NCBI GenBank assembly: GCA_002347095.1
Contig: DDWZ01000011.1
Span: forward strand, 65,780 to 129,779
Length of the DNA: 64,000 nt
Direction: 5' to 3'
From: Desulfobulbaceae bacterium UBA2273
GTDB lineage: Bacteria; Desulfobacterota; Desulfobulbia; Desulfobulbales; Desulfurivibrionaceae
Positions 1 to 64,000 of this stretch are shown in pieces (within the stretch, counting starts at the first letter, position 1; every line of letters starts with the position of its first letter). A model generated the notes under the pieces. It was not told the origin of the DNA, searched no databases, and was given only the letters and a program-made list of their open reading frames with translations. The position numbers and the translations under genes are program-made.

Positions 1-51
1 CTTCGGCAATCTCAGGAGAGCCCTGTCGAAGGGGGTTGTCCTTCTGCTCTG
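1..51. repeat. Partial CTTCGACAGGCTCAGG-type repeat
   Basis: The first bases carry CTGTCGAAGGG and CTCAGGAGAGCC, a degenerate match to the CCTTCGACAGGCTCAGG family that occurs three more times near 60.1-60.35 kb. It lies just downstream of the aminotransferase stop codon and may be cut by the window edge. Confidence 0.4.
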
Positions 52-1230
52 TTAGGCCAGAGTCTTGGCCTTGGCCAATGCCTTTTTGAAACCCTCGGCG
101 GAGCGGCTGATCACCGCATCCTCCACGCAGAAGGCAAGGCGGAAATAACCCGGCATCCCAAAGCCCCTCCCCGGCACGCCCAAAATCTTCTCCTCGGCCA
201 GCAGCCCGACAAACTGGGCATCGTCACCGATGGGCGATTTGGGGAACATGTAGAAGGCGCCCTTGGGCGGGACAAACTCGTAGCCAGCCTCGCTCAGCAC
301 CTTGCAGAACAGCTCGCGGCGGCGGGTATAGATACTGGTGTCCACCGTGATTCCCTGCAGCTCCGCAACCACCCGCTGCATCAGAGCCGGGGCATTGACA
401 AAGCCCAGAATCCGGTTGGCCAGGGTCATGGCTCCGAGCAACTGGGCTTTGCCCTCGATTTCAGGATGCACCGCGATGTAGCCGATGCGCTCGCCGGGCA
501 GGGAGAGATCCTTGGAATAGGAAGAAACGATGAGGCTGTTGGGGTAGGCGGCAAAGATGCTGGGCACGGTATGATTGTCGTAGACGATCTTGCGGTAGGG
601 TTCGTCACTGATCAGGTAGACGGTCTGCGGGGCTTTTTTGAGCACTTCGGCCAGTCCGGCAAGCTCCGCGGACGAATAGATCTGGCCGGTGGGGTTGTTG
701 GGGCTGTTGATGATGATTGCCTTGGTTTTGGACGTGATGGCCGCCTCGATGGCTGCCAGGTCCAGGCTGAAATCCTGCGCGGTGTTGACGATCTTCGTTG
801 CCCCGCCGTGGTTGTCCACATAGAAGTTGTATTCGACAAAGAAGGGGGCGAGGATTATCACCTCGTCGCCCGGGTCGAGCAGGGCTTTCATGGTCACGTT
901 GATGGCCCCGGCCGCGCCCACGGTCATCAAGATATCGTCCTGGCCCACGGCCATGCCCTGTTCGGCGCCGATCTGTTTTGCCACCGCCTCCCGGACAAAG
1001 GGGTAGCCGTTGTTGGCCATGTAGCCGTGGCTGCCAGGGCCTTCCGCCGCAGTCACCTTGCGTACTGCCTCCTGATATTGGGCGGGCGGCGGCAGGTCGG
1101 GGTTGCCGAGGCTGAAATCGCAGACCTGGTCCGCGCCGTATTGGGCCTTGAGTTTTGCGCCTTCCTCGAACATTTTGCGGATCCAGGAGGAGCGTTCCGC
1201 GAAAGCGAGCATTTTTTGGGAGATGGCCAT
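52..1230 (-). CDS. Class I/II pyridoxal-phosphate aminotransferase
   Basis: A 392-residue fold-type I aminotransferase of the aspartate/aromatic aminotransferase superfamily. Visible motifs are NNPTG (about residue 178), SDEPY (about 208) and SSYSKDLSLPGER, whose lysine (about 240) should form the Schiff base with PLP. I chose the ATG at 1230, which follows AAGG by 8 nt, over the upstream ATG at 1260, which has no ribosome binding site. It is the last gene of a minus-strand train with arylpyruvate oxidoreductase, two phenylacetate-CoA ligases and a Liv-type transporter. The probable role is therefore transamination of imported amino acids (phenylalanine, tyrosine, tryptophan or branched-chain) to 2-oxoacids for IorAB. 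A repeat-rich 230-bp gap separates it from paaK, so it may also have its own promoter. Substrate is inferred from context only. Confidence 0.88.
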   Translation of the reverse strand: MAISQKMLAFAERSSWIRKMFEEGAKLKAQYGADQVCDFSLGNPDLPPPAQYQEAVRKVTAAEGPGSHGYMANNGYPFVREAVAKQIGAEQGMAVGQDDILMTVGAAGAINVTMKALLDPGDEVIILAPFFVEYNFYVDNHGGATKIVNTAQDFSLDLAAIEAAITSKTKAIIINSPNNPTGQIYSSAELAGLAEVLKKAPQTVYLISDEPYRKIVYDNHTVPSIFAAYPNSLIVSSYSKDLSLPGERIGYIAVHPEIEGKAQLLGAMTLANRILGFVNAPALMQRVVAELQGITVDTSIYTRRRELFCKVLSEAGYEFVPPKGAFYMFPKSPIGDDAQFVGLLAEEKILGVPGRGFGMPGYFRLAFCVEDAVISRSAEGFKKALAKAKTLA

Positions 1231-1271
1231 GGGGTTCACCTTGAAAGAGTTGTAACGCAAAGTTGTTTGTT

Positions 1272-1385
1272 ATTGACCCGGCGAGTAAATACGTCATGCC
1301 CGAATGCCTTAGTCGGGCATCCACACCCATGGATTCCCGCCTTCGCGGGAATGACGGTTTAGATATTTAACCACCGAAGCAACAG
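1272..1385. repeat. ~112-bp interspersed element, left copy
   Basis: Contains two hairpins, ATGCCCGA...TCGGGCAT and GATTCCCGCCTTCGCGGGAATGAC, and ends with ATTTAACCACCGAAGCAA. The same element occurs almost intact in inverted orientation at 62681-62793, including the flanking GGCGAGTAAATACGTCATGCCCGA. A shorter relative of the second hairpin, CACCCCGGCGAATGCCGGGGTCCAG, follows at 1412-1437. It fills the gap between paaK and the aminotransferase gene. The GCGAAGGCGGGAATCCA motif is a widespread bacterial intergenic repeat. Confidence 0.8.
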
Positions 1386-1460
1386 TATCGCTTGATTCGT
1401 AAAAAGAATCGTCACCCCGGCGAATGCCGGGGTCCAGCCTTGTTGCAATTTTTCAGTGTA

Positions 1461-2759
<1,299 letters not shown>

Positions 2760-2771
2760 GGTCGCCTCCTG

Positions 2772-3497
2772 CTAATTTTCCTTCACATCCCTTCCCAGAT
2801 AGGCCCGCTGCACATCCCGGTTGGCCAGCAGTTCGTCCGCCTGGCCTTCGAGGATGATCTTGCCGGTTTCCAGCACATAGCCCCGATCCGCCACCTTGAG
2901 GGCGGCCTTGGCATTCTGCTCGATGAGCAGCACGGTGTTGCCCTCTTCCCGCAGCCGTTCGATGATGCGGAAGATGTTTTTCACCACCAGCGGGGCCAGG
3001 CCGGTGGAGGGTTCGTCCAGCATGATCAGGGCGGGTTTGGCCATGAGCGCCCTGCCCATGGCCAGCATCTGCTGCTCGCCGCCGGAAAGGGTGCCGGCCA
3101 ATTGAGCCTTGCGTTCGCGCAGCACCGGGAAGAGGTCGTAGATGTATTCAATCCCTTCCCGCAACTGCTCTTTTCCCTGCCGGTGCTGCACATAGCTGCC
3201 CAGGACCAGGTTTTCCCGCACGCTCATGGTGGCGAAAACCTGCCTGCCCTCGGGCACCAACGAACAGCCCCGGAAAACGATTTTTTCGGCCTTGAGGGTT
3301 TCGATGTTCTGCCCCTTGAGGACGATTTCGCCGGCCGTTGCCCGGACCAGCCCGGTGATGGTGGAAAGCAGGGTGGTCTTGCCCGCGCCGTTGGCGCCGA
3401 TGAGGGTGACGATCTCGCCGGGGTTGACGTGCAGGGAGATGCGCTTGAGCACCCGGAGCTTGCCGTAGCCTGCCTCCAGATTTTTTATCCTAAGCAT
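2772..3497 (-). CDS. livF: Branched-chain/aromatic amino acid ABC transporter ATPase LivF
   Basis: A 241-residue ABC ATPase of the LivF type. It has Walker A GANGAGKTT (about residues 34-42), signature LSGGEQQMLAMGRAL, Walker B ALIMLDEPS and the H-loop replaced by IEQNA, which is normal for LivF. It works with LivG at the cytoplasmic face of the LivHM permease. The start overlaps the end of livG by 8 nt, indicating translational coupling. Confidence 0.95.
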   Translation of the reverse strand: MLRIKNLEAGYGKLRVLKRISLHVNPGEIVTLIGANGAGKTTLLSTITGLVRATAGEIVLKGQNIETLKAEKIVFRGCSLVPEGRQVFATMSVRENLVLGSYVQHRQGKEQLREGIEYIYDLFPVLRERKAQLAGTLSGGEQQMLAMGRALMAKPALIMLDEPSTGLAPLVVKNIFRIIERLREEGNTVLLIEQNAKAALKVADRGYVLETGKIILEGQADELLANRDVQRAYLGRDVKEN

Positions 3498-4254
3498 CGT
3501 CTTCCCCCAGATAGATTTTGATCACCTCGCTGTTATGCTGGATCTCGGCGGGGGTGCCCTCGGCGATCTTCTGGCCGAAGGAGAGCACCACGATTTCGTG
3601 GGAGATATCCATAACCAGGGACATGTCGTGTTCGACCAGCAGGACCGTGATGCCGCGCTGGTTGATGGTGCTGATCAGCCGGGCCACTTCGGCGGTTTCG
3701 TAGATGTTGAGCCCGGCAGCCGGTTCGTCCAGGAGCAGCAGCTCCGGTTCCATGGCCAGGGCGCGGGCGAACTCCACGGCCCGTTGCTGGCCGAAGGCCA
3801 GGCTGGTCGCTTCGACCTCGGCCAGGTCGGCGATGTCGAGCAGGGCCAGCAGCTCAAGGCTCTTCTCGCGGATGGCTATTTCTTCCCGCCTGGTCCAGGG
3901 CAGATTGAGCATTCCGGAGATGAACCCGGCCCGGCTCCGGCAATGGCGGCCGATCATCACGTTTTCGAGAGCGGTCATTCCGGGGCAAAGCTTGATATTC
4001 TGGTAGGTGCGGGCCATGCCGCGCTCGGCGATGCGGAAGGGCGGCAATCCATGGATGGGCAGGCCCTTGAAATGGATGGCGCCGGAGCTTGGCGGCAGGG
4101 CGCCGGAGATCAGGTTGAAGAGCGTGGTCTTGCCCGCGCCGTTGGGGCCGATCACCGCCTTGATCATCCCGGGGTGCACGGAAAAATTGACATCGCTCAC
4201 CGCCTGGAGTCCGCCGAAGCGGCGGTTCAGATTGTTGACTTCAAGCAGCATCAC
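3490..4254 (-). CDS. livG: Branched-chain/aromatic amino acid ABC transporter ATPase LivG
   Basis: A 254-residue ABC ATPase, larger than LivF as usual. Walker A is GPNGAGKTT, the signature appears as LAFGQQRAVEFARAL, Walker B as LLLLDEPAAGLN, and the H-loop as VEHDM. The start is GTG at 4254 or the adjacent ATG at 4251; both sit in the overlap with the livM stop, behind GAGGTG. It forms the ATPase pair with LivF in the HAAT-family transporter encoded here. Confidence 0.95.
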   Translation of the reverse strand: MMLLEVNNLNRRFGGLQAVSDVNFSVHPGMIKAVIGPNGAGKTTLFNLISGALPPSSGAIHFKGLPIHGLPPFRIAERGMARTYQNIKLCPGMTALENVMIGRHCRSRAGFISGMLNLPWTRREEIAIREKSLELLALLDIADLAEVEATSLAFGQQRAVEFARALAMEPELLLLDEPAAGLNIYETAEVARLISTINQRGITVLLVEHDMSLVMDISHEIVVLSFGQKIAEGTPAEIQHNSEVIKIYLGEDDA

Positions 4255-5306
4255 TCACCTCGCTTCAGCAGGCGTTTGAGGCCTTGGGGCAGGGAAAGCC
4301 CGAGCAGGCCGCGGGGAGCGAAGAGCATGATCACGATGAGGATAAGGCCGAAGACCGCATCGTCGTAGGAACCGAACATCCCGCGCAGGGACATGATGTT
4401 GAGCAACGAGCCCATGACCAAGGCGCCCCAGAGGTTGGCCATGCCGCCGATGGCCACGATGGCCACATAGCGCACCGACTTCATGATCCCCGCCTCGGAG
4501 GGACCGATGCCGCCGTTGTAATGGGTGAGAAAGATCCCGGCCACGGCGGCGAGCACCGCGCTGATCACGAAGGTATTGAGCTTGTAACGGGCGGTGTTTA
4601 CTCCCATGGCATTGGTGGCGTCCTCGGCTCCGTGGATGGCGCGCAACGCCCGGCCCACCCGGGAGTGGATCAGGTTGGCGAGCAGCCACATGGCGCAGGC
4701 CACCATACCCCAGGCAAGGTAGTAGTTGCTCACCCTGCTTTCAAAACCGCCGCTCACCGCAAGCCCCGGGAAGAGCGGAAAGGCCGGCACCTCGGAGATG
4801 CCGTCCGCCTCGCCGAAAAGGGGAGAGGCCAGAACCAACCGGTAAACGATGATGCCGAAACCCAGGGTGGCCATGGCCAGGTAATGCCCCTTGAGCTTGA
4901 GCACCGGGATGCCGATCCCATATGCCACGGCAATGGTGATCAGGATGGCGCAAGCAAAGGCCGCCCAGGGATGCACATGGAGCACGGCACCGCCGAACAT
5001 GTCCTGGCCGGTGACCGTGCACCCCAGTTTGTCCAGCAGCACGAGGACGGGATTGTCCTGGTAGGGGGTCAGGTCGCGGGTGGTGAGCATGGCGGAGAGA
5101 TAGCCACCGATGGCGAAAAACCCTGCGTGGCCGAGGGAGATCTGTCCGGCATAGCCCATGAGCAGGCAGAGGCCGACGATGACCAGCGAATAATAGGCGG
5201 CCATGGTCAGCGGGGTCAGGTAAAAGGCGGTGCCGGTGGCGTGGGTGAGCTGCTGAACGCCAATCGCCGTCAGCACCAACAAAGCCAGGGGCAGGTGACG
5301 TTTCAT
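4251..5306 (-). CDS. livM: Branched-chain/aromatic amino acid ABC transporter permease LivM
   Basis: A 351-residue integral membrane permease of the LivM family. Hydrophobic segments run from the N-terminus (MKRHLPLALLVLTAIGVQQL) to near the end, and the conserved permease signature GHAGFFAIGGYLSAML is present. The ATG at 5306 lies 2 nt past the livH stop codon. The same frame stays open upstream inside livH, but that extension is a shadow of livH. A roughly 40-residue hydrophilic loop (DLTPYQDNPVLVLLDKLGC and following) between the first helices is longer than in enteric LivM. It pairs with LivH to form the transmembrane channel. Confidence 0.93.
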   Translation of the reverse strand: MKRHLPLALLVLTAIGVQQLTHATGTAFYLTPLTMAAYYSLVIVGLCLLMGYAGQISLGHAGFFAIGGYLSAMLTTRDLTPYQDNPVLVLLDKLGCTVTGQDMFGGAVLHVHPWAAFACAILITIAVAYGIGIPVLKLKGHYLAMATLGFGIIVYRLVLASPLFGEADGISEVPAFPLFPGLAVSGGFESRVSNYYLAWGMVACAMWLLANLIHSRVGRALRAIHGAEDATNAMGVNTARYKLNTFVISAVLAAVAGIFLTHYNGGIGPSEAGIMKSVRYVAIVAIGGMANLWGALVMGSLLNIMSLRGMFGSYDDAVFGLILIVIMLFAPRGLLGLSLPQGLKRLLKRGE

Positions 5307-5308
5307 GG

Positions 5309-6199
5309 CTAGAACTCCTTCAGACCCGCGGCGTCCTTGGAGCCGAACAGGCCATGCGGACGGAAGAAGAGGATGGCCAGCAGAAGGGTGATGGCAATGG
5401 CGTCCTGAAAGGCCAGCGGCACCACGCTGACGCTGAAGGCTTCGATCAGGCCGAGCAGGAGCCCTGCGGTCACCGCGGCCATGCTGCTGCCCAACCCACC
5501 GAGGATGGCCACGGTGAACCCCTTGATCGCCAAACCCGTGCCGATATCGTATTGAGTGTAGGTGATGGGGCTCATCACGCAGCCGGCCAGGGCGCCGATT
5601 CCGGCGGAGAGCATGAAGGAGAGGGTGACCATGTTTTTGGTGCTGATGCCGCACAGGGTCGCGGCCATCCGGTTGGCGGCGCAGGCTTGCATCTTCTTGC
5701 CTTGGAGGGTGTATTTGAAAAACAGGCTCAAGGCAAGGACCATCACCGCGCAGACCCCGATCACCCAGAGCACCTGCGGCGAAACCCGGGCGCCCAGCAC
5801 CTGGATGGTGGTGATCTCGTTGCCCGCGAAATAGGGCAGCGAGCGCACCCCATCCCCCCAGATATGCAGGGCAGCCTCGCGGATCAGGATGGAGATGCCG
5901 ATGGTGATGATGATCATCCGCAGCACCGAGGGGCGATCCAGCCAGCGGATGAAAAGGATCTCCACCAGGGCGCCGATGAGCATCACCACGACCACGGCCG
6001 CCCCGATGGCCAGAGGCAGCGGCAGCCACTGGGTGAGGGAGATGGCAGTCATCCCGCCCAGCATCACGAACTCGCCCTGGGCGAAATTGATGATGCCGGT
6101 GGTGTTGTAGATGATATTGAAGCCGATGCCCACGATGGCGTAGATGATGCCGTAGGTGACGCCGGCCAGCAGATATTGGCTGAAGAGTTCGAGGGTCAT
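5309..6199 (-). CDS. livH: Branched-chain/aromatic amino acid ABC transporter permease LivH
   Basis: A 296-residue permease of the LivH family with about eight hydrophobic segments. The characteristic stretch NIIYNTTGIINFAQGEFVMLGG occurs near residues 28-50, and LGGLGSSMAAVTAGLLLG near 235 is the LivH EAA-like region. It is followed after 2 nt by livM. It is separated from livK by a ~100-bp purine-rich repeat spacer, so livK may be expressed at a higher level than the permeases. Confidence 0.94.
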   Translation of the reverse strand: MTLELFSQYLLAGVTYGIIYAIVGIGFNIIYNTTGIINFAQGEFVMLGGMTAISLTQWLPLPLAIGAAVVVVMLIGALVEILFIRWLDRPSVLRMIIITIGISILIREAALHIWGDGVRSLPYFAGNEITTIQVLGARVSPQVLWVIGVCAVMVLALSLFFKYTLQGKKMQACAANRMAATLCGISTKNMVTLSFMLSAGIGALAGCVMSPITYTQYDIGTGLAIKGFTVAILGGLGSSMAAVTAGLLLGLIEAFSVSVVPLAFQDAIAITLLLAILFFRPHGLFGSKDAAGLKEF

Positions 6200-6202
6200 T
6201 TT

Positions 6203-6303
6203 TGAGAACAGGCGAAAGGAAAAAGGAGAAAGGAGAAAGGAGGAAGATACCGACCTCCCCCTTGTCTTCAGCCTTTCTCCTTTAACCTTTGTCCTTTATC
6301 CTA
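6203..6303. repeat. Purine-rich heptad-like intergenic repeat between livH and livK
   Basis: Runs of (A)AAGG spaced 6-8 bases apart (AGGAAAAAGGAGAAAGGAGAAAGG) are followed by the complementary arm (CCTTTCTCCTTTAACCTTTGTCCTTTATCC), giving a large imperfect hairpin. The string AAAGGAGAAAGGCTGAAG is shared with the spacer at 9280-9372. It may act as an mRNA-stabilising or attenuating hairpin between livK and livHMGF, or it may be only a repetitive element. Confidence 0.6.
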
Positions 6304-6306
6304 AAT

Positions 6307-7452
6307 TTATTTCTTGTATTCGACGAAATTGCCGCCCTTGACGGTGAGCATGGTCACCGAATCGGTGCCCAGGCCGTTGTGGTCGGTGGGGGAAAAGTTG
6401 AAGACTCCGGCGGTGCCGACAAAGCCTTTCAGGTTTTCAATGGCGTCACGCACCTTTTCCCGGTTGGTCCCGGCCACTTCGATGCCGCGGCAGAGGATCT
6501 TGAAGGCATCGTAGCCATGGCCGCCGAAGGTGCTCACCTCTTCCTTGAATTTCGCTTCGTAGTTCTTGGTGTAGCTGGTCAGCACCGCCTTCTGGGGATG
6601 CTTGTCCGCCAGTTTGTCGGCGATGAGCAGGCGGCCGGCCGGAAAGATGACCCCCTCGGCGGCAGCGCCCGCGGCCTGGACGTATTTGATGTTGCCGAAG
6701 CCGTGGCTCTGGTAGATGGGCACGTTCCAGCCGGCCTGACGGATGTTCTTGAGCACGATGGCCTGGGCCGGTTCCACGGACCAGTTGATCACTGCCTGAA
6801 TCTCCTTGTTGGCGGCCAGTTTGGCCACAATGGCGGAAAGGTCGGTGGCTTTGCTGTCATACACCTCGGTGGCCAGAACCCGGATGCCGTACTCCGGAGC
6901 CTGCTTCTCGATCTGGCCCTTGCCTGCCTGGCCGAAGCCGGTGTTGCTGGCCAGCACCGCCACCTTGCTGATCTTGGCGCTCTTCATGTTCTCGAAGATC
7001 GCATGGACCACATGGCTGTCTTTCTGGGGGGTTTTGAACACATACTTGGCCACCGGCTCGACGATCTGTTCGGCTGCGGCGCAGGAGAGGAGGATGGTTT
7101 TCCCGGCTTCGCAGATCTGTTTGATCTTGAGGGTTTCGCCGCTGGTGGAGGGGCCGATGATGGCGAAGACTTTTTCCTCTTCGATGAGCTGCTTGGCAAA
7201 GGAGATGGCTTTTTCCGGGTTGCCGCCGGAGTCCTTGATCACCAGTTCGATCTTGTTGCCGTTGATCCCGCCCTTGGCATTGAGCTCCTCGGCCAGCATT
7301 TCCAGGGTCCGCGCCTCGGGGCCGCCCAAAAACGAGGCCGGGCCGGTTACCGCCAGAATGGCGCCCACCTTGATCGTTTCGGCTACAGCCAGGGAAACCG
7401 ACAGGGCCAGCGAGGCCGCGAGCATGATGACAACTGTAAATGATCGTTTCAC
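6307..7452 (-). CDS. livK: Periplasmic amino acid-binding protein (LivK/BraC type)
   Basis: A 381-residue substrate-binding protein of the receptor-ligand-binding (Leu/Ile/Val) family. The signal peptide is KRSFTVVIMLAASLALSVSLAVAE with likely cleavage after AVA, followed by TIKVGAILAVTGPASFLGGPEARTLE, the usual family start. I place the start at GTG 7452 because it is preceded by GAGGAG with 6 nt spacing. The in-frame ATG at 7488 would add 12 charged residues in front of the signal peptide. The family binds branched-chain and also aromatic amino acids or aromatic acids. Given the surrounding arylpyruvate genes, an aromatic ligand is plausible. Confidence 0.92.
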   Translation of the reverse strand: MKRSFTVVIMLAASLALSVSLAVAETIKVGAILAVTGPASFLGGPEARTLEMLAEELNAKGGINGNKIELVIKDSGGNPEKAISFAKQLIEEEKVFAIIGPSTSGETLKIKQICEAGKTILLSCAAAEQIVEPVAKYVFKTPQKDSHVVHAIFENMKSAKISKVAVLASNTGFGQAGKGQIEKQAPEYGIRVLATEVYDSKATDLSAIVAKLAANKEIQAVINWSVEPAQAIVLKNIRQAGWNVPIYQSHGFGNIKYVQAAGAAAEGVIFPAGRLLIADKLADKHPQKAVLTSYTKNYEAKFKEEVSTFGGHGYDAFKILCRGIEVAGTNREKVRDAIENLKGFVGTAGVFNFSPTDHNGLGTDSVTMLTVKGGNFVEYKK

Positions 7453-7516
7453 CTTTTTCTCCTCATGATAAGTGATGGAATTTCCCAAAGAGGCATTTCG
7501 GCCCCTGATTGTGTGC

Positions 7517-7948
7517 TTACAGGGCGTGGACCTCGTCGTCGCTCAATAACCGGCAGCCCGCCTTCTGGAAGACCTCCACCGCCGCGTCCTGATCGTCGAA
7601 GCGGAACAGGAGCATGCCGGACTCGCCGCTTTTCTTGGTGAAGGCGTACATGTATTCCACGTTGAGTCCGGCCTTGCGCACCACCTGGAGGATGCAGTCC
7701 AGGGCGCCGGGCTTGTCCGGCACCTCGACGACCAGCACCTCGGTGATCCCCACGGTGAAGCCGTTTTCCTTCAAAACCTGCTGAGCCTTGTTGGTGTCGT
7801 TGACCACCAGCCGCAGAATGCCGAAATCAGCGGTGTCCGCCAGGGACAGCGCCCGGATGTTGATGGCGTTTTCCGCCAAAGTGTGGCTGATGTCGGCCAG
7901 ACGGCCCGACTTGTTTTCCAGGAAGATCGCAATCTGTTTTACCTTCAT
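7517..7948 (-). CDS. Tandem ACT-domain protein
   Basis: A 143-residue protein made of two ACT repeats, residues about 1-70 (KQIAIFLENKSGRLADISHTLAENAINIRALSL) and about 71-143 (VVEVPDKPGALDCILQVVRKAGLNVEYMYAF). ACT domains bind amino acids and regulate enzymes or transport. Standalone pairs of this kind are commonly encoded beside phenylacetate-CoA ligase and IorAB in anaerobes. It lies between paaK and livK, has GAGGGG upstream of its ATG, and is probably an aromatic amino acid sensor for this pathway. Its target is unknown. Confidence 0.85.
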   Translation of the reverse strand: MKVKQIAIFLENKSGRLADISHTLAENAINIRALSLADTADFGILRLVVNDTNKAQQVLKENGFTVGITEVLVVEVPDKPGALDCILQVVRKAGLNVEYMYAFTKKSGESGMLLFRFDDQDAAVEVFQKAGCRLLSDDEVHAL

Positions 7949-7962
7949 GGTGTACCCCTCCC

Positions 7963-9264
<1,302 letters not shown>

Positions 9265-9279
9265 TGCGTTTTTCCTTGA

Positions 9280-9371
9280 AAAAAAGGTGAAAGGAGAAAG
9301 GCTGAAGGCCAAAGGATGAGGATGTTCGCGTCCTTCCCATTGCACCTTGAACCTTGTGCCTTTTGCCTTGC
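9280..9371. repeat. Purine-rich repeat spacer between iorB and paaK
   Basis: Shares AAAGGAGAAAGGCTGAAG with the livH-livK spacer and has a pyrimidine-rich complementary arm (ACCTTGAACCTTGTGCCTTTTGCCTT), so it can also fold into a long imperfect hairpin. Relative to the transcript it lies in the opposite orientation to the 6.2-kb copy. Confidence 0.55.
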
Positions 9372-9956
9372 TTATTGTCCTGCCTTGCGGCCCTCTTGGA
9401 AGGCCTGCAGATTGACGTCAAGAATCTTGGGGGGTAGCCGTTTCTTGATCACCTCCACCCAGGTTGCTTCGTTCATGGGCAGATAGCGGGAGAGCACCCC
9501 CACCAGGGCCACGTTCACCGCCTTGAGGTTGCCCACCTTCCGGGCGATGGCGAATGCATCCACCGGCACCACGGTGATGGATCGGCTGGTCAGTTCATCG
9601 AGGCACTGGTCCGGGTAGGTCATCTTGCCGGTGGCCACTGCGGGCGGGGCGATCTTCTGGGTGTTGACGATTACCGTGCTCTTGGCGTTGAGAAGAGGCA
9701 GGTAGCGTACCGCCTCCATCATCTCGAAGGCGAGCATGATGTCCACCGTGCCCGGCTCGATGAGTGGCGAGTAGACCTTGTCGGTGCCGAAGCGCAGATG
9801 CGCCTCCACCGAGCCGCCGCGCTGGGCCATGCCGTGCACCTCGCTTTTTTTGACGTCGAAGCCCCCAGCCAGCAGGGCATGGGCGGTGAGCTCGCTGGCC
9901 AGCAAAATGCCCTGGCCGCCAACCCCGCAAAAATGGATGTTTCCGTGCTCTTTCAT
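9372..9956 (-). CDS. iorB: Indolepyruvate ferredoxin oxidoreductase, beta subunit
   Basis: A 194-residue gamma-type 2-oxoacid:ferredoxin oxidoreductase domain. It starts [22 protein letters not shown] and contains the family segment [22 protein letters not shown]. With IorA it oxidatively decarboxylates arylpyruvates (indolepyruvate, phenylpyruvate, hydroxyphenylpyruvate) to aryl-acetyl-CoA while reducing ferredoxin. Its ATG shares one base with the iorA TAA stop, so translation is coupled. The frame is open much further upstream, but that extension is a shadow of iorA. Confidence 0.94.
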
Positions 9957-11773
9957 TATTTGCCCTCCCCGGTGCCGATCGCTTCGAATTTGCAGAGGGA
10001 AAGGCACTGGCCGCAGCCGATGCAGGTGGTCTCGTTGATCAGGGCATAGCCTTTTTGTTTTTCCTTCTTGCCCATACCCTTGGCCTCTTCCGGCGAGAGC
10101 GGGACCCAGTTGATGGCCGGGCAGCCCAACCGCAGGCACATGGTGCAGCCGGTGCAGTTTTCGATCTTGCTGGTAAAGGAGGTCTTGGGCCGTTTCTTTT
10201 CCGCCGGGGTCAGCACGCAGGGGAAGCGGGTGATCACCACCGAGGGCTCGTCCCGCTCGATCTCTTCCTTGAGCACCGCAAAGGTGGCCTCGATGTCGTG
10301 GGGGTTGACCGTGCGCACATGCTTGACCCCGATGGCCCGGCACAGCTCCGGAAAATCGATGGCATTGGCCGGTTCGCCCATGATGGTGGAGCCGGAGGCC
10401 GGGTTGGGCTGCTGGCCGGTCATGCCGGTGATCCGGTTGTCCAGGATGATCACCGTGGAATAGCTCTTGTTGTAGACGGTGTTGATCAGGCTGTTGATTC
10501 CGGAGTGGATGAAGGTGGAGTCGCCGATTACGGCCACTGCCTTGCCCAACCCCTCCTCGCCCAGCGCCTTGGCCATGCCGTGGGCAATGCCGATGCTGGC
10601 GCCCATGCAGACACAGGTGTCCATGGCCGAAAGCGGCGGCAGGGCGCCCAGGGTGTAGCAGCCGATATCGCCGGAAACAAAGACCTTGAGCCGGTTCAGA
10701 TTGTAAAACAGTCCCCGGTGCGGGCAGCCGGCGCACATGTTGGGCGGCCTGGGCGGCAGCTCCGCCGGGGCAAAGGTGGCAGCTCCGGCCTCGCCGGTGA
10801 TCGCCTTTTTGACCACCGAGGGGGAGAGCTCGCCGATGGCCGGGACCAGGTCTTTGCCGTGGCAGGCGATGCCCATGGCCTTGACCCGCATCTCGATGAA
10901 GGGGTCGAGGTCTTCGATGATGTAGAGGGTCTCCACCTGGGAGGCGAAGTCGCGGATCATCTTTTCCGGCAGCGGATTGACCATGGCGATTTTCAGGAAA
11001 GAGGCCTCGGGAAAGGCCTCCTTGGCATAGAGATAACTGGTGCCCGCAGCGATGAAGCCTTTTTTCGTATCGCCCAGTTCCAGGCGGTTTTCCGCCAGGG
11101 TCTCGCCGAATTCGGCCAGTTTCTGCTGCCTTTCGCCGATGGCGATTCGGCGGCCCCTGGCATGGGCCGGCAGCATAACCAGCTTGGCCGGGTTCTTTTC
11201 CAGGCCGGGGGTAAGGGTCGGCTTTTCGATTGCGCCCCTGGTGACCACGCCCTTGACGTGGGCAACCCTGGTGCAGCTACGCAGCAGGACCGGGGTGTCG
11301 AACTGTTCGCTGATCCGGTAGGCGAGCTTCAAAAAATCCTTGGCCTCGGAGGGATCGGCCGGCTCCAGCATGGGCAGTTTGGCCGCGTAGGCGTAATTGC
11401 GGCTGTCCTGCTCGTTTTGGGAGCTGTACATGGAAGGATCGTCCGCCACCACGATTACCAGGCCGCCGCGCACCCCGGTGTAGGAGGCGGTGAAGAGCGG
11501 GTCCGCTGCCACGTTGAGGCCTACATGCTTCATGGTGGAGAGAGCCCGCACCCCGGCAAAGGAAGCGCCGATGGCGACCTCAAGGGCCACCTTCTCGTTG
11601 GGCGCCCACTCGCTGTAGACGGATTTGTAGTTGGCGAGATTTTCCAGGATCTCGGTGGACGGGGTGCCGGGGTAGCCGGAGGCCACCTTCACCGAGGCCT
11701 CAAAGGCTCCGAGGGCCAAGGCCTCGTTGCCGGAAAACCAGAGTTTTTCTGCAGCAGGGTCTTTTTGGGTCAC
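9956..11773 (-). CDS. iorA: Indolepyruvate ferredoxin oxidoreductase, alpha subunit
   Basis: A 605-residue subunit combining an N-terminal pyruvate-ferredoxin oxidoreductase-like domain (GNEALALGAFEASVKVASGYPGTPS), a C-terminal-half TPP-binding domain (CAGCPHRGLFYNL, GDIGCYTLG, VIGDSTFIHSGINSLINTVYN) and two 4Fe-4S motifs at the end (CTGCTMCLRLGCP and CIGCGQCLSLC). The product feeds reduced ferredoxin, which the Rnf complex encoded at 46-52 kb could use. The start is GTG at 11773, preceded by TGAGGAA, and the protein then begins with the usual IorA residues. The in-frame ATG at 11911 would add 46 atypical residues. A weak promoter (TTGAAG, 17 bp, TAAAAA) reads leftward at 11884-11856. Confidence 0.94.
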   Translation of the reverse strand: MTQKDPAAEKLWFSGNEALALGAFEASVKVASGYPGTPSTEILENLANYKSVYSEWAPNEKVALEVAIGASFAGVRALSTMKHVGLNVAADPLFTASYTGVRGGLVIVVADDPSMYSSQNEQDSRNYAYAAKLPMLEPADPSEAKDFLKLAYRISEQFDTPVLLRSCTRVAHVKGVVTRGAIEKPTLTPGLEKNPAKLVMLPAHARGRRIAIGERQQKLAEFGETLAENRLELGDTKKGFIAAGTSYLYAKEAFPEASFLKIAMVNPLPEKMIRDFASQVETLYIIEDLDPFIEMRVKAMGIACHGKDLVPAIGELSPSVVKKAITGEAGAATFAPAELPPRPPNMCAGCPHRGLFYNLNRLKVFVSGDIGCYTLGALPPLSAMDTCVCMGASIGIAHGMAKALGEEGLGKAVAVIGDSTFIHSGINSLINTVYNKSYSTVIILDNRITGMTGQQPNPASGSTIMGEPANAIDFPELCRAIGVKHVRTVNPHDIEATFAVLKEEIERDEPSVVITRFPCVLTPAEKKRPKTSFTSKIENCTGCTMCLRLGCPAINWVPLSPEEAKGMGKKEKQKGYALINETTCIGCGQCLSLCKFEAIGTGEGK

Positions 11774-11933
11774 AGGGTATTCCTCAATCCTTACAAAGCG
11801 GTTCAAAGAGAAACTGTCGGTTGTCAGATAGTAGCGTCCGGGGAACAACAGGGGCTTTTTACCACGGATTTCCTCATCCTTCAACGATGTTGAAAAAGTG
11901 TGCCGGGACAAGGGCTTGGCGGCTGTTTGACTG

Positions 11934-11967
11934 AAAAAAAAAGGGGCAGCAAAAAAGCGCTGCCCCC
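11934..11967 (-). terminator. Rho-independent terminator after the porin gene
   Basis: On the minus strand GGGGCAGC-GCTTTTTT-GCTGCCCC is followed by nine T residues, starting about 25 nt past the porin stop codon. It separates porin transcription from the ior-liv train. Confidence 0.9.
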
Positions 11968-11991
11968 GGTGTGACCTGTCCAGCCTCGCGG

Positions 11992-13515
11992 CTAGAACTT
12001 GAATTCAGCCTCCCAGTAGGCTTCGGTGGCGTCGTCTTTCGGGGTGTTGTTGAACGCGTCACCAGGCGCGAGCAGAGCGCCGTAGAGGGAGAAGCTCAGG
12101 TACTTGTTGTACTGGTACTTGGCCGAGGCCTGGTAGTAATCGCCGAAATCATCGTCAATCCCGGCAGCGGTTTCGTCAAAGGTGAGCTTGGAGTAGGAAA
12201 TGCCGAGGGTTACTGCATCGATGGGCTTGACGCTGGCGCCGAGTCCGGCAATCTGGAGATTGGAGTAGACCGCCTCGCCGACCACGTTGCTTTGCGCATC
12301 ATAGCTGCCATAGACATTGTTCAGGGAGTTGCCCCCGCCGATATTGAGATACTTCCAAGCCAAAAGGTCGCCCCACTGCGGCCAGCCGCCGTAGTAGACA
12401 TCCCACTGTTCGTTGTCTCCGGCGGAACTGGAGTCGTCGCCGCTCATGAAGGCATACTGGGCGTAGAAGCGGGGCTTCCAGCCAAGATCCTTGAAGGTGT
12501 ATCCGGCCTCAAGCTTGGTGCCCCAAGCGTCCTGATCCTGGGTGGCGTTGGCATCCCCGGTCTGCAGGGCAGCTTCCAGGGAGTAGTCGATGCCGTTGGC
12601 CAGCTTGTCGGAAAGACGGAGGCCATACATCCAGATATCCTTCTTGATTGCTTCATCATGCCGGTTCAGGGCGTAGATCTCTTGCTGCATGCCGGTGATG
12701 GCGCATTTCTTGTTGGTCAGGTAGAAGCCGGACAGGGTCTGATCGTCGCCTGCGTTGCCGTTCACGCTGTTGGCCACGTTGTTTTCCTGGTCCTTCATGT
12801 AGAGACCGTCCAGCATAAGCTGGTCGGTGATGTGCCAGCGGAGTTTGACGCCGTCAAAATAGATGGAGGTGGAGGCAAACTGGGATTGACCGTCCAGGAC
12901 CACGAAGCCAGAACCGTAGATCAGGTTCTGGCGGCCGAAGGTGCCTTCCACCGGGAGGCCCAAAATGTTCTTCACGTTGACGTAGGCGTTGTCCAGGAAG
13001 GCCTTGTTGCTGTTGTTGTCCAGAGCCGTATCGTTGGTGGGGTTGCTGGCGGTATACGTCACTCCCTCACCCCAGCTCTGGTTGGTGAGCTGGATGCGGG
13101 CGGTGACATCGTCCGTGGGCTTGAAGTCGGCCCAGAGGCTGCCTTTGGTGCGGAAGAGGCTACGGTTGTCGCCGTCGGCGTTGTCGTTGAAATCCCAGAC
13201 GTTCTGGATGTCATAGCCGCGGAAGGTCAACTGGCCGCCCACCGTGACCTTTTTGGTCCACTCGGCGGAGTCAAAGCTCTTTTTCACCGCGTCGCTGGTG
13301 GAGGCAACTTCCTTGCCCATCTCGGCGTTCTTGGTCTTGAGCGCGGCGATCTCATCCTTCATCGCCTGCATCTGGGCGTTGAACGCCTTGTTCATGTCCG
13401 CCATCTGCTTTTCCAGGTCAGCTACCCGGTCGGTGCTGCTGCCTGCTCCGGCAGAGGCCAGGGTGGGCAGGCAGATCAGGGTTGCCAGGGCCACGGTTGA
13501 AATCTTCTTGATCAT
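11992..13515 (-). CDS. Outer-membrane porin with N-terminal coiled coil
   Basis: A 507-residue exported protein. The signal peptide MIKKISTVALATLICLPTLASA is followed by a coiled coil (VADLEKQMADMNKAFNAQMQAMKDEIAALK) and then alternating beta-strands rich in aromatic and acidic residues, ending in EAYWEAEFKF with a terminal Phe typical of outer-membrane barrels. The start at 13515 has AAGGAG 3 nt upstream, so the earlier ATG at 13620 is rejected. The family resembles the deltaproteobacterial alginate-export/OprB-like porins. Its position directly upstream of the ior-liv genes, with a terminator between, suggests a general or aromatic-substrate pore, which is not proven. Confidence 0.85.
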   Translation of the reverse strand: MIKKISTVALATLICLPTLASAGAGSSTDRVADLEKQMADMNKAFNAQMQAMKDEIAALKTKNAEMGKEVASTSDAVKKSFDSAEWTKKVTVGGQLTFRGYDIQNVWDFNDNADGDNRSLFRTKGSLWADFKPTDDVTARIQLTNQSWGEGVTYTASNPTNDTALDNNSNKAFLDNAYVNVKNILGLPVEGTFGRQNLIYGSGFVVLDGQSQFASTSIYFDGVKLRWHITDQLMLDGLYMKDQENNVANSVNGNAGDDQTLSGFYLTNKKCAITGMQQEIYALNRHDEAIKKDIWMYGLRLSDKLANGIDYSLEAALQTGDANATQDQDAWGTKLEAGYTFKDLGWKPRFYAQYAFMSGDDSSSAGDNEQWDVYYGGWPQWGDLLAWKYLNIGGGNSLNNVYGSYDAQSNVVGEAVYSNLQIAGLGASVKPIDAVTLGISYSKLTFDETAAGIDDDFGDYYQASAKYQYNKYLSFSLYGALLAPGDAFNNTPKDDATEAYWEAEFKF

Positions 13516-13638
13516 TTTCTCCTTCATTTCTTCCAGAAAATTGAACAGTTGACAAGAAACTGAATGGGTATTCATCCCCGAAAAAAATGGTTTTCTAACA
13601 TGGGAAAAAAGAATTTGCAAAGGGTAAAAAAAGAGAGG

Positions 13639-14985
13639 TCAGTCTTTTTGGAAGGTGAGCCAGCGGCTCTGGGCCGAGGAGGAAAGCACGCCCACCGGAT
13701 CCACATAATCGTAGACCCGTGCCTGCTTGTCGTGGGCCGGGCGCAGCACCCTCCCCACCACCTGGAGGAGGCGGCCGGTGAATTTTATGGGGGTGGTGAG
13801 AAACAGGGTGGCAAGGTCCGGGCAGTCAAAGCCTTCGCCGATGAGCTGCACCGTGGAGATCAGCACCTTGACCTCGCCCTGGCGGATGGATTCCACCAGA
13901 CCGGTGCGCTGTTCCGCCGGGAGCTTGCCGGTGAGCACCGCGCTGGGGCAGTCGTGTTTTTTCAGGAGCGCGGCCAGCTCCTCGCAATGCTTGACCCGGT
14001 CGCTGACCACCAGGATGGTGCCCGGCGAGGCCCCGCGCTCCTTGAGGATGTCCTCGACAATGAGCTGGTTTCTCGCGGCGTTGGTGGTGAGCGATTTCAT
14101 CAGGGCCTGGTAGTTGCCCCGGTACACATAGCGGAACTCCGTGGCGCGCTGGATGTATTCCGGCTTGAGGATGGCGCCGCTCTCGTGCAGGTCGTGGCTC
14201 TCCACCTTGAAGGCCCGGTCGCCCAAGGACATATAGATCAGCTTGGTTAGGCCGTCCCGGCGGAAGGCGGTGGCGGAAAGGCCCAGCAGGTAGCGGCAGT
14301 CGAAAGCGGAGACCACCTCGGTGAAGAGCGAGGCCGGAACCCGGTGGCATTCGTCCACGCAGAGCTGGCCGAAATGGGCGGGCAATTCGGCCAGCCGGTT
14401 GCGGGCCGAATTGACAATGGCAATGGTGATGGGGGCCAGGGAGAAATTTCCGTCGCCGATCATCCCCGCTTCCACGCCCAGGAAGGTTCTGGCCCGTTCC
14501 ACCCACTGGTAGAGCAGTTCCTTGGTGTGGACCAGCACCAGGGTGGGCTGGCGCCGTTTGGCGATCACCGCCAGGGCGATTATCGTCTTGCCCGAGCCGG
14601 TGCCCGCCTCCAGCACCCCGAAGTCGTGGCGGGTTATGGCGTTAATGGCCTCCTCCTGGTAGGACCGCAGCTCCCCGAGGAAGCGAAAATCAACCGGGGC
14701 GCAGCTCTGCCGCTGGTCGATGATCTTGGGGTCCTGGCGCATGAATTTCCGGGCCAGGAGGATGGCGTGGTTGGCGTAGCCGCGCGGAAAGGTGAGGGTG
14801 TCGTGGCGCTCGGTATAGAAATACAAATGGGGCTTGAGCTTCTTGCCCATCCAGCGGCTGTATTTCTTGGCCTCAAGATATTCGGGGTTGTCGATGGTCA
14901 ATTGCTGCTTGAGCGCCTCGGCCAGGGTGGGCGAGGCGCCGCGCAGACAGGCTTGCGCCCCGACGGTGAGGGTGAACTCGGTCAT
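13639..14985 (-). CDS. DEAD/DEAH-box superfamily 2 helicase (SSL2/RAD25-like)
   Basis: A 448-residue SF2 helicase with motif Q/I (LRSYQEEAINAI, EAGTGSGKT near residue 133), motif II as DECHR (DExH type), motif III SATAFRRDG and motif VI GRLLQVVGRVLRP. An N-terminal ~100-residue region precedes the helicase core, and no nuclease or methylase domain is visible. Such compact SSL2-like proteins are common in bacteria and probably act in DNA repair or restriction-like processing; the function here is undetermined. Its ATG overlaps the stop codon of the slyX gene (ATGA). Confidence 0.88.
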   Translation of the reverse strand: MTEFTLTVGAQACLRGASPTLAEALKQQLTIDNPEYLEAKKYSRWMGKKLKPHLYFYTERHDTLTFPRGYANHAILLARKFMRQDPKIIDQRQSCAPVDFRFLGELRSYQEEAINAITRHDFGVLEAGTGSGKTIIALAVIAKRRQPTLVLVHTKELLYQWVERARTFLGVEAGMIGDGNFSLAPITIAIVNSARNRLAELPAHFGQLCVDECHRVPASLFTEVVSAFDCRYLLGLSATAFRRDGLTKLIYMSLGDRAFKVESHDLHESGAILKPEYIQRATEFRYVYRGNYQALMKSLTTNAARNQLIVEDILKERGASPGTILVVSDRVKHCEELAALLKKHDCPSAVLTGKLPAEQRTGLVESIRQGEVKVLISTVQLIGEGFDCPDLATLFLTTPIKFTGRLLQVVGRVLRPAHDKQARVYDYVDPVGVLSSSAQSRWLTFQKD

Positions 14986-15161
14986 GGGTGGTCCGTGTCA
15001 CGGGGGGCAAGGGTTTCGGCCAGCAGATTGGCCAGGCGGCTGCATTCCTTTTCCACCGCGTCAAGCTGGGCCTGCTGACTGATGAGGGCGCTGTTCAGCT
15101 CTTCCAGGGCGATTTCCTGGAAGGCCAGCCGGGTTTCCAGTTCGATGATCCGGTGTTCCAT
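14982..15161 (-). CDS. slyX: SlyX family protein
   Basis: A 59-residue coiled-coil protein beginning MEHRIIELETRLAFQEIALE. The block RLAFQEIxxEELN is the hallmark of SlyX, and the rest (QQAQLDAVEKECSRLANLL) continues the heptad pattern. It overlaps the helicase start by 4 nt (ATGA), so the two are cotranscribed. SlyX function is poorly defined in any organism. At 59 residues it is somewhat shorter than the ~72-residue E. coli protein. Confidence 0.85.
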   Translation of the reverse strand: MEHRIIELETRLAFQEIALEELNSALISQQAQLDAVEKECSRLANLLAETLAPRDTDHP

Positions 15162-15178
15162 GGGGTGTCCTTACAGAT

Positions 15179-16096
15179 TTATCCGGTGAAATATCGTGGG
15201 GTCAGCGGTTTTCTGCCGGTGAGCCGCTGGTACGGCTCGGCCGGATAGCCCAGGGCGATGACGGCATGGATAGCCTCGTCATCGGGGATGCCCAGGGTCC
15301 GCTGTATTGTGGGATTTTTGGCCATGGCCGCCACGGCAAAGCCGATCAGGCAGGAACCAAGCCCCATGGTGTGGGCGGCCAACAGGATATTCTGCGTGGC
15401 CAACAGGGCGTCTTCCGCAGGACAGCTCGCCCCGGGGTGCGAACCGACGATGATGGCGGCTGGCGCTCCGTGGAAGAGGCGGTCGCGACCCTGCTCCTCC
15501 CATTCCCGCAGCCCCTGGGCGATGGTCGCATGGTAGCGGCGATGGTAATTGGCCAGGGCCGGTTTGCCCATCAGGCGGAGAAGGGTGCGCAGCACGGGAT
15601 TTGCCGCCAACCGGTTGAGTTTGGCAAAGTAGGCGGCCACCAGGGAGCCCAGCCTTTCCACCGCCGGTCGATTCGGCAGGATGGTGAAAGTCCAGGCCTG
15701 GCTGTTGGTGCCGGAGGGAGCGGTGGTGCCGATGCGGACCAGGTCTTCCAGCAGTTGCGGGTCCAGGGCGCGAGTTAAGTAGTTGCGGCAGGAGCGGCGG
15801 GAAAGCATGATCCGGACCAATTGGGCGGGGTCTCCCTGGCCGGGGGGCAGGTAGCGGTTGTCGGCGGTAAAGGTCTGGAACACAGGCTCTGGTTCCAGGC
15901 CCGGCACGGTGATGGCCTGAGTCGGGCAGACGGAGCGGCAATGACCGCAGGCCAGGCAGCGCTCCCCGCTGACCACGGCTTTGCCACCCAACAGCGACAG
16001 GGTCCGGTCCGGGCAGACCGTAAGGCAGAGACCGCAGCCGGTGCATTTTTCCTGGTCGATGTTTGGGCCTTGCGGCCTGGGGTGGTGGTCTGTCAT
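15179..16096 (-). CDS. Ferredoxin-nitroreductase fusion protein
   Basis: A 305-residue protein with an N-terminal 2x[4Fe-4S] ferredoxin domain (CTGCGLCLTVCPDRT and CLACGHCRSVCPTQA, residues about 15-60) fused to a nitroreductase-fold flavin domain (LSRRSCRNYLTRALD near 100, then GTTAPSGTNSQAWTF, and C-terminal ALGYPAEPYQRLTGRKP). The fusion implies that electrons from ferredoxin-type donors reach FMN directly rather than from NAD(P)H. Such proteins are frequent in anaerobes; substrates are mostly unknown. It reads leftward ahead of slyX with an 17-nt gap, so the three genes probably form one transcript. Confidence 0.92.
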   Translation of the reverse strand: MTDHHPRPQGPNIDQEKCTGCGLCLTVCPDRTLSLLGGKAVVSGERCLACGHCRSVCPTQAITVPGLEPEPVFQTFTADNRYLPPGQGDPAQLVRIMLSRRSCRNYLTRALDPQLLEDLVRIGTTAPSGTNSQAWTFTILPNRPAVERLGSLVAAYFAKLNRLAANPVLRTLLRLMGKPALANYHRRYHATIAQGLREWEEQGRDRLFHGAPAAIIVGSHPGASCPAEDALLATQNILLAAHTMGLGSCLIGFAVAAMAKNPTIQRTLGIPDDEAIHAVIALGYPAEPYQRLTGRKPLTPRYFTG

Positions 16097-16224
16097 GATT
16101 GTCCATCATGCCCTGCTTTGCAAAAAAATGGAAGGGTTCGCATTGTAGTTGACGAAAAGTCCGGGGACGCATAGTTTCAGGACACGTCGATTTTCTTGCG
16201 AAATCGCACAAGGCTGCCCAAATT

Positions 16225-16368
16225 ACCCCCCTCGCCCGCTCGGAGTCTACGCTTACCTGCGGGAGAGGGGTCGGGGGAAAGGGAAAATGCAACATTTGAG
16301 GTGACAGCTATTCCCCCTCTCCCTAGCCCTCCCCCTGAGGCGGGAGGGGACTTTTGTGTTTTGACGAG
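16225..16368. repeat. Degenerate copy of the TIR-bearing MITE
   Basis: Carries the two GC-rich palindromic blocks (CTGCGGGAGAGGGGTCGGGGG and TCCCCCTCTCCCTAGCCCTCCCCC) and the flank GGGAGGGGACTTTTGTGTTTTG. It matches the right side of the element at 21882-22035, but the terminal TTTTGCAAGAG has decayed. It fills the divergent gap between the nitroreductase and GGDEF genes. Confidence 0.65.
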
Positions 16369-16387
16369 CAACACCCCCGGAGGAAAC

Positions 16388-17602
16388 ATGCATTTCTGGC
16401 AAGGGTTTTTCCTGTATCTGGCGCCGGGTGGCCTTATGCTGGCCGCGGCGCTGGCTGCATTGCAGCATGATGGATTGGCCCGCTGGTTGTTCGGGATCAC
16501 CTGGCTTTTTCCCCCCGCCCTGGGGCTGGTCGCTGTTTTTTTCGGTTGGCGCTTCAACCGCAGCCGGTTGCTTTTTGGGGTGCTGGTGGTGTTCCTGGCC
16601 GATCTGCTCCTTCGCCGTTACGGCGGGGCCGGTCAGATCGATCAGCTTCTGGCCAGGTATGTGTTCCATATGGCCCTGCTGGCGCTGCCCCTCAATCTGC
16701 TTCTTTTCTCCTTCTGGCGGGAACGGGGCCTTGTCACAGGCCAGGGGTTGCGCCGTTTCGGTTGTATTTTCTTGCAGCCCCTCCTGCTGCTCGGGCTCTA
16801 TGGGGTGCGCGGCCCCTTGATCGTGCGGCAACTGGAGGGTATGGCCATTGTCCTGCCCTTGGCCGGCGGATTGCCCTCCCCAACCCTTGTTCTCTGGGTT
16901 CTTGTTGCCCTGGTCCTGCTGTTTCGTTTGTATCGCCACCGCGATGTGCTGGATCATGGCTTCCTCTGGGCCATGCTCTGTTCGCTCTCTGCCCTGTTGG
17001 CCGGGAATTCCGCGCAACAGGCCTTTCTTTTCAGCGTGGCCGCGCTGATCCTCATTGTTGCAGCCATTGAGGCTGCCCACCGCATGGCCTTCCGGGATGA
17101 GCTGACCGCTCTGCCCGGACGGAGAGCCTTGAACGAGGCGTTGCTCAAGCTGGGCAACACCTATACCGTGGCCATGGTGGATATCGATTTTTTCAAAAAA
17201 TTCAACGACCGCCATGGCCATGACGTGGGCGATCAGGTGCTGGCCATGGTGGCCGGATTGCTCGCCAGGGTCGGCGGCGGAGGTCGTCCCTTCCGCTATG
17301 GCGGGGAGGAATTCACCGTCCTCTTTCCGGGTAAAACCTTGAAAGAGGCCCAGCCCCATCTGGAAGCATTGCGCCGGAACGTGGCTGATGCCGGGTTTAC
17401 GGTCCGAAGCGAGGGGCGGGCCGGCAAGACCCAGAACAATAGGCAAAGAGGGGGAGGCTCCGGGAAAAAAGTTTCGCTCACCATCAGCATCGGCATGGCC
17501 CAGCCCGACACAACCAGGAAAACCCCCCAGGGTGTGATCAAGGCGGCGGATCAGGCGCTGTACCGGGCCAAGGAAGGTGGGCGCAACCGGGTGTCCAGTT
17601 GA
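16388..17602 (+). CDS. Membrane-bound diguanylate cyclase (GGDEF)
   Basis: A 404-residue protein with an N-terminal membrane region of about seven hydrophobic segments (residues 5-230) and a C-terminal GGDEF domain. The catalytic motif is GGEEF (about residue 305), preceded by VAMVDIDFFKKFNDRHGHDVGDQVL. A short glycine/asparagine-rich insertion (KTQNNRQRGGGSGKK) lies between the GGEEF motif and the terminal strand. No clear RxxD inhibitory site is visible five residues before GGEEF. The start ATG follows GGAGG with 5 nt spacing; upstream open sequence is repeat DNA. It should make cyclic di-GMP in response to an unknown membrane signal, and an HD-GYP protein at 56.7 kb could degrade it. Confidence 0.88.
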   Translation: MHFWQGFFLYLAPGGLMLAAALAALQHDGLARWLFGITWLFPPALGLVAVFFGWRFNRSRLLFGVLVVFLADLLLRRYGGAGQIDQLLARYVFHMALLALPLNLLLFSFWRERGLVTGQGLRRFGCIFLQPLLLLGLYGVRGPLIVRQLEGMAIVLPLAGGLPSPTLVLWVLVALVLLFRLYRHRDVLDHGFLWAMLCSLSALLAGNSAQQAFLFSVAALILIVAAIEAAHRMAFRDELTALPGRRALNEALLKLGNTYTVAMVDIDFFKKFNDRHGHDVGDQVLAMVAGLLARVGGGGRPFRYGGEEFTVLFPGKTLKEAQPHLEALRRNVADAGFTVRSEGRAGKTQNNRQRGGGSGKKVSLTISIGMAQPDTTRKTPQGVIKAADQALYRAKEGGRNRVSS

Positions 17603-17702
17603 GGGAGTTCTTGTCCTAACCCTTTTCTTTTGCGCGGTTTCTTTGTTTGACTTCACCGGGAACCCACCCCTATAATGGAATCACCTTTTCAGGGAGAAAG
17701 CC

Positions 17703-19250
17703 ATGGGAGCCGAGTCTCGGAGCAGTGTTTCGCCGCCAGGCCGTCAATATTGGAAGATAGCCGTGGTGGTGCTGGGGGTCACTATTGTTGCCGCCACGGG
17801 GTTGTACCATCTTGCCCGGCTCTATGTGCTCAACGAGGCGGAAAGAAACATCCAGGCCGTACTCCTCACCCATAAGGGCCTGCACCGGTATATTCAGGAA
17901 GTCATGCATCCGGTTTTCTACAAGCTGAGAGCGGAAGGTTTGGTCGCCGACACGTTCTACGCCCCGGAAATCTTTTCTTCGACCTTCATCGTCAGGAACC
18001 AGCACAAGGCATATAACGAGGAGCGCAAGGCTGCGGGCCTTGAAGAGATTTACTACAAGATGGCTGCTCGCAACCCGCGCAATCCGGTGAACAAGGCGGA
18101 CGCGCTGGAAGAAAAACTCATCCGGATGTTCAATGAAAACAAGGAGATAAAAGATTACCGGGAGATAGTCCGGATCGGCGATAAGGATTATCTTTTTGTC
18201 GCCCTGCCCTTTCTGGTGAACCAGCAGCGATGCATGAAATGCCATGGCAACCGGGAGGATGCGCCCCTCGGTCTCCAGGCGCTCTATCCCGGGTTGGGCG
18301 GGTTTAACGAGAAGGCCGGTGAAATCCGGGCCATTGAATCGATCCGGGCGCCCTTGGAACAGCAGTATTTCCTCCTCTACATTGTTTTCGGCTCTTCCTT
18401 TGCCGGGTTGCTGGTGCTCGCCGGATTGCTGTTTTTCAACGGTCGTCTCAGAGGGATGGTGCGGACGCGGACCCATGAGCTTGAGCAGGAGGTGGTTGAG
18501 CGCCGCCGGGCCGAGGAAGAGGTGCGCCAGGTCAATGAAGAACTCGAAAACCGGGTGGAGGAACGCACTGCCCAGATCGCCGCGGCCAACAAAGAGCTTG
18601 ATGCCTTCGCCTACTCGGTTTCCCACGATCTGCGCGCCCCCCTGCGCGGCATCGACGGCTTCAGTCTGGCTCTGCTGGAGGATTATGGCGAACAGCTTGA
18701 TGAGACGGCAAAGGGCTACCTCGGCCGGGTGCGGGCAGGCTGCCTGCGGATGGGCGAGCTAATCGACGATATGTTGCAGCTTTCCCGCCTATCCAGGGGG
18801 GAGATCCGCCAGCAGGAGGTCGATCTCAGCGGCATGGCCGGGGAGATCGCCGAAGAGCTCCGGCGCGGGGCGCCGGAACGTCGGGTTGCCTTTGAGATCA
18901 CCCCCGGCATAAGGGTTTTTGGGGATGCCATTTTGCTGCGGGCGGTGCTGGATAATCTGCTCGGCAATGCCTGGAAATTTACCGCCAAAATCGAAGAGGC
19001 GCGGATCACCTTTGGCCGTAAGGAGGAAGGCGGCAAGGATCTCCTCTTTGTAAGGGATAACGGGGCAGGGTTTGATATGGCCTATGCCGACAAGCTGTTC
19101 GGCGCCTTCCAGCGCTTGCACTCTCTCCAGGAGTTTGCAGGCACCGGCATCGGCCTGGCCACGGTGCAAAGGATCATCCACCGGCATGGCGGTACTATCC
19201 GGGCCGAGGGCGAGGTGGGGCAAGGGGCGACTTTTTATTTTTCCGTGTAA
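17703..19250 (+). CDS. Sensor histidine kinase with DUF3365 (haem-type CXXCH) sensor domain
   Basis: A 515-residue kinase. It has an N-terminal transmembrane helix (about 18-38), a periplasmic DUF3365/Tll0287-like domain, a second helix (about 222-245), a coiled-coil linker and a HisKA-HATPase core (SVSHDLRAPLRGIDGFS with the phospho-His near 310; DNLLGNAWKFT; GTGIGLATVQRIIHRHGG). CMKCH at about residues 177-181 is a CXXCH motif, consistent with covalent c-type haem and hence sensing of redox state or a diatomic gas. AGGGAGA precedes the ATG. It heads a three-gene set with two response-regulator proteins. Confidence 0.9.
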   Translation: MGAESRSSVSPPGRQYWKIAVVVLGVTIVAATGLYHLARLYVLNEAERNIQAVLLTHKGLHRYIQEVMHPVFYKLRAEGLVADTFYAPEIFSSTFIVRNQHKAYNEERKAAGLEEIYYKMAARNPRNPVNKADALEEKLIRMFNENKEIKDYREIVRIGDKDYLFVALPFLVNQQRCMKCHGNREDAPLGLQALYPGLGGFNEKAGEIRAIESIRAPLEQQYFLLYIVFGSSFAGLLVLAGLLFFNGRLRGMVRTRTHELEQEVVERRRAEEEVRQVNEELENRVEERTAQIAAANKELDAFAYSVSHDLRAPLRGIDGFSLALLEDYGEQLDETAKGYLGRVRAGCLRMGELIDDMLQLSRLSRGEIRQQEVDLSGMAGEIAEELRRGAPERRVAFEITPGIRVFGDAILLRAVLDNLLGNAWKFTAKIEEARITFGRKEEGGKDLLFVRDNGAGFDMAYADKLFGAFQRLHSLQEFAGTGIGLATVQRIIHRHGGTIRAEGEVGQGATFYFSV

Positions 19251-19262
19251 GGCGGTACGCGC

Positions 19263-19709
19263 ATGAGGACGAATATGATTCTATTGGTAGAGGACAACCC
19301 GGATGACGAGGCCCTGACCCTCCGCGCCCTGAAAAAGAACAACATCCTCAATGAGGTGGTTGTGGCCAGAGACGGCGTGGAAGCCCTTGATTTTCTCTTT
19401 GGCACGGGTGCGCATGCGGGGCGTGATCTGGCCCTCATGCCCGAGGTTATCCTGCTTGACATCAACCTGCCAAGGATAAACGGCTTGGAAGTGCTGGAAA
19501 AGATCAGGGCAAACGAGCGGACCAAGTTGTTGCCCGTGGTCATCCTCACCACCTCCAACGAGGAGCGGGACAAACTTAAAAGCTATACCTTGGGGGCCAA
19601 CAGTTTCATCCGGAAGCCCGTGGATTTTCTGCAGTTCAGCGAGGCCATCCGGCAACTGGGCTTGTATTGGCTGGTGCTGAATCAATCGCCTCCCCTGGTG
19701 AAGGTGTAA
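19263..19709 (+). CDS. Response regulator, Rcp1-like single receiver domain
   Basis: A 148-residue stand-alone receiver. Acidic pair near residue 10 (VEDNPDDEAL), phospho-acceptor in EVILLDINLPRING (Asp near 62), and the Lys in FIRKPVDFLQF (about 118). The N-terminal VEDNPDDExL pattern is that of the Rcp1 family, which partners bacteriophytochrome-type kinases lacking an output domain. It starts 12 nt after the kinase and is probably its direct phosphate acceptor. Confidence 0.92.
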   Translation: MRTNMILLVEDNPDDEALTLRALKKNNILNEVVVARDGVEALDFLFGTGAHAGRDLALMPEVILLDINLPRINGLEVLEKIRANERTKLLPVVILTTSNEERDKLKSYTLGANSFIRKPVDFLQFSEAIRQLGLYWLVLNQSPPLVKV

Positions 19710-19712
19710 GTC

Positions 19713-21740
19713 ATGGCCGAAAAGCTGCGTGTGTTGCTGGTGGAGGATTCCGAGGATGATGCGACCCTTGTGGTGCGGGCGCTCGCCCAGGGAGGGTTTA
19801 CGACGAGCCACGAGCGGGTGGATACCGCCGAGGCCATGGCGGCGTGCCTTGCCGGGCAGGAGTGGGACCTGATTCTTTCCGATTATTCCATGCCGCGGTT
19901 CAACGGCATGGCTGCGCTCAAGCTCATGCAGGAAAAGGGGGTTGATCTGCCGTTTATCCTGGTTTCCGGGGCGGTGGGCGAGGAAACCGCCGTGGAGATG
20001 ATGCGGGCCGGAGCCTGCGACTATGTGATGAAGGACAAGCTGACCGGGCTGGCCCCCGCCGTTATCCGGGGATTGCGGGAGGCGGAAAACCGCAAGGCGG
20101 CACGGGAGGCGGACAGGGCCATCGATGCCTTGGTGCGGGGGATGGTGGGCGCCACGGGCACGGAGTGCTTTGATCGGATCATCGATGGCCTCTGCGATTG
20201 GCTCGGGGCGGAGCATGGCCTCGTTGGCCTGCTGACCGATGGACAGGTGCGGACCCTTTCGCTCTTCCGGTACCGCGAGAAGCAGGAGAACCTCAGTTAT
20301 CCCCTGGCCGGAACGCCCTGCGAAGGGGTGGTGCAGGATACCTACATAAGCTATGCCCGGGATCTCCTCCGTCTTTTCCCCGAGGACAAGGAGCTTGCCA
20401 AGCTGGGGGCGGAAAGCTGCGTGGGTATTTCCTTGCGGGATACCCGCCAGAAGGTGTTGGGGGTGCTCAATATCTTTTCAACCCGAGAGATGCTGCCCGC
20501 GGCAAGGCTTCCCGAGATCATGGAGATTGTCGCGGTCAAGGCCTCCGCCGAACTGGAGCGGTTTCGGGAGGAGGAAGAAAGAAACGCGCTTGAGGCGCAG
20601 TTGCGGCAGGCTCAGAAAATGGAAGCCATCGGCACCCTGGCCGGCGGCATTGCCCACGATTTCAACAATATCCTGGCCGCGATTCTGGGCTATACCGAAC
20701 TGGCCAAGCAGAAAATGATTTCTCAAAGCGAGCCGGACCTCTGTCTTGCCGAGGTGCTCAAGGCGACCTACCGGGCAAAGGGGTTGGTGCAGCAGATCCT
20801 CGCCTTCAGCCGCAAGGGCGAGCAGGAAATGAAGCCCATGCGCATCCAGTGCGTGGTCAAGGAAGCGCTCAAGCTGCTAAGGGCCTCCATCCCTGCGGCC
20901 ATCGAGATTCAGCAGCGGATAGCTCCGGATTGCCATGCCATCCTCGCCGATCCAACCCGGATACACCAGATTGTCCTGAACCTTTGCACCAACGCCTCCC
21001 ATGCCATGGAAGCAAAAGGCGGCACCCTGAGCGTGCTCCTGGAAAATACGGATTTGACCGAAGAAGAAGCGCAACCCCATGAGCTGGCGCCGGGGAATTA
21101 TGTGCTGCTGGTGGTGAGCGATACCGGGCATGGCATGGAAAAAGAGGTGCTGGATCATATCTTTGAACCCTATTTCACCACCAAGGAGCAAGGCAAGGGG
21201 GCGGGCATGGGGCTTGCCATCGTGCATGGCCTGGTAACGGCTATCGGCGGCAAGATTTCCGTGGCGAGCACCCCCGGCCAGGGCACGACCTTCAGGATTC
21301 TCTTCCCGCAGGTTGCCGAAAAAGCAGGGGAGGAGGCGCCCGGAAAAATCTGCGCCCCATCGGAAAAAGGCAGCGAGCGTATTTTTGTCATAGACGATGA
21401 ACAGGCCATTGTGGCCATGGAAAAACTCGCCCTCGAACGTCTCGGCTATCAGGTGCGGCTCTTTGCCGACAGCGAGGAGGCGTTGGCCGCCTTCCGGAAT
21501 GATCCCCAGGGGTGTGATCTGGTGGTGACCGATCAGAGCATGCCCCATCTTTCCGGCCTGGAACTGGCCAAGGCATTTTTGGCGATCCGGCCGAATCTGC
21601 CCATCATTCTCTCCTCGGGCTTCAGTTCTCAGGCCTCGGAAGAGGAAGCCGTCCGAATCGGGATTCGCCGTTTCATCATGAAGCCGGTGGATATCTCCCA
21701 CCTTGCCGCCACCATTCGGGAGCTTCTGGATCAGTGCTAG
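19713..21740 (+). CDS. Hybrid sensor kinase: REC-GAF-HisKA-HATPase-REC
   Basis: A 675-residue cytoplasmic signalling protein. The N-terminal receiver (about 5-120) has DLILSDYSMPRFNG. A GAF-like region spans about 130-275 and includes GTPCEGVVQDTYISYARD. The kinase core carries GGIAHDFNNILAAILGY (phospho-His near 312) and GAGMGLAIVHGLV. A C-terminal receiver (about 550-670) has DLVVTDQSMPHLSG. It starts 3 nt after the preceding regulator, so phosphate can flow from the haem kinase through the Rcp1-like protein or directly to its N-terminal receiver. No DNA-binding output is present in the cassette. Confidence 0.9.
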   Translation: MAEKLRVLLVEDSEDDATLVVRALAQGGFTTSHERVDTAEAMAACLAGQEWDLILSDYSMPRFNGMAALKLMQEKGVDLPFILVSGAVGEETAVEMMRAGACDYVMKDKLTGLAPAVIRGLREAENRKAAREADRAIDALVRGMVGATGTECFDRIIDGLCDWLGAEHGLVGLLTDGQVRTLSLFRYREKQENLSYPLAGTPCEGVVQDTYISYARDLLRLFPEDKELAKLGAESCVGISLRDTRQKVLGVLNIFSTREMLPAARLPEIMEIVAVKASAELERFREEEERNALEAQLRQAQKMEAIGTLAGGIAHDFNNILAAILGYTELAKQKMISQSEPDLCLAEVLKATYRAKGLVQQILAFSRKGEQEMKPMRIQCVVKEALKLLRASIPAAIEIQQRIAPDCHAILADPTRIHQIVLNLCTNASHAMEAKGGTLSVLLENTDLTEEEAQPHELAPGNYVLLVVSDTGHGMEKEVLDHIFEPYFTTKEQGKGAGMGLAIVHGLVTAIGGKISVASTPGQGTTFRILFPQVAEKAGEEAPGKICAPSEKGSERIFVIDDEQAIVAMEKLALERLGYQVRLFADSEEALAAFRNDPQGCDLVVTDQSMPHLSGLELAKAFLAIRPNLPIILSSGFSSQASEEEAVRIGIRRFIMKPVDISHLAATIRELLDQC

Positions 21741-21881
21741 GAATTTTCCCGGTGCTCGGCGGCGTGTTAATGGAAAATCTTCCCCCCCCCCATTCCCCTC
21801 CCTGTACTCCCCGGATAAGCGCTTTTTTTCAAAGTGAAGATTTTTCCACTCTGTGCTATCCTTGCGCCTGAAATTGTAAGG

Positions 21882-22035
21882 CTCTTGCAAAACTCCTCGA
21901 AGTTACATCCCCTCCCTTGACGGGAGGGGGCAGGGGGGTGGGTGAAGCTGCAACCTGCACGGTATCTGCCAACTTCCCCCTCACCCTAACCCTCCCCCGC
22001 CAGGGGGGAGGGGACTTTTTTGATTTTTGCAAGAG
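21882..22035. repeat. MITE with TIR CTCTTGCAAAA/TTTTGCAAGAG
   Basis: A 154-bp element with matching terminal inverted repeats. Internal blocks are CCCTCCCTTGACGGGAGGGGGCAGGGGG and CCTCCCCCGCCAGGGGGGAGGGG, flanking GTGAAGCTGCAACCTGC. Reverse-complemented homologues lie at 51107-51270, and a decayed one at 16225-16368. It encodes nothing, and separates the hybrid kinase from ettA. Confidence 0.85.
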
Positions 22036-22083
22036 GCGCGTTTGACCTTGAAAATCTCTTGCCCATCATAAGGAGCTGCCCCA

Positions 22084-23769
<1,686 letters not shown>

Positions 23770-23790
23770 TTTCGGCATGGTTGAAAATAA

Positions 23791-23836
23791 AAAACCCCTG
23801 GTTGCCTGTGTTTGGGCGGCCAGGGGTTTTTGTGTT
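23791..23836. terminator. Bidirectional terminator between ettA and folA
   Basis: Inverted repeat AAAACCCCTGG...CCAGGGGTTTT with T-runs on both strands, located between the convergent ettA and folA stop codons. Confidence 0.9.
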
Positions 23837-23867
23837 TTTTGAGGGGGTTGCAGGGCTGGAGAACGGA

Positions 23868-24356
23868 TCAGCAGCGGGAAAAAATCGTCAAGGTATATGG
23901 GTCCGGTCCTTCCACCCGTTCTGTCGAGGTTGCGCGGAACTGGTTGGGGGCGAACTCGGGAAAGAGGGTGTCGCCCTCCACCTCCCGGTCGAGCACGGTA
24001 AGATAGATGGCATCGGCCAGGGGCAGGGCCTCGCGGTAGATCTCGCCGCCTCCGGCAATGAAGATTGTTTCCGCTTCCGTGCAGAGGGCGAGGGCGGCGG
24101 TCAGGCTTTGGGCCACCGCGCAGCCTGCGGCGCGATATTCCGGGTTGCGGGTGACGATTATGGTTTTCCGGCCGGGCAGGGGGCGGCCGATGGACTCGAA
24201 GGTCTTGCGCCCCATGATCAGGGTGTGGCTCATGGTGAGGGATTTGAAGCGTTGCAGTTCGCTCGGGATATGCCAGGGGATACCGTTGCCCCGGCCGATC
24301 ACCCGGTTCTTGGCCATGGCGGCGATGAGGATGATCTTCATCGTGGCCGCGCTCAC
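23868..24356 (-). CDS. folA: Dihydrofolate reductase
   Basis: About 157-162 residues, with the conserved MKIILIAAMAKNRVIGRGNGIPWHIPSE (active-site acidic residue Glu in place of Asp), TLIMGRKTFESIGRPLPGR and FIAGGGEIYREALPLAD. It reduces dihydrofolate with NADPH. The start is uncertain. GTG at 24356 has GAGG 9 nt upstream, overlapping the stop of the ABC-F gene. ATG at 24341 gives the canonical N-terminus but has no ribosome binding site. Only a few bases separate it from the upstream ABC-F gene, so it is the last gene of an rhl-abcF-folA transcript. Confidence 0.94.
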   Translation of the reverse strand: MSAATMKIILIAAMAKNRVIGRGNGIPWHIPSELQRFKSLTMSHTLIMGRKTFESIGRPLPGRKTIIVTRNPEYRAAGCAVAQSLTAALALCTEAETIFIAGGGEIYREALPLADAIYLTVLDREVEGDTLFPEFAPNQFRATSTERVEGPDPYTLTIFSRC

Positions 24357-24360
24357 GAAT

Positions 24361-26262
24361 TTACGCCTCGCCTGCCTTGACAGCCTCAAGCGCTTCCCAG
24401 CGGCCGTAGGCCTTTTTCAACTCCTGCTCAAGCGCTTCCAGTTGTTTCTGTATTTGGGGGATGGCGGAGGGGTCCTTCTGGTACAGGGCTGGATCGCCGA
24501 GCTGTTGGTGCAGCTCTTCCAGCTTCGCTTCCATTTCCTCAAGCCGTGAGGGCAGCGCCTCCAGCTCCCGCTCTTCCTTGTAGGAGAGCTTTTTGGCCGC
24601 GGCTTTTTTAGGCGGGACCGTTTCTTTTTTTTCGCTTTTTTCCGGCTTGGCGGCCGGGGCCGGAGTCTGGCCCCGCTGCACAAGCCAGTCGTCGTAGCCG
24701 CCTGCGTATTCCTCCACTCTCCCCTCGCCCTCGAAAACCAGGGTGGAGGTGACCACGTTGTTCAGGAAGGCCCGGTCATGGCTGACCAGGAGCAGGGTTC
24801 CCTGGTAGTCGAGGAGCAGCTCTTCCAGCAACTCCAGGGTTTCCACGTCGAGATCATTGGTGGGTTCGTCCATCACCAGCACATTGAAGGGCTGGGTGAA
24901 CAGCTTGGCCAGCAGGAGGCGGTTTTTTTCCCCGCCCGAGAGAACGCGCACCGGTGAACGGGTCCGGTCCGGGGCAAAGAGAAAATCTTGCAGATAGCTG
25001 ATGATATGGCGGGGCTGCCCGCCCACCATTACGGTGTCTCCGCCGTCGGTCACGTTGTCGGCCACGGTTTTTTCCGGATCGAGCTGTTCCCGGTTCTGGT
25101 CGAAATAGCACGATTCGATGCGGGTGCCCAGGCTGATCGACCCTTGCGTGGGTTCGAGCTGACCGAGGATGAGCTTGAGCAGGGTGGATTTGCCCGCCCC
25201 GTTGGGGCCGATGATCCCCACCTTGTCCCCGCGCATGATGGTGGCGGTCAACCCCTTGATGATGGGGGTGGCGGAGTAATAAAACGAGACATCCTTGAGC
25301 GAGGCCACCAGCTTGCCGGAGCGTTCGGCGTCCTGCATCTGGATGCGGGCCTTGCCCGCCTGATTCCTGCGTTCGGAGCGTTCCTTGCGCAGGTCGAGCA
25401 GCGCCCGCACCCTCCCTTCGTTGCGGGTGCGGCGGGCCTTGATCCCCTGGCGGATCCAGGCTTCTTCCTGGGCCAGCTTCTTGTCGAATTTATGGCTCTG
25501 GCTTGCTTCGGCATCCAGGGCGTCCTGCTTGCGCTGGAGATAGGTGGCAAAGTTGCCGGGCCAGCTCGTCAGCCTGCCGCGGTCCAGCTCCACGATCCGG
25601 GTGGCGATCTTTTGCAGCAGCATGCGGTCATGGGTAACAAAGAGCAGGGTGGAGGAAAAGCTTAAAAGAAACTCCTCCAGCCAGTTGATGGCCTCAATGT
25701 CCAGATGGTTGGTGGGCTCGTCCAGCAGCAGCAGGTCCGGTTCGCTGACCAGGGAGCGGGCCAGCAGGACCCTGCGTTTGAGGCCGCCGGAAAGGGAGGT
25801 GAATTCCTGGTCCGCAGGAAGCTGCAACCGGGAAAGAACGGTTTCTACCCGTTGCTGAGCCTGCCAGCCGTTGGCCGCATCCAGGGCATGCTGGGCCTCT
25901 TCCAGTTCGGCCAGAACCGTTTCGGAGTGATCGGTTTGGAGCAGGTGGCTCACCGCGTGGTAGCGGGCCAGCAGGCCGAACATCTCGCCTAAGCCAGCGG
26001 CCACCACCTCGTAGACCGTCCCGGTCGTGCCGACCGGCACTTCCTGGGTGAGCCGGGCTACGCGCAGCCCCTTTTGTCGGGTGATTTCGCCCCGGTCCGG
26101 TTCGATTTCTCCGGACAGGATCTTCATGAGCGAGGATTTGCCTTCGCCGTTGCGGCCCACCAGGCAGACCCGTTCGCCGGGCTCAATCTGCAAATCGATG
26201 CCATTGAGCAGCGGCAGGCCGCCAAAGCTCAAGGCGATGTCCTTCAGGGTAATCGTGGCCAT
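24361..26262 (-). CDS. ABC-F ATPase, Uup-like
   Basis: A 633-residue duplicated ABC protein without membrane segments. The first ATPase has GRNGEGKSS, LSGGLKRRVLLARSL and DEPTNHLDIEAI; the second has GPNGAGKST, LSGGEKNRLLLAKLF and DEPTNDLDVETL. The C-terminal ~90 residues form a charged coiled coil after a Lys/Pro-rich linker, the layout of Uup, which binds ribosomes and branched DNA. The start ATG lies 2 nt past the helicase TGA (TGATATG) with no ribosome binding site (the upstream bases are CCTCCTCC). Expression therefore depends on coupling to the helicase gene. Sequence upstream of 26262 in this frame is a shadow. Confidence 0.9.
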   Translation of the reverse strand: MATITLKDIALSFGGLPLLNGIDLQIEPGERVCLVGRNGEGKSSLMKILSGEIEPDRGEITRQKGLRVARLTQEVPVGTTGTVYEVVAAGLGEMFGLLARYHAVSHLLQTDHSETVLAELEEAQHALDAANGWQAQQRVETVLSRLQLPADQEFTSLSGGLKRRVLLARSLVSEPDLLLLDEPTNHLDIEAINWLEEFLLSFSSTLLFVTHDRMLLQKIATRIVELDRGRLTSWPGNFATYLQRKQDALDAEASQSHKFDKKLAQEEAWIRQGIKARRTRNEGRVRALLDLRKERSERRNQAGKARIQMQDAERSGKLVASLKDVSFYYSATPIIKGLTATIMRGDKVGIIGPNGAGKSTLLKLILGQLEPTQGSISLGTRIESCYFDQNREQLDPEKTVADNVTDGGDTVMVGGQPRHIISYLQDFLFAPDRTRSPVRVLSGGEKNRLLLAKLFTQPFNVLVMDEPTNDLDVETLELLEELLLDYQGTLLLVSHDRAFLNNVVTSTLVFEGEGRVEEYAGGYDDWLVQRGQTPAPAAKPEKSEKKETVPPKKAAAKKLSYKEERELEALPSRLEEMEAKLEELHQQLGDPALYQKDPSAIPQIQKQLEALEQELKKAYGRWEALEAVKAGEA

Positions 26263-26263
26263 A

Positions 26264-27832
26264 TCAGGAGGAGGTTCTGGATCTCTGCGGACGCGAAGGC
26301 GGTCGTCTTCCGCCGGGTCGGGGCCTGCTGCTGCCGGGGCCACTGCCGCCCGGCCGGCTGCGGGGCGCGGAGGATGATTCCCTTTTGGGCGCGGGCCTGG
26401 AAGGGGGCGGGGTTGACAGCCACTCCGGATCGGGTTGGATGCAGGGCAGCTTGGCCCCGATGAACTCCTCGATATCAGGCAATTGGAAGGAGTCGGATTC
26501 GTCGGCAAAGCTCACCGAGGTACCCAGGGCTCCTGCCCGGCCGGTCCTGCCGATGCGGTGCACATAATCCTCGGGATCGTGGGGCAGGGTGTAGTTGATG
26601 ACATGGCTCACCCCGTCCACGTGGATGCCTCGGCCGGCCACATCGGTGGCCACCAGCACCCGGATCTTGCCGGCCCGGAAGTTTTCCAGGGTCTTGGTGC
26701 GGGTGTGCTGGGGGATGTCGCCGGAGAGGATGGCGCACTGGATATCGTAACGCGCCAGCTTTTCGGCAAGGTGGCGTGTTTCGTCTTTGCGGTTGCAGAA
26801 GATCATCACCCGTTCCAGGTTCTGGCGGATGATGATGTTGTAGAGCAGGGGGAATTTTTCCCGGCTGCTGACCAGATAGACCAACTGTTCCACGGTGTCC
26901 GTCACCACCTGCTCCGGCTCGATCTCCACGGTTACCGGATTCGTGGTCCATTGCGAAGCGAGGCTGATGACCTGCGGGGTCAGGGTGGCGGAAAAGAGCA
27001 GGGTCTGGCGTTTGTCCTTGTTGGGGGTGGCGTGGACGATCTGGCGGACATCGGGAATAAAGCCCATGTCCAGCATGCGGTCCGCCTCGTCGATGACCAG
27101 AATCTCCACCTGATCGAGGTGAACGTATTGTTGACGCTTGAAATCCAGCAGCCGGCCCGGCGTGGCCACGATGATGTCAACCTGCTGTTCGGTGATCTGG
27201 CGCTGCTGCTTCTGGTAGTCCATGCCGCCTAAAATCGCCACCGTGACAACATTGCAGTACTGGGTAAGCTCGCGGGCGTCCGCGACAATCTGGAGAACCA
27301 GCTCGCGGGTCGGCGCCAGGATCAGGGCGCGGGGCGAGCCGTGCCGCCGCTTGCCCGGGGGGGTAGTGCGCAGCAACCGGGTGAAGATGGTGGTCAGAAA
27401 GGCCGCGGTCTTGCCGGTGCCGGTCTGGGCCTTGCCACTGGCATCCTTGCCGGTCAGGGTGTGGGGCAGAGTTTGGGCCTGGATGGGGGTGCAATAGGCG
27501 AAACCGAGGTCGGAGATGGCATGCATGATCTCGCTGGGCAGGTCAAGGTCGTGGAAGCGCATTTTGCCCTCGACCTTGGGGACCAGAAACTGCGAGGCGT
27601 CCCAGGGCGGGGTTGGGTCGGTCTCGGGAAGCGCTGCCTGGGTCCGGAGATTTTCCGGGATGAGGGGGGCCTTAGGTTCCTTTTTTTTGCCCCGCCGCCG
27701 GGAACCCCGTTGCGTCTCTTCGGAGGGGGCATGGGGATGAGCCTGCTGGGCTGCGAGATCGCTGGATTTCGCCCGGCCGGTGATGATTTTTTTCAGTTTG
27801 TCACGGAAGCGATTGATGATTTTTCTTACCAA
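26264..27832 (-). CDS. DEAD-box RNA helicase
   Basis: A 522-residue DEAD-box helicase. The basic N-terminal extension (1-85) is followed by the Q motif near 97-120, [11 protein letters not shown] (motif I), PTRELVLQI (Ia), VIDEADRML (DEAD box), SATLT (III), [20 protein letters not shown] (V) and [10 protein letters not shown] (VI). The C-terminal ~75 residues are Pro/Ser/Arg-rich, typical of RhlE/RhlB-type helicases acting in RNA decay or ribosome assembly. The first codon is TTG, 5 nt after GAGG; no ATG is available before the conserved region. It leads the abcF-folA transcript. Confidence 0.92.
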
Positions 27833-28072
27833 AATATCCTCTCAGTGGAGATGGCAAATTATGACGGGTTTACGGATGGTTGGTCGGGAACCATGGCATG
27901 TGTTGGGAGAATGCAAAAGGTTTTCCGCGGAAGAACCATCGAAAAAATATACCTGGCCAGGCCGCTTGAGAAGCTTTTTCGGGCAAGGGCAGGATAAACG
28001 GTCATGGGAAAAAAAGGCGAGGCGGGCGAACACGCTGGTTAAGTGGTTCGCCGTGGGTTTCATGAGAAAAGA

Positions 28073-28148
28073 TGGTGGGCCGTCGGGGGCTCGAACCCCA
28101 AACCTACTGATTAAGAGTCAGTTGCTCTACCAGTTGAGCTAACGGCCC
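28073..28148 (-). tRNA. tRNA-Lys (anticodon CTT)
   Basis: A 76-nt cloverleaf on the minus strand, GGGCCGTTAGCTCAACTGGT onward, with acceptor stem GGGCCGT/ACGGCCC, D-arm GCTC/GAGC, anticodon loop CTCTTAA (anticodon CTT), T-arm with TTCGAGC and encoded CCA. All arms pair as expected. Confidence 0.97.
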
Positions 28149-28360
28149 TTCTCTTTATGTCGTGGCAAGATATACACCTTCCGTTTTGCCTTGTCAACCA
28201 GGATGCATGCGCAAAAATGAAAAAAGGTCACAAGTCCGTCGCACAAATCAAAGCGGTGTGCTGCCGCCGTTGTAATCGCGGCAGAGCTATTTTTTTGGTG
28301 CTCATCCGGTCCGGTAGGTGCAAAAGCGAAGGGGTTCAGGTATAGTGACCCGGCTAGATT

Positions 28361-28440
28361 TGGTTTTTTCCGGCGTGGGCCGGAAGCATGGCAGAGCAAA
28401 GGGGAACTATCCCGCTCGGAGCCGGAAAGCGAAAAAACCA
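28361..28440 (+). promoter_or_regulatory. Candidate structured 5' leader RNA
   Basis: A perfect 10-bp outer stem TGGTTTTTTC/GAAAAAACCA encloses CCGGC-GTGG-GCCGG and a GAGC-aaa-GGGGA-acta-TCCC-GCTC hairpin, giving a compact multi-branch fold. It begins shortly after a TATAGT hexamer at 28341 and ends 130 nt before the carboxynorspermidine synthase start. It matches no riboswitch consensus that I recognise. Confidence 0.4.
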
Positions 28441-28446
28441 CGGAAC

Positions 28447-28552
28447 GTAACTGCTCAGCAGTGCCCCAGATGCGCGAAAGAGGCCTGCGAAGTGTGCTAT
28501 TGCACATGAGCAGGTCGATGACAAAGCAGATGAGGCGCTGCTGAACAGTTAC
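28447..28552 (+). repeat. Two-copy structured element, copy A
   Basis: A 106-nt element. The outer stem GTAACTG.TCAGCAG.GCC pairs with its complement next to CTGAACAGTTAC (19 positions, one mismatch, one wobble). The inner core CAGATGCGCG...AAAGCAGATG contains stem GGCCTGC/GCAGGTC and hairpin GTGTGC-TATT-GCACAT. The core recurs in reverse complement at 54170-54277 with an unrelated but self-complementary outer stem. The 3' strand of the outer stem ends just before the GGAAAGGAG ribosome binding site of the next gene. Confidence 0.75.
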
Positions 28553-28570
28553 AAGGAAAGGAGAACGTTC

Positions 28571-29761
28571 ATGAGCAAGGTGTTGATAATCGGGGCCGGC
28601 GGGGTCGGCAGTGTGGTGGTTCATAAGTGCGCGCAGGTACCGGAGGTTTTTTCGGAGATCTGCCTTGCCAGCCGGACCCTTTCCCGCTGCGAAAATATCC
28701 AAAAATCCGTCAAGGAGCGGACCGGACGCGATATCGAGATCGCCCGGGTCGATGCCGACAATGTTGCCGAGACCGTGGCCCTGATCAAAAGGGTGCAGCC
28801 CAAGCTGGTGCTCAATCTGGCCCTGCCCTACCAGGATCTGCACATCATGGATGCCTGCCTGGAAACCGGGGTCGATTACCTGGATACCGCCAACTACGAG
28901 CCGCCGGACGAGGCGAAATTTTGCTACAAATGGCAGTGGGACTACCAGTCCCGCTTCAAGGAAAAGGGGCTTATGGCCCTGCTGGGCAGCGGCTTTGATC
29001 CCGGGGTCACCAATGTCTATTGCGCCCACGCGGCCAAGCACCATTTCGACGAAATCCACTATGTGGACATCCTCGACGCCAATGCCGGGGACCACGGCCA
29101 CCCCTTTGCCACCAACTTCAACCCCGAGATCAATATCCGCGAGGTCACGGCCAAGGGCAAGTACTGGGAGAACGGCACCTGGGTCGAGACCGCGCCGCTT
29201 TCCATCAAGCAGAGCTACGATTTTCCGGTGCTCGGCCCCAAGAACGCCTATCTCATGTACCACGAGGAGCTGGAATCCCTGGCCAAGAATATCAAGGGGC
29301 TCAAGCGCATTCGGTTCTGGATGACCTTTTCCGACAACTATCTCAAGCATCTTGAGGTGCTGCAGAACGTGGGCATGACCGGGATCGAGCCGGTCATGTT
29401 CGAGGGGCGCGAGATCATCCCCCTGCAGTTTTTAAAGGCGCTGCTGCCCGACCCCGCCTCCCTGGGGCCGCGGACCAAGGGGAAAACCTGCATCGGCTGC
29501 GAGGTGGAGGGGCTCAAGGATGGCAAGCCCAAGAAGATGTTCATCTATAATGTTTGCGACCATGAGGAGTGCTACCGCGAGGTGGGCTCCCAGGCCATCT
29601 CCTACACCACCGGGGTGCCGGCCATGATCGGGGCGATGATGATGCTCACCGGCAAATGGCGGGGCGCAGGGGTCTTCAACATGGAGGAGCTGGACCCCGA
29701 TCCCTTCATGGAGAAGCTCAATATCCACGGGTTGCCGTGGGTGGAAAAGGTGCTGGCCTAG
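28571..29761 (+). CDS. Carboxynorspermidine synthase (saccharopine dehydrogenase family)
   Basis: A 396-residue dehydrogenase with an N-terminal Rossmann motif IIGAGGVGSVVVHKCA and the saccharopine-dehydrogenase fold; the segment VDYLDTANYEPPDEAKF is typical of CANSDH. It would reductively condense aspartate beta-semialdehyde with a diamine (diaminopropane or putrescine) to carboxy(nor)spermidine. The pairing with a carboxynorspermidine decarboxylase two genes downstream supports this over a lysine-pathway role. The start has AAAGGAG 7 nt upstream, directly after structured element A, so control through the leader is possible. Confidence 0.9.
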   Translation: MSKVLIIGAGGVGSVVVHKCAQVPEVFSEICLASRTLSRCENIQKSVKERTGRDIEIARVDADNVAETVALIKRVQPKLVLNLALPYQDLHIMDACLETGVDYLDTANYEPPDEAKFCYKWQWDYQSRFKEKGLMALLGSGFDPGVTNVYCAHAAKHHFDEIHYVDILDANAGDHGHPFATNFNPEINIREVTAKGKYWENGTWVETAPLSIKQSYDFPVLGPKNAYLMYHEELESLAKNIKGLKRIRFWMTFSDNYLKHLEVLQNVGMTGIEPVMFEGREIIPLQFLKALLPDPASLGPRTKGKTCIGCEVEGLKDGKPKKMFIYNVCDHEECYREVGSQAISYTTGVPAMIGAMMMLTGKWRGAGVFNMEELDPDPFMEKLNIHGLPWVEKVLA

Positions 29762-29767
29762 GCTGCC

Positions 29768-30268
29768 GTGCGGGAATCCTTGCTAAAGAGCATCGACACC
29801 TCCCTGTCTGCGGGGATGCGGGCGGAGGCCCAAAAGACCCCCAGGCGGAGGGTGCACCATTGTCTGCATGCGAGCCCGGATGATCCGGTGCAGCGGCTGG
29901 TGGTGGATATGGAACCCGGAACCTATATCCGGCCCCATCGCCATCGAATGTCTCCGAAGTGGGAGCTTTTTCTCTGTCTGGCCGGGAGCGGTTCGGTGCT
30001 GCTCTTTGACGATGCGGGGGTGTTGACGGAAAAAGTCGCGATCGAGGCAAACGGCTCGCGTTATGGGGTGGAGATCCCGGCCGGGGTCTGGCACACCCTG
30101 ATCATCGAAGAGGTGGGTACCCTGCTGGTGGAGGTCAAGCCCGGTCCGTATGCGGTGCTGCCTGAGGAGGATTTCGCCCCCTGGGCTCCGGCGGAGGGCG
30201 AGGCGGCCGCAGCCGAATTTGAGGCGGCCCTGCATGCTCTGCCCATCGGCAGGGCGGTTACGCTATAA
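29768..30268 (+). CDS. WbuC-type cupin metalloprotein
   Basis: A 166-residue single-cupin protein. Cupin motif 1 is PGTYIRPHRHRMSPKWELFLCLAGSG (His pair and Glu near residues 57-67) and motif 2 is GVEIPAGVWHTLI. It resembles the WbuC family. The start is GTG at 29768, 6 nt after the synthase stop codon, with no obvious alternative. It is sandwiched between the two polyamine enzymes. Its enzymatic role is not established; metal binding by the His/Glu set is expected. Confidence 0.82.
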   Translation: MRESLLKSIDTSLSAGMRAEAQKTPRRRVHHCLHASPDDPVQRLVVDMEPGTYIRPHRHRMSPKWELFLCLAGSGSVLLFDDAGVLTEKVAIEANGSRYGVEIPAGVWHTLIIEEVGTLLVEVKPGPYAVLPEEDFAPWAPAEGEAAAAEFEAALHALPIGRAVTL

Positions 30269-30283
30269 TTCCGGAAGAGAACA

Positions 30284-31444
30284 ATGAGCCACAAGGTAAT
30301 CAATATCGACTGTGACCTGAGCCAAGTGCCCACCCCCAGCTACGTCTGCGACCGGGCCAGTCTGGCCCGCAATCTCGCCATCCTCGACCAAGTTCAGCAG
30401 CGCACTGGCTGCAGGATCCTTCTGGCCCTCAAGGGCTTTGCCATGTTCAGCCTCTTTGGCCAGATCCGCGAGGTGCTGCATGGCGCTTCGGCCAGTTCCC
30501 TCTCCGAGGCGCGCTTGGCCCGTGAGGAGTTCGGCAAGGAGGTGCATGTCTATGCCCCGGCCTACGGCGATGAGGAGTTCGCTGAAATTCTCGGTTGCGC
30601 CGATCATCTGGTTTTCAATTCTTTTCGTCAATGGCTCCATTTCAAGGATCAAGTTGCTGGGGCGGGCAAGAAGGTTTCTTGCGGCATCCGGGTCAATCCG
30701 CAGTACTCCGAAGTGGATGTGGACCTCTACAACCCCTGCGGCCGCTTCTCGCGCCTCGGCGTGGTGCGCGACCAGTTTCGGCCCGAGCTGCTGGAGGGCA
30801 TCGAGGGGCTGCATTTTCATGCCCTGTGCGAGCAGGGTGCCGATGCGTTGGAACATACGGTTGCGGCCTTTGCGGAGAAATTCGGCGAGTTTCTTAGCAG
30901 GATGCAATGGGTCAATTTCGGCGGCGGCCACCACATCACCCGGGAGGGCTACGATCTCGACCGTTTATGCGCCACCATCAGCCGGATTCAGGAGAAATAC
31001 GGGGTGCAGGTTTATCTGGAGCCGGGCGAGGCCATCGGCCTTAATATCGGAGTGCTGGTGACCCGGGTGCTGGATATCGTGGAAAACGAGATGCGCACCG
31101 CCATCCTCGACACCTCGGCCACGGCCCACATGCCCGATGTTCTGGAGATGCCCTACCGGCCCGTGCTCTTCGGCGCGGGCGAACCCGGCGAGTTTGCCCA
31201 CACCTACCGGTTGGGCGGGCTTTCCTGTCTGGCCGGCGATGTGATCGGCGATTACTCCTTTCCCGAGCCCCTTGCCATCGGGCAGCGGCTGGTGTTCGGC
31301 GACATGGCCCATTACACCATGGTCAAAACCACCACCTTCAACGGGGTGCGGCTGCCCAGCATCGTGGTCTGCGATTCGCGCACCGGCGAGAGCGAGGTGG
31401 TGCGTTCCTTTGGCTACGAGGATTATCGGTCCCGGCTTTCCTGA
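30284..31444 (+). CDS. nspC: Carboxynorspermidine decarboxylase
   Basis: A 386-residue fold-type III PLP decarboxylase. It begins with VPTPSYVCDRASLARNL. The PLP lysine is in ILLALKGFAMFS (Lys50), and NFGGGHHITREGYDL and CLAGDVIGDYSF are conserved active-site blocks of NspC. It releases CO2 from carboxynorspermidine or carboxyspermidine to complete triamine synthesis. AGAGAACA precedes the ATG. With the synthase it gives a full two-step aspartate-semialdehyde-dependent route, independent of S-adenosylmethionine decarboxylase. Confidence 0.94.
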   Translation: MSHKVINIDCDLSQVPTPSYVCDRASLARNLAILDQVQQRTGCRILLALKGFAMFSLFGQIREVLHGASASSLSEARLAREEFGKEVHVYAPAYGDEEFAEILGCADHLVFNSFRQWLHFKDQVAGAGKKVSCGIRVNPQYSEVDVDLYNPCGRFSRLGVVRDQFRPELLEGIEGLHFHALCEQGADALEHTVAAFAEKFGEFLSRMQWVNFGGGHHITREGYDLDRLCATISRIQEKYGVQVYLEPGEAIGLNIGVLVTRVLDIVENEMRTAILDTSATAHMPDVLEMPYRPVLFGAGEPGEFAHTYRLGGLSCLAGDVIGDYSFPEPLAIGQRLVFGDMAHYTMVKTTTFNGVRLPSIVVCDSRTGESEVVRSFGYEDYRSRLS

Positions 31445-31516
31445 GGGCGTTCTTTTCTTTCCGGCCTGTCTGTCAAGGGCAACCTGTCCGCGGTATCCAT
31501 ACAAAAGGAGATAGCA

Positions 31517-32212
31517 ATGATTCGTCGAATTCTTGCGGCAACGCTCTTGTTTGGCGTCATGTTCGTGTCGGAGACCTGGGCGGCGGAGGGTGGTGAAGAT
31601 GCGTACACGCAGATGGTGATTAAGCTGTGTGCTGGAATCCATAACTCCTTTGAGTGTGCACGTGTGATCGAGTCATCCCAGGTCAATGCCGGAGCCAGTC
31701 GGCATGCGGTACGCAAAAAGGAGTCTCTGGTGATACGACTCAACGGCAAGGCGGCCGTGTTGCGTGATAAGGGAGCCGCAGAAGAGGGCGCTGCCGATGG
31801 TGTTGAGTTGTACAGCTACATTGATTACCTATCTGACATGCAGCTGCATGTGGTCCATGTCCAGTTTTATGAGGGGGATACCTTTTTGGCCATCCATCAG
31901 GATTCTGGACAAAAGTCCTATCCTTCTGGGTTTCCGGTCGTTTCTCCCGACCTTCAGAGGTTTGTGGCAACGTCATGCGATTTGGTGGCTGGGTTCGATC
32001 CGAACAATATCGAGATTTGGCGCAGCAATAAGGGGAAGCTGTTTCTTGAGTGGTCGCAAGACATTGAAGGCTGGGGGCCGAGAAAGGCGCAGTGGCTTGC
32101 TTCGGACCGGATCAGGATTGAGAAAGAGTGTTATGACGGAAATGAAGACGAGCATCCCTGCGGTACTGTCGAGCTGGTGCGGGAGGGTGGACAATGGAAG
32201 TTTGTGCAGTGA
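31517..32212 (+). CDS. Secreted hypothetical protein
   Basis: A 231-residue protein with signal peptide MIRRILAATLLFGVMFVSETWA (cleavage after TWA) and AAAGGAG upstream of the start. The mature part has few cysteines: one early pair (KLCAGIHNSFECARV) and a late pair (KECYDGNEDEHPCGTV), spaced as if for disulfides in the periplasm. I recognise no family. The codon pattern looks less GC-biased than its neighbours, which may reflect transfer. Confidence 0.75.
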   Translation: MIRRILAATLLFGVMFVSETWAAEGGEDAYTQMVIKLCAGIHNSFECARVIESSQVNAGASRHAVRKKESLVIRLNGKAAVLRDKGAAEEGAADGVELYSYIDYLSDMQLHVVHVQFYEGDTFLAIHQDSGQKSYPSGFPVVSPDLQRFVATSCDLVAGFDPNNIEIWRSNKGKLFLEWSQDIEGWGPRKAQWLASDRIRIEKECYDGNEDEHPCGTVELVREGGQWKFVQ

Positions 32213-32249
32213 AATTTGACCAAGGCCAGCGAAAGCCTGACTGTTTTTT

Positions 32250-34727
32250 CTAATTTGTTTCCTTTTCTCTCTGCGGCTGTTTTTTGTCCTGGCTTTGAGG
32301 TCTCGATGTGATGTGGAACAGCCGGTAGCCGTCCCCTCCCAGAATCAACCTGTTCAGCCCCTGCCCACCCCCCGCGTCGCCGGAAAGTAGATCCGCCACC
32401 ACCGCCCCTTCGCTGAGAAGCCAGGGTGCCCGCACGCTCACCAGGGCCGGTTCCGTGTGTTCGTTCATTAGCCCCAGAAGCCAGCCGTCTGAGGTTCGGC
32501 GCAGGTCGGCGAGGACATAGGCAGCCCCTGGCCCAGTGAGTTCGATGCGGGGTTGCATTCCGAAAAAATTCTTGTAGATCGCGGTCAGCCAGGTGGTGCG
32601 GGTGTCCCAGGCAAAGGTGGGCGCGCCACCCGGGCTGTTCAGCAGGATGGCCGGCGCAATGAAGTCGCCCAACCCAAAGGTGTTGATGGCGGTACGCGCC
32701 AAGGGATGCTCCTTGGTAACCAGAGCCGCGCTCAGACGCAGGCCGGATTCGGTTTCGCTCCACACCTGGGCCGTGCCTCCCGAGGCCGGGCGCACCCCTT
32801 GCCAGTATTTCCAGACCCGGATCGTCTTGGGTTGGGTCTGGCCGAGGATGCCTGTTGGCTCAGGGGCGAGGAGCAGGGGGGTGTAGCCGGAGCTCCAGTC
32901 CGCCCCCGGTCGTATCCCGGTATCCCAGGCGGGCCGGGCCTGGCTCACGTCCAGCCCGAAGACCTTGGCCATGGCTGCACCCCAGCCGGGGTTGTCCCGG
33001 TGGTTGGCGTCGAACTGGCCGGGCAGGTCGAGGTTGGCGTGGATATGGATGGACCGGTCGAGCACCTTGGGCAGGGCACCAAGATCATCCGGCCGCATCT
33101 GGAAATTTCTCGGCAGGAGCAGGCTTTGGGCCTCGGTCTCCGTCTTCCCCTTGCCCAGGTCGGCAAGAGGGGTACTGACGAGTTTTGGCCGAAACCCCAA
33201 CCGGCGGAGTCCGCCCCAGAGGGAGGCGGTTTCCTCGTTGGCCCGGTTCCAGCCCAGGTCGATCTCCTTGGGCCAGTAGACCAGGATGTCCGGCTCCATG
33301 GGTTGTGACCCGGCAAGGAAGCGCGACAACGGCAGCGCCTCCATCCGCTGGAACATGGACCGCACCGCCTCATACACCTTGGGCTTGGGCCGCCGTTCTT
33401 GATCCACCACCCCGAAACCCGCCTCGCGTGGGTACGGCGTGGCAAGAAAGTTGTTACGGTCGCTCCAGTGGAAAAGATGCACGCCCATGGCCCCGGAGAG
33501 CATGGCTTCCCAGGTGGAGCTGACAATGGCCTCGGTCTGACGGGCTGCCGCGCCGGGGAACAGGGTTTCCGTGGAGCTGTGGCCGGTTTCCGTGATCAGC
33601 ACCGGAATGTCCAGGAGATCGCGGAACTTGGCGATGCCGAAATCCAGGGAGCGCAGCTCATGGCCAGCCAGGGCCCAGGCGTACAGGTTGAGGGAGATGA
33701 AGTCCAGGGGCGCGCCCGCAGCCCGGCAGCGTTCGGTGATGGTTTGCGGATCTTCGGCGGTGTAATTGGGGTCCAGGCCGTTGAAGATGCCGGCCACCAT
33801 GGAATAGGAGATCAGTTGCTCGGGCGCGGCGGCCTTCGCCGCCCTGGCGCCGGCGGCGACAAAATCAGCGATGGTGTGTTTGCGCCACTGGATGAGGTCA
33901 TGGTAGCCGGAGCTGCGGATGGCCTGATGATCACCCCGGTCCTCCGGGTAGGCACGGGCCATGGGAACCTCGGCAAAATCGCGGAAGGTGGTGCTCCAGG
34001 CATTGTTGAGCCTCTCGATGTCCCCCCCGTAGGTTTGGGCCAGGAAAGCACGGTAGGCTGGGAGACTGGTCTGCTCATCGTAGCCGACCTGGCTCTTGAC
34101 TGCGGCATTCTCCCAGAGATCGTAGAAGGCGAATTCGTTGCCGAGAATCCAGCCGCCGATGGCCGGGCTTTGCTTGTAGCGGTCGCAGACCGCAGCGATG
34201 AAGCGGGCAAAGGCTTCCTTGGCCTGGGGATGGCTGTAATTCAGCAGGGGGCTGGGGCCGTTTATTGTGCGGGCCATGGCCTGGGGGTAATTGGCAACGA
34301 ACCAGGAGGGCGGGTATTGATAGCCGATGAGGATGAAGAGTTTGAGCCCGAGCTGTTCGGCCTTTTTGACCAGATGGTCGGCCTGGTCCCAGCGATAGAC
34401 CCCTTCCCGCGGTTCCACGCTTTCCCAAACCAGTTCCACCCGCAGGGAGTTGGCATGGGCCTGTTGCATACCCTCCAGGTCGTAGTCCACCTCGGCCAGG
34501 GTCTGTGTGGCGAAAACCGGCGGGTTCCAGACCTGATAGGCGAAGCCGTGGGGGATAAAGGTCTCCTGTCGGTCTGTGTCCCAGAAATAGCCCTGGCGGA
34601 TGGTCAGTCCGGCGGTGGCTGTGGTCGGCGGCAGGCAGAGGGTGAGGAGGAGCAGGGGGATGGTTAAGGAGAAAAAGTGGGTGCGACTTTTTGATTCACG
34701 GGAAGAAGGTTTCTGTGTTGACAGCAT
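32250..34727 (-). CDS. Secreted GH42-like beta-galactosidase/glycoside hydrolase
   Basis: An 825-residue exported protein with signal segment FFSLTIPLLLLTLCLPPTTATA (about 18-39) and a TIM-barrel resembling GH42 N-terminal domains. The likely acid/base is Glu198 (GWILGNEFAF) and the likely nucleophile Glu380 (VLITETGHS). After the barrel come a flavodoxin-like trimerisation region (about 455-640) and a C-terminal beta-domain. The convergent neighbour ends 38 nt away. It is the only carbohydrate-active enzyme seen in the window; the substrate is unassigned, and the family label is by motif layout only. Confidence 0.75.
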   Translation of the reverse strand: MLSTQKPSSRESKSRTHFFSLTIPLLLLTLCLPPTTATAGLTIRQGYFWDTDRQETFIPHGFAYQVWNPPVFATQTLAEVDYDLEGMQQAHANSLRVELVWESVEPREGVYRWDQADHLVKKAEQLGLKLFILIGYQYPPSWFVANYPQAMARTINGPSPLLNYSHPQAKEAFARFIAAVCDRYKQSPAIGGWILGNEFAFYDLWENAAVKSQVGYDEQTSLPAYRAFLAQTYGGDIERLNNAWSTTFRDFAEVPMARAYPEDRGDHQAIRSSGYHDLIQWRKHTIADFVAAGARAAKAAAPEQLISYSMVAGIFNGLDPNYTAEDPQTITERCRAAGAPLDFISLNLYAWALAGHELRSLDFGIAKFRDLLDIPVLITETGHSSTETLFPGAAARQTEAIVSSTWEAMLSGAMGVHLFHWSDRNNFLATPYPREAGFGVVDQERRPKPKVYEAVRSMFQRMEALPLSRFLAGSQPMEPDILVYWPKEIDLGWNRANEETASLWGGLRRLGFRPKLVSTPLADLGKGKTETEAQSLLLPRNFQMRPDDLGALPKVLDRSIHIHANLDLPGQFDANHRDNPGWGAAMAKVFGLDVSQARPAWDTGIRPGADWSSGYTPLLLAPEPTGILGQTQPKTIRVWKYWQGVRPASGGTAQVWSETESGLRLSAALVTKEHPLARTAINTFGLGDFIAPAILLNSPGGAPTFAWDTRTTWLTAIYKNFFGMQPRIELTGPGAAYVLADLRRTSDGWLLGLMNEHTEPALVSVRAPWLLSEGAVVADLLSGDAGGGQGLNRLILGGDGYRLFHITSRPQSQDKKQPQREKETN

Positions 34728-34849
34728 GGAGAAGATGCCCCCTGGATAGAGATGGATGTGTATTGATGTTGGGGCATTGTATCATCAGCGGGCTGGGATT
34801 GTCCTGGGTAAAAAGGTTTGTTCAGGAATTATGGGGTCTGCGGTATGAG

Positions 34850-35265
34850 ATTAGTTTGTTCATTTCTTTGCTTGCCCAAAGAAACGAACCAAAGAAAGGG
34901 CCCCCTGTGTCTCTTGTCCCGCCGGAGGCGGGATACCCGGAGTTTATGCCCCGTATGGGGTACTCCTCGATGCTGCCGGGGCTTTGCAAACTCGCTTCGC
35001 TCAAACAGTGCAAAGCCCTTTTTCGGCAGCCTCTCCGGTGCTCGGCTGCGTGCCAATGGGAATTTTCCCCATTTGTCCTGCCGCGCCTCGCAGGCGGGGG
35101 CGGAAAAAGACGCGGGAACTGTTTGAGGGCGAAGCCCGAGTTTTTCCGCGTCCCGCCCTCGGCGAGAAGTAAGGGAAGCCCGCAGGGCCAGGACTGGCTG
35201 GGGTGCCTTTTTCTTGTTTCTTCTTTTGGGCACGCAAAAGAAGAAAGAGAGGAGAGAAAAAAGGT
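34850..35265. repeat. Interspersed 'CAAAGAAACGAACCAAAGAAAGG' element
   Basis: This non-coding ~415-bp stretch begins TTTCTTTGCTTGCCCAAAGAAACG and ends with TTCTTCTTTTGGGCACGCAAAAGAAGAAA, so its ends are inverted-repeat-like (CCCAAAGAAA / TTCTTTTGGG). Several overlapping open frames cross it on both strands, with no ribosome binding sites; I treat them as spurious. The right end recurs at 55225-55263. It fills most of the 640-bp gap between the hydrolase gene and the amtB terminator. Confidence 0.7.
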
Positions 35266-35301
35266 CTTTGCTGCTTTCACCAAAATTCCCGGATGAACCA
35301 T

Positions 35302-35343
35302 AAAAAAAGGCCGGAGCCCCTGTGGGGCGTCCGGCCTTTTTTA
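35302..35343. terminator. Terminator downstream of amtB
   Basis: Inverted repeat GGCCGGAGCCCC-TGT-GGGGCGTCCGGCC flanked by A7 and T6, so it can terminate in both directions. It lies 25 nt past the amtB stop codon. Confidence 0.92.
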
Positions 35344-35366
35344 CATTATAAGGTGAAAGGTGCTAC

Positions 35367-36692
35367 TCAGCGATCAGCCATCCCGTAACCGGATTCGCCA
35401 TGGAGGGATTTGTCCAAGCCGTCGAACTCACCCTGCTGGTCGATCCTGAAGCCCACGGTTTTTTCCACCACCACACAGATCAGGAGAGTGGCGGAAGCGG
35501 CCAGGGCAATAGTCACGCCCATGCCGAGAAGTTGCACCTGCAACTGGTCGAAGGCCGTCCAGGCCCGTCCGGCTGCAGCGGAGGCCTTAACCATCCAGGA
35601 GTCGCGGATGAAAAAGGAAAGCAGCAGCACACCGAGGCCGCTGCCCACCCCGTGGATGCCGAAGCAGTCCAGGGAGTCGTCGTAGCCGAGCCGGATCTTC
35701 ATGAGCAGGGCGAGGTAGCAGAGCAGCGACGAGGCGGCGCCCAGGGTGAGGGCGCCCAGGGGCTGGACCACGCCGGCGGCCGGGGTGATCACCACCAGGC
35801 CGGCCAGAATGCCGGAAACAAAGCCCAGGGAGGTGGCCTTTTTAAAGGCGATGGCCTCGATGATCAGCCAGGTCAGCGCCCCGCTTGCCGCCGAGATCTG
35901 GGTCATCGTAAGCGCCCTGGCTGTTTCCAGGCCGCTCTGCACAGTGGAGCCGGCATTGAAGCCGTACCAGCCGACCCAGAGAAGGCCGGCGCCCATCATG
36001 GTCATGACCAGATTGTTCGGGTGCATAGCGGTTTTCGGGTACCCCAGCCGCGGGCCGAGGAACAGGGCGGCCACCAGGGCGCTGACTCCGGCGGAAACGT
36101 GGATCACCAGGCCGCCGGCCAGATCGATAACCCCATTGGCCCCGGCGTTGAACAGCCAGCCGTCCGGAGCCCAGATCCAGTGGCACAGAGGGCTGTAGAC
36201 GAACAAAAACCAGAGAACGATGAAGAGGATGTAACCCCGGAAATAAACCCGTTCGGCAATGGCGCCGCTGATCAGGGCCGGGGTGATGATGGCGAATTTG
36301 CCCTGGAACATGGCGAGGACATATTCGGGCACGCCGTTGGTGATGGCCTCGTCGATGCCCTGGAGTAGAAAGTAATCCGGGTTCCAGCCGATGACCCCGC
36401 CGAGGATCCCCTTGCCGAAGGTGAGGCTGTAGCCGCACACCACCCAGAGCACGCCGATCACCGCCATGGAAACAAAGCTGTGCATCATGGTGCCCAGGAC
36501 ATTCTTGGTGCGGACCAGGCCGCCGTAAAACATGGCCAGGCCGGGAATCATCAGAAGGACCAAACCAGTGGAGATCAGCATCCAGGCTGTGGTGCCGCTG
36601 TCGACGCTTTGGCTGTCCCCGGCCAGGGCAAGGCTGGGAAGGAGCCCAAGGCCAATGGTGGTACAGAGTCGGGCGAAAAAACGATGGCGCAT
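35367..36692 (-). CDS. amtB: Ammonium transporter AmtB
   Basis: A 441-residue ammonium channel with signal peptide MRHRFFARLCTTIGLGLLPSLALA and about eleven transmembrane segments. Conserved blocks are MFYGGLVRTKNVLGTM, GFNAGSTVQSG, and DCFGIHGVGSGLGVL with one pore His; the other is in GLVIHVSAGVSALVAA. The ATG at 36692 has AAGGAGG upstream. No glnB/glnK gene follows, which is unusual because amtB is normally paired with glnK. A sigma-54 promoter lies 54 nt upstream, consistent with nitrogen control. Confidence 0.95.
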   Translation of the reverse strand: MRHRFFARLCTTIGLGLLPSLALAGDSQSVDSGTTAWMLISTGLVLLMIPGLAMFYGGLVRTKNVLGTMMHSFVSMAVIGVLWVVCGYSLTFGKGILGGVIGWNPDYFLLQGIDEAITNGVPEYVLAMFQGKFAIITPALISGAIAERVYFRGYILFIVLWFLFVYSPLCHWIWAPDGWLFNAGANGVIDLAGGLVIHVSAGVSALVAALFLGPRLGYPKTAMHPNNLVMTMMGAGLLWVGWYGFNAGSTVQSGLETARALTMTQISAASGALTWLIIEAIAFKKATSLGFVSGILAGLVVITPAAGVVQPLGALTLGAASSLLCYLALLMKIRLGYDDSLDCFGIHGVGSGLGVLLLSFFIRDSWMVKASAAAGRAWTAFDQLQVQLLGMGVTIALAASATLLICVVVEKTVGFRIDQQGEFDGLDKSLHGESGYGMADR

Positions 36693-36745
36693 GGTGCCTC
36701 CTTGGTGTTTCGGGTTGATATGGTGTGATGACCCACGAAACGGTT

Positions 36746-36761
36746 TGCGATAATCGTGCCA
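36746..36761 (-). promoter_or_regulatory. Sigma-54 promoter of amtB
   Basis: On the minus strand TGGCACGATTATCGCA matches TGGCAC-N5-TTGCA except for one base, with GG and GC correctly spaced. Transcription would start near 36735, about 43 nt before the amtB ATG. Confidence 0.75.
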
Positions 36762-36840
36762 CCGATGCGCTGTCTGTTTTCTCATGGAATATGCGCATTT
36801 TTTCGCAGGATTGGCGCGCGGTGTCCGGTTGTTCTGTGGC

Positions 36841-36880
36841 ACAAATATGTAAAATACATGTTTGTTTTGCACATATTTGT
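36841..36880. promoter_or_regulatory. Putative enhancer inverted repeat upstream of amtB
   Basis: Perfect 10-bp arms ACAAATATGT (36841) and ACATATTTGT (36871), with a related ACATGTTTGT between them. The block lies about 105-145 bp upstream of the predicted sigma-54 start site, the usual position for an activator such as NtrC, although the sequence is not the enterobacterial NtrC consensus. Confidence 0.45.
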
Positions 36881-37088
36881 ATCGTTTTTTTGTGGAGAAT
36901 CCGGCAGGAAAGGGGAGCGCGGACTCGTAGGAAGCAGTGAGGCAGGAACTCGTATTTTTTAGGTATTGACCTGAATGGGCAAATAATGCGATACCCATGC
37001 ATAAGATTGGTTTAAGGTTGGTTGTATCAACCTGGGGGGAGTTCTGGGGGAACGGCCCGTGATTTTTCAGGCAAAAGGAGAGAGGGGG

Positions 37089-37265
37089 ATGCGCAAGTTT
37101 GTGGTAAAATTCAAGGTCGGGGGAGCAGAACTCTGGCGGACTGCCGCAATCGAAAAAACAACCGTCAATGCGCGGAACGTGGCCATGGCCATGGTTGAAT
37201 TTCATCGAAAAAACGCCCGGGCCAGCGAAAAAATGACCGTTACCGAGGTGTACGAAGAGGGCTAG
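37089..37265 (+). CDS. Small hypothetical protein near amtB and glt genes
   Basis: A 58-residue, basic protein beginning MRKFVVKFKVGGAELWRTAA and ending VTEVYEEG, with a probable beta-beta-alpha-beta layout. AGGAGAGAGGGG precedes the ATG, and a terminator follows 35 nt after the stop, which supports it as a real monocistronic gene. I do not recognise the family. It sits between the divergent amtB regulatory region and the glutamate synthase operon. Confidence 0.6.
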   Translation: MRKFVVKFKVGGAELWRTAAIEKTTVNARNVAMAMVEFHRKNARASEKMTVTEVYEEG

Positions 37266-37301
37266 GGCAGACCGGTAAGGCTTTGCTTATGGGGATGTTG
37301 A

Positions 37302-37341
37302 AAAAAAGAGGGACGGCGAGGGCCGCTCCTCTTTTTTTTGT
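37302..37341 (+). terminator. Terminator of the small ORF
   Basis: AAAAAGAGG...CCTCTTTTTTTT, with a GGCG/CGCT-containing inner part, lies 37 nt after the small ORF stop codon. Confidence 0.7.
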
Positions 37342-37460
37342 GCAAAGCCGCTGCCGGGAGTTGTGACGCGCGGCATGAGGCGGGGGAAACTGCAAAGAAC
37401 CTCTATCGGAGCTGTGCCCGAAAGAGAGCTGGATCGCCGGGATTGTGGGCCATCGGAGAA

Positions 37461-37502
37461 AAAAACAGGGGGCAGCCGGGAAAGGCTGCCCCCTGTTTTT
37501 TG
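37461..37502. terminator. Terminator of the glutamate synthase operon
   Basis: ACAGGGGGCAGCC-GGGAAA-GGCTGCCCCCTGT flanked by A and T runs. It serves the minus-strand glt operon, whose last stop codon is 31 nt away. Confidence 0.93.
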
Positions 37503-37532
37503 GGAGCTAAGGGAGATCAGGATAAAAAAGGC

Positions 37533-39869
37533 TCAGAAAGGCCGCATCACCCAAATGCCGCAGGGACAGGTGTCGCTGCAGAAGCCGCAGGCGATGCACT
37601 TGTCCGGGTCCGAGACATAGCGGTAGTCTTTGCCCTCCAGCTTTTCCCTGGAGATGGCCTGGGTGGGGCAGATGGTCTCGCAGAGGTGGCAGTCGCGGCA
37701 GGTGCCGCAGCTCATGCAGCGTTCCGCTTCCGCCGCCTCGGAGGAACCGGGGCACGGCTCCGGGTTGTAATGGGCCGCGGTCAGGCTGGCGTGGGGGATG
37801 AGCTGCTGGCCGAAATCCTTCCACTCCTCGCCTTTGAACCCAGCCAGGATGGCTTCCGCGGTTTTCTTGCCCGCGCCCAGGGCGTTGGTGGCCAGACCCG
37901 GCCGCTCCACATCGCCGACAGCCGAGATCTTGGGATCGCTGGTAAGGCCCGCGGCGTTGCACTTGATCCAGCCCGCGCCGCCCACGGTGATGACCTCGAC
38001 GGTGTCGGGCAGAAACTTCAAGGCCGGGACATCGCCGATGGAGATGATCACGGTCTGGGCCGGGATGAGCTGGCCTGCCGCGTCGATGAGCCCCTCAGGG
38101 GTGACCTCCTTGGTTTGCACCGGCCATTTAAAGGTGGCGCCCAGCGCCTCGGCCGCCGCCTTTTCCTTGCCGAAGGCCAGGGGCTTCTGGATATCCACCA
38201 GAGTGACCTCCTTGGCTCCCAACCGGTAAGCTTCGCAAGCCACATCGCAGCCCACGTTGCCTGCACCGATGATCACTACCTGCTTGCCGACCTTCATTGG
38301 CTTGGCGCTTTTCGCGTTTTTCAGGAAGTCCAGGGCCGGAATAACCCGCTCATGGCCGGGGAAGGGGATGGTGCGCGGCTGATGGGTGCCCACGGCCACA
38401 ATGACGTGGTCGTATTTTTTCTTCAGCTCCGCGAATTTCTCCTTGGTCATGGCCACGCCGAAATTGGCCTTGATATTGGGCATGGAAAGGAAACGCGCAA
38501 TTTCCGCGTCCCAGATCGCCTTGGGCAACCGCTCCCAGGGAATGACCTGGCCCAGCTTGCCGCCGAGTTGCTGGTCACGTTCGAAGATATGCGCCTCAAC
38601 CCCTGCCTTGGCCAACTGCCAGGCCGCGTTCATCCCGGCCGGGCCGCCGCCGATGATGGCGACTTTCTTGCCCATCGGCTTGGCAAATTTGGGCGGCTTG
38701 GCGTCGCGGGCCGCACGGCCCAACATCTGCACGTCGATCTTTTCGTCCACCAGTTGCCGGGAACAGTTCTGCATGCAGAGGTTCGGGCAGACATAGCCGC
38801 AAACCGAGGCTGGCAGCGGGGTGTAGTCGAGCAGCATCTTGTAGGCCTCCTCCCCCTTGCCTTCGCGGATCAGCCGCAACCGGTCGATGGTGGGGATGTG
38901 CACCGGGCAGTAATAGGCACAGGGCGCGGCCTTGTCGCGGTTGGCCCAGAAGGGCTGCCGCCGCCTGAGATCCCCGGTCTCGATCATGCCGATGGGGGAG
39001 CGGTCCAGCCCAGGGGCCAGATCGCGGATGGGGTCGCCGCCGCCAAAGCCCGGGTTCCAGATCTTTTGCTTGAACTCGGCCATGGGCATGGGGCCTGAGA
39101 ACATCAGGGCCCGGTCCTGGGGCGGGATGGAGATCAGCATCATCCATTCCTTGCGGACGGAGAGCTTCTTCAGTAGCCGGGTGCGGCCGATTTTTTTGAG
39201 ATAAACGGGCATCCGCTCCATGAGCCAAGCCCACTGCTCGTTGTTGGGCAGCACGGCCATGACGCTTTTTTTGTCATAGGAGCCGTCGTTTTTGCCCCGG
39301 TAGTAGAGCCAGCCGCCGACCATGCCGACGCAGGGGCGGTAGCCCAGGACGTTCTTGGGATTCTTGGGTTCGATGCCGCAGATGACCCCGATGCCGCCGC
39401 AGTTGAATTCGGCAAAGGTGTCGCCCACCGAGCCCAGCACCCAGAGCTCCGGGCGCTGATGTTCGGGGTTCCATTTGGTCATGGTCAGACCGCGCGCCCC
39501 GATGGAGCCGCCCACGTAGACCTTGCCTTCGGCCATGGCGTTGCAGACCCCGTTGGTGGCGTCGCCCTTGACGGTGATCTCTGCGCCGATATTGAGGTAG
39601 CCCACGTCATCGGAGGCAGGCCCGTCGCAGACAATGGTGGTGCCGGGCATGCCCATGCAGCCGAGGCGTTGGCCGCATGGGCCGCTGACCTCGATCTCCA
39701 CCTTTTTGCCACCGTTTTTCAAGCGGCCGCCCACATTGTGCTGGCCGTAGGTTTCCAGCTTCAAGCGGCTGGATTTGACAAAGGCCTTCTGCACCAGCTC
39801 TTCGAAATTCTTGGAGCTGATCCGCTGGCCATTGGCATCAAGCCCTTTTACGACAATTGCTTTACTCAC
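37533..39869 (-). CDS. Glutamate synthase GXGXG (GltB3) domain fused to GltD-like oxidoreductase
   Basis: A 778-residue fusion. Residues 1-245 form the glutamate synthase alpha C-terminal beta-helix domain (repeats such as NVGGRLKNGG, DVGYLNIGAEITVKGDATNGVCNAMAEGKVYVGGSIG). Residues about 300-690 are a GltD-type FAD/NAD(P) oxidoreductase with YYCPVHIPTIDRL, VAIIGGGPAGMNAAWQLA and VVIIGAGNVGCDVA. The C-terminus adds Fe-S clusters (CMSCGTCRDCHLCETICP and CIACGFCSDTCPCG). Together with the two upstream genes it rebuilds a glutamate synthase whose domains are distributed differently from the bacterial GltBD enzyme. The fusion order and extra clusters suggest ferredoxin can enter the electron path. 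Confidence 0.92.
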   Translation of the reverse strand: MSKAIVVKGLDANGQRISSKNFEELVQKAFVKSSRLKLETYGQHNVGGRLKNGGKKVEIEVSGPCGQRLGCMGMPGTTIVCDGPASDDVGYLNIGAEITVKGDATNGVCNAMAEGKVYVGGSIGARGLTMTKWNPEHQRPELWVLGSVGDTFAEFNCGGIGVICGIEPKNPKNVLGYRPCVGMVGGWLYYRGKNDGSYDKKSVMAVLPNNEQWAWLMERMPVYLKKIGRTRLLKKLSVRKEWMMLISIPPQDRALMFSGPMPMAEFKQKIWNPGFGGGDPIRDLAPGLDRSPIGMIETGDLRRRQPFWANRDKAAPCAYYCPVHIPTIDRLRLIREGKGEEAYKMLLDYTPLPASVCGYVCPNLCMQNCSRQLVDEKIDVQMLGRAARDAKPPKFAKPMGKKVAIIGGGPAGMNAAWQLAKAGVEAHIFERDQQLGGKLGQVIPWERLPKAIWDAEIARFLSMPNIKANFGVAMTKEKFAELKKKYDHVIVAVGTHQPRTIPFPGHERVIPALDFLKNAKSAKPMKVGKQVVIIGAGNVGCDVACEAYRLGAKEVTLVDIQKPLAFGKEKAAAEALGATFKWPVQTKEVTPEGLIDAAGQLIPAQTVIISIGDVPALKFLPDTVEVITVGGAGWIKCNAAGLTSDPKISAVGDVERPGLATNALGAGKKTAEAILAGFKGEEWKDFGQQLIPHASLTAAHYNPEPCPGSSEAAEAERCMSCGTCRDCHLCETICPTQAISREKLEGKDYRYVSDPDKCIACGFCSDTCPCGIWVMRPF

Positions 39870-39883
39870 AGCGTGCTCCTTCC

Positions 39884-41524
39884 TTAACAGACGTATCTGA
39901 TATTTAAACGTTCGGCCACATCCTTGTCATCGATGCCCAGGGCGTCGGACATGCCGATGGGCAGGCTCTGGGAGCGGCCCAGGGGCGCCATGACCTTCTT
40001 GACCTCGGTGCGGATGGACATGAAGGTCTCCACCACGCGCTGGGCGACCTGATCCGGGTCGAGACGGCGGTAGAGCTTGGGGTTCTGGCTGGTGATGCCC
40101 TTGGGGCACAACCCGATGTTGCAAACGTTGCAACGGTTCGACTCGGTGCCGAGACACCCTGCCGCCGATTGCATGATGAACTTGCCCATGTGGACGCCGC
40201 TTGCGCCCAGCATGATCAGGGCCATGCCGTTCTGGGTGACGTTGCCGTTCTTGCCCACCCCGCCCGCGGCGAAGATGGGAATTTCGTTCTGCTTGCCCTG
40301 GGCGCAGAGGTCGAGGTAACACTCGCGGACATTGGCGGCAATGGGATGGCCGGTGGCGTCCATGCTGATGTTGTAGGCAGCGCCGGTGCCGCCGTCGATG
40401 CCGTCGATCATCAGCGCGCCGGCATAGGGGTTGCGCACCAGATTGTTTAAAACCGATTTGGCCGAGGTGGAGCCGGAAATCTTGGGATACACCGGCACTC
40501 GGAAGTTCCAGGCCATGGACATGGTCTGGATCATCTTCATCACCGACTCCTCAATGGAATAAAGGGTCTGGTGCACGGGCGGCGAAGGCAGATCCACGCC
40601 CTCGGGCACGCCGCGCAGCCGGGCGATGAGCTTCGATACCTTGAACCACATCAACAGACCGCCGTCGCCGGGCTTGGCGCCCTGGCCGTATTTGATCTCG
40701 ATGGCCGCCGGATCGCACTGCATCTCGGGAATGGCCCGGATGATCTCGTCCCAGCCGAAATAGCCGGACGCGATCTGGAGGATGATGTATTTGAGAAACG
40801 GGCTGCGCAGAACCCAGGGCGGGCAGCCGCCCTCGCCGGTGGCCATGACCACGGGAATGCCCAGAACCTCGTTGCAATAGGCCACGCCCTGGAGCAACCC
40901 CAGCCACATATTGGGCGAGAGCGCGCCAAAGGACATGGAGCCGATGACAAAGGGGAAGATCTCCCGCACCGGCGGAATCCATTCACCGGCCAGCTTGCGG
41001 CGGACATATTCCTCCGGGGGCAGCACCCGGCCGAGCAGGGTATTGCAGGAAAACTCGTGGCGGCCTGCGTCGAGAGCCGGATCGGTGAGCATGGAGATCC
41101 GGTCGAAGATGATGCGGTCAAGCAGGCTCGCGCCCGGCACGTTGCGGCGGCCGCCGCGTTTGGCCGGTTCGCCCTGTTGGCTGTTGACGAAACGAAAGCG
41201 GTCGCGCTCCCCATTTTGCACCGGATGGATGGCCTCGTTGGGGCAGACCATGGCGCAGGAGCCGCAGCCGATGCAGCGCTTGCTCACCTCGGTGGACTGG
41301 CGGATGCCGACAAAGGTCTTGTACGAGCTGCCCCGCTCCGTGGCGGCAAGCACCAGATGGGGCATGCGCTTGCGCATGTAGGCCAGCTTCAGGGTGTTTA
41401 CCGGGCATACCGCGGCGCACTTGCCGCACAGGGTGCAGCGGTCTTCGCGGTGCTCGATGATCCAAGGCAGATCGTTGGGGGTCAGGCTGCTTGGTGTATT
41501 GGCAAGTGATCGAACTGAGACCAT
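39884..41524 (-). CDS. Ferredoxin-domain glutamate synthase FMN subunit (archaeal-type GltB2)
   Basis: A 546-residue protein. An N-terminal 2x[4Fe-4S] domain (CTLCGKCAAVCPVNT, CIGCGSCAMVCPNEA) is joined to the FMN-binding glutamate synthase catalytic domain. The catalytic domain has IKYGQGAKPGDGGLL, MIDGIDGGTGAA and the 3Fe-4S cysteines in CNVCNIGLCPKGI. It converts 2-oxoglutarate plus ammonia (delivered by the amidotransferase subunit) to glutamate. Its ATG at 41524, behind AGGAG, overlaps the end of the amidotransferase gene by 43 nt. Confidence 0.93.
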   Translation of the reverse strand: MVSVRSLANTPSSLTPNDLPWIIEHREDRCTLCGKCAAVCPVNTLKLAYMRKRMPHLVLAATERGSSYKTFVGIRQSTEVSKRCIGCGSCAMVCPNEAIHPVQNGERDRFRFVNSQQGEPAKRGGRRNVPGASLLDRIIFDRISMLTDPALDAGRHEFSCNTLLGRVLPPEEYVRRKLAGEWIPPVREIFPFVIGSMSFGALSPNMWLGLLQGVAYCNEVLGIPVVMATGEGGCPPWVLRSPFLKYIILQIASGYFGWDEIIRAIPEMQCDPAAIEIKYGQGAKPGDGGLLMWFKVSKLIARLRGVPEGVDLPSPPVHQTLYSIEESVMKMIQTMSMAWNFRVPVYPKISGSTSAKSVLNNLVRNPYAGALMIDGIDGGTGAAYNISMDATGHPIAANVRECYLDLCAQGKQNEIPIFAAGGVGKNGNVTQNGMALIMLGASGVHMGKFIMQSAAGCLGTESNRCNVCNIGLCPKGITSQNPKLYRRLDPDQVAQRVVETFMSIRTEVKKVMAPLGRSQSLPIGMSDALGIDDKDVAERLNIRYVC

Positions 41525-42624
41525 ATCTGCAACTCCTGTCTGTCTGGAGGAATAATAACGGTGTGTTCCCGCATGGGCTGAAAATCCTTGGAGCGATCCC
41601 GGTCGGGGATCATGGCGTCAACGCCGCACATCTCGGAGGCAATGGCCCACTCGCCGGGTTTGCCGCCCACGGTGGCGGGGCGCATCTTCTTGGCGTCCAT
41701 GACCAGCATGGAGGTTTCGTCGGGCAGGGTGCCGATCACCGCGTTGGGGCCGTCGATGATAAGCCTCCGGCAGGCATCGCGCAACCCGCGGAGAAAATCG
41801 CCCTGGGGGTGAGCGGCCAGCTCTTCGTTCTTGAGCGGGGTGATCACATGCTTGTAGGTTTCCAGAGGCAGCTTGAGCTGCTTGGTCACATAGTGGAGGA
41901 TGTGGGCGAACACCTCGGAATCGGACTGGTAGCCGATGTAGCCTGGAAACCCGCGGCCGGAGAGCCAATCCTTGATGGGGATAAAGGCGGTGTTCTCGCC
42001 GTTGGTCATGGTGGCCACGCCCTGGATGAAGAAGGGATGGCAGGCATAGAGGTTGATGCCGTAGTTGGTGTTCTGGCGGCCCTGGGCCATGCAGATCCGG
42101 CTGGTGATCCGGCCGGAGTCCAGACCCAGCGCTTGGCCAACCCCGAGCGGCCAGCCCACTTCCTTGATCATGGCTACATCGGGCCAGAGAGAGAAGACGG
42201 TGAGATCCTGGCCGTGGGCCTCGCCGTCCTTGCGCAGGGCAAGACGGGTTAGCATCAGCCGGTTTTCCACTTCTTCAGCGGAGAGGCTGGCCCAGGTCGC
42301 CGATTGTTTGTAGACGCGAAGGATGTACTTAAAGCGGTCCTTGGCCTCGATCATCTGCCGTTTCACGTCAAATTCGTGATCGTACTTCAACTCGAAGCCC
42401 GCTTCGATCATGATTTTGTTCAGCCTGGCAAGGGCGGCCTCGGAGTGGGCGATCCCGGAAAGGATTGGATCTTTGGCATTGTATTTGTATTCCGCAAATT
42501 CAAGCCCCCGCAAGAGCAAGCCGAGGCCGCTGCCGTCATACCCTTCCTGCATGGCCTCCATGGCTTCCAGCACCGAAAAGGGGGAGAAAGGCTTGCTTGC
42601 GGTTTTCATGGCTAACCGACACAT
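41482..42624 (-). CDS. Glutamate synthase glutaminase subunit (class II amidotransferase, GltB1)
   Basis: A 380-residue N-terminal-nucleophile amidotransferase. It begins MCRLAMKTASK, so removal of Met exposes the catalytic Cys. The glutaminase motif region includes GRITSRICMAQGRQNTNYGINLYACHPFFIQGVATMTNGENTAF. It hydrolyses glutamine for the synthase subunit encoded next. It is the first gene of the split glutamate synthase operon, 190 nt downstream of the NrpR-like gene on the same strand. A perfect ACCGTC/GACGGT palindrome lies 34-49 nt upstream of the start. Confidence 0.92.
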   Translation of the reverse strand: MCRLAMKTASKPFSPFSVLEAMEAMQEGYDGSGLGLLLRGLEFAEYKYNAKDPILSGIAHSEAALARLNKIMIEAGFELKYDHEFDVKRQMIEAKDRFKYILRVYKQSATWASLSAEEVENRLMLTRLALRKDGEAHGQDLTVFSLWPDVAMIKEVGWPLGVGQALGLDSGRITSRICMAQGRQNTNYGINLYACHPFFIQGVATMTNGENTAFIPIKDWLSGRGFPGYIGYQSDSEVFAHILHYVTKQLKLPLETYKHVITPLKNEELAAHPQGDFLRGLRDACRRLIIDGPNAVIGTLPDETSMLVMDAKKMRPATVGGKPGEWAIASEMCGVDAMIPDRDRSKDFQPMREHTVIIPPDRQELQIWSQFDHLPIHQAA

Positions 42625-42657
42625 GTGTTGTCCTTTTTGGAGAGAGTTGTTTTCATA

Positions 42658-42673
42658 ACCGTCCCGTGACGGT
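42658..42673. promoter_or_regulatory. Palindrome upstream of the glt operon
   Basis: ACCGTC-CCGT-GACGGT, perfect 6-bp arms, in the 5' region of the glutaminase gene. It could be an operator or a small leader hairpin. It is not the GGCA/TGCC palindrome found upstream of the NrpR-like gene. Confidence 0.4.
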
Positions 42674-42815
42674 CTTTGTGTTATTTCTCTGGCCGACCCG
42701 TAAAAGTATTTTAGGCCGTTATTAAATACAGAAAAGTTCGCAATTCTACCAGGATTTTTTGCCTTACAACAGTGAATTCCGCAGCGGTAGAGATGGGAAC
42801 GCTTTCCGGTCGTTT

Positions 42816-43826
42816 TTAGCGAGTCAAGGCCTGGGCGCGCGCTTCCAATTCCCGATAATGAAATAAGCGTTCGTATTCCACCAGGCCGGACATGGCCTGC
42901 GACTGGATACGAATGCCGGTCTCCTCAAGCACCGCGACCGGATTGAGGCCACCGATGACCACAGCCCCAATCTGGCCTTCAAGTACGGGGATTTCCAACA
43001 ATGGCTGTCCCGGCCAGCCCACCATCAAAAACGCCCCCAGCCCGACTTTTTCCAGTTCTTGAATAAGGGAGAGCACCCCGTCGCGGCTGTCCGCCGGCAT
43101 CTCCCTGAATCCCACCCCGATTCTGCCGTCGCCGGTTTTAATGGCTCCCAGGTAGTCGGTCATCCCGCTGCGGATGAAAATTTCCAAGGGGACAAGGCTG
43201 CTGCCATCATATTTGATGATTTCCACAAAGCGCACGGGCTTGCGGTCCCGGAGTTCCAGGAGGCCGCCGAAACTGGCGTGGGTGGGGATGCCGTGGGCCA
43301 GGAGCACTCCGTTCAGGGTTATCGAGCAGACTGTCCCCAGCCCAGCCATGTTCTCCGGGATAATCATATCCCCCAGTTGTTCGCCCGGGGCGAACAGGGC
43401 CATCATGCAGCCCATGGAATAGCCTGCGGCGTAAACCTTGCAGACCATCGGCACCGCCCGGGACAACAACGACAGGGGGATGAGGCTTATGTTGCTGATG
43501 ACCGTGCCGCTTCGCCGATGCAGGTCAAAGCTCATCCGGTATGTCAACTGATCGATTTTTGCGGTGAGAAACCCGACTTTGTCAAAAATTCTGGCGTTGT
43601 CCAGCTCCATTTGGCCGGCGACGGTGATGCTCCGCCCTTTTTTGCCCAGATTGCTGGTTAACCCTCGGCGATCCAGCTCCAAAAGATAATGGCGCACGGT
43701 CCGTTCGCTGACCTCATGCCCCATGGCCTGGAGATTTTCCGTCAGCCGGGAGCTGGCAAGGGGGGCGTTCGCCTTTTGCAATAGCCGCAAGATCGCCAAT
43801 TCTTTTTTTTCTGTTTTTTCAGCCAC
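42816..43826 (-). CDS. NrpR-like transcriptional repressor (winged helix + DUF128)
   Basis: A 336-residue protein. Residues 6-72 form an RNase R-type winged helix (ELAILRLLQKANAPLASSRL, SERTVRHYLLELDRRGLTSNLGKKGRSIT). Residues about 80-320 are one DUF128/NrpR regulatory domain (VISNISLIPLSLLSRAVPMV, YAAGYSMGCMMALFAPGEQLGDM, GTVCSITLNGVLLAHGIPT). In methanogens NrpR represses nitrogen-assimilation genes and is released by 2-oxoglutarate. Here it lies between two sets of glutamate synthase genes, with a palindrome 45 nt upstream of its own start, suggesting autoregulation. It is less studied in bacteria. Confidence 0.88.
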   Translation of the reverse strand: MAEKTEKKELAILRLLQKANAPLASSRLTENLQAMGHEVSERTVRHYLLELDRRGLTSNLGKKGRSITVAGQMELDNARIFDKVGFLTAKIDQLTYRMSFDLHRRSGTVISNISLIPLSLLSRAVPMVCKVYAAGYSMGCMMALFAPGEQLGDMIIPENMAGLGTVCSITLNGVLLAHGIPTHASFGGLLELRDRKPVRFVEIIKYDGSSLVPLEIFIRSGMTDYLGAIKTGDGRIGVGFREMPADSRDGVLSLIQELEKVGLGAFLMVGWPGQPLLEIPVLEGQIGAVVIGGLNPVAVLEETGIRIQSQAMSGLVEYERLFHYRELEARAQALTR

Positions 43827-43870
43827 GCGGGAAAATACCTCTTTTGTTGCTATTTTTCAAACGAAAAAAC

Positions 43871-43882
43871 GGCAATTTTGCC
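43871..43882. promoter_or_regulatory. Candidate NrpR operator 1
   Basis: Perfect palindrome GGCAATTTTGCC, 45 nt upstream of the nrpR-like start codon. An identical palindrome lies 132 bp to the right. Confidence 0.6.
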
Positions 43883-43942
43883 GAATATCGGTTGTTTGGC
43901 TTTGTGCCTGTTGGTCGAGTTTTCGTTGGAGTTTTGGGGCGA

Positions 43943-43981
43943 GAGTAAAGTTTTGCGGCCTTTTTGCAAGAGTTTACTCTT
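43943..43981. promoter_or_regulatory. Inverted repeat in the nrpR-gltB2 divergent region
   Basis: Arms AGAGTAAA and TTTACTCT enclose a 23-nt spacer containing TTTTGCGGCC and TTTTTGCAAGAG. It lies midway between the two identical GGCAATTTTGCC sites and could be another protein site or a DNA hairpin. Confidence 0.35.
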
Positions 43982-44002
43982 GGGATTGGATGTGGGGTGT
44001 GT

Positions 44003-44014
44003 GGCAATTTTGCC
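44003..44014. promoter_or_regulatory. Candidate NrpR operator 2
   Basis: Second perfect copy of GGCAATTTTGCC (within TGGCAATTTTGCCA), 316 nt upstream of the divergent GltB2-like gene. Confidence 0.6.
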
Positions 44015-44122
44015 AAAAAAATACACGGATTGCTGGTTTGCTGGATGTGGTTTTTGTTGGTTTTATGCTTTTATAATGATGGGTTGATTTATATTGAAAA
44101 AAAAAAATCTGGTGTTACCATC

Positions 44123-44136
44123 GGCAAACCATTGCC
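44123..44136. promoter_or_regulatory. Candidate NrpR operator 3
   Basis: GGCAAACCATTGCC, arms CGGCAA/TTGCCG with a wider spacer. Written as GGCA-N6-TGCC it has the same geometry as the archaeal NrpR operators (GGAA-N6-TTCC, GGTA-N6-TACC). A weak sigma-54-like TGGCATGAAATGAGCG follows at 44160. Confidence 0.5.
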
Positions 44137-44329
44137 GTATTTTTTGCGCGCTACAGTGTTGGCATGAAATGAGCGCTGGTCCGTAACCAGGGGAAATCGG
44201 TTGGTTGCGAGGTGCAAGGAAGACGAACAAGCGGAGCGGGCAGCATCGGAATTGCATGGTGTTTGGCATTGTTGCCGGCTGCTTGTCGCCGAAAAATACA
44301 CTATCAAAATAATGAAAAGAGGAACGATC

Positions 44330-45895
44330 ATGACATTCAGCAAGCCAAACCGTAGCCCCGCCACCCTGACCAGCACCCGCGTGAACCCGGCTCCGGGTTC
44401 CGGTATCTGCGTGACCTGTCTTGACGGCTGCCGGGGTCCTTGCGAGATCGGTAAATCAGCCATCAAGGGACGGGAGATGCTCTATCCCGCGCCTTTCGGT
44501 AAAACAACCTCGGGATCGGAGAAAGATTACCCTGTTGATTTTTCCCACTTCAATATCCAGGGCACTGCGGTCGGCGCGGTGGGCGTGGCTGCCGACCCGG
44601 ACTTTGCCACCTTTCCCGCCGTGGACACCACCACCAAGCTGGGCGCCGATGGCAGCATTACATTGAAATTCCCGGTATTCACCGGCGCCGTGGGCTCCAC
44701 GGAGATAGCCCGGGTCAATTGGGATGAGATCGCCGTGGGCGCCGCCATCTCCGGCGTCATTGTCGTGGCCGGGGAAAATATCTGCGGCATGGACCCCCAG
44801 GCGGAATTTTCCAAGGGTCGCATAATCAGGTCTCCGGAGATGGAGCGCCGGATTGCCGCGTTTAAACAATGGTACGACGGCACCGGCGGCATCATCATCC
44901 AAGCCAACGTGGAAGATACCAAGCTGGGGGTGCCGGAGTATGTCATTGAGAAGCTGGGCATTGAGATTTTTGAGTTGAAATGGGGCCAGGGCGCCAAGGA
45001 CATCGGCGGCGAGGTCAAGCTGCATTCCATTGAACGGGCCCTGCAGCTCAAGGAGCGCGGCTATATCGTTCTGCCAGATCCCACCAATCCGGCGGTGGTA
45101 AGGGCGTTCAATGCCGGCGCCATCACCGAGTTCGAGCGTCATTCCCGTCTGGGTATGGTCACGGAGGAGTCCTTCCACGCTTCGGTCACGCAACTCCGTT
45201 CCGTGGGAGCCAAATACGTGACACTGAAAACTGGTGCCTATCGTCCTGCTGACCTGGCCCGGGCCATTAAATACGCCTCCGATGCCAAAATCGACCTGCT
45301 CACCATCGACGGCGCCGGCGGCGGCACCGGGATGAGTCCCTGGCGGATGATGAACGAGTGGGGTATTCCCACCGTGCAATTGGAGTGTCTGGCTCACCAG
45401 ATGTGTGAGCGTCTGGCTGCCCGGGGTGCCTATATCCCCCCCATCGCCATTGCCGGCGGCCTCTCTTTGGAAGACCATGTCCATAAGGCTCTGGCCTTGG
45501 GCGCACCGTATGTGAAGGCTGTCTGTCTCGGGCGGGCCATGCTCACCGCAGCCATGGTCGGAAAGACCCATGGCCGGCTTATGCGGGAAAAGATGGAAAC
45601 CGAGGAAGAAAACGTTACCGATGGCTATCTGAAGCTCTTTGCCGTTGCTGCGGACCTGCGGGAGAAGTATGGCAAGGATTTCGACAAGTTGCCTGCCGGC
45701 GCCATTGGCATGTACTCTTACATTGATAGGATGAAGCAGGGCTTGCAGCAGTTCATGGCTGGTTCCCGGAAGTTCGCGCTCAAGTACATCGAGCGCAACG
45801 ACTTGGTGGCCCTGACTCGGGACGCTGCGGATGTTTCCGGCATTCCCTATGTTATGGATTCTGACCGGGAAGAGGTGGATCGGATATTGGGATAA
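44330..45895 (+). CDS. FMN-binding glutamate synthase-family protein (GltB2 paralogue)
   Basis: A 521-residue paralogue of the GltB2 catalytic domain, with VVAGENICGMDPQAEF, KWGQGAKDIGGEV, TIDGAGGGTGMSPWRMMNEWG and ALALGAPYVKAVCLGRAML. It lacks both the N-terminal ferredoxin domain and the 3Fe-4S cysteine cluster of the 39.9-kb protein. An N-terminal CVTCLDGCRGPCEIG motif instead offers four cysteines that could hold a cluster. AGAGGAACG precedes the ATG. It is divergent from the NrpR-like gene and preceded by a long leader with palindromes, so it is probably a direct target. It may be a stand-alone ammonia-dependent glutamate synthase-like enzyme; its exact reaction is unknown. Confidence 0.87.
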   Translation: MTFSKPNRSPATLTSTRVNPAPGSGICVTCLDGCRGPCEIGKSAIKGREMLYPAPFGKTTSGSEKDYPVDFSHFNIQGTAVGAVGVAADPDFATFPAVDTTTKLGADGSITLKFPVFTGAVGSTEIARVNWDEIAVGAAISGVIVVAGENICGMDPQAEFSKGRIIRSPEMERRIAAFKQWYDGTGGIIIQANVEDTKLGVPEYVIEKLGIEIFELKWGQGAKDIGGEVKLHSIERALQLKERGYIVLPDPTNPAVVRAFNAGAITEFERHSRLGMVTEESFHASVTQLRSVGAKYVTLKTGAYRPADLARAIKYASDAKIDLLTIDGAGGGTGMSPWRMMNEWGIPTVQLECLAHQMCERLAARGAYIPPIAIAGGLSLEDHVHKALALGAPYVKAVCLGRAMLTAAMVGKTHGRLMREKMETEEENVTDGYLKLFAVAADLREKYGKDFDKLPAGAIGMYSYIDRMKQGLQQFMAGSRKFALKYIERNDLVALTRDAADVSGIPYVMDSDREEVDRILG

Positions 45896-46010
45896 ATTCG
45901 GTTAAGCCCATCAACGGGGCGTAACGCATCGTGCCCAGGATCATGATACCTGTTCATCTGTAGTTTTTTGTACTGGTCCGGACGGCATTAAAAGTTGTTT
46001 TTTTATGGTT

Positions 46011-46052
46011 CAGCACCACTCTGTGCAGGCGAGCAGAGTGGTGCTTTTTTAT
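46011..46052. terminator. Terminator after the GltB2 paralogue
   Basis: AGCACCACTCTG...CAGAGTGGTGCT followed by T6ATTTT. It lies in the 311-bp gap before rnfC, which otherwise holds only the rnf leader. Confidence 0.9.
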
Positions 46053-46206
46053 TTTGACTTGACATGAAGAACAATTCTGCATTAAGGAGAAACTCCTCAG
46101 ATTGATAGCGAGTAGCAAAAAAAAACGGGTACTGTTTTGGTTCAGATCTCCCGTGGAGCTTCGTCCTCCCAACAATTTTTCTTTCTCAATTTTTAGGGAA
46201 GGTGGC

Positions 46207-47526
46207 ATGACCTCTCTACTGACATTCCCCAAAGGTGGTGTGCATCCGCCTGCATCAAAGGGCCTGACCGAGAACCTCGCCATCGAGGTGATGGCCACGC
46301 CCGACGAGCTTGAGATTATTCTTGGCCAGCATATCGGCGCACCCTGTACTCCCACGGTGGCCCCCAAGGATGCAGTGCAGGAAGGCCAGGTCATCGGCGA
46401 GGTGACCAAAGGGCTCGGGGTTCCCCTTCATGCCCCGGTTGCCGGCACCATCAAGAGTTTCGGCATGTCCGGCCACCCCATGCGGGTCAGCGCACCCTCC
46501 ATCACCATTCAAACCAATAAAGAAGCAGCGCCGGTGCAGTATTCCCGCTGCGACTGGCAAAAGCTCGCCAAGGAAGAATTGCTGGCCAAGGTACACGGCG
46601 CCGGGATCATCGGTATCGGCGGCGCGGGTTTTCCCTCCCATGTCAAGCTCTCCCCTCCGCCGGACAATCCGGTGGATACCCTGATTTTAAACGGCGCTGA
46701 ATGCGAGCCGTACATCACCGCGGACCATCGCCAGATGCTGGAGCGCGCCCAGGAGATTGTCGAGGGCGCCTTGGTGATCCTCAAGATCCTCGGCATCACC
46801 AAGTGTTTCATCGGCATCGAGAACAACAAGCCCGACGCCATCAAAACCATGACCGAGGCGGCAGCAGCCGTCTCCACCCCGGAACACACCGTTGTTGTTC
46901 AGCCCTTGCAGGTCAAGTACCCGCAGGGGTCGGAAAAACAGCTCATCCAGGCCATCACCGGGCGCAAGGTGCCCGGCTTTGCCCTGCCTTCGGCAGTGGG
47001 GGTGGTGGTGCACAATGTGAGCACCGCCCGGGCTATATATGATGCGGTGGTGCTGTCCAAACCCCTGTACGAAAAGGTGATGACCATCTCCGGCAAGGGG
47101 ATCAAGCGGCCCGCCAACCTGCTGGTCAAGGTGGGAACCAAGGTCAGCGACATTGTCGAGTACCTGGGCGGGGTAACGCCTGAGCTTGCCAAGATCGTCA
47201 TGGGCGGGCCGATGATGGGCTTTGCCGTGTCCTCCCTGGATATCCCGGTGACCAAGACCACCTCTTCGGTGCTGTTTCTCGCCGAGGACGAGATCGACAC
47301 CACCCCCCACTCTCAGTGCATCCGCTGCGGCTGGTGCCTGGAGGCTTGCCCCATGGGGTTAGAGCCCAAGGAGGTCGGCCTCTATGTGGAGGCGGGCCGG
47401 CCGCAGGATACCGGGCAGTTCGGGGTGTTCGAATGCTTCGAGTGCGGCTGCTGCGCCTATGTCTGCCCGGCGAAACGCCCCTTGGTCCAGTTTGTCCGGC
47501 TGGCCAAGATGAAGGCCAAACGTTGA
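46207..47526 (+). CDS. rnfC: Rnf complex subunit C (NADH/ferredoxin electron entry)
   Basis: A 439-residue soluble subunit starting MTSLLTFPKGGVHPPASKG, preceded by GGGAAGG. It carries the NADH/FMN-binding SLBB-type region (GIIGIGGAGFPSHVKL, LILNGAECEPYITADHR) and two 4Fe-4S motifs near the C-terminus (CIRCGWCLEACPMG and CFECGCCAYVCPAK). It is the NAD+-side module of the ion-translocating ferredoxin:NAD+ oxidoreductase. The gene order rnfCDGEAB matches Acetobacterium and many Desulfobacterota rather than the E. coli rsxABCDGE order. Confidence 0.95.
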   Translation: MTSLLTFPKGGVHPPASKGLTENLAIEVMATPDELEIILGQHIGAPCTPTVAPKDAVQEGQVIGEVTKGLGVPLHAPVAGTIKSFGMSGHPMRVSAPSITIQTNKEAAPVQYSRCDWQKLAKEELLAKVHGAGIIGIGGAGFPSHVKLSPPPDNPVDTLILNGAECEPYITADHRQMLERAQEIVEGALVILKILGITKCFIGIENNKPDAIKTMTEAAAAVSTPEHTVVVQPLQVKYPQGSEKQLIQAITGRKVPGFALPSAVGVVVHNVSTARAIYDAVVLSKPLYEKVMTISGKGIKRPANLLVKVGTKVSDIVEYLGGVTPELAKIVMGGPMMGFAVSSLDIPVTKTTSSVLFLAEDEIDTTPHSQCIRCGWCLEACPMGLEPKEVGLYVEAGRPQDTGQFGVFECFECGCCAYVCPAKRPLVQFVRLAKMKAKR

Positions 47527-47557
47527 TTTTTTAGAATGTAATCCAAGGAGAACGGCC

Positions 47558-48613
47558 ATTAACGAGCACGCTTCAGAAAACCAGTCCCCCGTTGCCTCGC
47601 AAGGGTTGTGGAAGGTTTCCATTTCCCCCCATGTGAAGAGCGGCGAGTCGGTTGAGAAAATCATGTGGACCGTGGTGGCCTGCCTGGTGCCGCCCCTGGT
47701 TCTTTCCGTATTCATCTTCGGCATCCAGACCCTGCTCATCACCGCGGTCAGCGTGGCGAGCTGCGTGGCCGTCGAGGCCGCAACCCAGAAGGCCATGGGT
47801 CGTAAAATCACCATTTCCGACGGCAGCGCGGTGATCACCGGTATGCTCATCGCCTTTGTCATTCCCCCTGGGGTATCGCCGCTGCTGCCCATCCTGGGCG
47901 CGGTCATGGCTATCGCCATCGGCAAGCATCTGCTGGGCGGAATCGGTTACAACATCTTCAACCCGGCCCTGCTGGCCCGGGCCTTTCTTCTCGCCACCTT
48001 CCCGGTGGCCATGACCTCGGCCTGGCTGCCGCCGCTTTCCGATATGGCGATCTTTTCCTATCTGGGCACTTCCATCGACGCCGTGGCCACCGCCACCCCG
48101 CTGGCCGTGCTCAAGACCCAGGGGCTCGGCGCCTTTACCGAACAGTTCGGCGCCGCAGCCAATCTCTACACCAATTTTTTCCTCGGCTGGCGGCCCGGCT
48201 CCATCGGCGAAACCTCCGGGTTACTCATTGTTCTGGGCGGGCTCTATCTGCTCTATCGCGGCTATATCACCTGGCATATTCCGGTTTCCATGCTGGCCAC
48301 CATCGCTCTGCTCTCCTGGTGCTTCGGCGGGGAGGTTCTGTTCTCCGGTGATCCCCTGCTGGCCGTGCTTTCCGGCGGCGCCTTGCTGGGCGCCTTTTTC
48401 ATGGCCACCGATTATGTGACCAGCCCGACCAACAAGACCTCCCAGCTCATCTTCGGCGTCGGCATCGGGGCGCTTACCGTGCTGATCCGTCTCAAGGGCG
48501 GCTATCCCGAGGGGATTTGCTACGCCATCCTGCTCATGAACCCGGTGAGCCCGGTGCTGGACGGATTCTTTAAGCCCAAGCGCTTTGCGCCTCTCCAGGG
48601 AGGTGGCAAATGA
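47558..48613 (+). CDS. rnfD: Rnf complex subunit D, apparent ATT start
   Basis: A 351-residue membrane subunit with about nine helices and the covalent-FMN threonine in AVATATPLAVLKTQG. AAGGAG at 47545-47550 is 7 nt from an ATT codon at 47558, which opens the frame (INEHASENQSPVASQG before LWKVSISPHV). The only other start-like codon is TTG at 47606, and AAGGG directly abuts that one with no spacing. No ATG or GTG is in frame. The best reading is therefore an AUU initiation codon; a downstream TTG start giving 335 residues is the alternative. Confidence 0.9.
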   Translation: MNEHASENQSPVASQGLWKVSISPHVKSGESVEKIMWTVVACLVPPLVLSVFIFGIQTLLITAVSVASCVAVEAATQKAMGRKITISDGSAVITGMLIAFVIPPGVSPLLPILGAVMAIAIGKHLLGGIGYNIFNPALLARAFLLATFPVAMTSAWLPPLSDMAIFSYLGTSIDAVATATPLAVLKTQGLGAFTEQFGAAANLYTNFFLGWRPGSIGETSGLLIVLGGLYLLYRGYITWHIPVSMLATIALLSWCFGGEVLFSGDPLLAVLSGGALLGAFFMATDYVTSPTNKTSQLIFGVGIGALTVLIRLKGGYPEGICYAILLMNPVSPVLDGFFKPKRFAPLQGGGK

Positions 48614-49506
48614 AGGATATTCTCACCATCATCTTCCGGTTGACCGTGGCCTGCCTGCTGGCCGGCTTGGTCATGGGCGCAGCCTTCATCGCCACCAACA
48701 AGGCGAAGAAGCACAATATCCATGTCAACGAGCAGAAGGTCATGCTCAGCCTGCTGGGATATTCTGAAAAAAAACCGGCCCCGGACAGCGTGGCCATGCA
48801 TGAGATGTACCGCTACCTCGTCGGCGAAGGCGAGGAGCTGACCATGGGCTATCTCCTTCCCCTGCAAGATGGAACATTTTCCTTTGTGACCATCGATCTG
48901 GCGGGCACCTTTGTGGCCCAGACCCCCGTGGCGCTTGTCGCGGAAAAGGCAACCGAGGAGGGTGAGCGCACCCAGGCGGTTGGCGCGGCCATCGGCGCGG
49001 ATAAACTGCTCCGTTACGCAGACCAGACCATCGTGGTCACCGACAACGGCAAGCGCATGGCCTATCTCCTGCCCGGCAGGTTTCCCGGCTTCAAGACCTT
49101 CATCGGGGCCATGCTGGCCCTGGACCAGGATTTCACCATCCGCGGTCTGGAGATCATGGAGCATGAAGAAGATCCTGGCTTGGGCGCGGAGATAGACCAG
49201 GAATATTTCAAGAACCAGTTCAAGGGCAAGCCCCTTGAAACGGTGAAGAAGCTGGAAGTCAAGAAAACGCCCCTGCCCGAGGAATACCTCAAGGCGCTGG
49301 AGGCAGGCAAGTCCGGTCTCGGCGCGGAAGAGGTGGCCCGCATCCAGGAACAGTACCAGGATGACGATATCTACGCCCTCACCGGCGCCACCATTTCAAG
49401 CAGCGCGGTGACCAACGGGGTCAAGGCGATGGTGAAGAAGTTCGCCTACCGCTTGGCGATCCTGGATCGGGTTTTGGCTGAACAGCATATCGCGACGCCT
49501 TTTTAG
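48610..49506 (+). CDS. rnfG: Rnf complex subunit G (covalent FMN)
   Basis: A 298-residue protein with one N-terminal transmembrane helix (about 7-28) and a periplasmic FMN-binding domain. The flavin-accepting threonine is in ALTGATISSSAVTNGV (about residue 258). It overlaps the rnfD stop by 4 nt (ATGA). It is long for RnfG: it has an extra segment around residues 50-80 and a C-terminal tail. FMN is presumably attached by the ApbE encoded at the end of the operon. Confidence 0.94.
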   Translation: MKDILTIIFRLTVACLLAGLVMGAAFIATNKAKKHNIHVNEQKVMLSLLGYSEKKPAPDSVAMHEMYRYLVGEGEELTMGYLLPLQDGTFSFVTIDLAGTFVAQTPVALVAEKATEEGERTQAVGAAIGADKLLRYADQTIVVTDNGKRMAYLLPGRFPGFKTFIGAMLALDQDFTIRGLEIMEHEEDPGLGAEIDQEYFKNQFKGKPLETVKKLEVKKTPLPEEYLKALEAGKSGLGAEEVARIQEQYQDDDIYALTGATISSSAVTNGVKAMVKKFAYRLAILDRVLAEQHIATPF

Positions 49507-49512
49507 GAGAAT

Positions 49513-50133
49513 GTGACAGTGGCGACTGACAAAACAAACCTGCAACTGGTGGTCAACGGGATCCTGAACGAGAACCCCATCTTCCGGCTGGTGCTTTCCA
49601 TGTGTCCGGCGGTGGGAATCAGCACCACGGTGATGAACGGCTTCATGCTGGGGATCGCCGTCCTCTTTGTCCAGGTCTTTTCAAGCTGCACCATTTCCCT
49701 GTTCAAGAATGTCATCCATCCTCGGATCCGGATCCCAACCTACACCCTGACCATCGCCACCTGGGTAACGGTGATCGACATGGTCCTGGCCGCCTATCTG
49801 CCCGAGGCCTACGCCAGGATGGGCATTTTTGTCAAGCTCATCGTCGCCTTTGCCATCATCACCATGCGCTTGGAGATGTTCGCCTGCAAGGAGAGTGTCA
49901 ACGCTTCGTTCTGGGACGGCATCGGCATGGGGCTCGGCTTCATGTTCGGCATGATGGCCCTGGGTTTTGTTCGCGAGCTGCTGGGCCTGGGCACCGTCCT
50001 TGGCTACGATGTGCTGGGCTTTAAGCCCTTGCTCTTCTTCGTGCTGCCTTTTGCCGGGTTTTTCTGCGTTGGCCTGATGATGGCCTTTTTCAACTATGTC
50101 GAGATCGTCTACAAGCGAGCAAAACGGGCCTGA
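49513..50133 (+). CDS. rnfE: Rnf complex subunit E
   Basis: A 206-residue membrane subunit with six predicted helices and the conserved MCPAVGISTTVMNGFMLGIAVLFVQ and ACKESVNASFWDGIGMGLGF. It starts with GTG at 49513 behind GGAGAAT; a second GTG at 49519 is also possible and better spaced. RnfE and RnfA are homologous and form the Fe-S-bearing membrane core, with conserved cysteines near the membrane centre. Confidence 0.94.
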   Translation: MTVATDKTNLQLVVNGILNENPIFRLVLSMCPAVGISTTVMNGFMLGIAVLFVQVFSSCTISLFKNVIHPRIRIPTYTLTIATWVTVIDMVLAAYLPEAYARMGIFVKLIVAFAIITMRLEMFACKESVNASFWDGIGMGLGFMFGMMALGFVRELLGLGTVLGYDVLGFKPLLFFVLPFAGFFCVGLMMAFFNYVEIVYKRAKRA

Positions 50134-50137
50134 GTTT

Positions 50138-51085
50138 ATGAATATGCATGGTATGAGAAGAATACTGCTTTCCCTTGTTCTGCTCCTTGGCTTGCCGGTT
50201 CTGGCGCAGGCGCAGGAGCTGATTGCCGGGAAGTCCTTCGGTAAGGCGCCAAACGAGATCGTCGTCACCTTTGCCGGACCAGTGGACCGCGCCGTGGTTG
50301 AGGATCCGGCAAACTATCGGGTTTACGAGGAGCAGGATCCGGACATCAAGCTTGCGCTGGAAAGCGTGGTTCTGGCCGATGATCAGAAAACCGCCACCCT
50401 GACCTTTGCGGAGCCGCTCAATTCCCGGTTGCCCCATGTGGTCACCGTCAGCCGGGTTGCCGAAAGCGGGGTTGCGGCGACCTTTACGGTGATGAAGCCC
50501 TATCTGGGCTATCTGCTCTCCATCCTCATCAGCGCCCTGTTGATCAACAACTTCGTCTTTACCAAGTATCTCGGCCTCTGCGTCTTTTTCGGCACCTCCA
50601 AGCGCAAGGATACGGCCAAGGGCATGGGGCTCACCTTCACCCTGGTCATGGTGGTCAGCGCCATCATGAGCTGGTTTTTCTACCAGTTTATCCTCAAGCC
50701 CTATGACCTGAACTTTTTGCAGATCGTGATCTTCATCGGCCTGGTTTCCCTTACGGTACAGGCGGTGGACACGGTGCTGCGCAAGGTGAACCCCGCTCTG
50801 TTCAACGCCTTTGGCGTGTATCTGGTGCTGGTCATCGCCAACTGCGTGATCATCGCGGTGCCGCTGATTTTGGCTGACAACGAATACAATTTTTTTGAGT
50901 CCTTCATGCTTGCCCTGGGGGCAGGCGGCGGTTTCCTGCTCGCCCTGTATCTGATGAGTTCGGTGCGGGAGAGGATGGAGCTGGCCAATATTCCGCCGAC
51001 CTTCAAGGGCGTACCCATCGCCTTTATCGTTGCCGGACAGTTTGCCTTGGCGTTTCTGGGATTCTCCGGGCTCACTCTTTTTTAG
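50138..51085 (+). CDS. rnfA: Rnf complex subunit A with N-terminal exported Ig-like domain
   Basis: A 315-residue protein, about 120 residues longer than ordinary RnfA (~190). Residues 1-26 are a signal peptide (MNMHGMRRILLSLVLLLGLPVLAQA). Residues about 27-117 read as a beta-sandwich, SbsA/Big_5-like Ig domain (IVVTFAGPVDRAVVEDPANYRVY, KTATLTFAEPLNSRLPHVVTVSRV). From residue 119 the normal RnfA begins (MKPYLGYLLSILISALLINNFVFTKYLGLCVFFG) with six helices. The start ATG follows the rnfE stop by 4 nt. The extension would lie outside the membrane and might contact RnfG or stabilise the complex. Confidence 0.93.
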   Translation: MNMHGMRRILLSLVLLLGLPVLAQAQELIAGKSFGKAPNEIVVTFAGPVDRAVVEDPANYRVYEEQDPDIKLALESVVLADDQKTATLTFAEPLNSRLPHVVTVSRVAESGVAATFTVMKPYLGYLLSILISALLINNFVFTKYLGLCVFFGTSKRKDTAKGMGLTFTLVMVVSAIMSWFFYQFILKPYDLNFLQIVIFIGLVSLTVQAVDTVLRKVNPALFNAFGVYLVLVIANCVIIAVPLILADNEYNFFESFMLALGAGGGFLLALYLMSSVRERMELANIPPTFKGVPIAFIVAGQFALAFLGFSGLTLF

Positions 51086-51106
51086 TGGCCGCACCTCGGT
51101 TTTACA

Positions 51107-51270
51107 GAGGCTTTTGCAAAAGGCCTCAAGAGTTCCCTCCCCCCTGGCGGGGGAGGGCTGGGGAGAGGGGGAAATAGCTATGACCCCGGCAGGGTGCAAC
51201 TTCACCCACCCCCCGACCCCCTCCCGTCGAGGGAGGGGGAGTCAATTTGGAAGAGTTTTGCAAGAGACTC
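51107..51270. repeat. MITE copy inside the rnf operon
   Basis: About 164 bp with ends CTTTTGCAAAAG and TTTTGCAAGAG, homologous in reverse complement to the 21882-22035 element (shared GTGAAG.TGCA.CCTGC core and CCTCCCCCGCCAGGGGGG blocks). It separates rnfA from rnfB, which otherwise follow each other directly in this gene order. Confidence 0.85.
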
Positions 51271-51332
51271 TATTGTAACGGCGTGATGATTTAGAAATAA
51301 TTTTCTGCGGTTTACGTGGGATAGGTGTGGTA

Positions 51333-52205
51333 ATGGATCCAGCATTAGTCAAACTCGCCCTGGGCGGCATCGCTCTTTTGGGCTGCATCGGTCTCTTCTT
51401 CGGCATCGGTCTTGCCCTGGCGGCGCATAAATTCGCCGTTGAGGCCAACCCCCTGATCGAAGAGGTCTTGGAGTCCTTGGCTGGCGCCCAGTGCGGCGGC
51501 TGCGGCTATCCCGGTTGCGAGGGCTACGCCATTGCGGTGGTCACCAACCCCGAGGTGCCGCCCAACCTCTGCTTTCCCGGCAAGGAAAAGGTGGCCGAAC
51601 GGGTGGCCCAGCTCACCGGCAAGAAGATGACCGCGGTGGAGGATATGATCGCCCTGGTCCGCTGCTCCCGCAAGGAAGGCAGGGTCAGCCACAAGCACGA
51701 GTACATCGGCTTTGCCTCCTGCACCGCGGCCAATCTCGGCTTCGGCGGGCCGTCATCCTGCAACTATTCCTGCATCGGGCTGGGGGAATGTGCCGAGAGC
51801 TGCCCCTTTGACGCCATTGCCATGGTGGACGGCTTTCCGGTGGTCAACCCCGACAAGTGCGTGGCCTGCGGCACCTGCGTCCGGGCCTGCCCCAAAAAAG
51901 TCATCGAGTTGATGAGCCTCAAGGCCAGGGTGCATGTGCCGTGCTCCACCAAGGACCTTGGCAAGAATGTCCGCAAGGTCTGCGAGGTGGGCTGTATCTC
52001 CTGCCAGATGTGCGTGAAGAAATGCCCGGCCGAGGCCATTGCCTACACGGACGGCCTGATCACGATCGACCATCCGAAGTGCATTGCCTATGGCCCGGAG
52101 TGCCAGGAGATCTGTGTGGAAAAATGCCCCCGCAATATCATGCGGAAATACGAAGGAAGAGTAGCCATTGCCCGCCAGGCCGACGGCCTGAAGATGGCAT
52201 CCTAG
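51333..52205 (+). CDS. rnfB: Rnf complex subunit B (ferredoxin-type)
   Basis: A 290-residue subunit with an N-terminal membrane helix (VKLALGGIALLGCIGLFFGIGLALA). The cluster-binding region has CGGCGYPGCEGYA (4Fe-4S of the Fe-S/ROO type), followed by ferredoxin-like motifs (CIGLGECAESCPFDAI, CVACGTCVRACPKKV, CQMCVKKCPAEA, CQEICVEKCPRN). It receives electrons from reduced ferredoxin. I use ATG 51333, although GTG 51327 is also open. The MITE upstream means it may be expressed partly independently. Confidence 0.95.
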   Translation: MDPALVKLALGGIALLGCIGLFFGIGLALAAHKFAVEANPLIEEVLESLAGAQCGGCGYPGCEGYAIAVVTNPEVPPNLCFPGKEKVAERVAQLTGKKMTAVEDMIALVRCSRKEGRVSHKHEYIGFASCTAANLGFGGPSSCNYSCIGLGECAESCPFDAIAMVDGFPVVNPDKCVACGTCVRACPKKVIELMSLKARVHVPCSTKDLGKNVRKVCEVGCISCQMCVKKCPAEAIAYTDGLITIDHPKCIAYGPECQEICVEKCPRNIMRKYEGRVAIARQADGLKMAS

Positions 52206-52225
52206 ATAGAGGAACGAGGAAAACG

Positions 52226-53278
52226 ATGAAGACAAAGTCAATCATGCCGCATCCGTGCAATCCGCAGAGAAGAACCTTTTTAAAGCTTTCCGGCCTGCTC
52301 GGCCTTGGCGCGGCTTCCGCGGCCCTGCTACCCACGCCCCAGGCGGAGGCGGTTCTTTTTGGCCCCAAGGAATACAAGGTTTCCTCGACCCGGCTGGTCA
52401 TGGGCTCTTTTTTGTCCATCACCGCCATCCACACCTCCAAGGATGAGGCGGAAAACGTGATCGGCCTCGCCTGGGAGGAGATCGACAGGTTGGGCAAGCT
52501 CTTGAGCCGCCACGACTCCACCACTCCGGTTTCCCAGCTCAACAGCACCGGCGTCCTGCGCAAGGCGCCGTCCGAGGTGCTTGAGGTGGTGGCCCGTTCC
52601 CTCTATCTTAACAAGCAGACCGGCGGCGCCTTTGACATCACGGTCAAGCCCCTGGTTGATCTCTTTAAGGATCGTTTTGCCGCCGGTGCGACTCCCTCCG
52701 AAACTGAGATCAGCGCGCTTCTCCCCCGGGTGGGTTCCGAGCAGATCCGCTTTTCTGCCGGCGATATCTCCTTTGCGCGGCAGGGCATGGGCCTCACCCT
52801 GGACGGCATCGCCCCCGGCTATATTGTGGACCGTGCTTCCGCGCTGCTTGCGGCAAAGGGGATCAACAACCATCTCATCAATTGCAGCGGCGACATCCGC
52901 ACCAGCGGCACCGCGGCCAAGGGCAAGCCCTGGACCGTGGCCATTCAGGATCCGGCCAAGCAGAAAGCCTATCCCGAGGTGCTGACCATGACCACCGGCG
53001 CCATCTCCACCTCCGGCAGCTACGAGGTGTTTTACGACCGCGAGAAGATGTTCCACCACATCGTCACCCCCCAGACCGGTCGTTCCCCCAGGCTGGCAAC
53101 CAGTGTCACGGTCAAGGCGCATTCGGTCATGGACGCCGATGGACTGGCCACCGGGATCATGGTCATGCCGCCGGCGGAAGGCATTCGTTTCGCCGACAGC
53201 CAGCCGGGATGCGCATGTTTTGTTGTGGCTCAGGATGGGAGTTTTAAAAAATCCGCAGGCTGGAACACGCTCGTCTGA
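52226..53278 (+). CDS. apbE: FAD:protein FMN transferase ApbE
   Basis: A 350-residue exported enzyme with a twin-arginine signal (RRTFLKLSGLLGLGAASAALL). Conserved blocks include VMGSFLSITAIH, GGAFDITVKPLVDLF, LDGIAPGYIVDRAS (flavin site) and TGAISTSGSYEVFY. It transfers FMN from FAD to threonines of RnfG and RnfD, which fits its place as the last rnf operon gene, 20 nt after rnfB. GAGGAAAACG precedes the ATG. The open frame that continues upstream is a shadow of rnfB. Confidence 0.94.
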   Translation: MKTKSIMPHPCNPQRRTFLKLSGLLGLGAASAALLPTPQAEAVLFGPKEYKVSSTRLVMGSFLSITAIHTSKDEAENVIGLAWEEIDRLGKLLSRHDSTTPVSQLNSTGVLRKAPSEVLEVVARSLYLNKQTGGAFDITVKPLVDLFKDRFAAGATPSETEISALLPRVGSEQIRFSAGDISFARQGMGLTLDGIAPGYIVDRASALLAAKGINNHLINCSGDIRTSGTAAKGKPWTVAIQDPAKQKAYPEVLTMTTGAISTSGSYEVFYDREKMFHHIVTPQTGRSPRLATSVTVKAHSVMDADGLATGIMVMPPAEGIRFADSQPGCACFVVAQDGSFKKSAGWNTLV

Positions 53279-53302
53279 TTGGTTGAGGCGACAGAGTGCA
53301 GG

Positions 53303-53334
53303 TGAAAAAAGAGGCCTGCGGGCCTCTTTTTTTA
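53303..53334 (+). terminator. Terminator of the rnf-apbE operon
   Basis: AAAAAAGAGGCC-TGC-GGGCCTCTTTTTTT, 25 nt past the apbE stop codon. Confidence 0.93.
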
Positions 53335-53350
53335 TGGGAGAATGTGAACC

Positions 53351-54169
53351 ATGTCCGAACTGAAAAATCCCCTGGAGATCTATGCGGCCCTGGCCAAGTC
53401 AAACTGCGGCCAGTGCGGGGTTCCTTCATGTATGGCCTTTGCCGCCTCGGTGCTCCAAGGGCAAAAGCAATTGGCTGCGTGTCCGTATCTGGACCCGGCG
53501 GTCGTCACCCAGTTGGGCCAGAGGATCGTCCGGCGCCGCTCCCTGGAAGATGACCACCAGCAGGCCATCCAGGAGCTGCGGCGGCAGGTGGCTCTTCTTG
53601 ATTTTTCTTCTTTGGCGCCACGGCTCGGGGCGCGGCTGGTGGAGGGCAATCTGGCCATCAACTGCCTGGGCAAGGATTTTTGCATCACCCCTTCCGGGGA
53701 GATGATCTCCGACTGCCATCTCAACCACTGGATCTATGTGCCTCTGCTCTACTATGTGATCCTCTGCAAGGGCACAGAGCCGCAGGGCGAGTGGGTTCCC
53801 TACGCCACCTTGCCCGGGGCGGCCGAATGGAGCCAGTATTTCAGCCACCGCTGCGAAGAGCCTCTGCGCCATTTGGCCGATGCCCACCGCGACCTGATTT
53901 TTGAAATGCTCCATCTGTTTGGGGCAAAACCCGTTGTCCTGTCCGGCGGCGCGGATCACTCCCTCCTCATCCTGCCCCTGCCCAAGGTGCCTTTTTTGAT
54001 CAACTACTGGGAGCCGGAAGAGGGGTTTGCCTCGAAATTGAACATACTGCTCGACCGCTCGGCCGGGGACAATATCAATGCCCAATCCATCAATCTGCTC
54101 GCCCGGGGCATCATCGAGATGTTCCGCCAGCTCATCCTGAGGCACAGCCGCGACGGCAAGCTTTTCTGA
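53351..54169 (+). CDS. DUF3786 protein with N-terminal [4Fe-4S] domain
   Basis: A 272-residue protein. The N-terminal cluster domain has CGQCGVPSCMAFAASVLQGQKQLAAC (CxxCxxxxC plus a later Cys, as in the CO-dehydrogenase/corrinoid-protein Fe-S domain). It is followed by DUF3786 (HLNHWIYVPLLYYVI, GADHSLLILPLPKVPFLINYWEPEEGF). DUF3786 proteins are common in anaerobes and often sit near corrinoid or electron-transfer genes; their function is unknown. GGAGAATG precedes the ATG. It follows the rnf terminator, and the copy-B repeat begins directly after its stop codon. Confidence 0.85.
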   Translation: MSELKNPLEIYAALAKSNCGQCGVPSCMAFAASVLQGQKQLAACPYLDPAVVTQLGQRIVRRRSLEDDHQQAIQELRRQVALLDFSSLAPRLGARLVEGNLAINCLGKDFCITPSGEMISDCHLNHWIYVPLLYYVILCKGTEPQGEWVPYATLPGAAEWSQYFSHRCEEPLRHLADAHRDLIFEMLHLFGAKPVVLSGGADHSLLILPLPKVPFLINYWEPEEGFASKLNILLDRSAGDNINAQSINLLARGIIEMFRQLILRHSRDGKLF

Positions 54170-54277
54170 GTAAACGGCCATCGGGCACCGCATCTGCTTT
54201 GTCATCGGCCTGCTCGTGTGCGATAGCACACTTCGCAGACCTCTTCCGCGCATCTGCACCACCCGATGGCCGTTTAC
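54170..54277 (-). repeat. Two-copy structured element, copy B
   Basis: 108 nt; read on the minus strand it has the same core as the element at 28447-28552 (CAGATGCGCG...AAGAGG.CTGCGAAGTGTGCTAT.GCACA.GAGCAGG.CGATGACAAAGCAGATG with 4 differences). The outer stem GTAAACGGCCATCGGG/CCCGATGGCCGTTTAC is entirely different from copy A yet perfectly paired over 16 bp. It abuts the DUF3786 stop codon and precedes the tRNA-synthetase-like gene. Confidence 0.75.
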
Positions 54278-54332
54278 GGGGGGGGGCAGTAATCAGTTCG
54301 TTTTAGCTCCTCTTTCGGTCCGGAGAATGAAC

Positions 54333-55199
54333 ATGACGATCCGTTCCCGCATTGCACCGACCCCCAGCGGCCTGCTCCATCTTGGCAACGCGGTAAATTT
54401 TATTCTCACCTGGCTGATGGTGCGCAAGGCAGGCGGAACGCTACGCTTGCGCATCGATGATGCCGATTGCCTTCGCGCCAAGCCGGAATATCTTGAGGAT
54501 ATCTTCCGTCAGCTCGATTGGCTCAAAATCACCTGGGATGAGGGGCCGACGGGCCCGGACGACTTTCGCTCCCGGTTTTCCCAGCAGCTTAGGCAGGAGC
54601 GGTATCGGAGCTTTCTGGCCGAGCTGGGGCGGTTGGGGCATCTCTATCCCTGCAACTGCTCGCGCAGCACGATCAGGCAACTCGCGCCGGATGGGGTGTA
54701 TCCTGGTTTCTGCCGGGACCGCGCCGGAGCGTTTACGGCAGGGGAGGCGCAACGGGTGCGGGTGCCGGAGGGGAGCGTGTTTCGGGTGGAAGGGCAGGAG
54801 GTCGCGCTCTGCAACACGATGGGGGATTTTGTTCTCTGGCGGAAAGAGGACCTGCCTGCTTACCAATTGGTCAGCCTGGTCGATGATCTGGATGACCGGA
54901 TCAATCTCATTGTCCGCGGCCAGGACTTATTGCCTTCCACTGCGGCCCAGCTTTTTCTTGCCGGGTTGCATGGGAATAATTTTTTCGCGGAAACAACCTT
55001 TCTCCATCATCCCCTGGTGCTGGGTGAAGACGGCAGGAAGCTCTCCAAGTCGGACAACGCTTTGTCCCTGGCAGCCCTGCGGGAGAAAAAGCTTTCCCCG
55101 GTTCCAGTGTATCAGGAGGTGGCACGGCAGGTGGGGATTGAGCCGGATGGGATCGTTACCCTTGAGGATTTGCTTCTCAGGTTTAGGGAAATTTCTTGA
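54333..55199 (+). CDS. gluQ: Glutamyl-Q tRNA(Asp) synthetase-like protein
   Basis: A 288-residue class I synthetase catalytic domain without an anticodon-binding domain. The HIGH-equivalent is RIAPTPSGLLHLGNAVNF, the KMSKS-equivalent is GRKLSKSDNA, and a C-x-C...C zinc motif (CNCSRSTIRQ...YPGFC) matches the GluQ family, which attaches glutamate to queuosine in tRNA-Asp. ATG 54333 is chosen over 54327 because GGAG lies 7 nt from it. If tRNA-Asp lacks queuosine in this organism, another substrate is possible. Confidence 0.88.
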   Translation: MTIRSRIAPTPSGLLHLGNAVNFILTWLMVRKAGGTLRLRIDDADCLRAKPEYLEDIFRQLDWLKITWDEGPTGPDDFRSRFSQQLRQERYRSFLAELGRLGHLYPCNCSRSTIRQLAPDGVYPGFCRDRAGAFTAGEAQRVRVPEGSVFRVEGQEVALCNTMGDFVLWRKEDLPAYQLVSLVDDLDDRINLIVRGQDLLPSTAAQLFLAGLHGNNFFAETTFLHHPLVLGEDGRKLSKSDNALSLAALREKKLSPVPVYQEVARQVGIEPDGIVTLEDLLLRFREIS

Positions 55200-55224
55200 T
55201 TGGATTCATCCGGTAGGCCAGGGC

Positions 55225-55263
55225 TCTCTTTCTTCTTTTGGGCACGCAAAAGAAGAAAAAGGA
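55225..55263. repeat. Partial copy of the 34.85-kb interspersed element
   Basis: TTCTTCTTTTGGGCACGCAAAAGAAGAAA is identical to the right end of the 34850-35265 element. It sits in the intergenic space between gluQ and aat. Confidence 0.7.
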
Positions 55264-55291
55264 AACTACGCTAAGATTCTCCCCATCTTTT

Positions 55292-55975
55292 TCAGAGAGT
55301 ACTCCATGGGCCCAGCCGACTCGGCTTGGCCACTGCCCGGGCCAGCCGACTGGAAAACTCCTCCCCGGGAATCTCCCTGGCTCCCAGCCTCTGCAGATGC
55401 CCGGTGCCGACCTGGCAATCGATCAGCTCGAATTTCCAACCCTTCAGCCGCTCAACCAGTCCGGCCAAGGCTACCTTGGAGCTGTCGCGCACCAGGCTGA
55501 ACATGGATTCCCCGAAAAAGGCCGCGCCCAAGGAAACGCCGTACAACCCGCCGACCAGTTTTCCCCCCTGCCAGCATTCCACCGAATGGGCATGACCCAG
55601 GGCATGCAAATTCTGATACGCCTCGATCATCTCCGCACTGAGCCAGGTTCCCTCTCCCTCTTCAAGCCGGAGATGGGCGCACTGGTGAATAACCCCGGAA
55701 AAATCCGTGTCAAAGGTGAGGCGAAACACCTGCTGCCGGATGGTGCGTCCCAGCCGTTTGGACAGATGAAATTCTTCGGGAAACAGGACCAGGCGCGGAT
55801 TGGGCGACCACCAAAGGATCGGTTCGCCGGGGGAGTACCAGGGGAAGATGCCCTGCCGGTAGGCCAGCAGCAACCGCGCCACGGAAAGGTCGCCGCCCAC
55901 CGCCAGCAGGCCGTCTTCCTCGGCCAGGGCCGGAGGCGGAAAAAGCAGGCTGTTGCTCAGTTGGAAGACAGGCAT
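55292..55975 (-). CDS. aat: Leucyl/phenylalanyl-tRNA--protein transferase
   Basis: A 227-residue transferase that adds Leu or Phe to N-terminal Arg/Lys for the N-end rule pathway. Conserved segments are GLLAVGGDLSVARLLLAYRQGIFPWY, WWSPNPRLVL, GTWLSAEMIEAYQNLHALGHAHSVE and GESMFSLVRDSSKVALAGL. I start at ATG 55975 (MPVFQLSNSLLFPPP), the usual family N-terminus; the frame upstream is not conserved. It lies 61 nt downstream of the carbonic anhydrase gene on the same strand. Confidence 0.95.
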   Translation of the reverse strand: MPVFQLSNSLLFPPPALAEEDGLLAVGGDLSVARLLLAYRQGIFPWYSPGEPILWWSPNPRLVLFPEEFHLSKRLGRTIRQQVFRLTFDTDFSGVIHQCAHLRLEEGEGTWLSAEMIEAYQNLHALGHAHSVECWQGGKLVGGLYGVSLGAAFFGESMFSLVRDSSKVALAGLVERLKGWKFELIDCQVGTGHLQRLGAREIPGEEFSSRLARAVAKPSRLGPWSTL

Positions 55976-56036
55976 GGGATTGGCTGCGGATGGATAAGGA
56001 AAAAGGCCAAGAGGGAGGGGCCCTCGGCAGGCATGT

Positions 56037-56666
56037 TCAGGCGATCCGCTGGATGCGGGGGATCTCGTGGATGCCGGTGGTGCAAACATTGAGATCCCGA
56101 AGGATGCCGTCGCTCACCCGGTAGATCCAGCCGTGCACCGCCAGCTCCTGCCCGGACTTCCAGGCGTTCTGCACCATGGTCGTATGGCAGACGTTGGCCA
56201 CCTGTTCAACCACGTTCAATTCGCAGAGCAGGTCGAGCTTTTCTTTTTCGCTGGGCTGGGCATCGATTTCTTTCTGGTGAAACCGGTACACGTCCTTGAT
56301 GTGCCTCAGCCAGTTGTCGATGAGGCCGTGCTCGCTGTTTTCCAGGGCGGCGGTGATGCCGCCGCAATCGTAGTGGCCGCAGACGATGATGTGCTTGACC
56401 TTGAGCACATCCACCGCGTACTGGATCACCGAGAGGCAGTTGAGGTCGGTGTGGACCACCACGTTGGCGATGTTGCGGTGCACGAAGATCTCGCCCGGCA
56501 GCATGTTGACGATTTCGTTGGCAGGCACCCGGCTGTCGGCGCAGCCGATCCAGAGGTACTCGGGCCGTTGCTGGCTTGAGAGTTTGCTGAAAAAATCCGG
56601 GTCAGCCTTTTTGATGGCGGCTGCCCAGCTCTTGTTGTTATCGAAAAGATGCTTCAAAACCTGCAT
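56037..56666 (-). CDS. can: Beta-class carbonic anhydrase
   Basis: A 209-residue enzyme with the zinc site Cys42, Asp44 (CADSRVPANEIV), His98 and Cys101 (CGHYDCGG), at the same positions as E. coli Can. It interconverts CO2 and bicarbonate in the cytoplasm. AAGGAAATCC precedes the ATG. It is followed by aat and preceded by the HD-GYP gene, all on the minus strand. Confidence 0.96.
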   Translation of the reverse strand: MQVLKHLFDNNKSWAAAIKKADPDFFSKLSSQQRPEYLWIGCADSRVPANEIVNMLPGEIFVHRNIANVVVHTDLNCLSVIQYAVDVLKVKHIIVCGHYDCGGITAALENSEHGLIDNWLRHIKDVYRFHQKEIDAQPSEKEKLDLLCELNVVEQVANVCHTTMVQNAWKSGQELAVHGWIYRVSDGILRDLNVCTTGIHEIPRIQRIA

Positions 56667-56698
56667 GGATTTCCTTGAGGTGCGGTCAGTGGAGGGGA

Positions 56699-58138
56699 TC
56701 AGTTTCGGTTGGCGTTCATGGCGAAGGCGGTCAACTCGATGAGAAACTGGTTTAAGTTCTGGAGATCGTCGTGCCTGAGGACGATGTTGATCGCGCCCAG
56801 CACCTCCTTGCTTCGATCCGAACGCAGGGCCGAGATGAAGGCGAGGATCATCTCGCGGTCAAACAGCGTGTCGATTCCCTCGCACAGCGTCCGGAGGGCC
56901 TCTTCGACGGGCAGGGCGTCCCGGTAGGGGCGTTTGGAGGTCAGGGCGTCGAAGACATCCGCCACCGCGATGATCCGGCCGAACAGGGAGATGTCGGCGC
57001 CTGCCAGGCCGAGGGGGTAGCCGGTACCGTCCATGCGTTCGTGGTGCTGGGTCGCGCCATCGAGGATATGGGCTGGCAGCTTGATGGGTTGGAGGATTTT
57101 GTCGGTGAAGACCGGGTGCTTCTGGATCAGGCAGTACTCTTCGCTGGTGAGCTTGCCGGGTTTGCTCAAGATAAGTTCCGAGATGCCGATCTTGCCCAGA
57201 TCATGCATGTACCCGGCGATTTCCAGGTCGTTGAGCTGCTGGCTGTCGATGCCGAGTTCCCCGCCGATGGCCAGGGCGTACTTGGCCACCCGGAAGGAAT
57301 GGCCGTGGGTATACTCGTCCTTGGCATCGATGGCCGCGGCCAGGGCCTTGACCGTGTTCAGGTAGAGATCCTGGAGGCTGTCGTACAGGCGCAGGGTTTC
57401 AAAGGTAGGCGAGATGATGTTTTCGATGATGCCGACCAACTGTTTTTCGGAAGCGGAAAAAGCCCGGTGGTCGCCGGTGCGGATAAAGAGCATCTGGCCG
57501 CTTAACCCTTTTTTTTCCTTGATCGGCGAGTAGAGCAGCGAGGCGCCGTCCTCGCGGGTGCAGATGATGGTGGAGCCGGAGGCCGAGCGCTGCAGGTTGG
57601 CGCTCTGCCGGTTTGCGGCCACTTCCTCTTCCGTCATCCGGTGGGTGACGCGGATTTCCTCTCCCCACCTCCCCTTGGTCTGGATAAATCCCTGGTCCGC
57701 CTTGGTTGCGGTGGCGATTTCCTCCAGGATGATCTGGTAGCATTTTTTCAGGTCGTCGATGCCGATGATCTTCTTGGCAACCTTGACCAGGAAGTTCATC
57801 TGGCTGGCGAGTTGCAGCATCTCCTCGGTGGTTTCCTGGAGCTCGGTTTCCCGGAGGAGCTGGCTGTTCAGGGCCGCAAGGCAATAAAGGATGTGCGGTT
57901 CGGCCTGGTCAAGACGAGCCGGGTCTGGCGCGGCGCAGACAATCCCGCCGATGTTGGAGGGAAAGCGGAAGGGGTAGGCGCGGCTGGCCGGGGTGTCGTG
58001 CCCCTCGGGTTGCCGGCTTGCCACGGCCATTCCCTCGCTGTCGACCACGGTGACGGCAAGGTTGTGCGCTTCGGCGAGATAGTCGATTGATTGGTCCAGA
58101 AAAGCGGTGTCGAACAGATAGTCCCGAATAGAGGCCAT
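56699..58138 (-). CDS. HD-GYP cyclic-di-GMP phosphodiesterase with sensory N-terminus
   Basis: A 479-residue cytoplasmic protein. The N-terminal ~100 residues resemble a PocR-like ligand-binding sensor. A GAF-type domain spans about 130-265. A complete HD-GYP domain follows (HGHSFRVAKYALAIG, HDLGKIGI, HHERMDGTGYPLG with the GYP motif, ADVFDALTSKRPYRDALP). It should hydrolyse cyclic di-GMP and so oppose the GGDEF enzyme at 16.4 kb. It follows the receiver gene by 6 nt, and that receiver probably controls it. Confidence 0.9.
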   Translation of the reverse strand: MASIRDYLFDTAFLDQSIDYLAEAHNLAVTVVDSEGMAVASRQPEGHDTPASRAYPFRFPSNIGGIVCAAPDPARLDQAEPHILYCLAALNSQLLRETELQETTEEMLQLASQMNFLVKVAKKIIGIDDLKKCYQIILEEIATATKADQGFIQTKGRWGEEIRVTHRMTEEEVAANRQSANLQRSASGSTIICTREDGASLLYSPIKEKKGLSGQMLFIRTGDHRAFSASEKQLVGIIENIISPTFETLRLYDSLQDLYLNTVKALAAAIDAKDEYTHGHSFRVAKYALAIGGELGIDSQQLNDLEIAGYMHDLGKIGISELILSKPGKLTSEEYCLIQKHPVFTDKILQPIKLPAHILDGATQHHERMDGTGYPLGLAGADISLFGRIIAVADVFDALTSKRPYRDALPVEEALRTLCEGIDTLFDREMILAFISALRSDRSKEVLGAINIVLRHDDLQNLNQFLIELTAFAMNANRN

Positions 58139-58144
58139 GGCAGG

Positions 58145-58516
58145 TCAGTTCGTTCCGAGGATGTCGCGGATGGCCTGGGAAAGTTCTTCCCGGCAGATCG
58201 GCTTGTTTAAAAAGCCGATGCCGCCTGCCTCCTTGGCCTGCTCAATACTTTCTTCGCTCCCCAGAGCGGTGAAGAAGGCCACGGGGATATGGGTGGTGCG
58301 CTTGTCCGCCTTGATCTGCCAAGTTGCCTCAAAGCCACCCATGACCGGCATTTCGATGTCCATGATAATCATGTCCGGCTGGACTTCGACGGCCAGCTCG
58401 TAACCCAGGAGACCGTTTTCCGCGGTGATGGAGCGGTGTCCCAGTTGCTGGACAAGCTGGCTGACGATGCGCCGGATCATGGCGGAATCATCGACTATGA
58501 GGATGGTTTTAAACAT
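58145..58516 (-). CDS. CheY-like response regulator
   Basis: A 123-residue single receiver: VDDSAMIRRIV (acidic pocket), IIMDIEMPVMGG (phospho-Asp near 53), and the conserved Lys in FLNKPICREEL (about 105). It has no output domain and is cotranscribed with the HD-GYP gene downstream. No histidine kinase is adjacent. Confidence 0.92.
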   Translation of the reverse strand: MFKTILIVDDSAMIRRIVSQLVQQLGHRSITAENGLLGYELAVEVQPDMIIMDIEMPVMGGFEATWQIKADKRTTHIPVAFFTALGSEESIEQAKEAGGIGFLNKPICREELSQAIRDILGTN

Positions 58517-58670
58517 GAAGCATAACTCGCAACGTGTAAGGGGGATGTGGCCCCGGTGGACAATGCGCGTACTATACTCCTAAACCCGGAGGGAAGGCAA
58601 AAAAAATATGGGCCGCCCCTGTCTGGCCCGCGCTGGGCGGGGAAGTTCAGGCTGTTGTGAGGACGCCGGC

Positions 58671-59981
58671 CTATTTTTTTCCGGTCCGAATGGCCACGGA
58701 ATTGGCGTGGGCGGTGAGGCCTTCCAGTTTGGCGAGCAGTTGGATATGGCCGCTGTCCGCCTGGAGGGCTTCTTCGGAATAGGCGATCAGGCTGGATTTT
58801 TTGATGAAGGTTTCCACGCCCAACGCCGAGGAGAAGCGGGCCGTGCCCATGGTCGGCAGCACATGGTTGGGGCCGGCCAGATAATCTCCGGCGGATTCCG
58901 GGGTGTGACGGCCGAGAAAGATCGCCCCGGCATGGCGGACACGGGTCAGCCAGAGAAAGGGCTCGCTCACCATCAGCTCCAGATGCTCGGCGGCAATCTG
59001 GTTGGCCAGCAGGATCGCTTCCTCCAGATCCTTGGCCAGCAAAATCACCCCCCGTTCGCTCAAAGATTTTTTGGCGATCTCGGAGCGGGAGAGCTTGGCC
59101 AGTTGTTTTTTGAGCTCCACCACGATCTGTCCGGCCAGCTCCTCGCTGGTGGTGATGCACATGGCTTGGGCCTGCGGGTCGTGTTCCGCCTGGGCCAGCA
59201 TGTCGGCGGCGATGTAGGAGGGCACCCCGGTTTCGTCGGCAATGATCAGTACCTCGCTGGGCCCGGCGATCATGTCGATGCGCACCCTCCCTGCAACCTG
59301 GCGCTTGGCCTCGGTCACATACTGGTTGCCCGGGCCGACGATCACGTCCACCGGGGCTATGGTCTTGGTGCCGTAGGCCAGGGCTGCGATGGCCCAGGCG
59401 CTGCCCGCCTTGTAGATCTCGGTGATCCCGATCTCCTGGGCCGCCACCAGCAGGGCCGGGTTGATCGTGCCGTTTGCATCGGGCGGGGTCATCATCACCC
59501 GCCGTTCCACCCCGGCGATGGCCGCGGGGATGCCGTTCATCAGCACCGAGGAGACCAGGGGGGTTTTGCCGCCCTGACCGCCCGGTACATAGAGCCCGGC
59601 TGAGTCCACCGGATGCACGAGCCGGCCGGTGATGGCGCCGTCTTCCCGGGTCACCATCCAGGATTGTTCCCTCTCCCGCTCGTGAAAGGTATAGATGCGC
59701 TCGATGGCAAGCTCCAGGGTGTCCAGGAATTCCTCATCCACCGAGGCCATGGCCTCGTGCAGTTCTTCCTCGCTGACCCGGAGGTGTTTGACGCTCATCT
59801 CGGGTGCGTCAAACTTGCGAATGTATTCGATCAGCGCCTCGTCGCCGCGCTGGCGGATATCGTCGATGATTCCGGTCACGGTCTGTTGGCAGGCAGGGTC
59901 AGCCAGTTGGAACCGGTCGCGCAAACCGGCCAGGATCTCTTTGCCCTTGGCAGAGGTGGCGGAAACGGGGGTGATGATCAT
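58671..59981 (-). CDS. hisD: Histidinol dehydrogenase
   Basis: A 436-residue NAD-dependent, zinc-binding enzyme that oxidises L-histidinol to histidine in two steps. Conserved segments are [66 protein letters not shown] and [18 protein letters not shown]. The isolated position with no other his genes nearby suggests a dispersed pathway. It reads leftward from a repeat-rich region. Confidence 0.96.
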
Positions 59982-60076
59982 GGTTTGCCTCTATTGTTGA
60001 GCGGCAGGCGGAGATTGCGGTTCGCGCCAGTCCGTCGTGGTTTGTTAATCCGTCAGAGTCTATACCGTTCGCGGTG

Positions 60077-60352
60077 AGCCCTTCGACAAGCTCAGGCCGA
60101 ACGGCATCACATGGATACTATTCTCTCTATACCAGCGATTACAGGGGAAGAAAAGTCCTCTTCGCACAAGGAGCCAAGATTGCGCGGCCGTGCTTGGCAT
60201 TGCCAAGAGGCAGGGGAACGGATAAGCTGGAAGATGTGGGCCTTTGCAGGCTTTTTCCTCAAAGGGCTAATAGCCCTTCGACAGGCTCAGGGCGAACGGT
60301 GTTTTTCTTGAAATCATTGATTGTTCCGCTCGTGCTGAGCCTGTCGAAGCAC
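60077..60352. repeat. Cluster of three CTTCGACAGGCTCAGG repeats
   Basis: Direct copies at 60077-60104 and 60272-60299 (AGCCCTTCGACA.GCTCAGG.CGAACGG) and an inverted copy at 60325-60350 (GTGCTGAGCCTGTCGAAGCAC). The 440-bp gap between hisD and the MFS gene contains nothing else I can name. A degenerate copy lies at 1-51. This is a widespread intergenic repeat family. Confidence 0.8.
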
Positions 60353-60424
60353 AATAACGCTTTTATAAGAAGCCAAGCCGCCTCGTGCGATGCGGCGGGA
60401 ATGACCGACTGACAGGACATATCC

Positions 60425-61807
60425 ATGTTTGGCGCATATCTTACGGCGGTGCGGGAGCTTCCCCGCCCGCCCCGTCTTTTTCTGATCTTCACGGCGGTCA
60501 ATGTCTTTTCCTGGCAATGCATCGCCGGGCCGGCCATGGTCCTCTTTGCCCGGGCCCTCAATATGCCCCCGGCCTGGGTGGGGCTGCTGCTTTCCTTTCT
60601 CCCCATTTCCATGCTGCTGGTGGTGTTCACCGTGCCTTTGGTGGAGTGGCTTGGCCCCCGAAGGCTGCTGCTGTGGACCTGGCTTGCCAGAAATGTCCTG
60701 GCCCTGTCGGTTTTTTTTATCCCCTGGGCAATAAGCCGCTGGGGCGAGGCAGGAGGCTGGCAGGTACTGCTCTTCGCCACTCTGGCTTTTTCCCTCATCC
60801 GGGCCGTGGGCGTGGGCGCCTGGTACCCGTGGCTGCACGAGATCGTCCCCCGGCCGCTCCTCGGTTCTTACCTCTCCATCGAAGCCGCCATGAGCCAGTT
60901 GATCATCATCGCCCTGGCCCTGGCCATGGCCCTGATCCTCGGATTGGGACAGGGGTTGAGCCGCTTTTTTCTCCTGTCTGCGGCGGGCATCGGCGCAGGC
61001 TTTTGGAGCGTGCAGCTTATCGGAAAGATCCCGGGCGGCGAGCGTGTCGCAGTAACGGATTTCAGACTCTCCGGCCGGAGCCCCTCCTTGCGACAGGCGC
61101 TGGCGGATCAAGAGTACCGCCGCTTTTTCGTCCTCGCCATGCTTGGCACCGGTTCGGTCATGTGGCTCAATGCCGCTTCGGTGATGTATCTGCGCGACAT
61201 GCTCTTCTATTCCGAGACCAAGATCATGCTGCTCTTTGCCGCAGGCGGGATCGGGGTGGCCTGTACCGTCCGTTTCTGGGGCAGGGCCGCCGACCGTTTC
61301 GGCAGCGTCCCGGCCATGATCCAGCTCCTGGGTGCGCATGCGCTGCTGGCTTTTTGCTGGTGGGGGCTGCTGCCGGGTGGCCGGATAACTGGGCTGCTGG
61401 CAGTACCGGTCATCGTTTTCACCACGATTTTCAATGCCGCCTTCACCATGGTCAGCGCCAGCGGCATGCTCCGCCGGGTGCGCGACGAGGGGAGGGTGGC
61501 CTACACCAGCCTCTGGATACTCGGGGTCTCCACCGCCAACGGGTTGCCGCCGATCTTGGCGGGGCTGCTCATTGATTATTGGGGGATGGGTGGCTTCCGC
61601 CTCTGTTTTCTCATCGCCGGCTGTATCGGCCTGGCCGCGGCCGGGTTCATGTTCGGACTGTCGACGGAAGAAGGCAAGCCGCCCCTGCACGAGTTGCGGC
61701 ATCTGATCCAGCCGAGCCAGCCCTTGCGTTCTCTGGCCAGGGTTTTTTGGATTACCTTGGGATTTGGGGAAAAGAAGGGAGGGAAAACAGGCGGGGATGG
61801 TCGGTGA
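60425..61807 (+). CDS. MFS transporter
   Basis: A 460-residue membrane protein with about twelve hydrophobic segments arranged 6+6, split by a short cytoplasmic loop (ERVAVTDFRLSGRSPSLRQ). Loop 2-3 contains EWLGPRRLLLWTWLARN, and the corresponding second-half loop RFWGRAADRFGSVPAM carries the MFS-like DRxG pattern. The C-terminal ~50 residues are hydrophilic. I cannot name the substrate from sequence, and it has no biosynthetic neighbours. Confidence 0.8.
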   Translation: MFGAYLTAVRELPRPPRLFLIFTAVNVFSWQCIAGPAMVLFARALNMPPAWVGLLLSFLPISMLLVVFTVPLVEWLGPRRLLLWTWLARNVLALSVFFIPWAISRWGEAGGWQVLLFATLAFSLIRAVGVGAWYPWLHEIVPRPLLGSYLSIEAAMSQLIIIALALAMALILGLGQGLSRFFLLSAAGIGAGFWSVQLIGKIPGGERVAVTDFRLSGRSPSLRQALADQEYRRFFVLAMLGTGSVMWLNAASVMYLRDMLFYSETKIMLLFAAGGIGVACTVRFWGRAADRFGSVPAMIQLLGAHALLAFCWWGLLPGGRITGLLAVPVIVFTTIFNAAFTMVSASGMLRRVRDEGRVAYTSLWILGVSTANGLPPILAGLLIDYWGMGGFRLCFLIAGCIGLAAAGFMFGLSTEEGKPPLHELRHLIQPSQPLRSLARVFWITLGFGEKKGGKTGGDGR

Positions 61808-62015
61808 ACCGAGAGAGGCCAAGCACGTCCCCAGTCTCCCCGGTTTAAAGGTCACGACGCGGCTACTCACGGCGATTGACCCTGCAACACGGCTTCACCT
61901 GGCCTTGTGAAGAAAAATTGTAACGCAACTCGCCCAAGAGGAACGTTTCTGCTACTGTTAAAATATAGATAGGCGTTGTAATTCCGTTTTAAGAAACAGC
62001 ATCCCCCAGGCCGCC

Positions 62016-62618
62016 ATGCGAAAAAAAACAATTTGTATTCCCATGCTTCTTGTGCTGTTCAGCTTCTGCTGGCTGGCCGGACCAGTCGCGAGCGCGGCGG
62101 CCCGTAATGAATCGCGCTCCGTTGGACAACCCGCCATCGATGTTGCCAGGCTGGAAATGAGAATCCATGACCTGATCAACCAGGAGCGGAAGAATGCAGG
62201 GCTGCCGACTCTGGCATGGAGCCAACCCCTGCAACAAATCGCCCGCAATTACAGTCAGGATATGGCGACGCGGAATTTTTTCTCCCACATCGATCCGGAA
62301 GGCCGCAATTTCGTCCAGCGTTACCGGCGGGCCGGATTCAAGTGCGCCGTCAGAACGGGTTTCTTCTTTGGCATTAGAACCAATCTGGGAGGAGAAAACA
62401 TTGCCTATAATCATCTCTCCAGCGCCATCGTGCACCGAAAGGGGCAAACAATGACCTCCGGGGAGGCGGAGGAGCAGTTTGCCGCCGCCGTAGTCAGGCA
62501 ATGGATGACGAGCTCCAGCCATCGGCAGAATATCCTGACCCGTCACTACCGGCGGGAGGGGATCGGCGTCGCCATCGGGAAGAACGGCAAGGTGCTGATC
62601 ACCCAGAATTTTTGTTGA
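62016..62618 (+). CDS. Secreted CAP/SCP-domain protein
   Basis: A 200-residue protein with signal peptide MRKKTICIPMLLVLFSFCWLAGPVASA and a CAP domain: HDLINQERKNAGLPTLAWSQPLQQIA, NYSQDMATRNFFSHIDPEG (active-site-like His), GGENIAYNH and SSSHRQNILTRHYRREGIGVAIG. Bacterial CAP proteins of the YkwD type are secreted; their biochemical role is unknown. An AT-rich segment (TGTTAAAATATAGAT, near 61955) upstream may hold its promoter. Confidence 0.9.
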   Translation: MRKKTICIPMLLVLFSFCWLAGPVASAAARNESRSVGQPAIDVARLEMRIHDLINQERKNAGLPTLAWSQPLQQIARNYSQDMATRNFFSHIDPEGRNFVQRYRRAGFKCAVRTGFFFGIRTNLGGENIAYNHLSSAIVHRKGQTMTSGEAEEQFAAAVVRQWMTSSSHRQNILTRHYRREGIGVAIGKNGKVLITQNFC

Positions 62619-62680
62619 GTGCGTGCCGCGGCTGGTGAGCGATGGGAAAAGAGGCGGAAAAAAGTTGGGACATTCATGCT

Positions 62681-62793
62681 ATTGCTTCGGTGGTTAAATA
62701 TCTAAGCCGTCATTCCCGCGAAGGCGGGAATCCAGAGGGATGGATGCCCGACGAAAGCATTCGGGCATGACGTATTTACTCGCCGGATCAATA
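62681..62793. repeat. ~112-bp interspersed element, right copy (inverted)
   Basis: Reverse complement of the 1272-1385 element, with the same order of TTGCTTCGGTGGTTAAATAT, GTCATTCCCGCGAAGGCGGGA and GCATTCGGGCATGACGTATT. Differences are few. It fills the gap between the CAP and DUF167 genes. Confidence 0.85.
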
Positions 62794-62798
62794 AGAGA

Positions 62799-63101
62799 CT
62801 AAAACAACTTCTGCTGCCCGATAACCCCTGGCAGCCGCTGGGGAGATTTGATCCTCAGCACCTTGTTGACATTCATCCTGCCGGTCACGACCTCAATATC
62901 TTTCACCGAAACCCCAAACTCCTCGGCCAGGAAGCGCACCATGTAGTCGGTCGCCTTTCCCCCCCGCGGCACAGCCTTGACGCTGACGCAGAGTTGATGG
63001 CCTTTTACCTTGCCGATGGCATCTTTCTTGGCATTGGGAGTGCCGAGGATATTGAGGACCAGAACATCGCCGTCCCAAGTGTAAAAAGGTCTTTGCGTCA
63101 T
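62799..63101 (-). CDS. DUF167 (YggU-like) protein
   Basis: A 100-residue protein of the DUF167/UPF0235 family: LNILGTPNAKKDAIGKVKGHQLCVSVKAVPRGGKATDYMVRFLAEEFGVSVKDIEVVTGRMNVNKVLRI. The family has an alpha/beta fold; its function is unknown. The start at 63101 (MTQRPFYTWDG) fits the family N-terminus and lies 6 nt after the stop of the aldo/keto reductase fragment. Confidence 0.85.
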   Translation of the reverse strand: MTQRPFYTWDGDVLVLNILGTPNAKKDAIGKVKGHQLCVSVKAVPRGGKATDYMVRFLAEEFGVSVKDIEVVTGRMNVNKVLRIKSPQRLPGVIGQQKLF

Positions 63102-63106
63102 TCCTC

Positions 63107-63367
63107 TTATCCCATCGGGTACAGAATCTCTTGATTGATGCTGTCGCACTCTTGCAGGAGTTCTGGCGAAAGGATCGTTTCCGAGGCTCTGAGGGTATCG
63201 TCCAGTTGCGAAGGATGCGTTGCCCCGACGATGGTGCTGGGGACAAAATCAAAGCTGAGCGTCCATGCCGCCGCCATTTCTACAGCTAACGCAAAGCTAA
63301 GACGCGCGCCTAGCTTGGGTTGAGTAAGTTCGAGTTGTGTATTGAGATGGCCAAGCCGATTAAGCAT
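63107..63367 (-). pseudogene. Truncated aldo/keto reductase, C-terminal fragment
   Basis: 86 codons ending the barrel of a Tas-type aldo/keto reductase: KLGARLSFALAVEMAAAWTLSFDFVPSTIVGATHPSQLDDTLRASETILSPELLQECDSIN matches the last helices and strands of the family. The catalytic N-terminal ~250 residues (Asp-Tyr-Lys-His) are missing. The break is exactly at the palindromic centre of the neighbouring attC half-site, so integron cassette insertion or deletion removed the rest. Confidence 0.75.
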
Positions 63368-63368
63368 A

Positions 63369-63407
63369 GCGCAAGCTTGCGCGTCGTGCTTGAGCGTATT
63401 GTTAGGC
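63369..63407 (-). other. attC half-site at cassette 3' end
   Basis: On the minus strand GCCTAACAATACGCTCAAGC onward, through GACGCGCAAGCTTGCGC, matches the 5' half of a typical attC (R'' GCCTAAC, L'', central stem). The complementary L'/R' half with GTTRRRY is absent; aldo/keto reductase sequence starts instead. Confidence 0.75.
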
Positions 63408-63938
63408 TCAATTTTCTTTATATTCTTGCGCTATTTTACTTGTGAATAGCCACCTTTTTGGTGCCGGTAGTGGTTTGCTATGAATTATTCTTCCATTTGA
63501 CAATTTAACTTCTATAAGAAACCTTGGCCCAAGAAAATAGTTTAGAGGATGGTTGAGATCCAACTCGTGAGACAGTTTGATAAGCTCCAGAGGTTCTATT
63601 TTGGTCGGCTTGTCTTTCAGTAAATTTCTATATTGACCGCAAAATTTAACATCTTTCAACCTGGTTAGATGGGCGATGTTTGATTTTAGCATTGTTTTGG
63701 AAACGAATTTTGCTGGGTGAAGAATTCGCACTTTGCATTCAGTTATATATTGGGTTTCTTTGCTTTTATTTATGATTTCAGCATAAATAATATCTTTTGT
63801 TTCCTTGTCATAGTTAACTCTGTATCCAGGGATGATTTTTATAGGGAATAGCCATCTCGCGAGCCTATATATTGCTATTGGTACAGCAAAAACTGTAGTA
63901 ATCCCTGCTGATATTTTAACTAATGAGGCTATTTCCAT
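63408..63938 (-). CDS. Integron gene-cassette hypothetical protein
   Basis: A 176-residue protein with one N-terminal membrane helix (ISAGITTVFAVPIAIYRLARWLF) and a basic, beta-rich remainder (KIIPGYRVNYDKETKDIIYAEIINKS). It resembles no family I know. Its base composition is clearly AT-rich compared with the rest of the window. The ATG lies 12 nt inside a GTTAGGC attC boundary, and the TGA touches the next GCCTAAC, the compact layout of an integron cassette. The open frame, intact boundaries and different codon use indicate recent lateral origin. Confidence 0.8.
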   Translation of the reverse strand: MEIASLVKISAGITTVFAVPIAIYRLARWLFPIKIIPGYRVNYDKETKDIIYAEIINKSKETQYITECKVRILHPAKFVSKTMLKSNIAHLTRLKDVKFCGQYRNLLKDKPTKIEPLELIKLSHELDLNHPLNYFLGPRFLIEVKLSNGRIIHSKPLPAPKRWLFTSKIAQEYKEN

Positions 63939-63949
63939 TATTTTTCAGA

Positions 63950-64000
63950 GCCTAACGTAAAAGTAAGGGGCTGCGCGCTTTTGCGCAGTCCCGCTTGACT
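63950..64000 (-). other. attC site of the preceding cassette (cut by window end)
   Basis: Minus strand: ...AGTCAAGCGGGACTGCGC-AAAA-GCGCGCAGCCCC...TTTTACGTTAGGC. The GTTAGGC is the R' box where the cassette begins, and CTGCGC/GCGCAG forms the central hairpin. The left half lies beyond the window. The integrase gene would be expected further right. Confidence 0.75.

Follow-up and report, generated by a model that had tools for sequence, protein, structure and literature searches.

A MITE-like family with probable IS66-type ends and a conserved folded core in Desulfobulbales

The element and the closest described systems

MITEs are usually regarded as the decayed ends of insertion sequences. As outlined in PMC11946415, the hallmark of IS66 is a pair of 20–30 bp ends starting with GTAAGCG, together with 8-bp repeats. 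Correia/NEMIS, ERIC, RUP and CIR are outlined in PMC2229807 and PMC10969869 as elements of 100–170 bp with many intergenic copies, no transposase gene and a strong stem-loop. GTAG REPs are palindromic and present in high copy number, and their termini often provide the stop codons of flanking ORFs, according to the summary in PMC3733652.

The element described here has GTAA ends and 8-bp duplications in common with IS66 and its derived MITEs, and its left end equals that of an intact IS66 (locus L364, see below) over 16 letters. It differs in having no transposase gene and in possessing an internal hairpin of its own, which repeats the right end and holds a conserved core and which is absent from all 16 IS66 loci tested. 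It shares the listed features of Correia/NEMIS, ERIC, RUP and CIR, but has conserved loops under several unrelated palindromes and one end that lies tight at stop codons, features that the summaries in PMC2229807 and PMC10969869 do not mention for those families. Like GTAG REPs, it is palindromic, abundant and often a source of stop codons for flanking ORFs, but it has GTAA ends, 8-bp duplications and no link to Y1 genes. No published description of the element was found in the open-licence PMC literature (titles and abstract openings; MITEs, palindromic repeats and structured RNAs of Desulfobulbales/Deltaproteobacteria). In line with the earlier note on this DNA, which called the element unnamed, no Rfam family overlaps it (the window at gathering score, and further loci at permissive thresholds: 11 at E ≤ 10 and 9 at E ≤ 5). 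The sole Rfam match in the window at gathering score is a tRNA gene at 28076–28148 on the − strand.

The window, which is the whole stretch of 64,000 nucleotides that was analysed, contains two copies. Both lie at the coordinates and on the strands that the earlier note had given (copy A, 28447–28552, +; copy B, 54170–54277, −). These extents describe the hairpin part correctly, but the mobile unit is longer and covers 28403–28552 in copy A and 54170–54299 in copy B. The features of the two loci are as follows.

28403..28552, + strand: whole mobile unit of copy A, 150 bp, consisting of left end, linker, hairpin and right end
28403..28418, + strand: left terminal arm of copy A
28447..28465, + strand: proximal arm of copy A, an inverted copy of the right end and the 5′ side of the outer stem
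28467..28532, + strand: conserved 66-nt core of copy A, with internal loops and apical hairpin
28534..28552, + strand: right end of copy A, the 3′ side of the outer stem, ending GTTAC
28571..29761, + strand: carboxynorspermidine synthase-like gene beside copy A, with saccharopine dehydrogenase domains (PF16653 and PF03435 over cut-off; NCBIfam carboxynorspermidine synthase 434 bits, under the cut-off of 800)
53351..54169, + strand: gene with FeS and DUF3786 domains; its TGA stop codon directly adjoins the right end of copy B
54170..54299, − strand: whole mobile unit of copy B, 130 bp, beginning directly after the stop codon of 53351..54169
54191..54256, − strand: conserved 66-nt core of copy B
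54287..54299, − strand: left terminal arm of copy B, GAACTGATTACTG (by eye; missed by the automatic left-arm scan)
54324..55199, + strand: GluQRS-like gene flanking copy B on the side away from 53351..54169, from a putative start codon (TIGR03838, 4.1e-61; 207 bits, under the cut-off of 276.7)

The outer stems read GTAA...TTAC, differ between copies A and B and are self-complementary within each, as described before. The shared core of 66 nt also stands, but it differs at five positions and not at four (28467–28532 against 54191–54256, own count). The left end of copy A is GTAACTATCCAGCTTG with 3 mismatches (C19:94182, corresponding to window position 28403), and it starts with GGAA instead of GTAA. 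The left extension measures 44 nt in copy A (from 28403) and 22 nt in copy B (to 54299), and in both copies a second left arm, which has diverged, stands at its start. The flanks of copy A (AGCAAAGG / AAGGAAAG) show no clear target duplication, and those of copy B (GCTAAAAC / TCAGAAAA) show no duplication.

The element seemed to have two copies because the view was limited to the window. A covariance model made from 21 copies, which was calibrated briefly and gives rough E-values, lists at least 84 non-overlapping places in this genome at E ≤ 1 (best 150 of 2179 candidates scored), and copies A and B are the only listed ones within the window. When the genome was searched at the DNA level, the best 40 of 94 candidates were scored and all 40 are copies. 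The outer stem of copy A is not unique either, since the 20 best-matching places (copy A included) are 87–100% identical over most of the 106 bp. The earlier observation is partly confirmed.

The earlier note had proposed a search with such a model, and at E ≤ 0.01 it yields matches in 52 of the 58 genomes of the order (this genome included) and in 26 of 30 genera, with up to at least 66 matches per genome; six of the 58 genomes have no match at this threshold. In an even draw of 198 genomes from the phylum, nine match at E ≤ 1e-6, three of them within the order, and five same-order genomes of the draw give no match at that threshold. Among the matches listed, records with the exact core are MAGs that include Desulfurivibrio sp., Desulfobulbaceae bacterium, Desulfobia sp. 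and Ca. Desulfatifera sulfidica. The exact core pattern found no match in viral contigs.

Mobility and the nature of the ends

We examined 195 copies, a few of which are the same locus seen twice or orthologous loci, for target duplications. An 8-bp duplication (at least 7 of 8) combined with a GTAA-like left start was found for 44 of the 195 copies and for 2 of 962 control positions; the other 151 copies failed the test. A second, diverged left arm is located about 41–50 nt upstream of the hairpin in about half of the copies. Clean empty sites with 8-bp duplications were found (AGATATAT, GTTTTTTG, TTTTTCTC, GAGGCTAA and TCCAGATC/TCCAAATC), and most of the 56 pairings that were aligned gave no clean boundary. 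The family has two properties of MITEs, namely inverted-repeat ends with target duplications (copies A and B themselves show no clear duplication) and many copies with polymorphic insertion. Of the options raised in the earlier note, a mobile structured element is the one borne out by the duplications and empty sites in the family. One remnant in the genome of the window, L399 (G000 C29:8652), has kept the left extension and has its hairpin shrunk to GTAACTAGTTAC, as if deleted.

At the site of copy A, the element is absent from all 11 congeners in which the neighbouring gene was found. By eye, the same spacer contains a separate copy further upstream and in the opposite orientation in G011 and a left-end remnant in G012, indicating that it takes insertions repeatedly. 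Copy B was compared across nine other congeners; it is found in the same place in seven, is absent from one (G008), in which the two flanking genes overlap, and is not comparable in one (G004). Its stems change between the seven congeners yet stay paired, and the arms at this locus swap between congeners (CCATCGGG/CCCGATGG against CCACATGG/CCCTGTGG).

A GTAA start and an 8-bp duplication are both found in the family, and this combination points to IS66. An intact single-gene IS66 of 1729 bp with a perfect 8-bp duplication is present in another genome of the same order (G048, L364:1343–3071), and we take it to be of the ISBst12-like type. Its ends read GTAACTATCCAGCTTG.. and GTAACTATCCAGCTC.., and its transposase comprises 475 aa (PF03050, 5.7e-47; NCBIfam IS66, 3.4e-86). 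The 16-letter end of this IS66 occurs exactly at two places in the genome of the window and is identical to the left end of L096, L102 and L278. Three further IS66 loci (L359, L375 and L376) also have ends of the GTAA type, each with a perfect 8-bp duplication.

IS66 transposases occur in 18 of the 58 genomes of the order and in none of 17 same-genus genomes, some of which are 75–90% complete (PF03050 at E ≤ 1e-5; L364 enzyme at E ≤ 1e-4). In the genome of the window, a search with the end pattern gave 31 end-like sites, compared with 2 for the reversed pattern. In eight regions of this genome with end-like sites away from known copies, neither a hairpin nor a long element bounded by a fitting right end and a duplication was seen, although L399 is the remnant described above that has lost its hairpin.

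We consider it probable that the element belongs to a MITE-like family with IS66-type ends which is served by a transposase in trans and whose fold is itself selected for the element. An IS66-type (DDE) transposase supplied in trans would cut at the GTAA...TTAC ends; since none was found in the genome or the genus, this enzyme would be lost, transient or missed owing to incomplete genomes. In the hairpin body, the conserved core stands between the right end and an inverted repeat of that end. The known part of this arrangement is a MITE with IS66-type ends. The unusual parts are a conserved-loop fold with a strand preference, which is kept in orthologs and common to different ends, and a right end that is strictly tied to stop codons.

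The element might instead be a REP/REPIN-like repeat that a RAYT (Y1) transposase mobilizes as folded single-stranded DNA. A fold on one strand and a palindrome would agree with this, as would the GTAA head, which resembles the GTAG head that the summary in PMC3733652 gives for REPs. Y1 genes are present in 52 of 58 genomes, and this genome has two. The element is found in only 3 of 40 Y1-gene stretches (164 kb), for which its density in this genome predicts about 4, and the one Y1 region of this genome that was examined (L225) contains none. Its association with Y1 genes is not above chance, and Y1/RAYT was rejected as a partner. The 8-bp duplications of the family also speak against a REP, as REPs have, to our knowledge, no target duplication, and we regard this reading as very unlikely.

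The fold, its strand and the conserved core

On their stated strands, copies A and B fold with −61.2 and −71.4 kcal/mol, respectively (z −8.92 and −10.90), compared with z −7.47 and −7.51 on the other strand; for each copy and strand, none of 200 shuffles folded as well. In an alignment of 21 sequences, 98.0% of cells pair (17–41% when slid), and 11 pairs show two-sided change, compared with a mean of 3.5 in shuffles, none of 500 of which was as high. These counts of two-sided change, like those of strand bias given below, were made over copies related by descent and are uncorrected. They support the earlier claim of a structure under constraint with compensatory change, which is seen also at orthologous loci. 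In the stems of 36 orthologous copy pairs (110-nt copies on both sides, with copy B or its G003 ortholog in 11 of the 36), two-sided changes kept pairing in 49 cases and broke it in 5. The earlier note had named a transposon with no covariation as the finding that would speak against its interpretation; the transposon-like part applies to the element, whereas covariation is present.

The core strand out-folds its complement in 77 of 78 copies. Here the model that assigned the 'sense' strand had itself been made from that strand, which the core sequence also defines. Over 99 copies of exactly 110 nt (45 of the 84 in this genome and 54 others), G.T exceeds A.C by 434 to 55, and by 121 to 44 when five near-fixed wobble pairs are left out. 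G.T is in excess both in copies whose core strand runs antisense to the neighbours (G.T:A.C of 81:8 for −E− and 47:8 for +E−) and in those where it runs sense (49:4 for +E+); for the four −E+ copies the ratio is 11:7, or 2:4 without the near-fixed pairs. The strand preference therefore looks like a feature of the element itself and not of the mRNA around it. The selected entity would be a folded single strand, of either RNA or DNA, with a benefit for the element and not for the gene beside it, and part of the pairing pattern may come from gene conversion between copies. This raises the question whether selection on a transposon can act on a non-coding fold as its unit.

The same pattern might be explained by plain MITE decay together with gene conversion. 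In that case the fold would be functionless, conversion would keep the arms alike and the strand bias would originate from a few active source copies. The copies do share descent, the arm swaps at the copy B locus could stem from conversion with other copies, and palindromes are described as usual in MITEs in the summary of PMC10969869. However, the one-sided changes in the 36 orthologous pairs favour G.T over A.C by 65 to 20 (with 42 other broken pairs), and in 10 families that do not belong to the order the core loops are retained although the outer palindromes differ. We regard decay and conversion as a possible but doubtful explanation.

The wider distribution of the core was obtained with the pattern AGATGCNNGGMRR...ACAMMGCAGAT, which matches 18 of 395 genomes of the phylum, namely this genome and 17 others that fall into the 10 families mentioned above; among the matches listed, the reversed control gave none. 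The strict pattern has 26 places in this genome and none in 15 other same-order genomes of the draw, negatives that mean little because several of the missed genomes carry the element by the covariance model. At the 26 of 30 phylum loci that were examined, the outer palindromes around the core are of several types: GTAA...TTAC, GCTCGCAAG...TTGCGAGC and a third type characterized by CTCAAAAA...TTTTT; two or three loci fit none of them. The phylum-wide pattern is the 'conserved core, swapped outer stem' of the earlier note on a wider scale, with the non-GTAA types being putatively mobile. Copies A and B, with their differing outer stems, represent two types of end that enclose a common core.

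Among the copies of this genome, the apical hairpin and small extra hairpins vary and the two core strands are constant. Extra small hairpin modules are located at fixed points of the element (GTGTCAATTGTCGGCAGCAGTGCCGACC; GCTAAGCGAGC..GCGAGACTGC; GCCGCTTCGCTGCTGC; e.g., L134, L136, L140, L142, L148, L151 and L153). In L340, L346 and L349, all from genome G085, a common sequence continues past the hairpin on the right, indicating that in this end type the hairpin lies within a longer repeated unit.

One may go further and regard the core as the lasting entity, that is, a folded single strand bound by a putative factor that repeatedly takes new transposon ends, with GTAA ends in this order and in some other families and different terminal palindromes in the rest of the phylum. 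It would be kept because the fold aids spread or softens the cost of insertion, e.g., if it directs the right end towards the stop codons of genes. We put this forward tentatively and consider it rather improbable.

Placement at stop codons and the neighbouring genes

Placement relative to stop codons was counted for 78 of the 84 copies of this genome and for 101 others, with gene calls (here and for the empty sites) from a home-made codon-usage ORF finder. In this genome, a gene points at the right end in 53 of the 78 copies, and in all 53 its stop codon is no more than 8 nt from that end; in 28 of the 53 this stop codon is formed by the TAA within the terminal GTAA (or a variant of it). In other genomes, the stop codon is located at −4 to +6 nt of the right end in 58 of 69 cases and further off in 11. 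The supply of stop codons is not new, since GTAG REPs are known to do so, and it is the tight one-sided placement that stands out.

When empty sites were joined, which removes the element's own stop codon, 19 of 37 insertions lie within 12 nt of a native stop codon, compared with 11% of 2160 intergenic controls. The 37 sites were kept from 44 after repeated sites and short flanks had been dropped, and two of them are orthologs of one insertion. In 15 of the 19 cases the right end faces the gene and in 4 the left end does. On the opposite strand the right end spells GTAA and may thereby often give a TAA stop, so that insertions at gene 3′ ends would persist. How a DDE-type element comes to sit at gene 3′ ends, by targeting or by survival, is a question raised by these data.

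The placement could also indicate a resident 3′-end element of the host, with a hairpin that is kept for stabilizing or insulating mRNA ends at stop codons and with mobility being secondary. The distances to opposing stop codons given above, in this genome as well as elsewhere, are in line with such a role, as is the retention of copy B in seven congeners with changing but paired stems, and PMC2229807 provides, in summary, a precedent for MITE transcripts acting on mRNA. Nevertheless, the mRNA of the neighbouring gene would there bear the complement of the core strand, which is the poorer folder in nearly every copy, and because the empty-site insertions were already near native stop codons, placement need not mean a later benefit. 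A host 3′-end element is thus unlikely in our view, and we retain the MITE-like family with IS66-type ends as the preferred reading.

Copy A is located 18 nt upstream of the start codon of the carboxynorspermidine synthase-like gene in sense orientation, and this position, together with the strong fold, had led to the suggestion in the earlier note of a riboswitch-like leader. Such a cis-regulatory RNA for the downstream gene would be expected to precede the members of a consistent gene set in sense orientation. At the right end, 53 of the 78 copies of this genome have an antisense gene and 24 a sense gene, and the copies adjoin many genes; judged by this orientation, the leader is not supported. 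Furthermore, the 11 congeners that lack copy A at its site keep the gene, and the element has no Rfam match. A riboswitch or leader is very unlikely in our view, and the earlier interpretation is partly supported, with its mobile option retained. Tens of unannotated insertions per genome are open to misreading as regulatory RNAs, as nearly happened with copy A.

Two other repeats were seen by eye around copy A. A palindrome, CCGGCGTGGGCCGG, is located behind a T run just ahead of copy A at window positions 28365–28384, and a similar stretch is present in L173, which does not contain the element. In two congeners (L172 and L177), a different repeat of about 100 bp, AGGGGCCGTT...GGCCCC.., occupies the insertion spacer of copy A upstream of carboxynorspermidine synthase.
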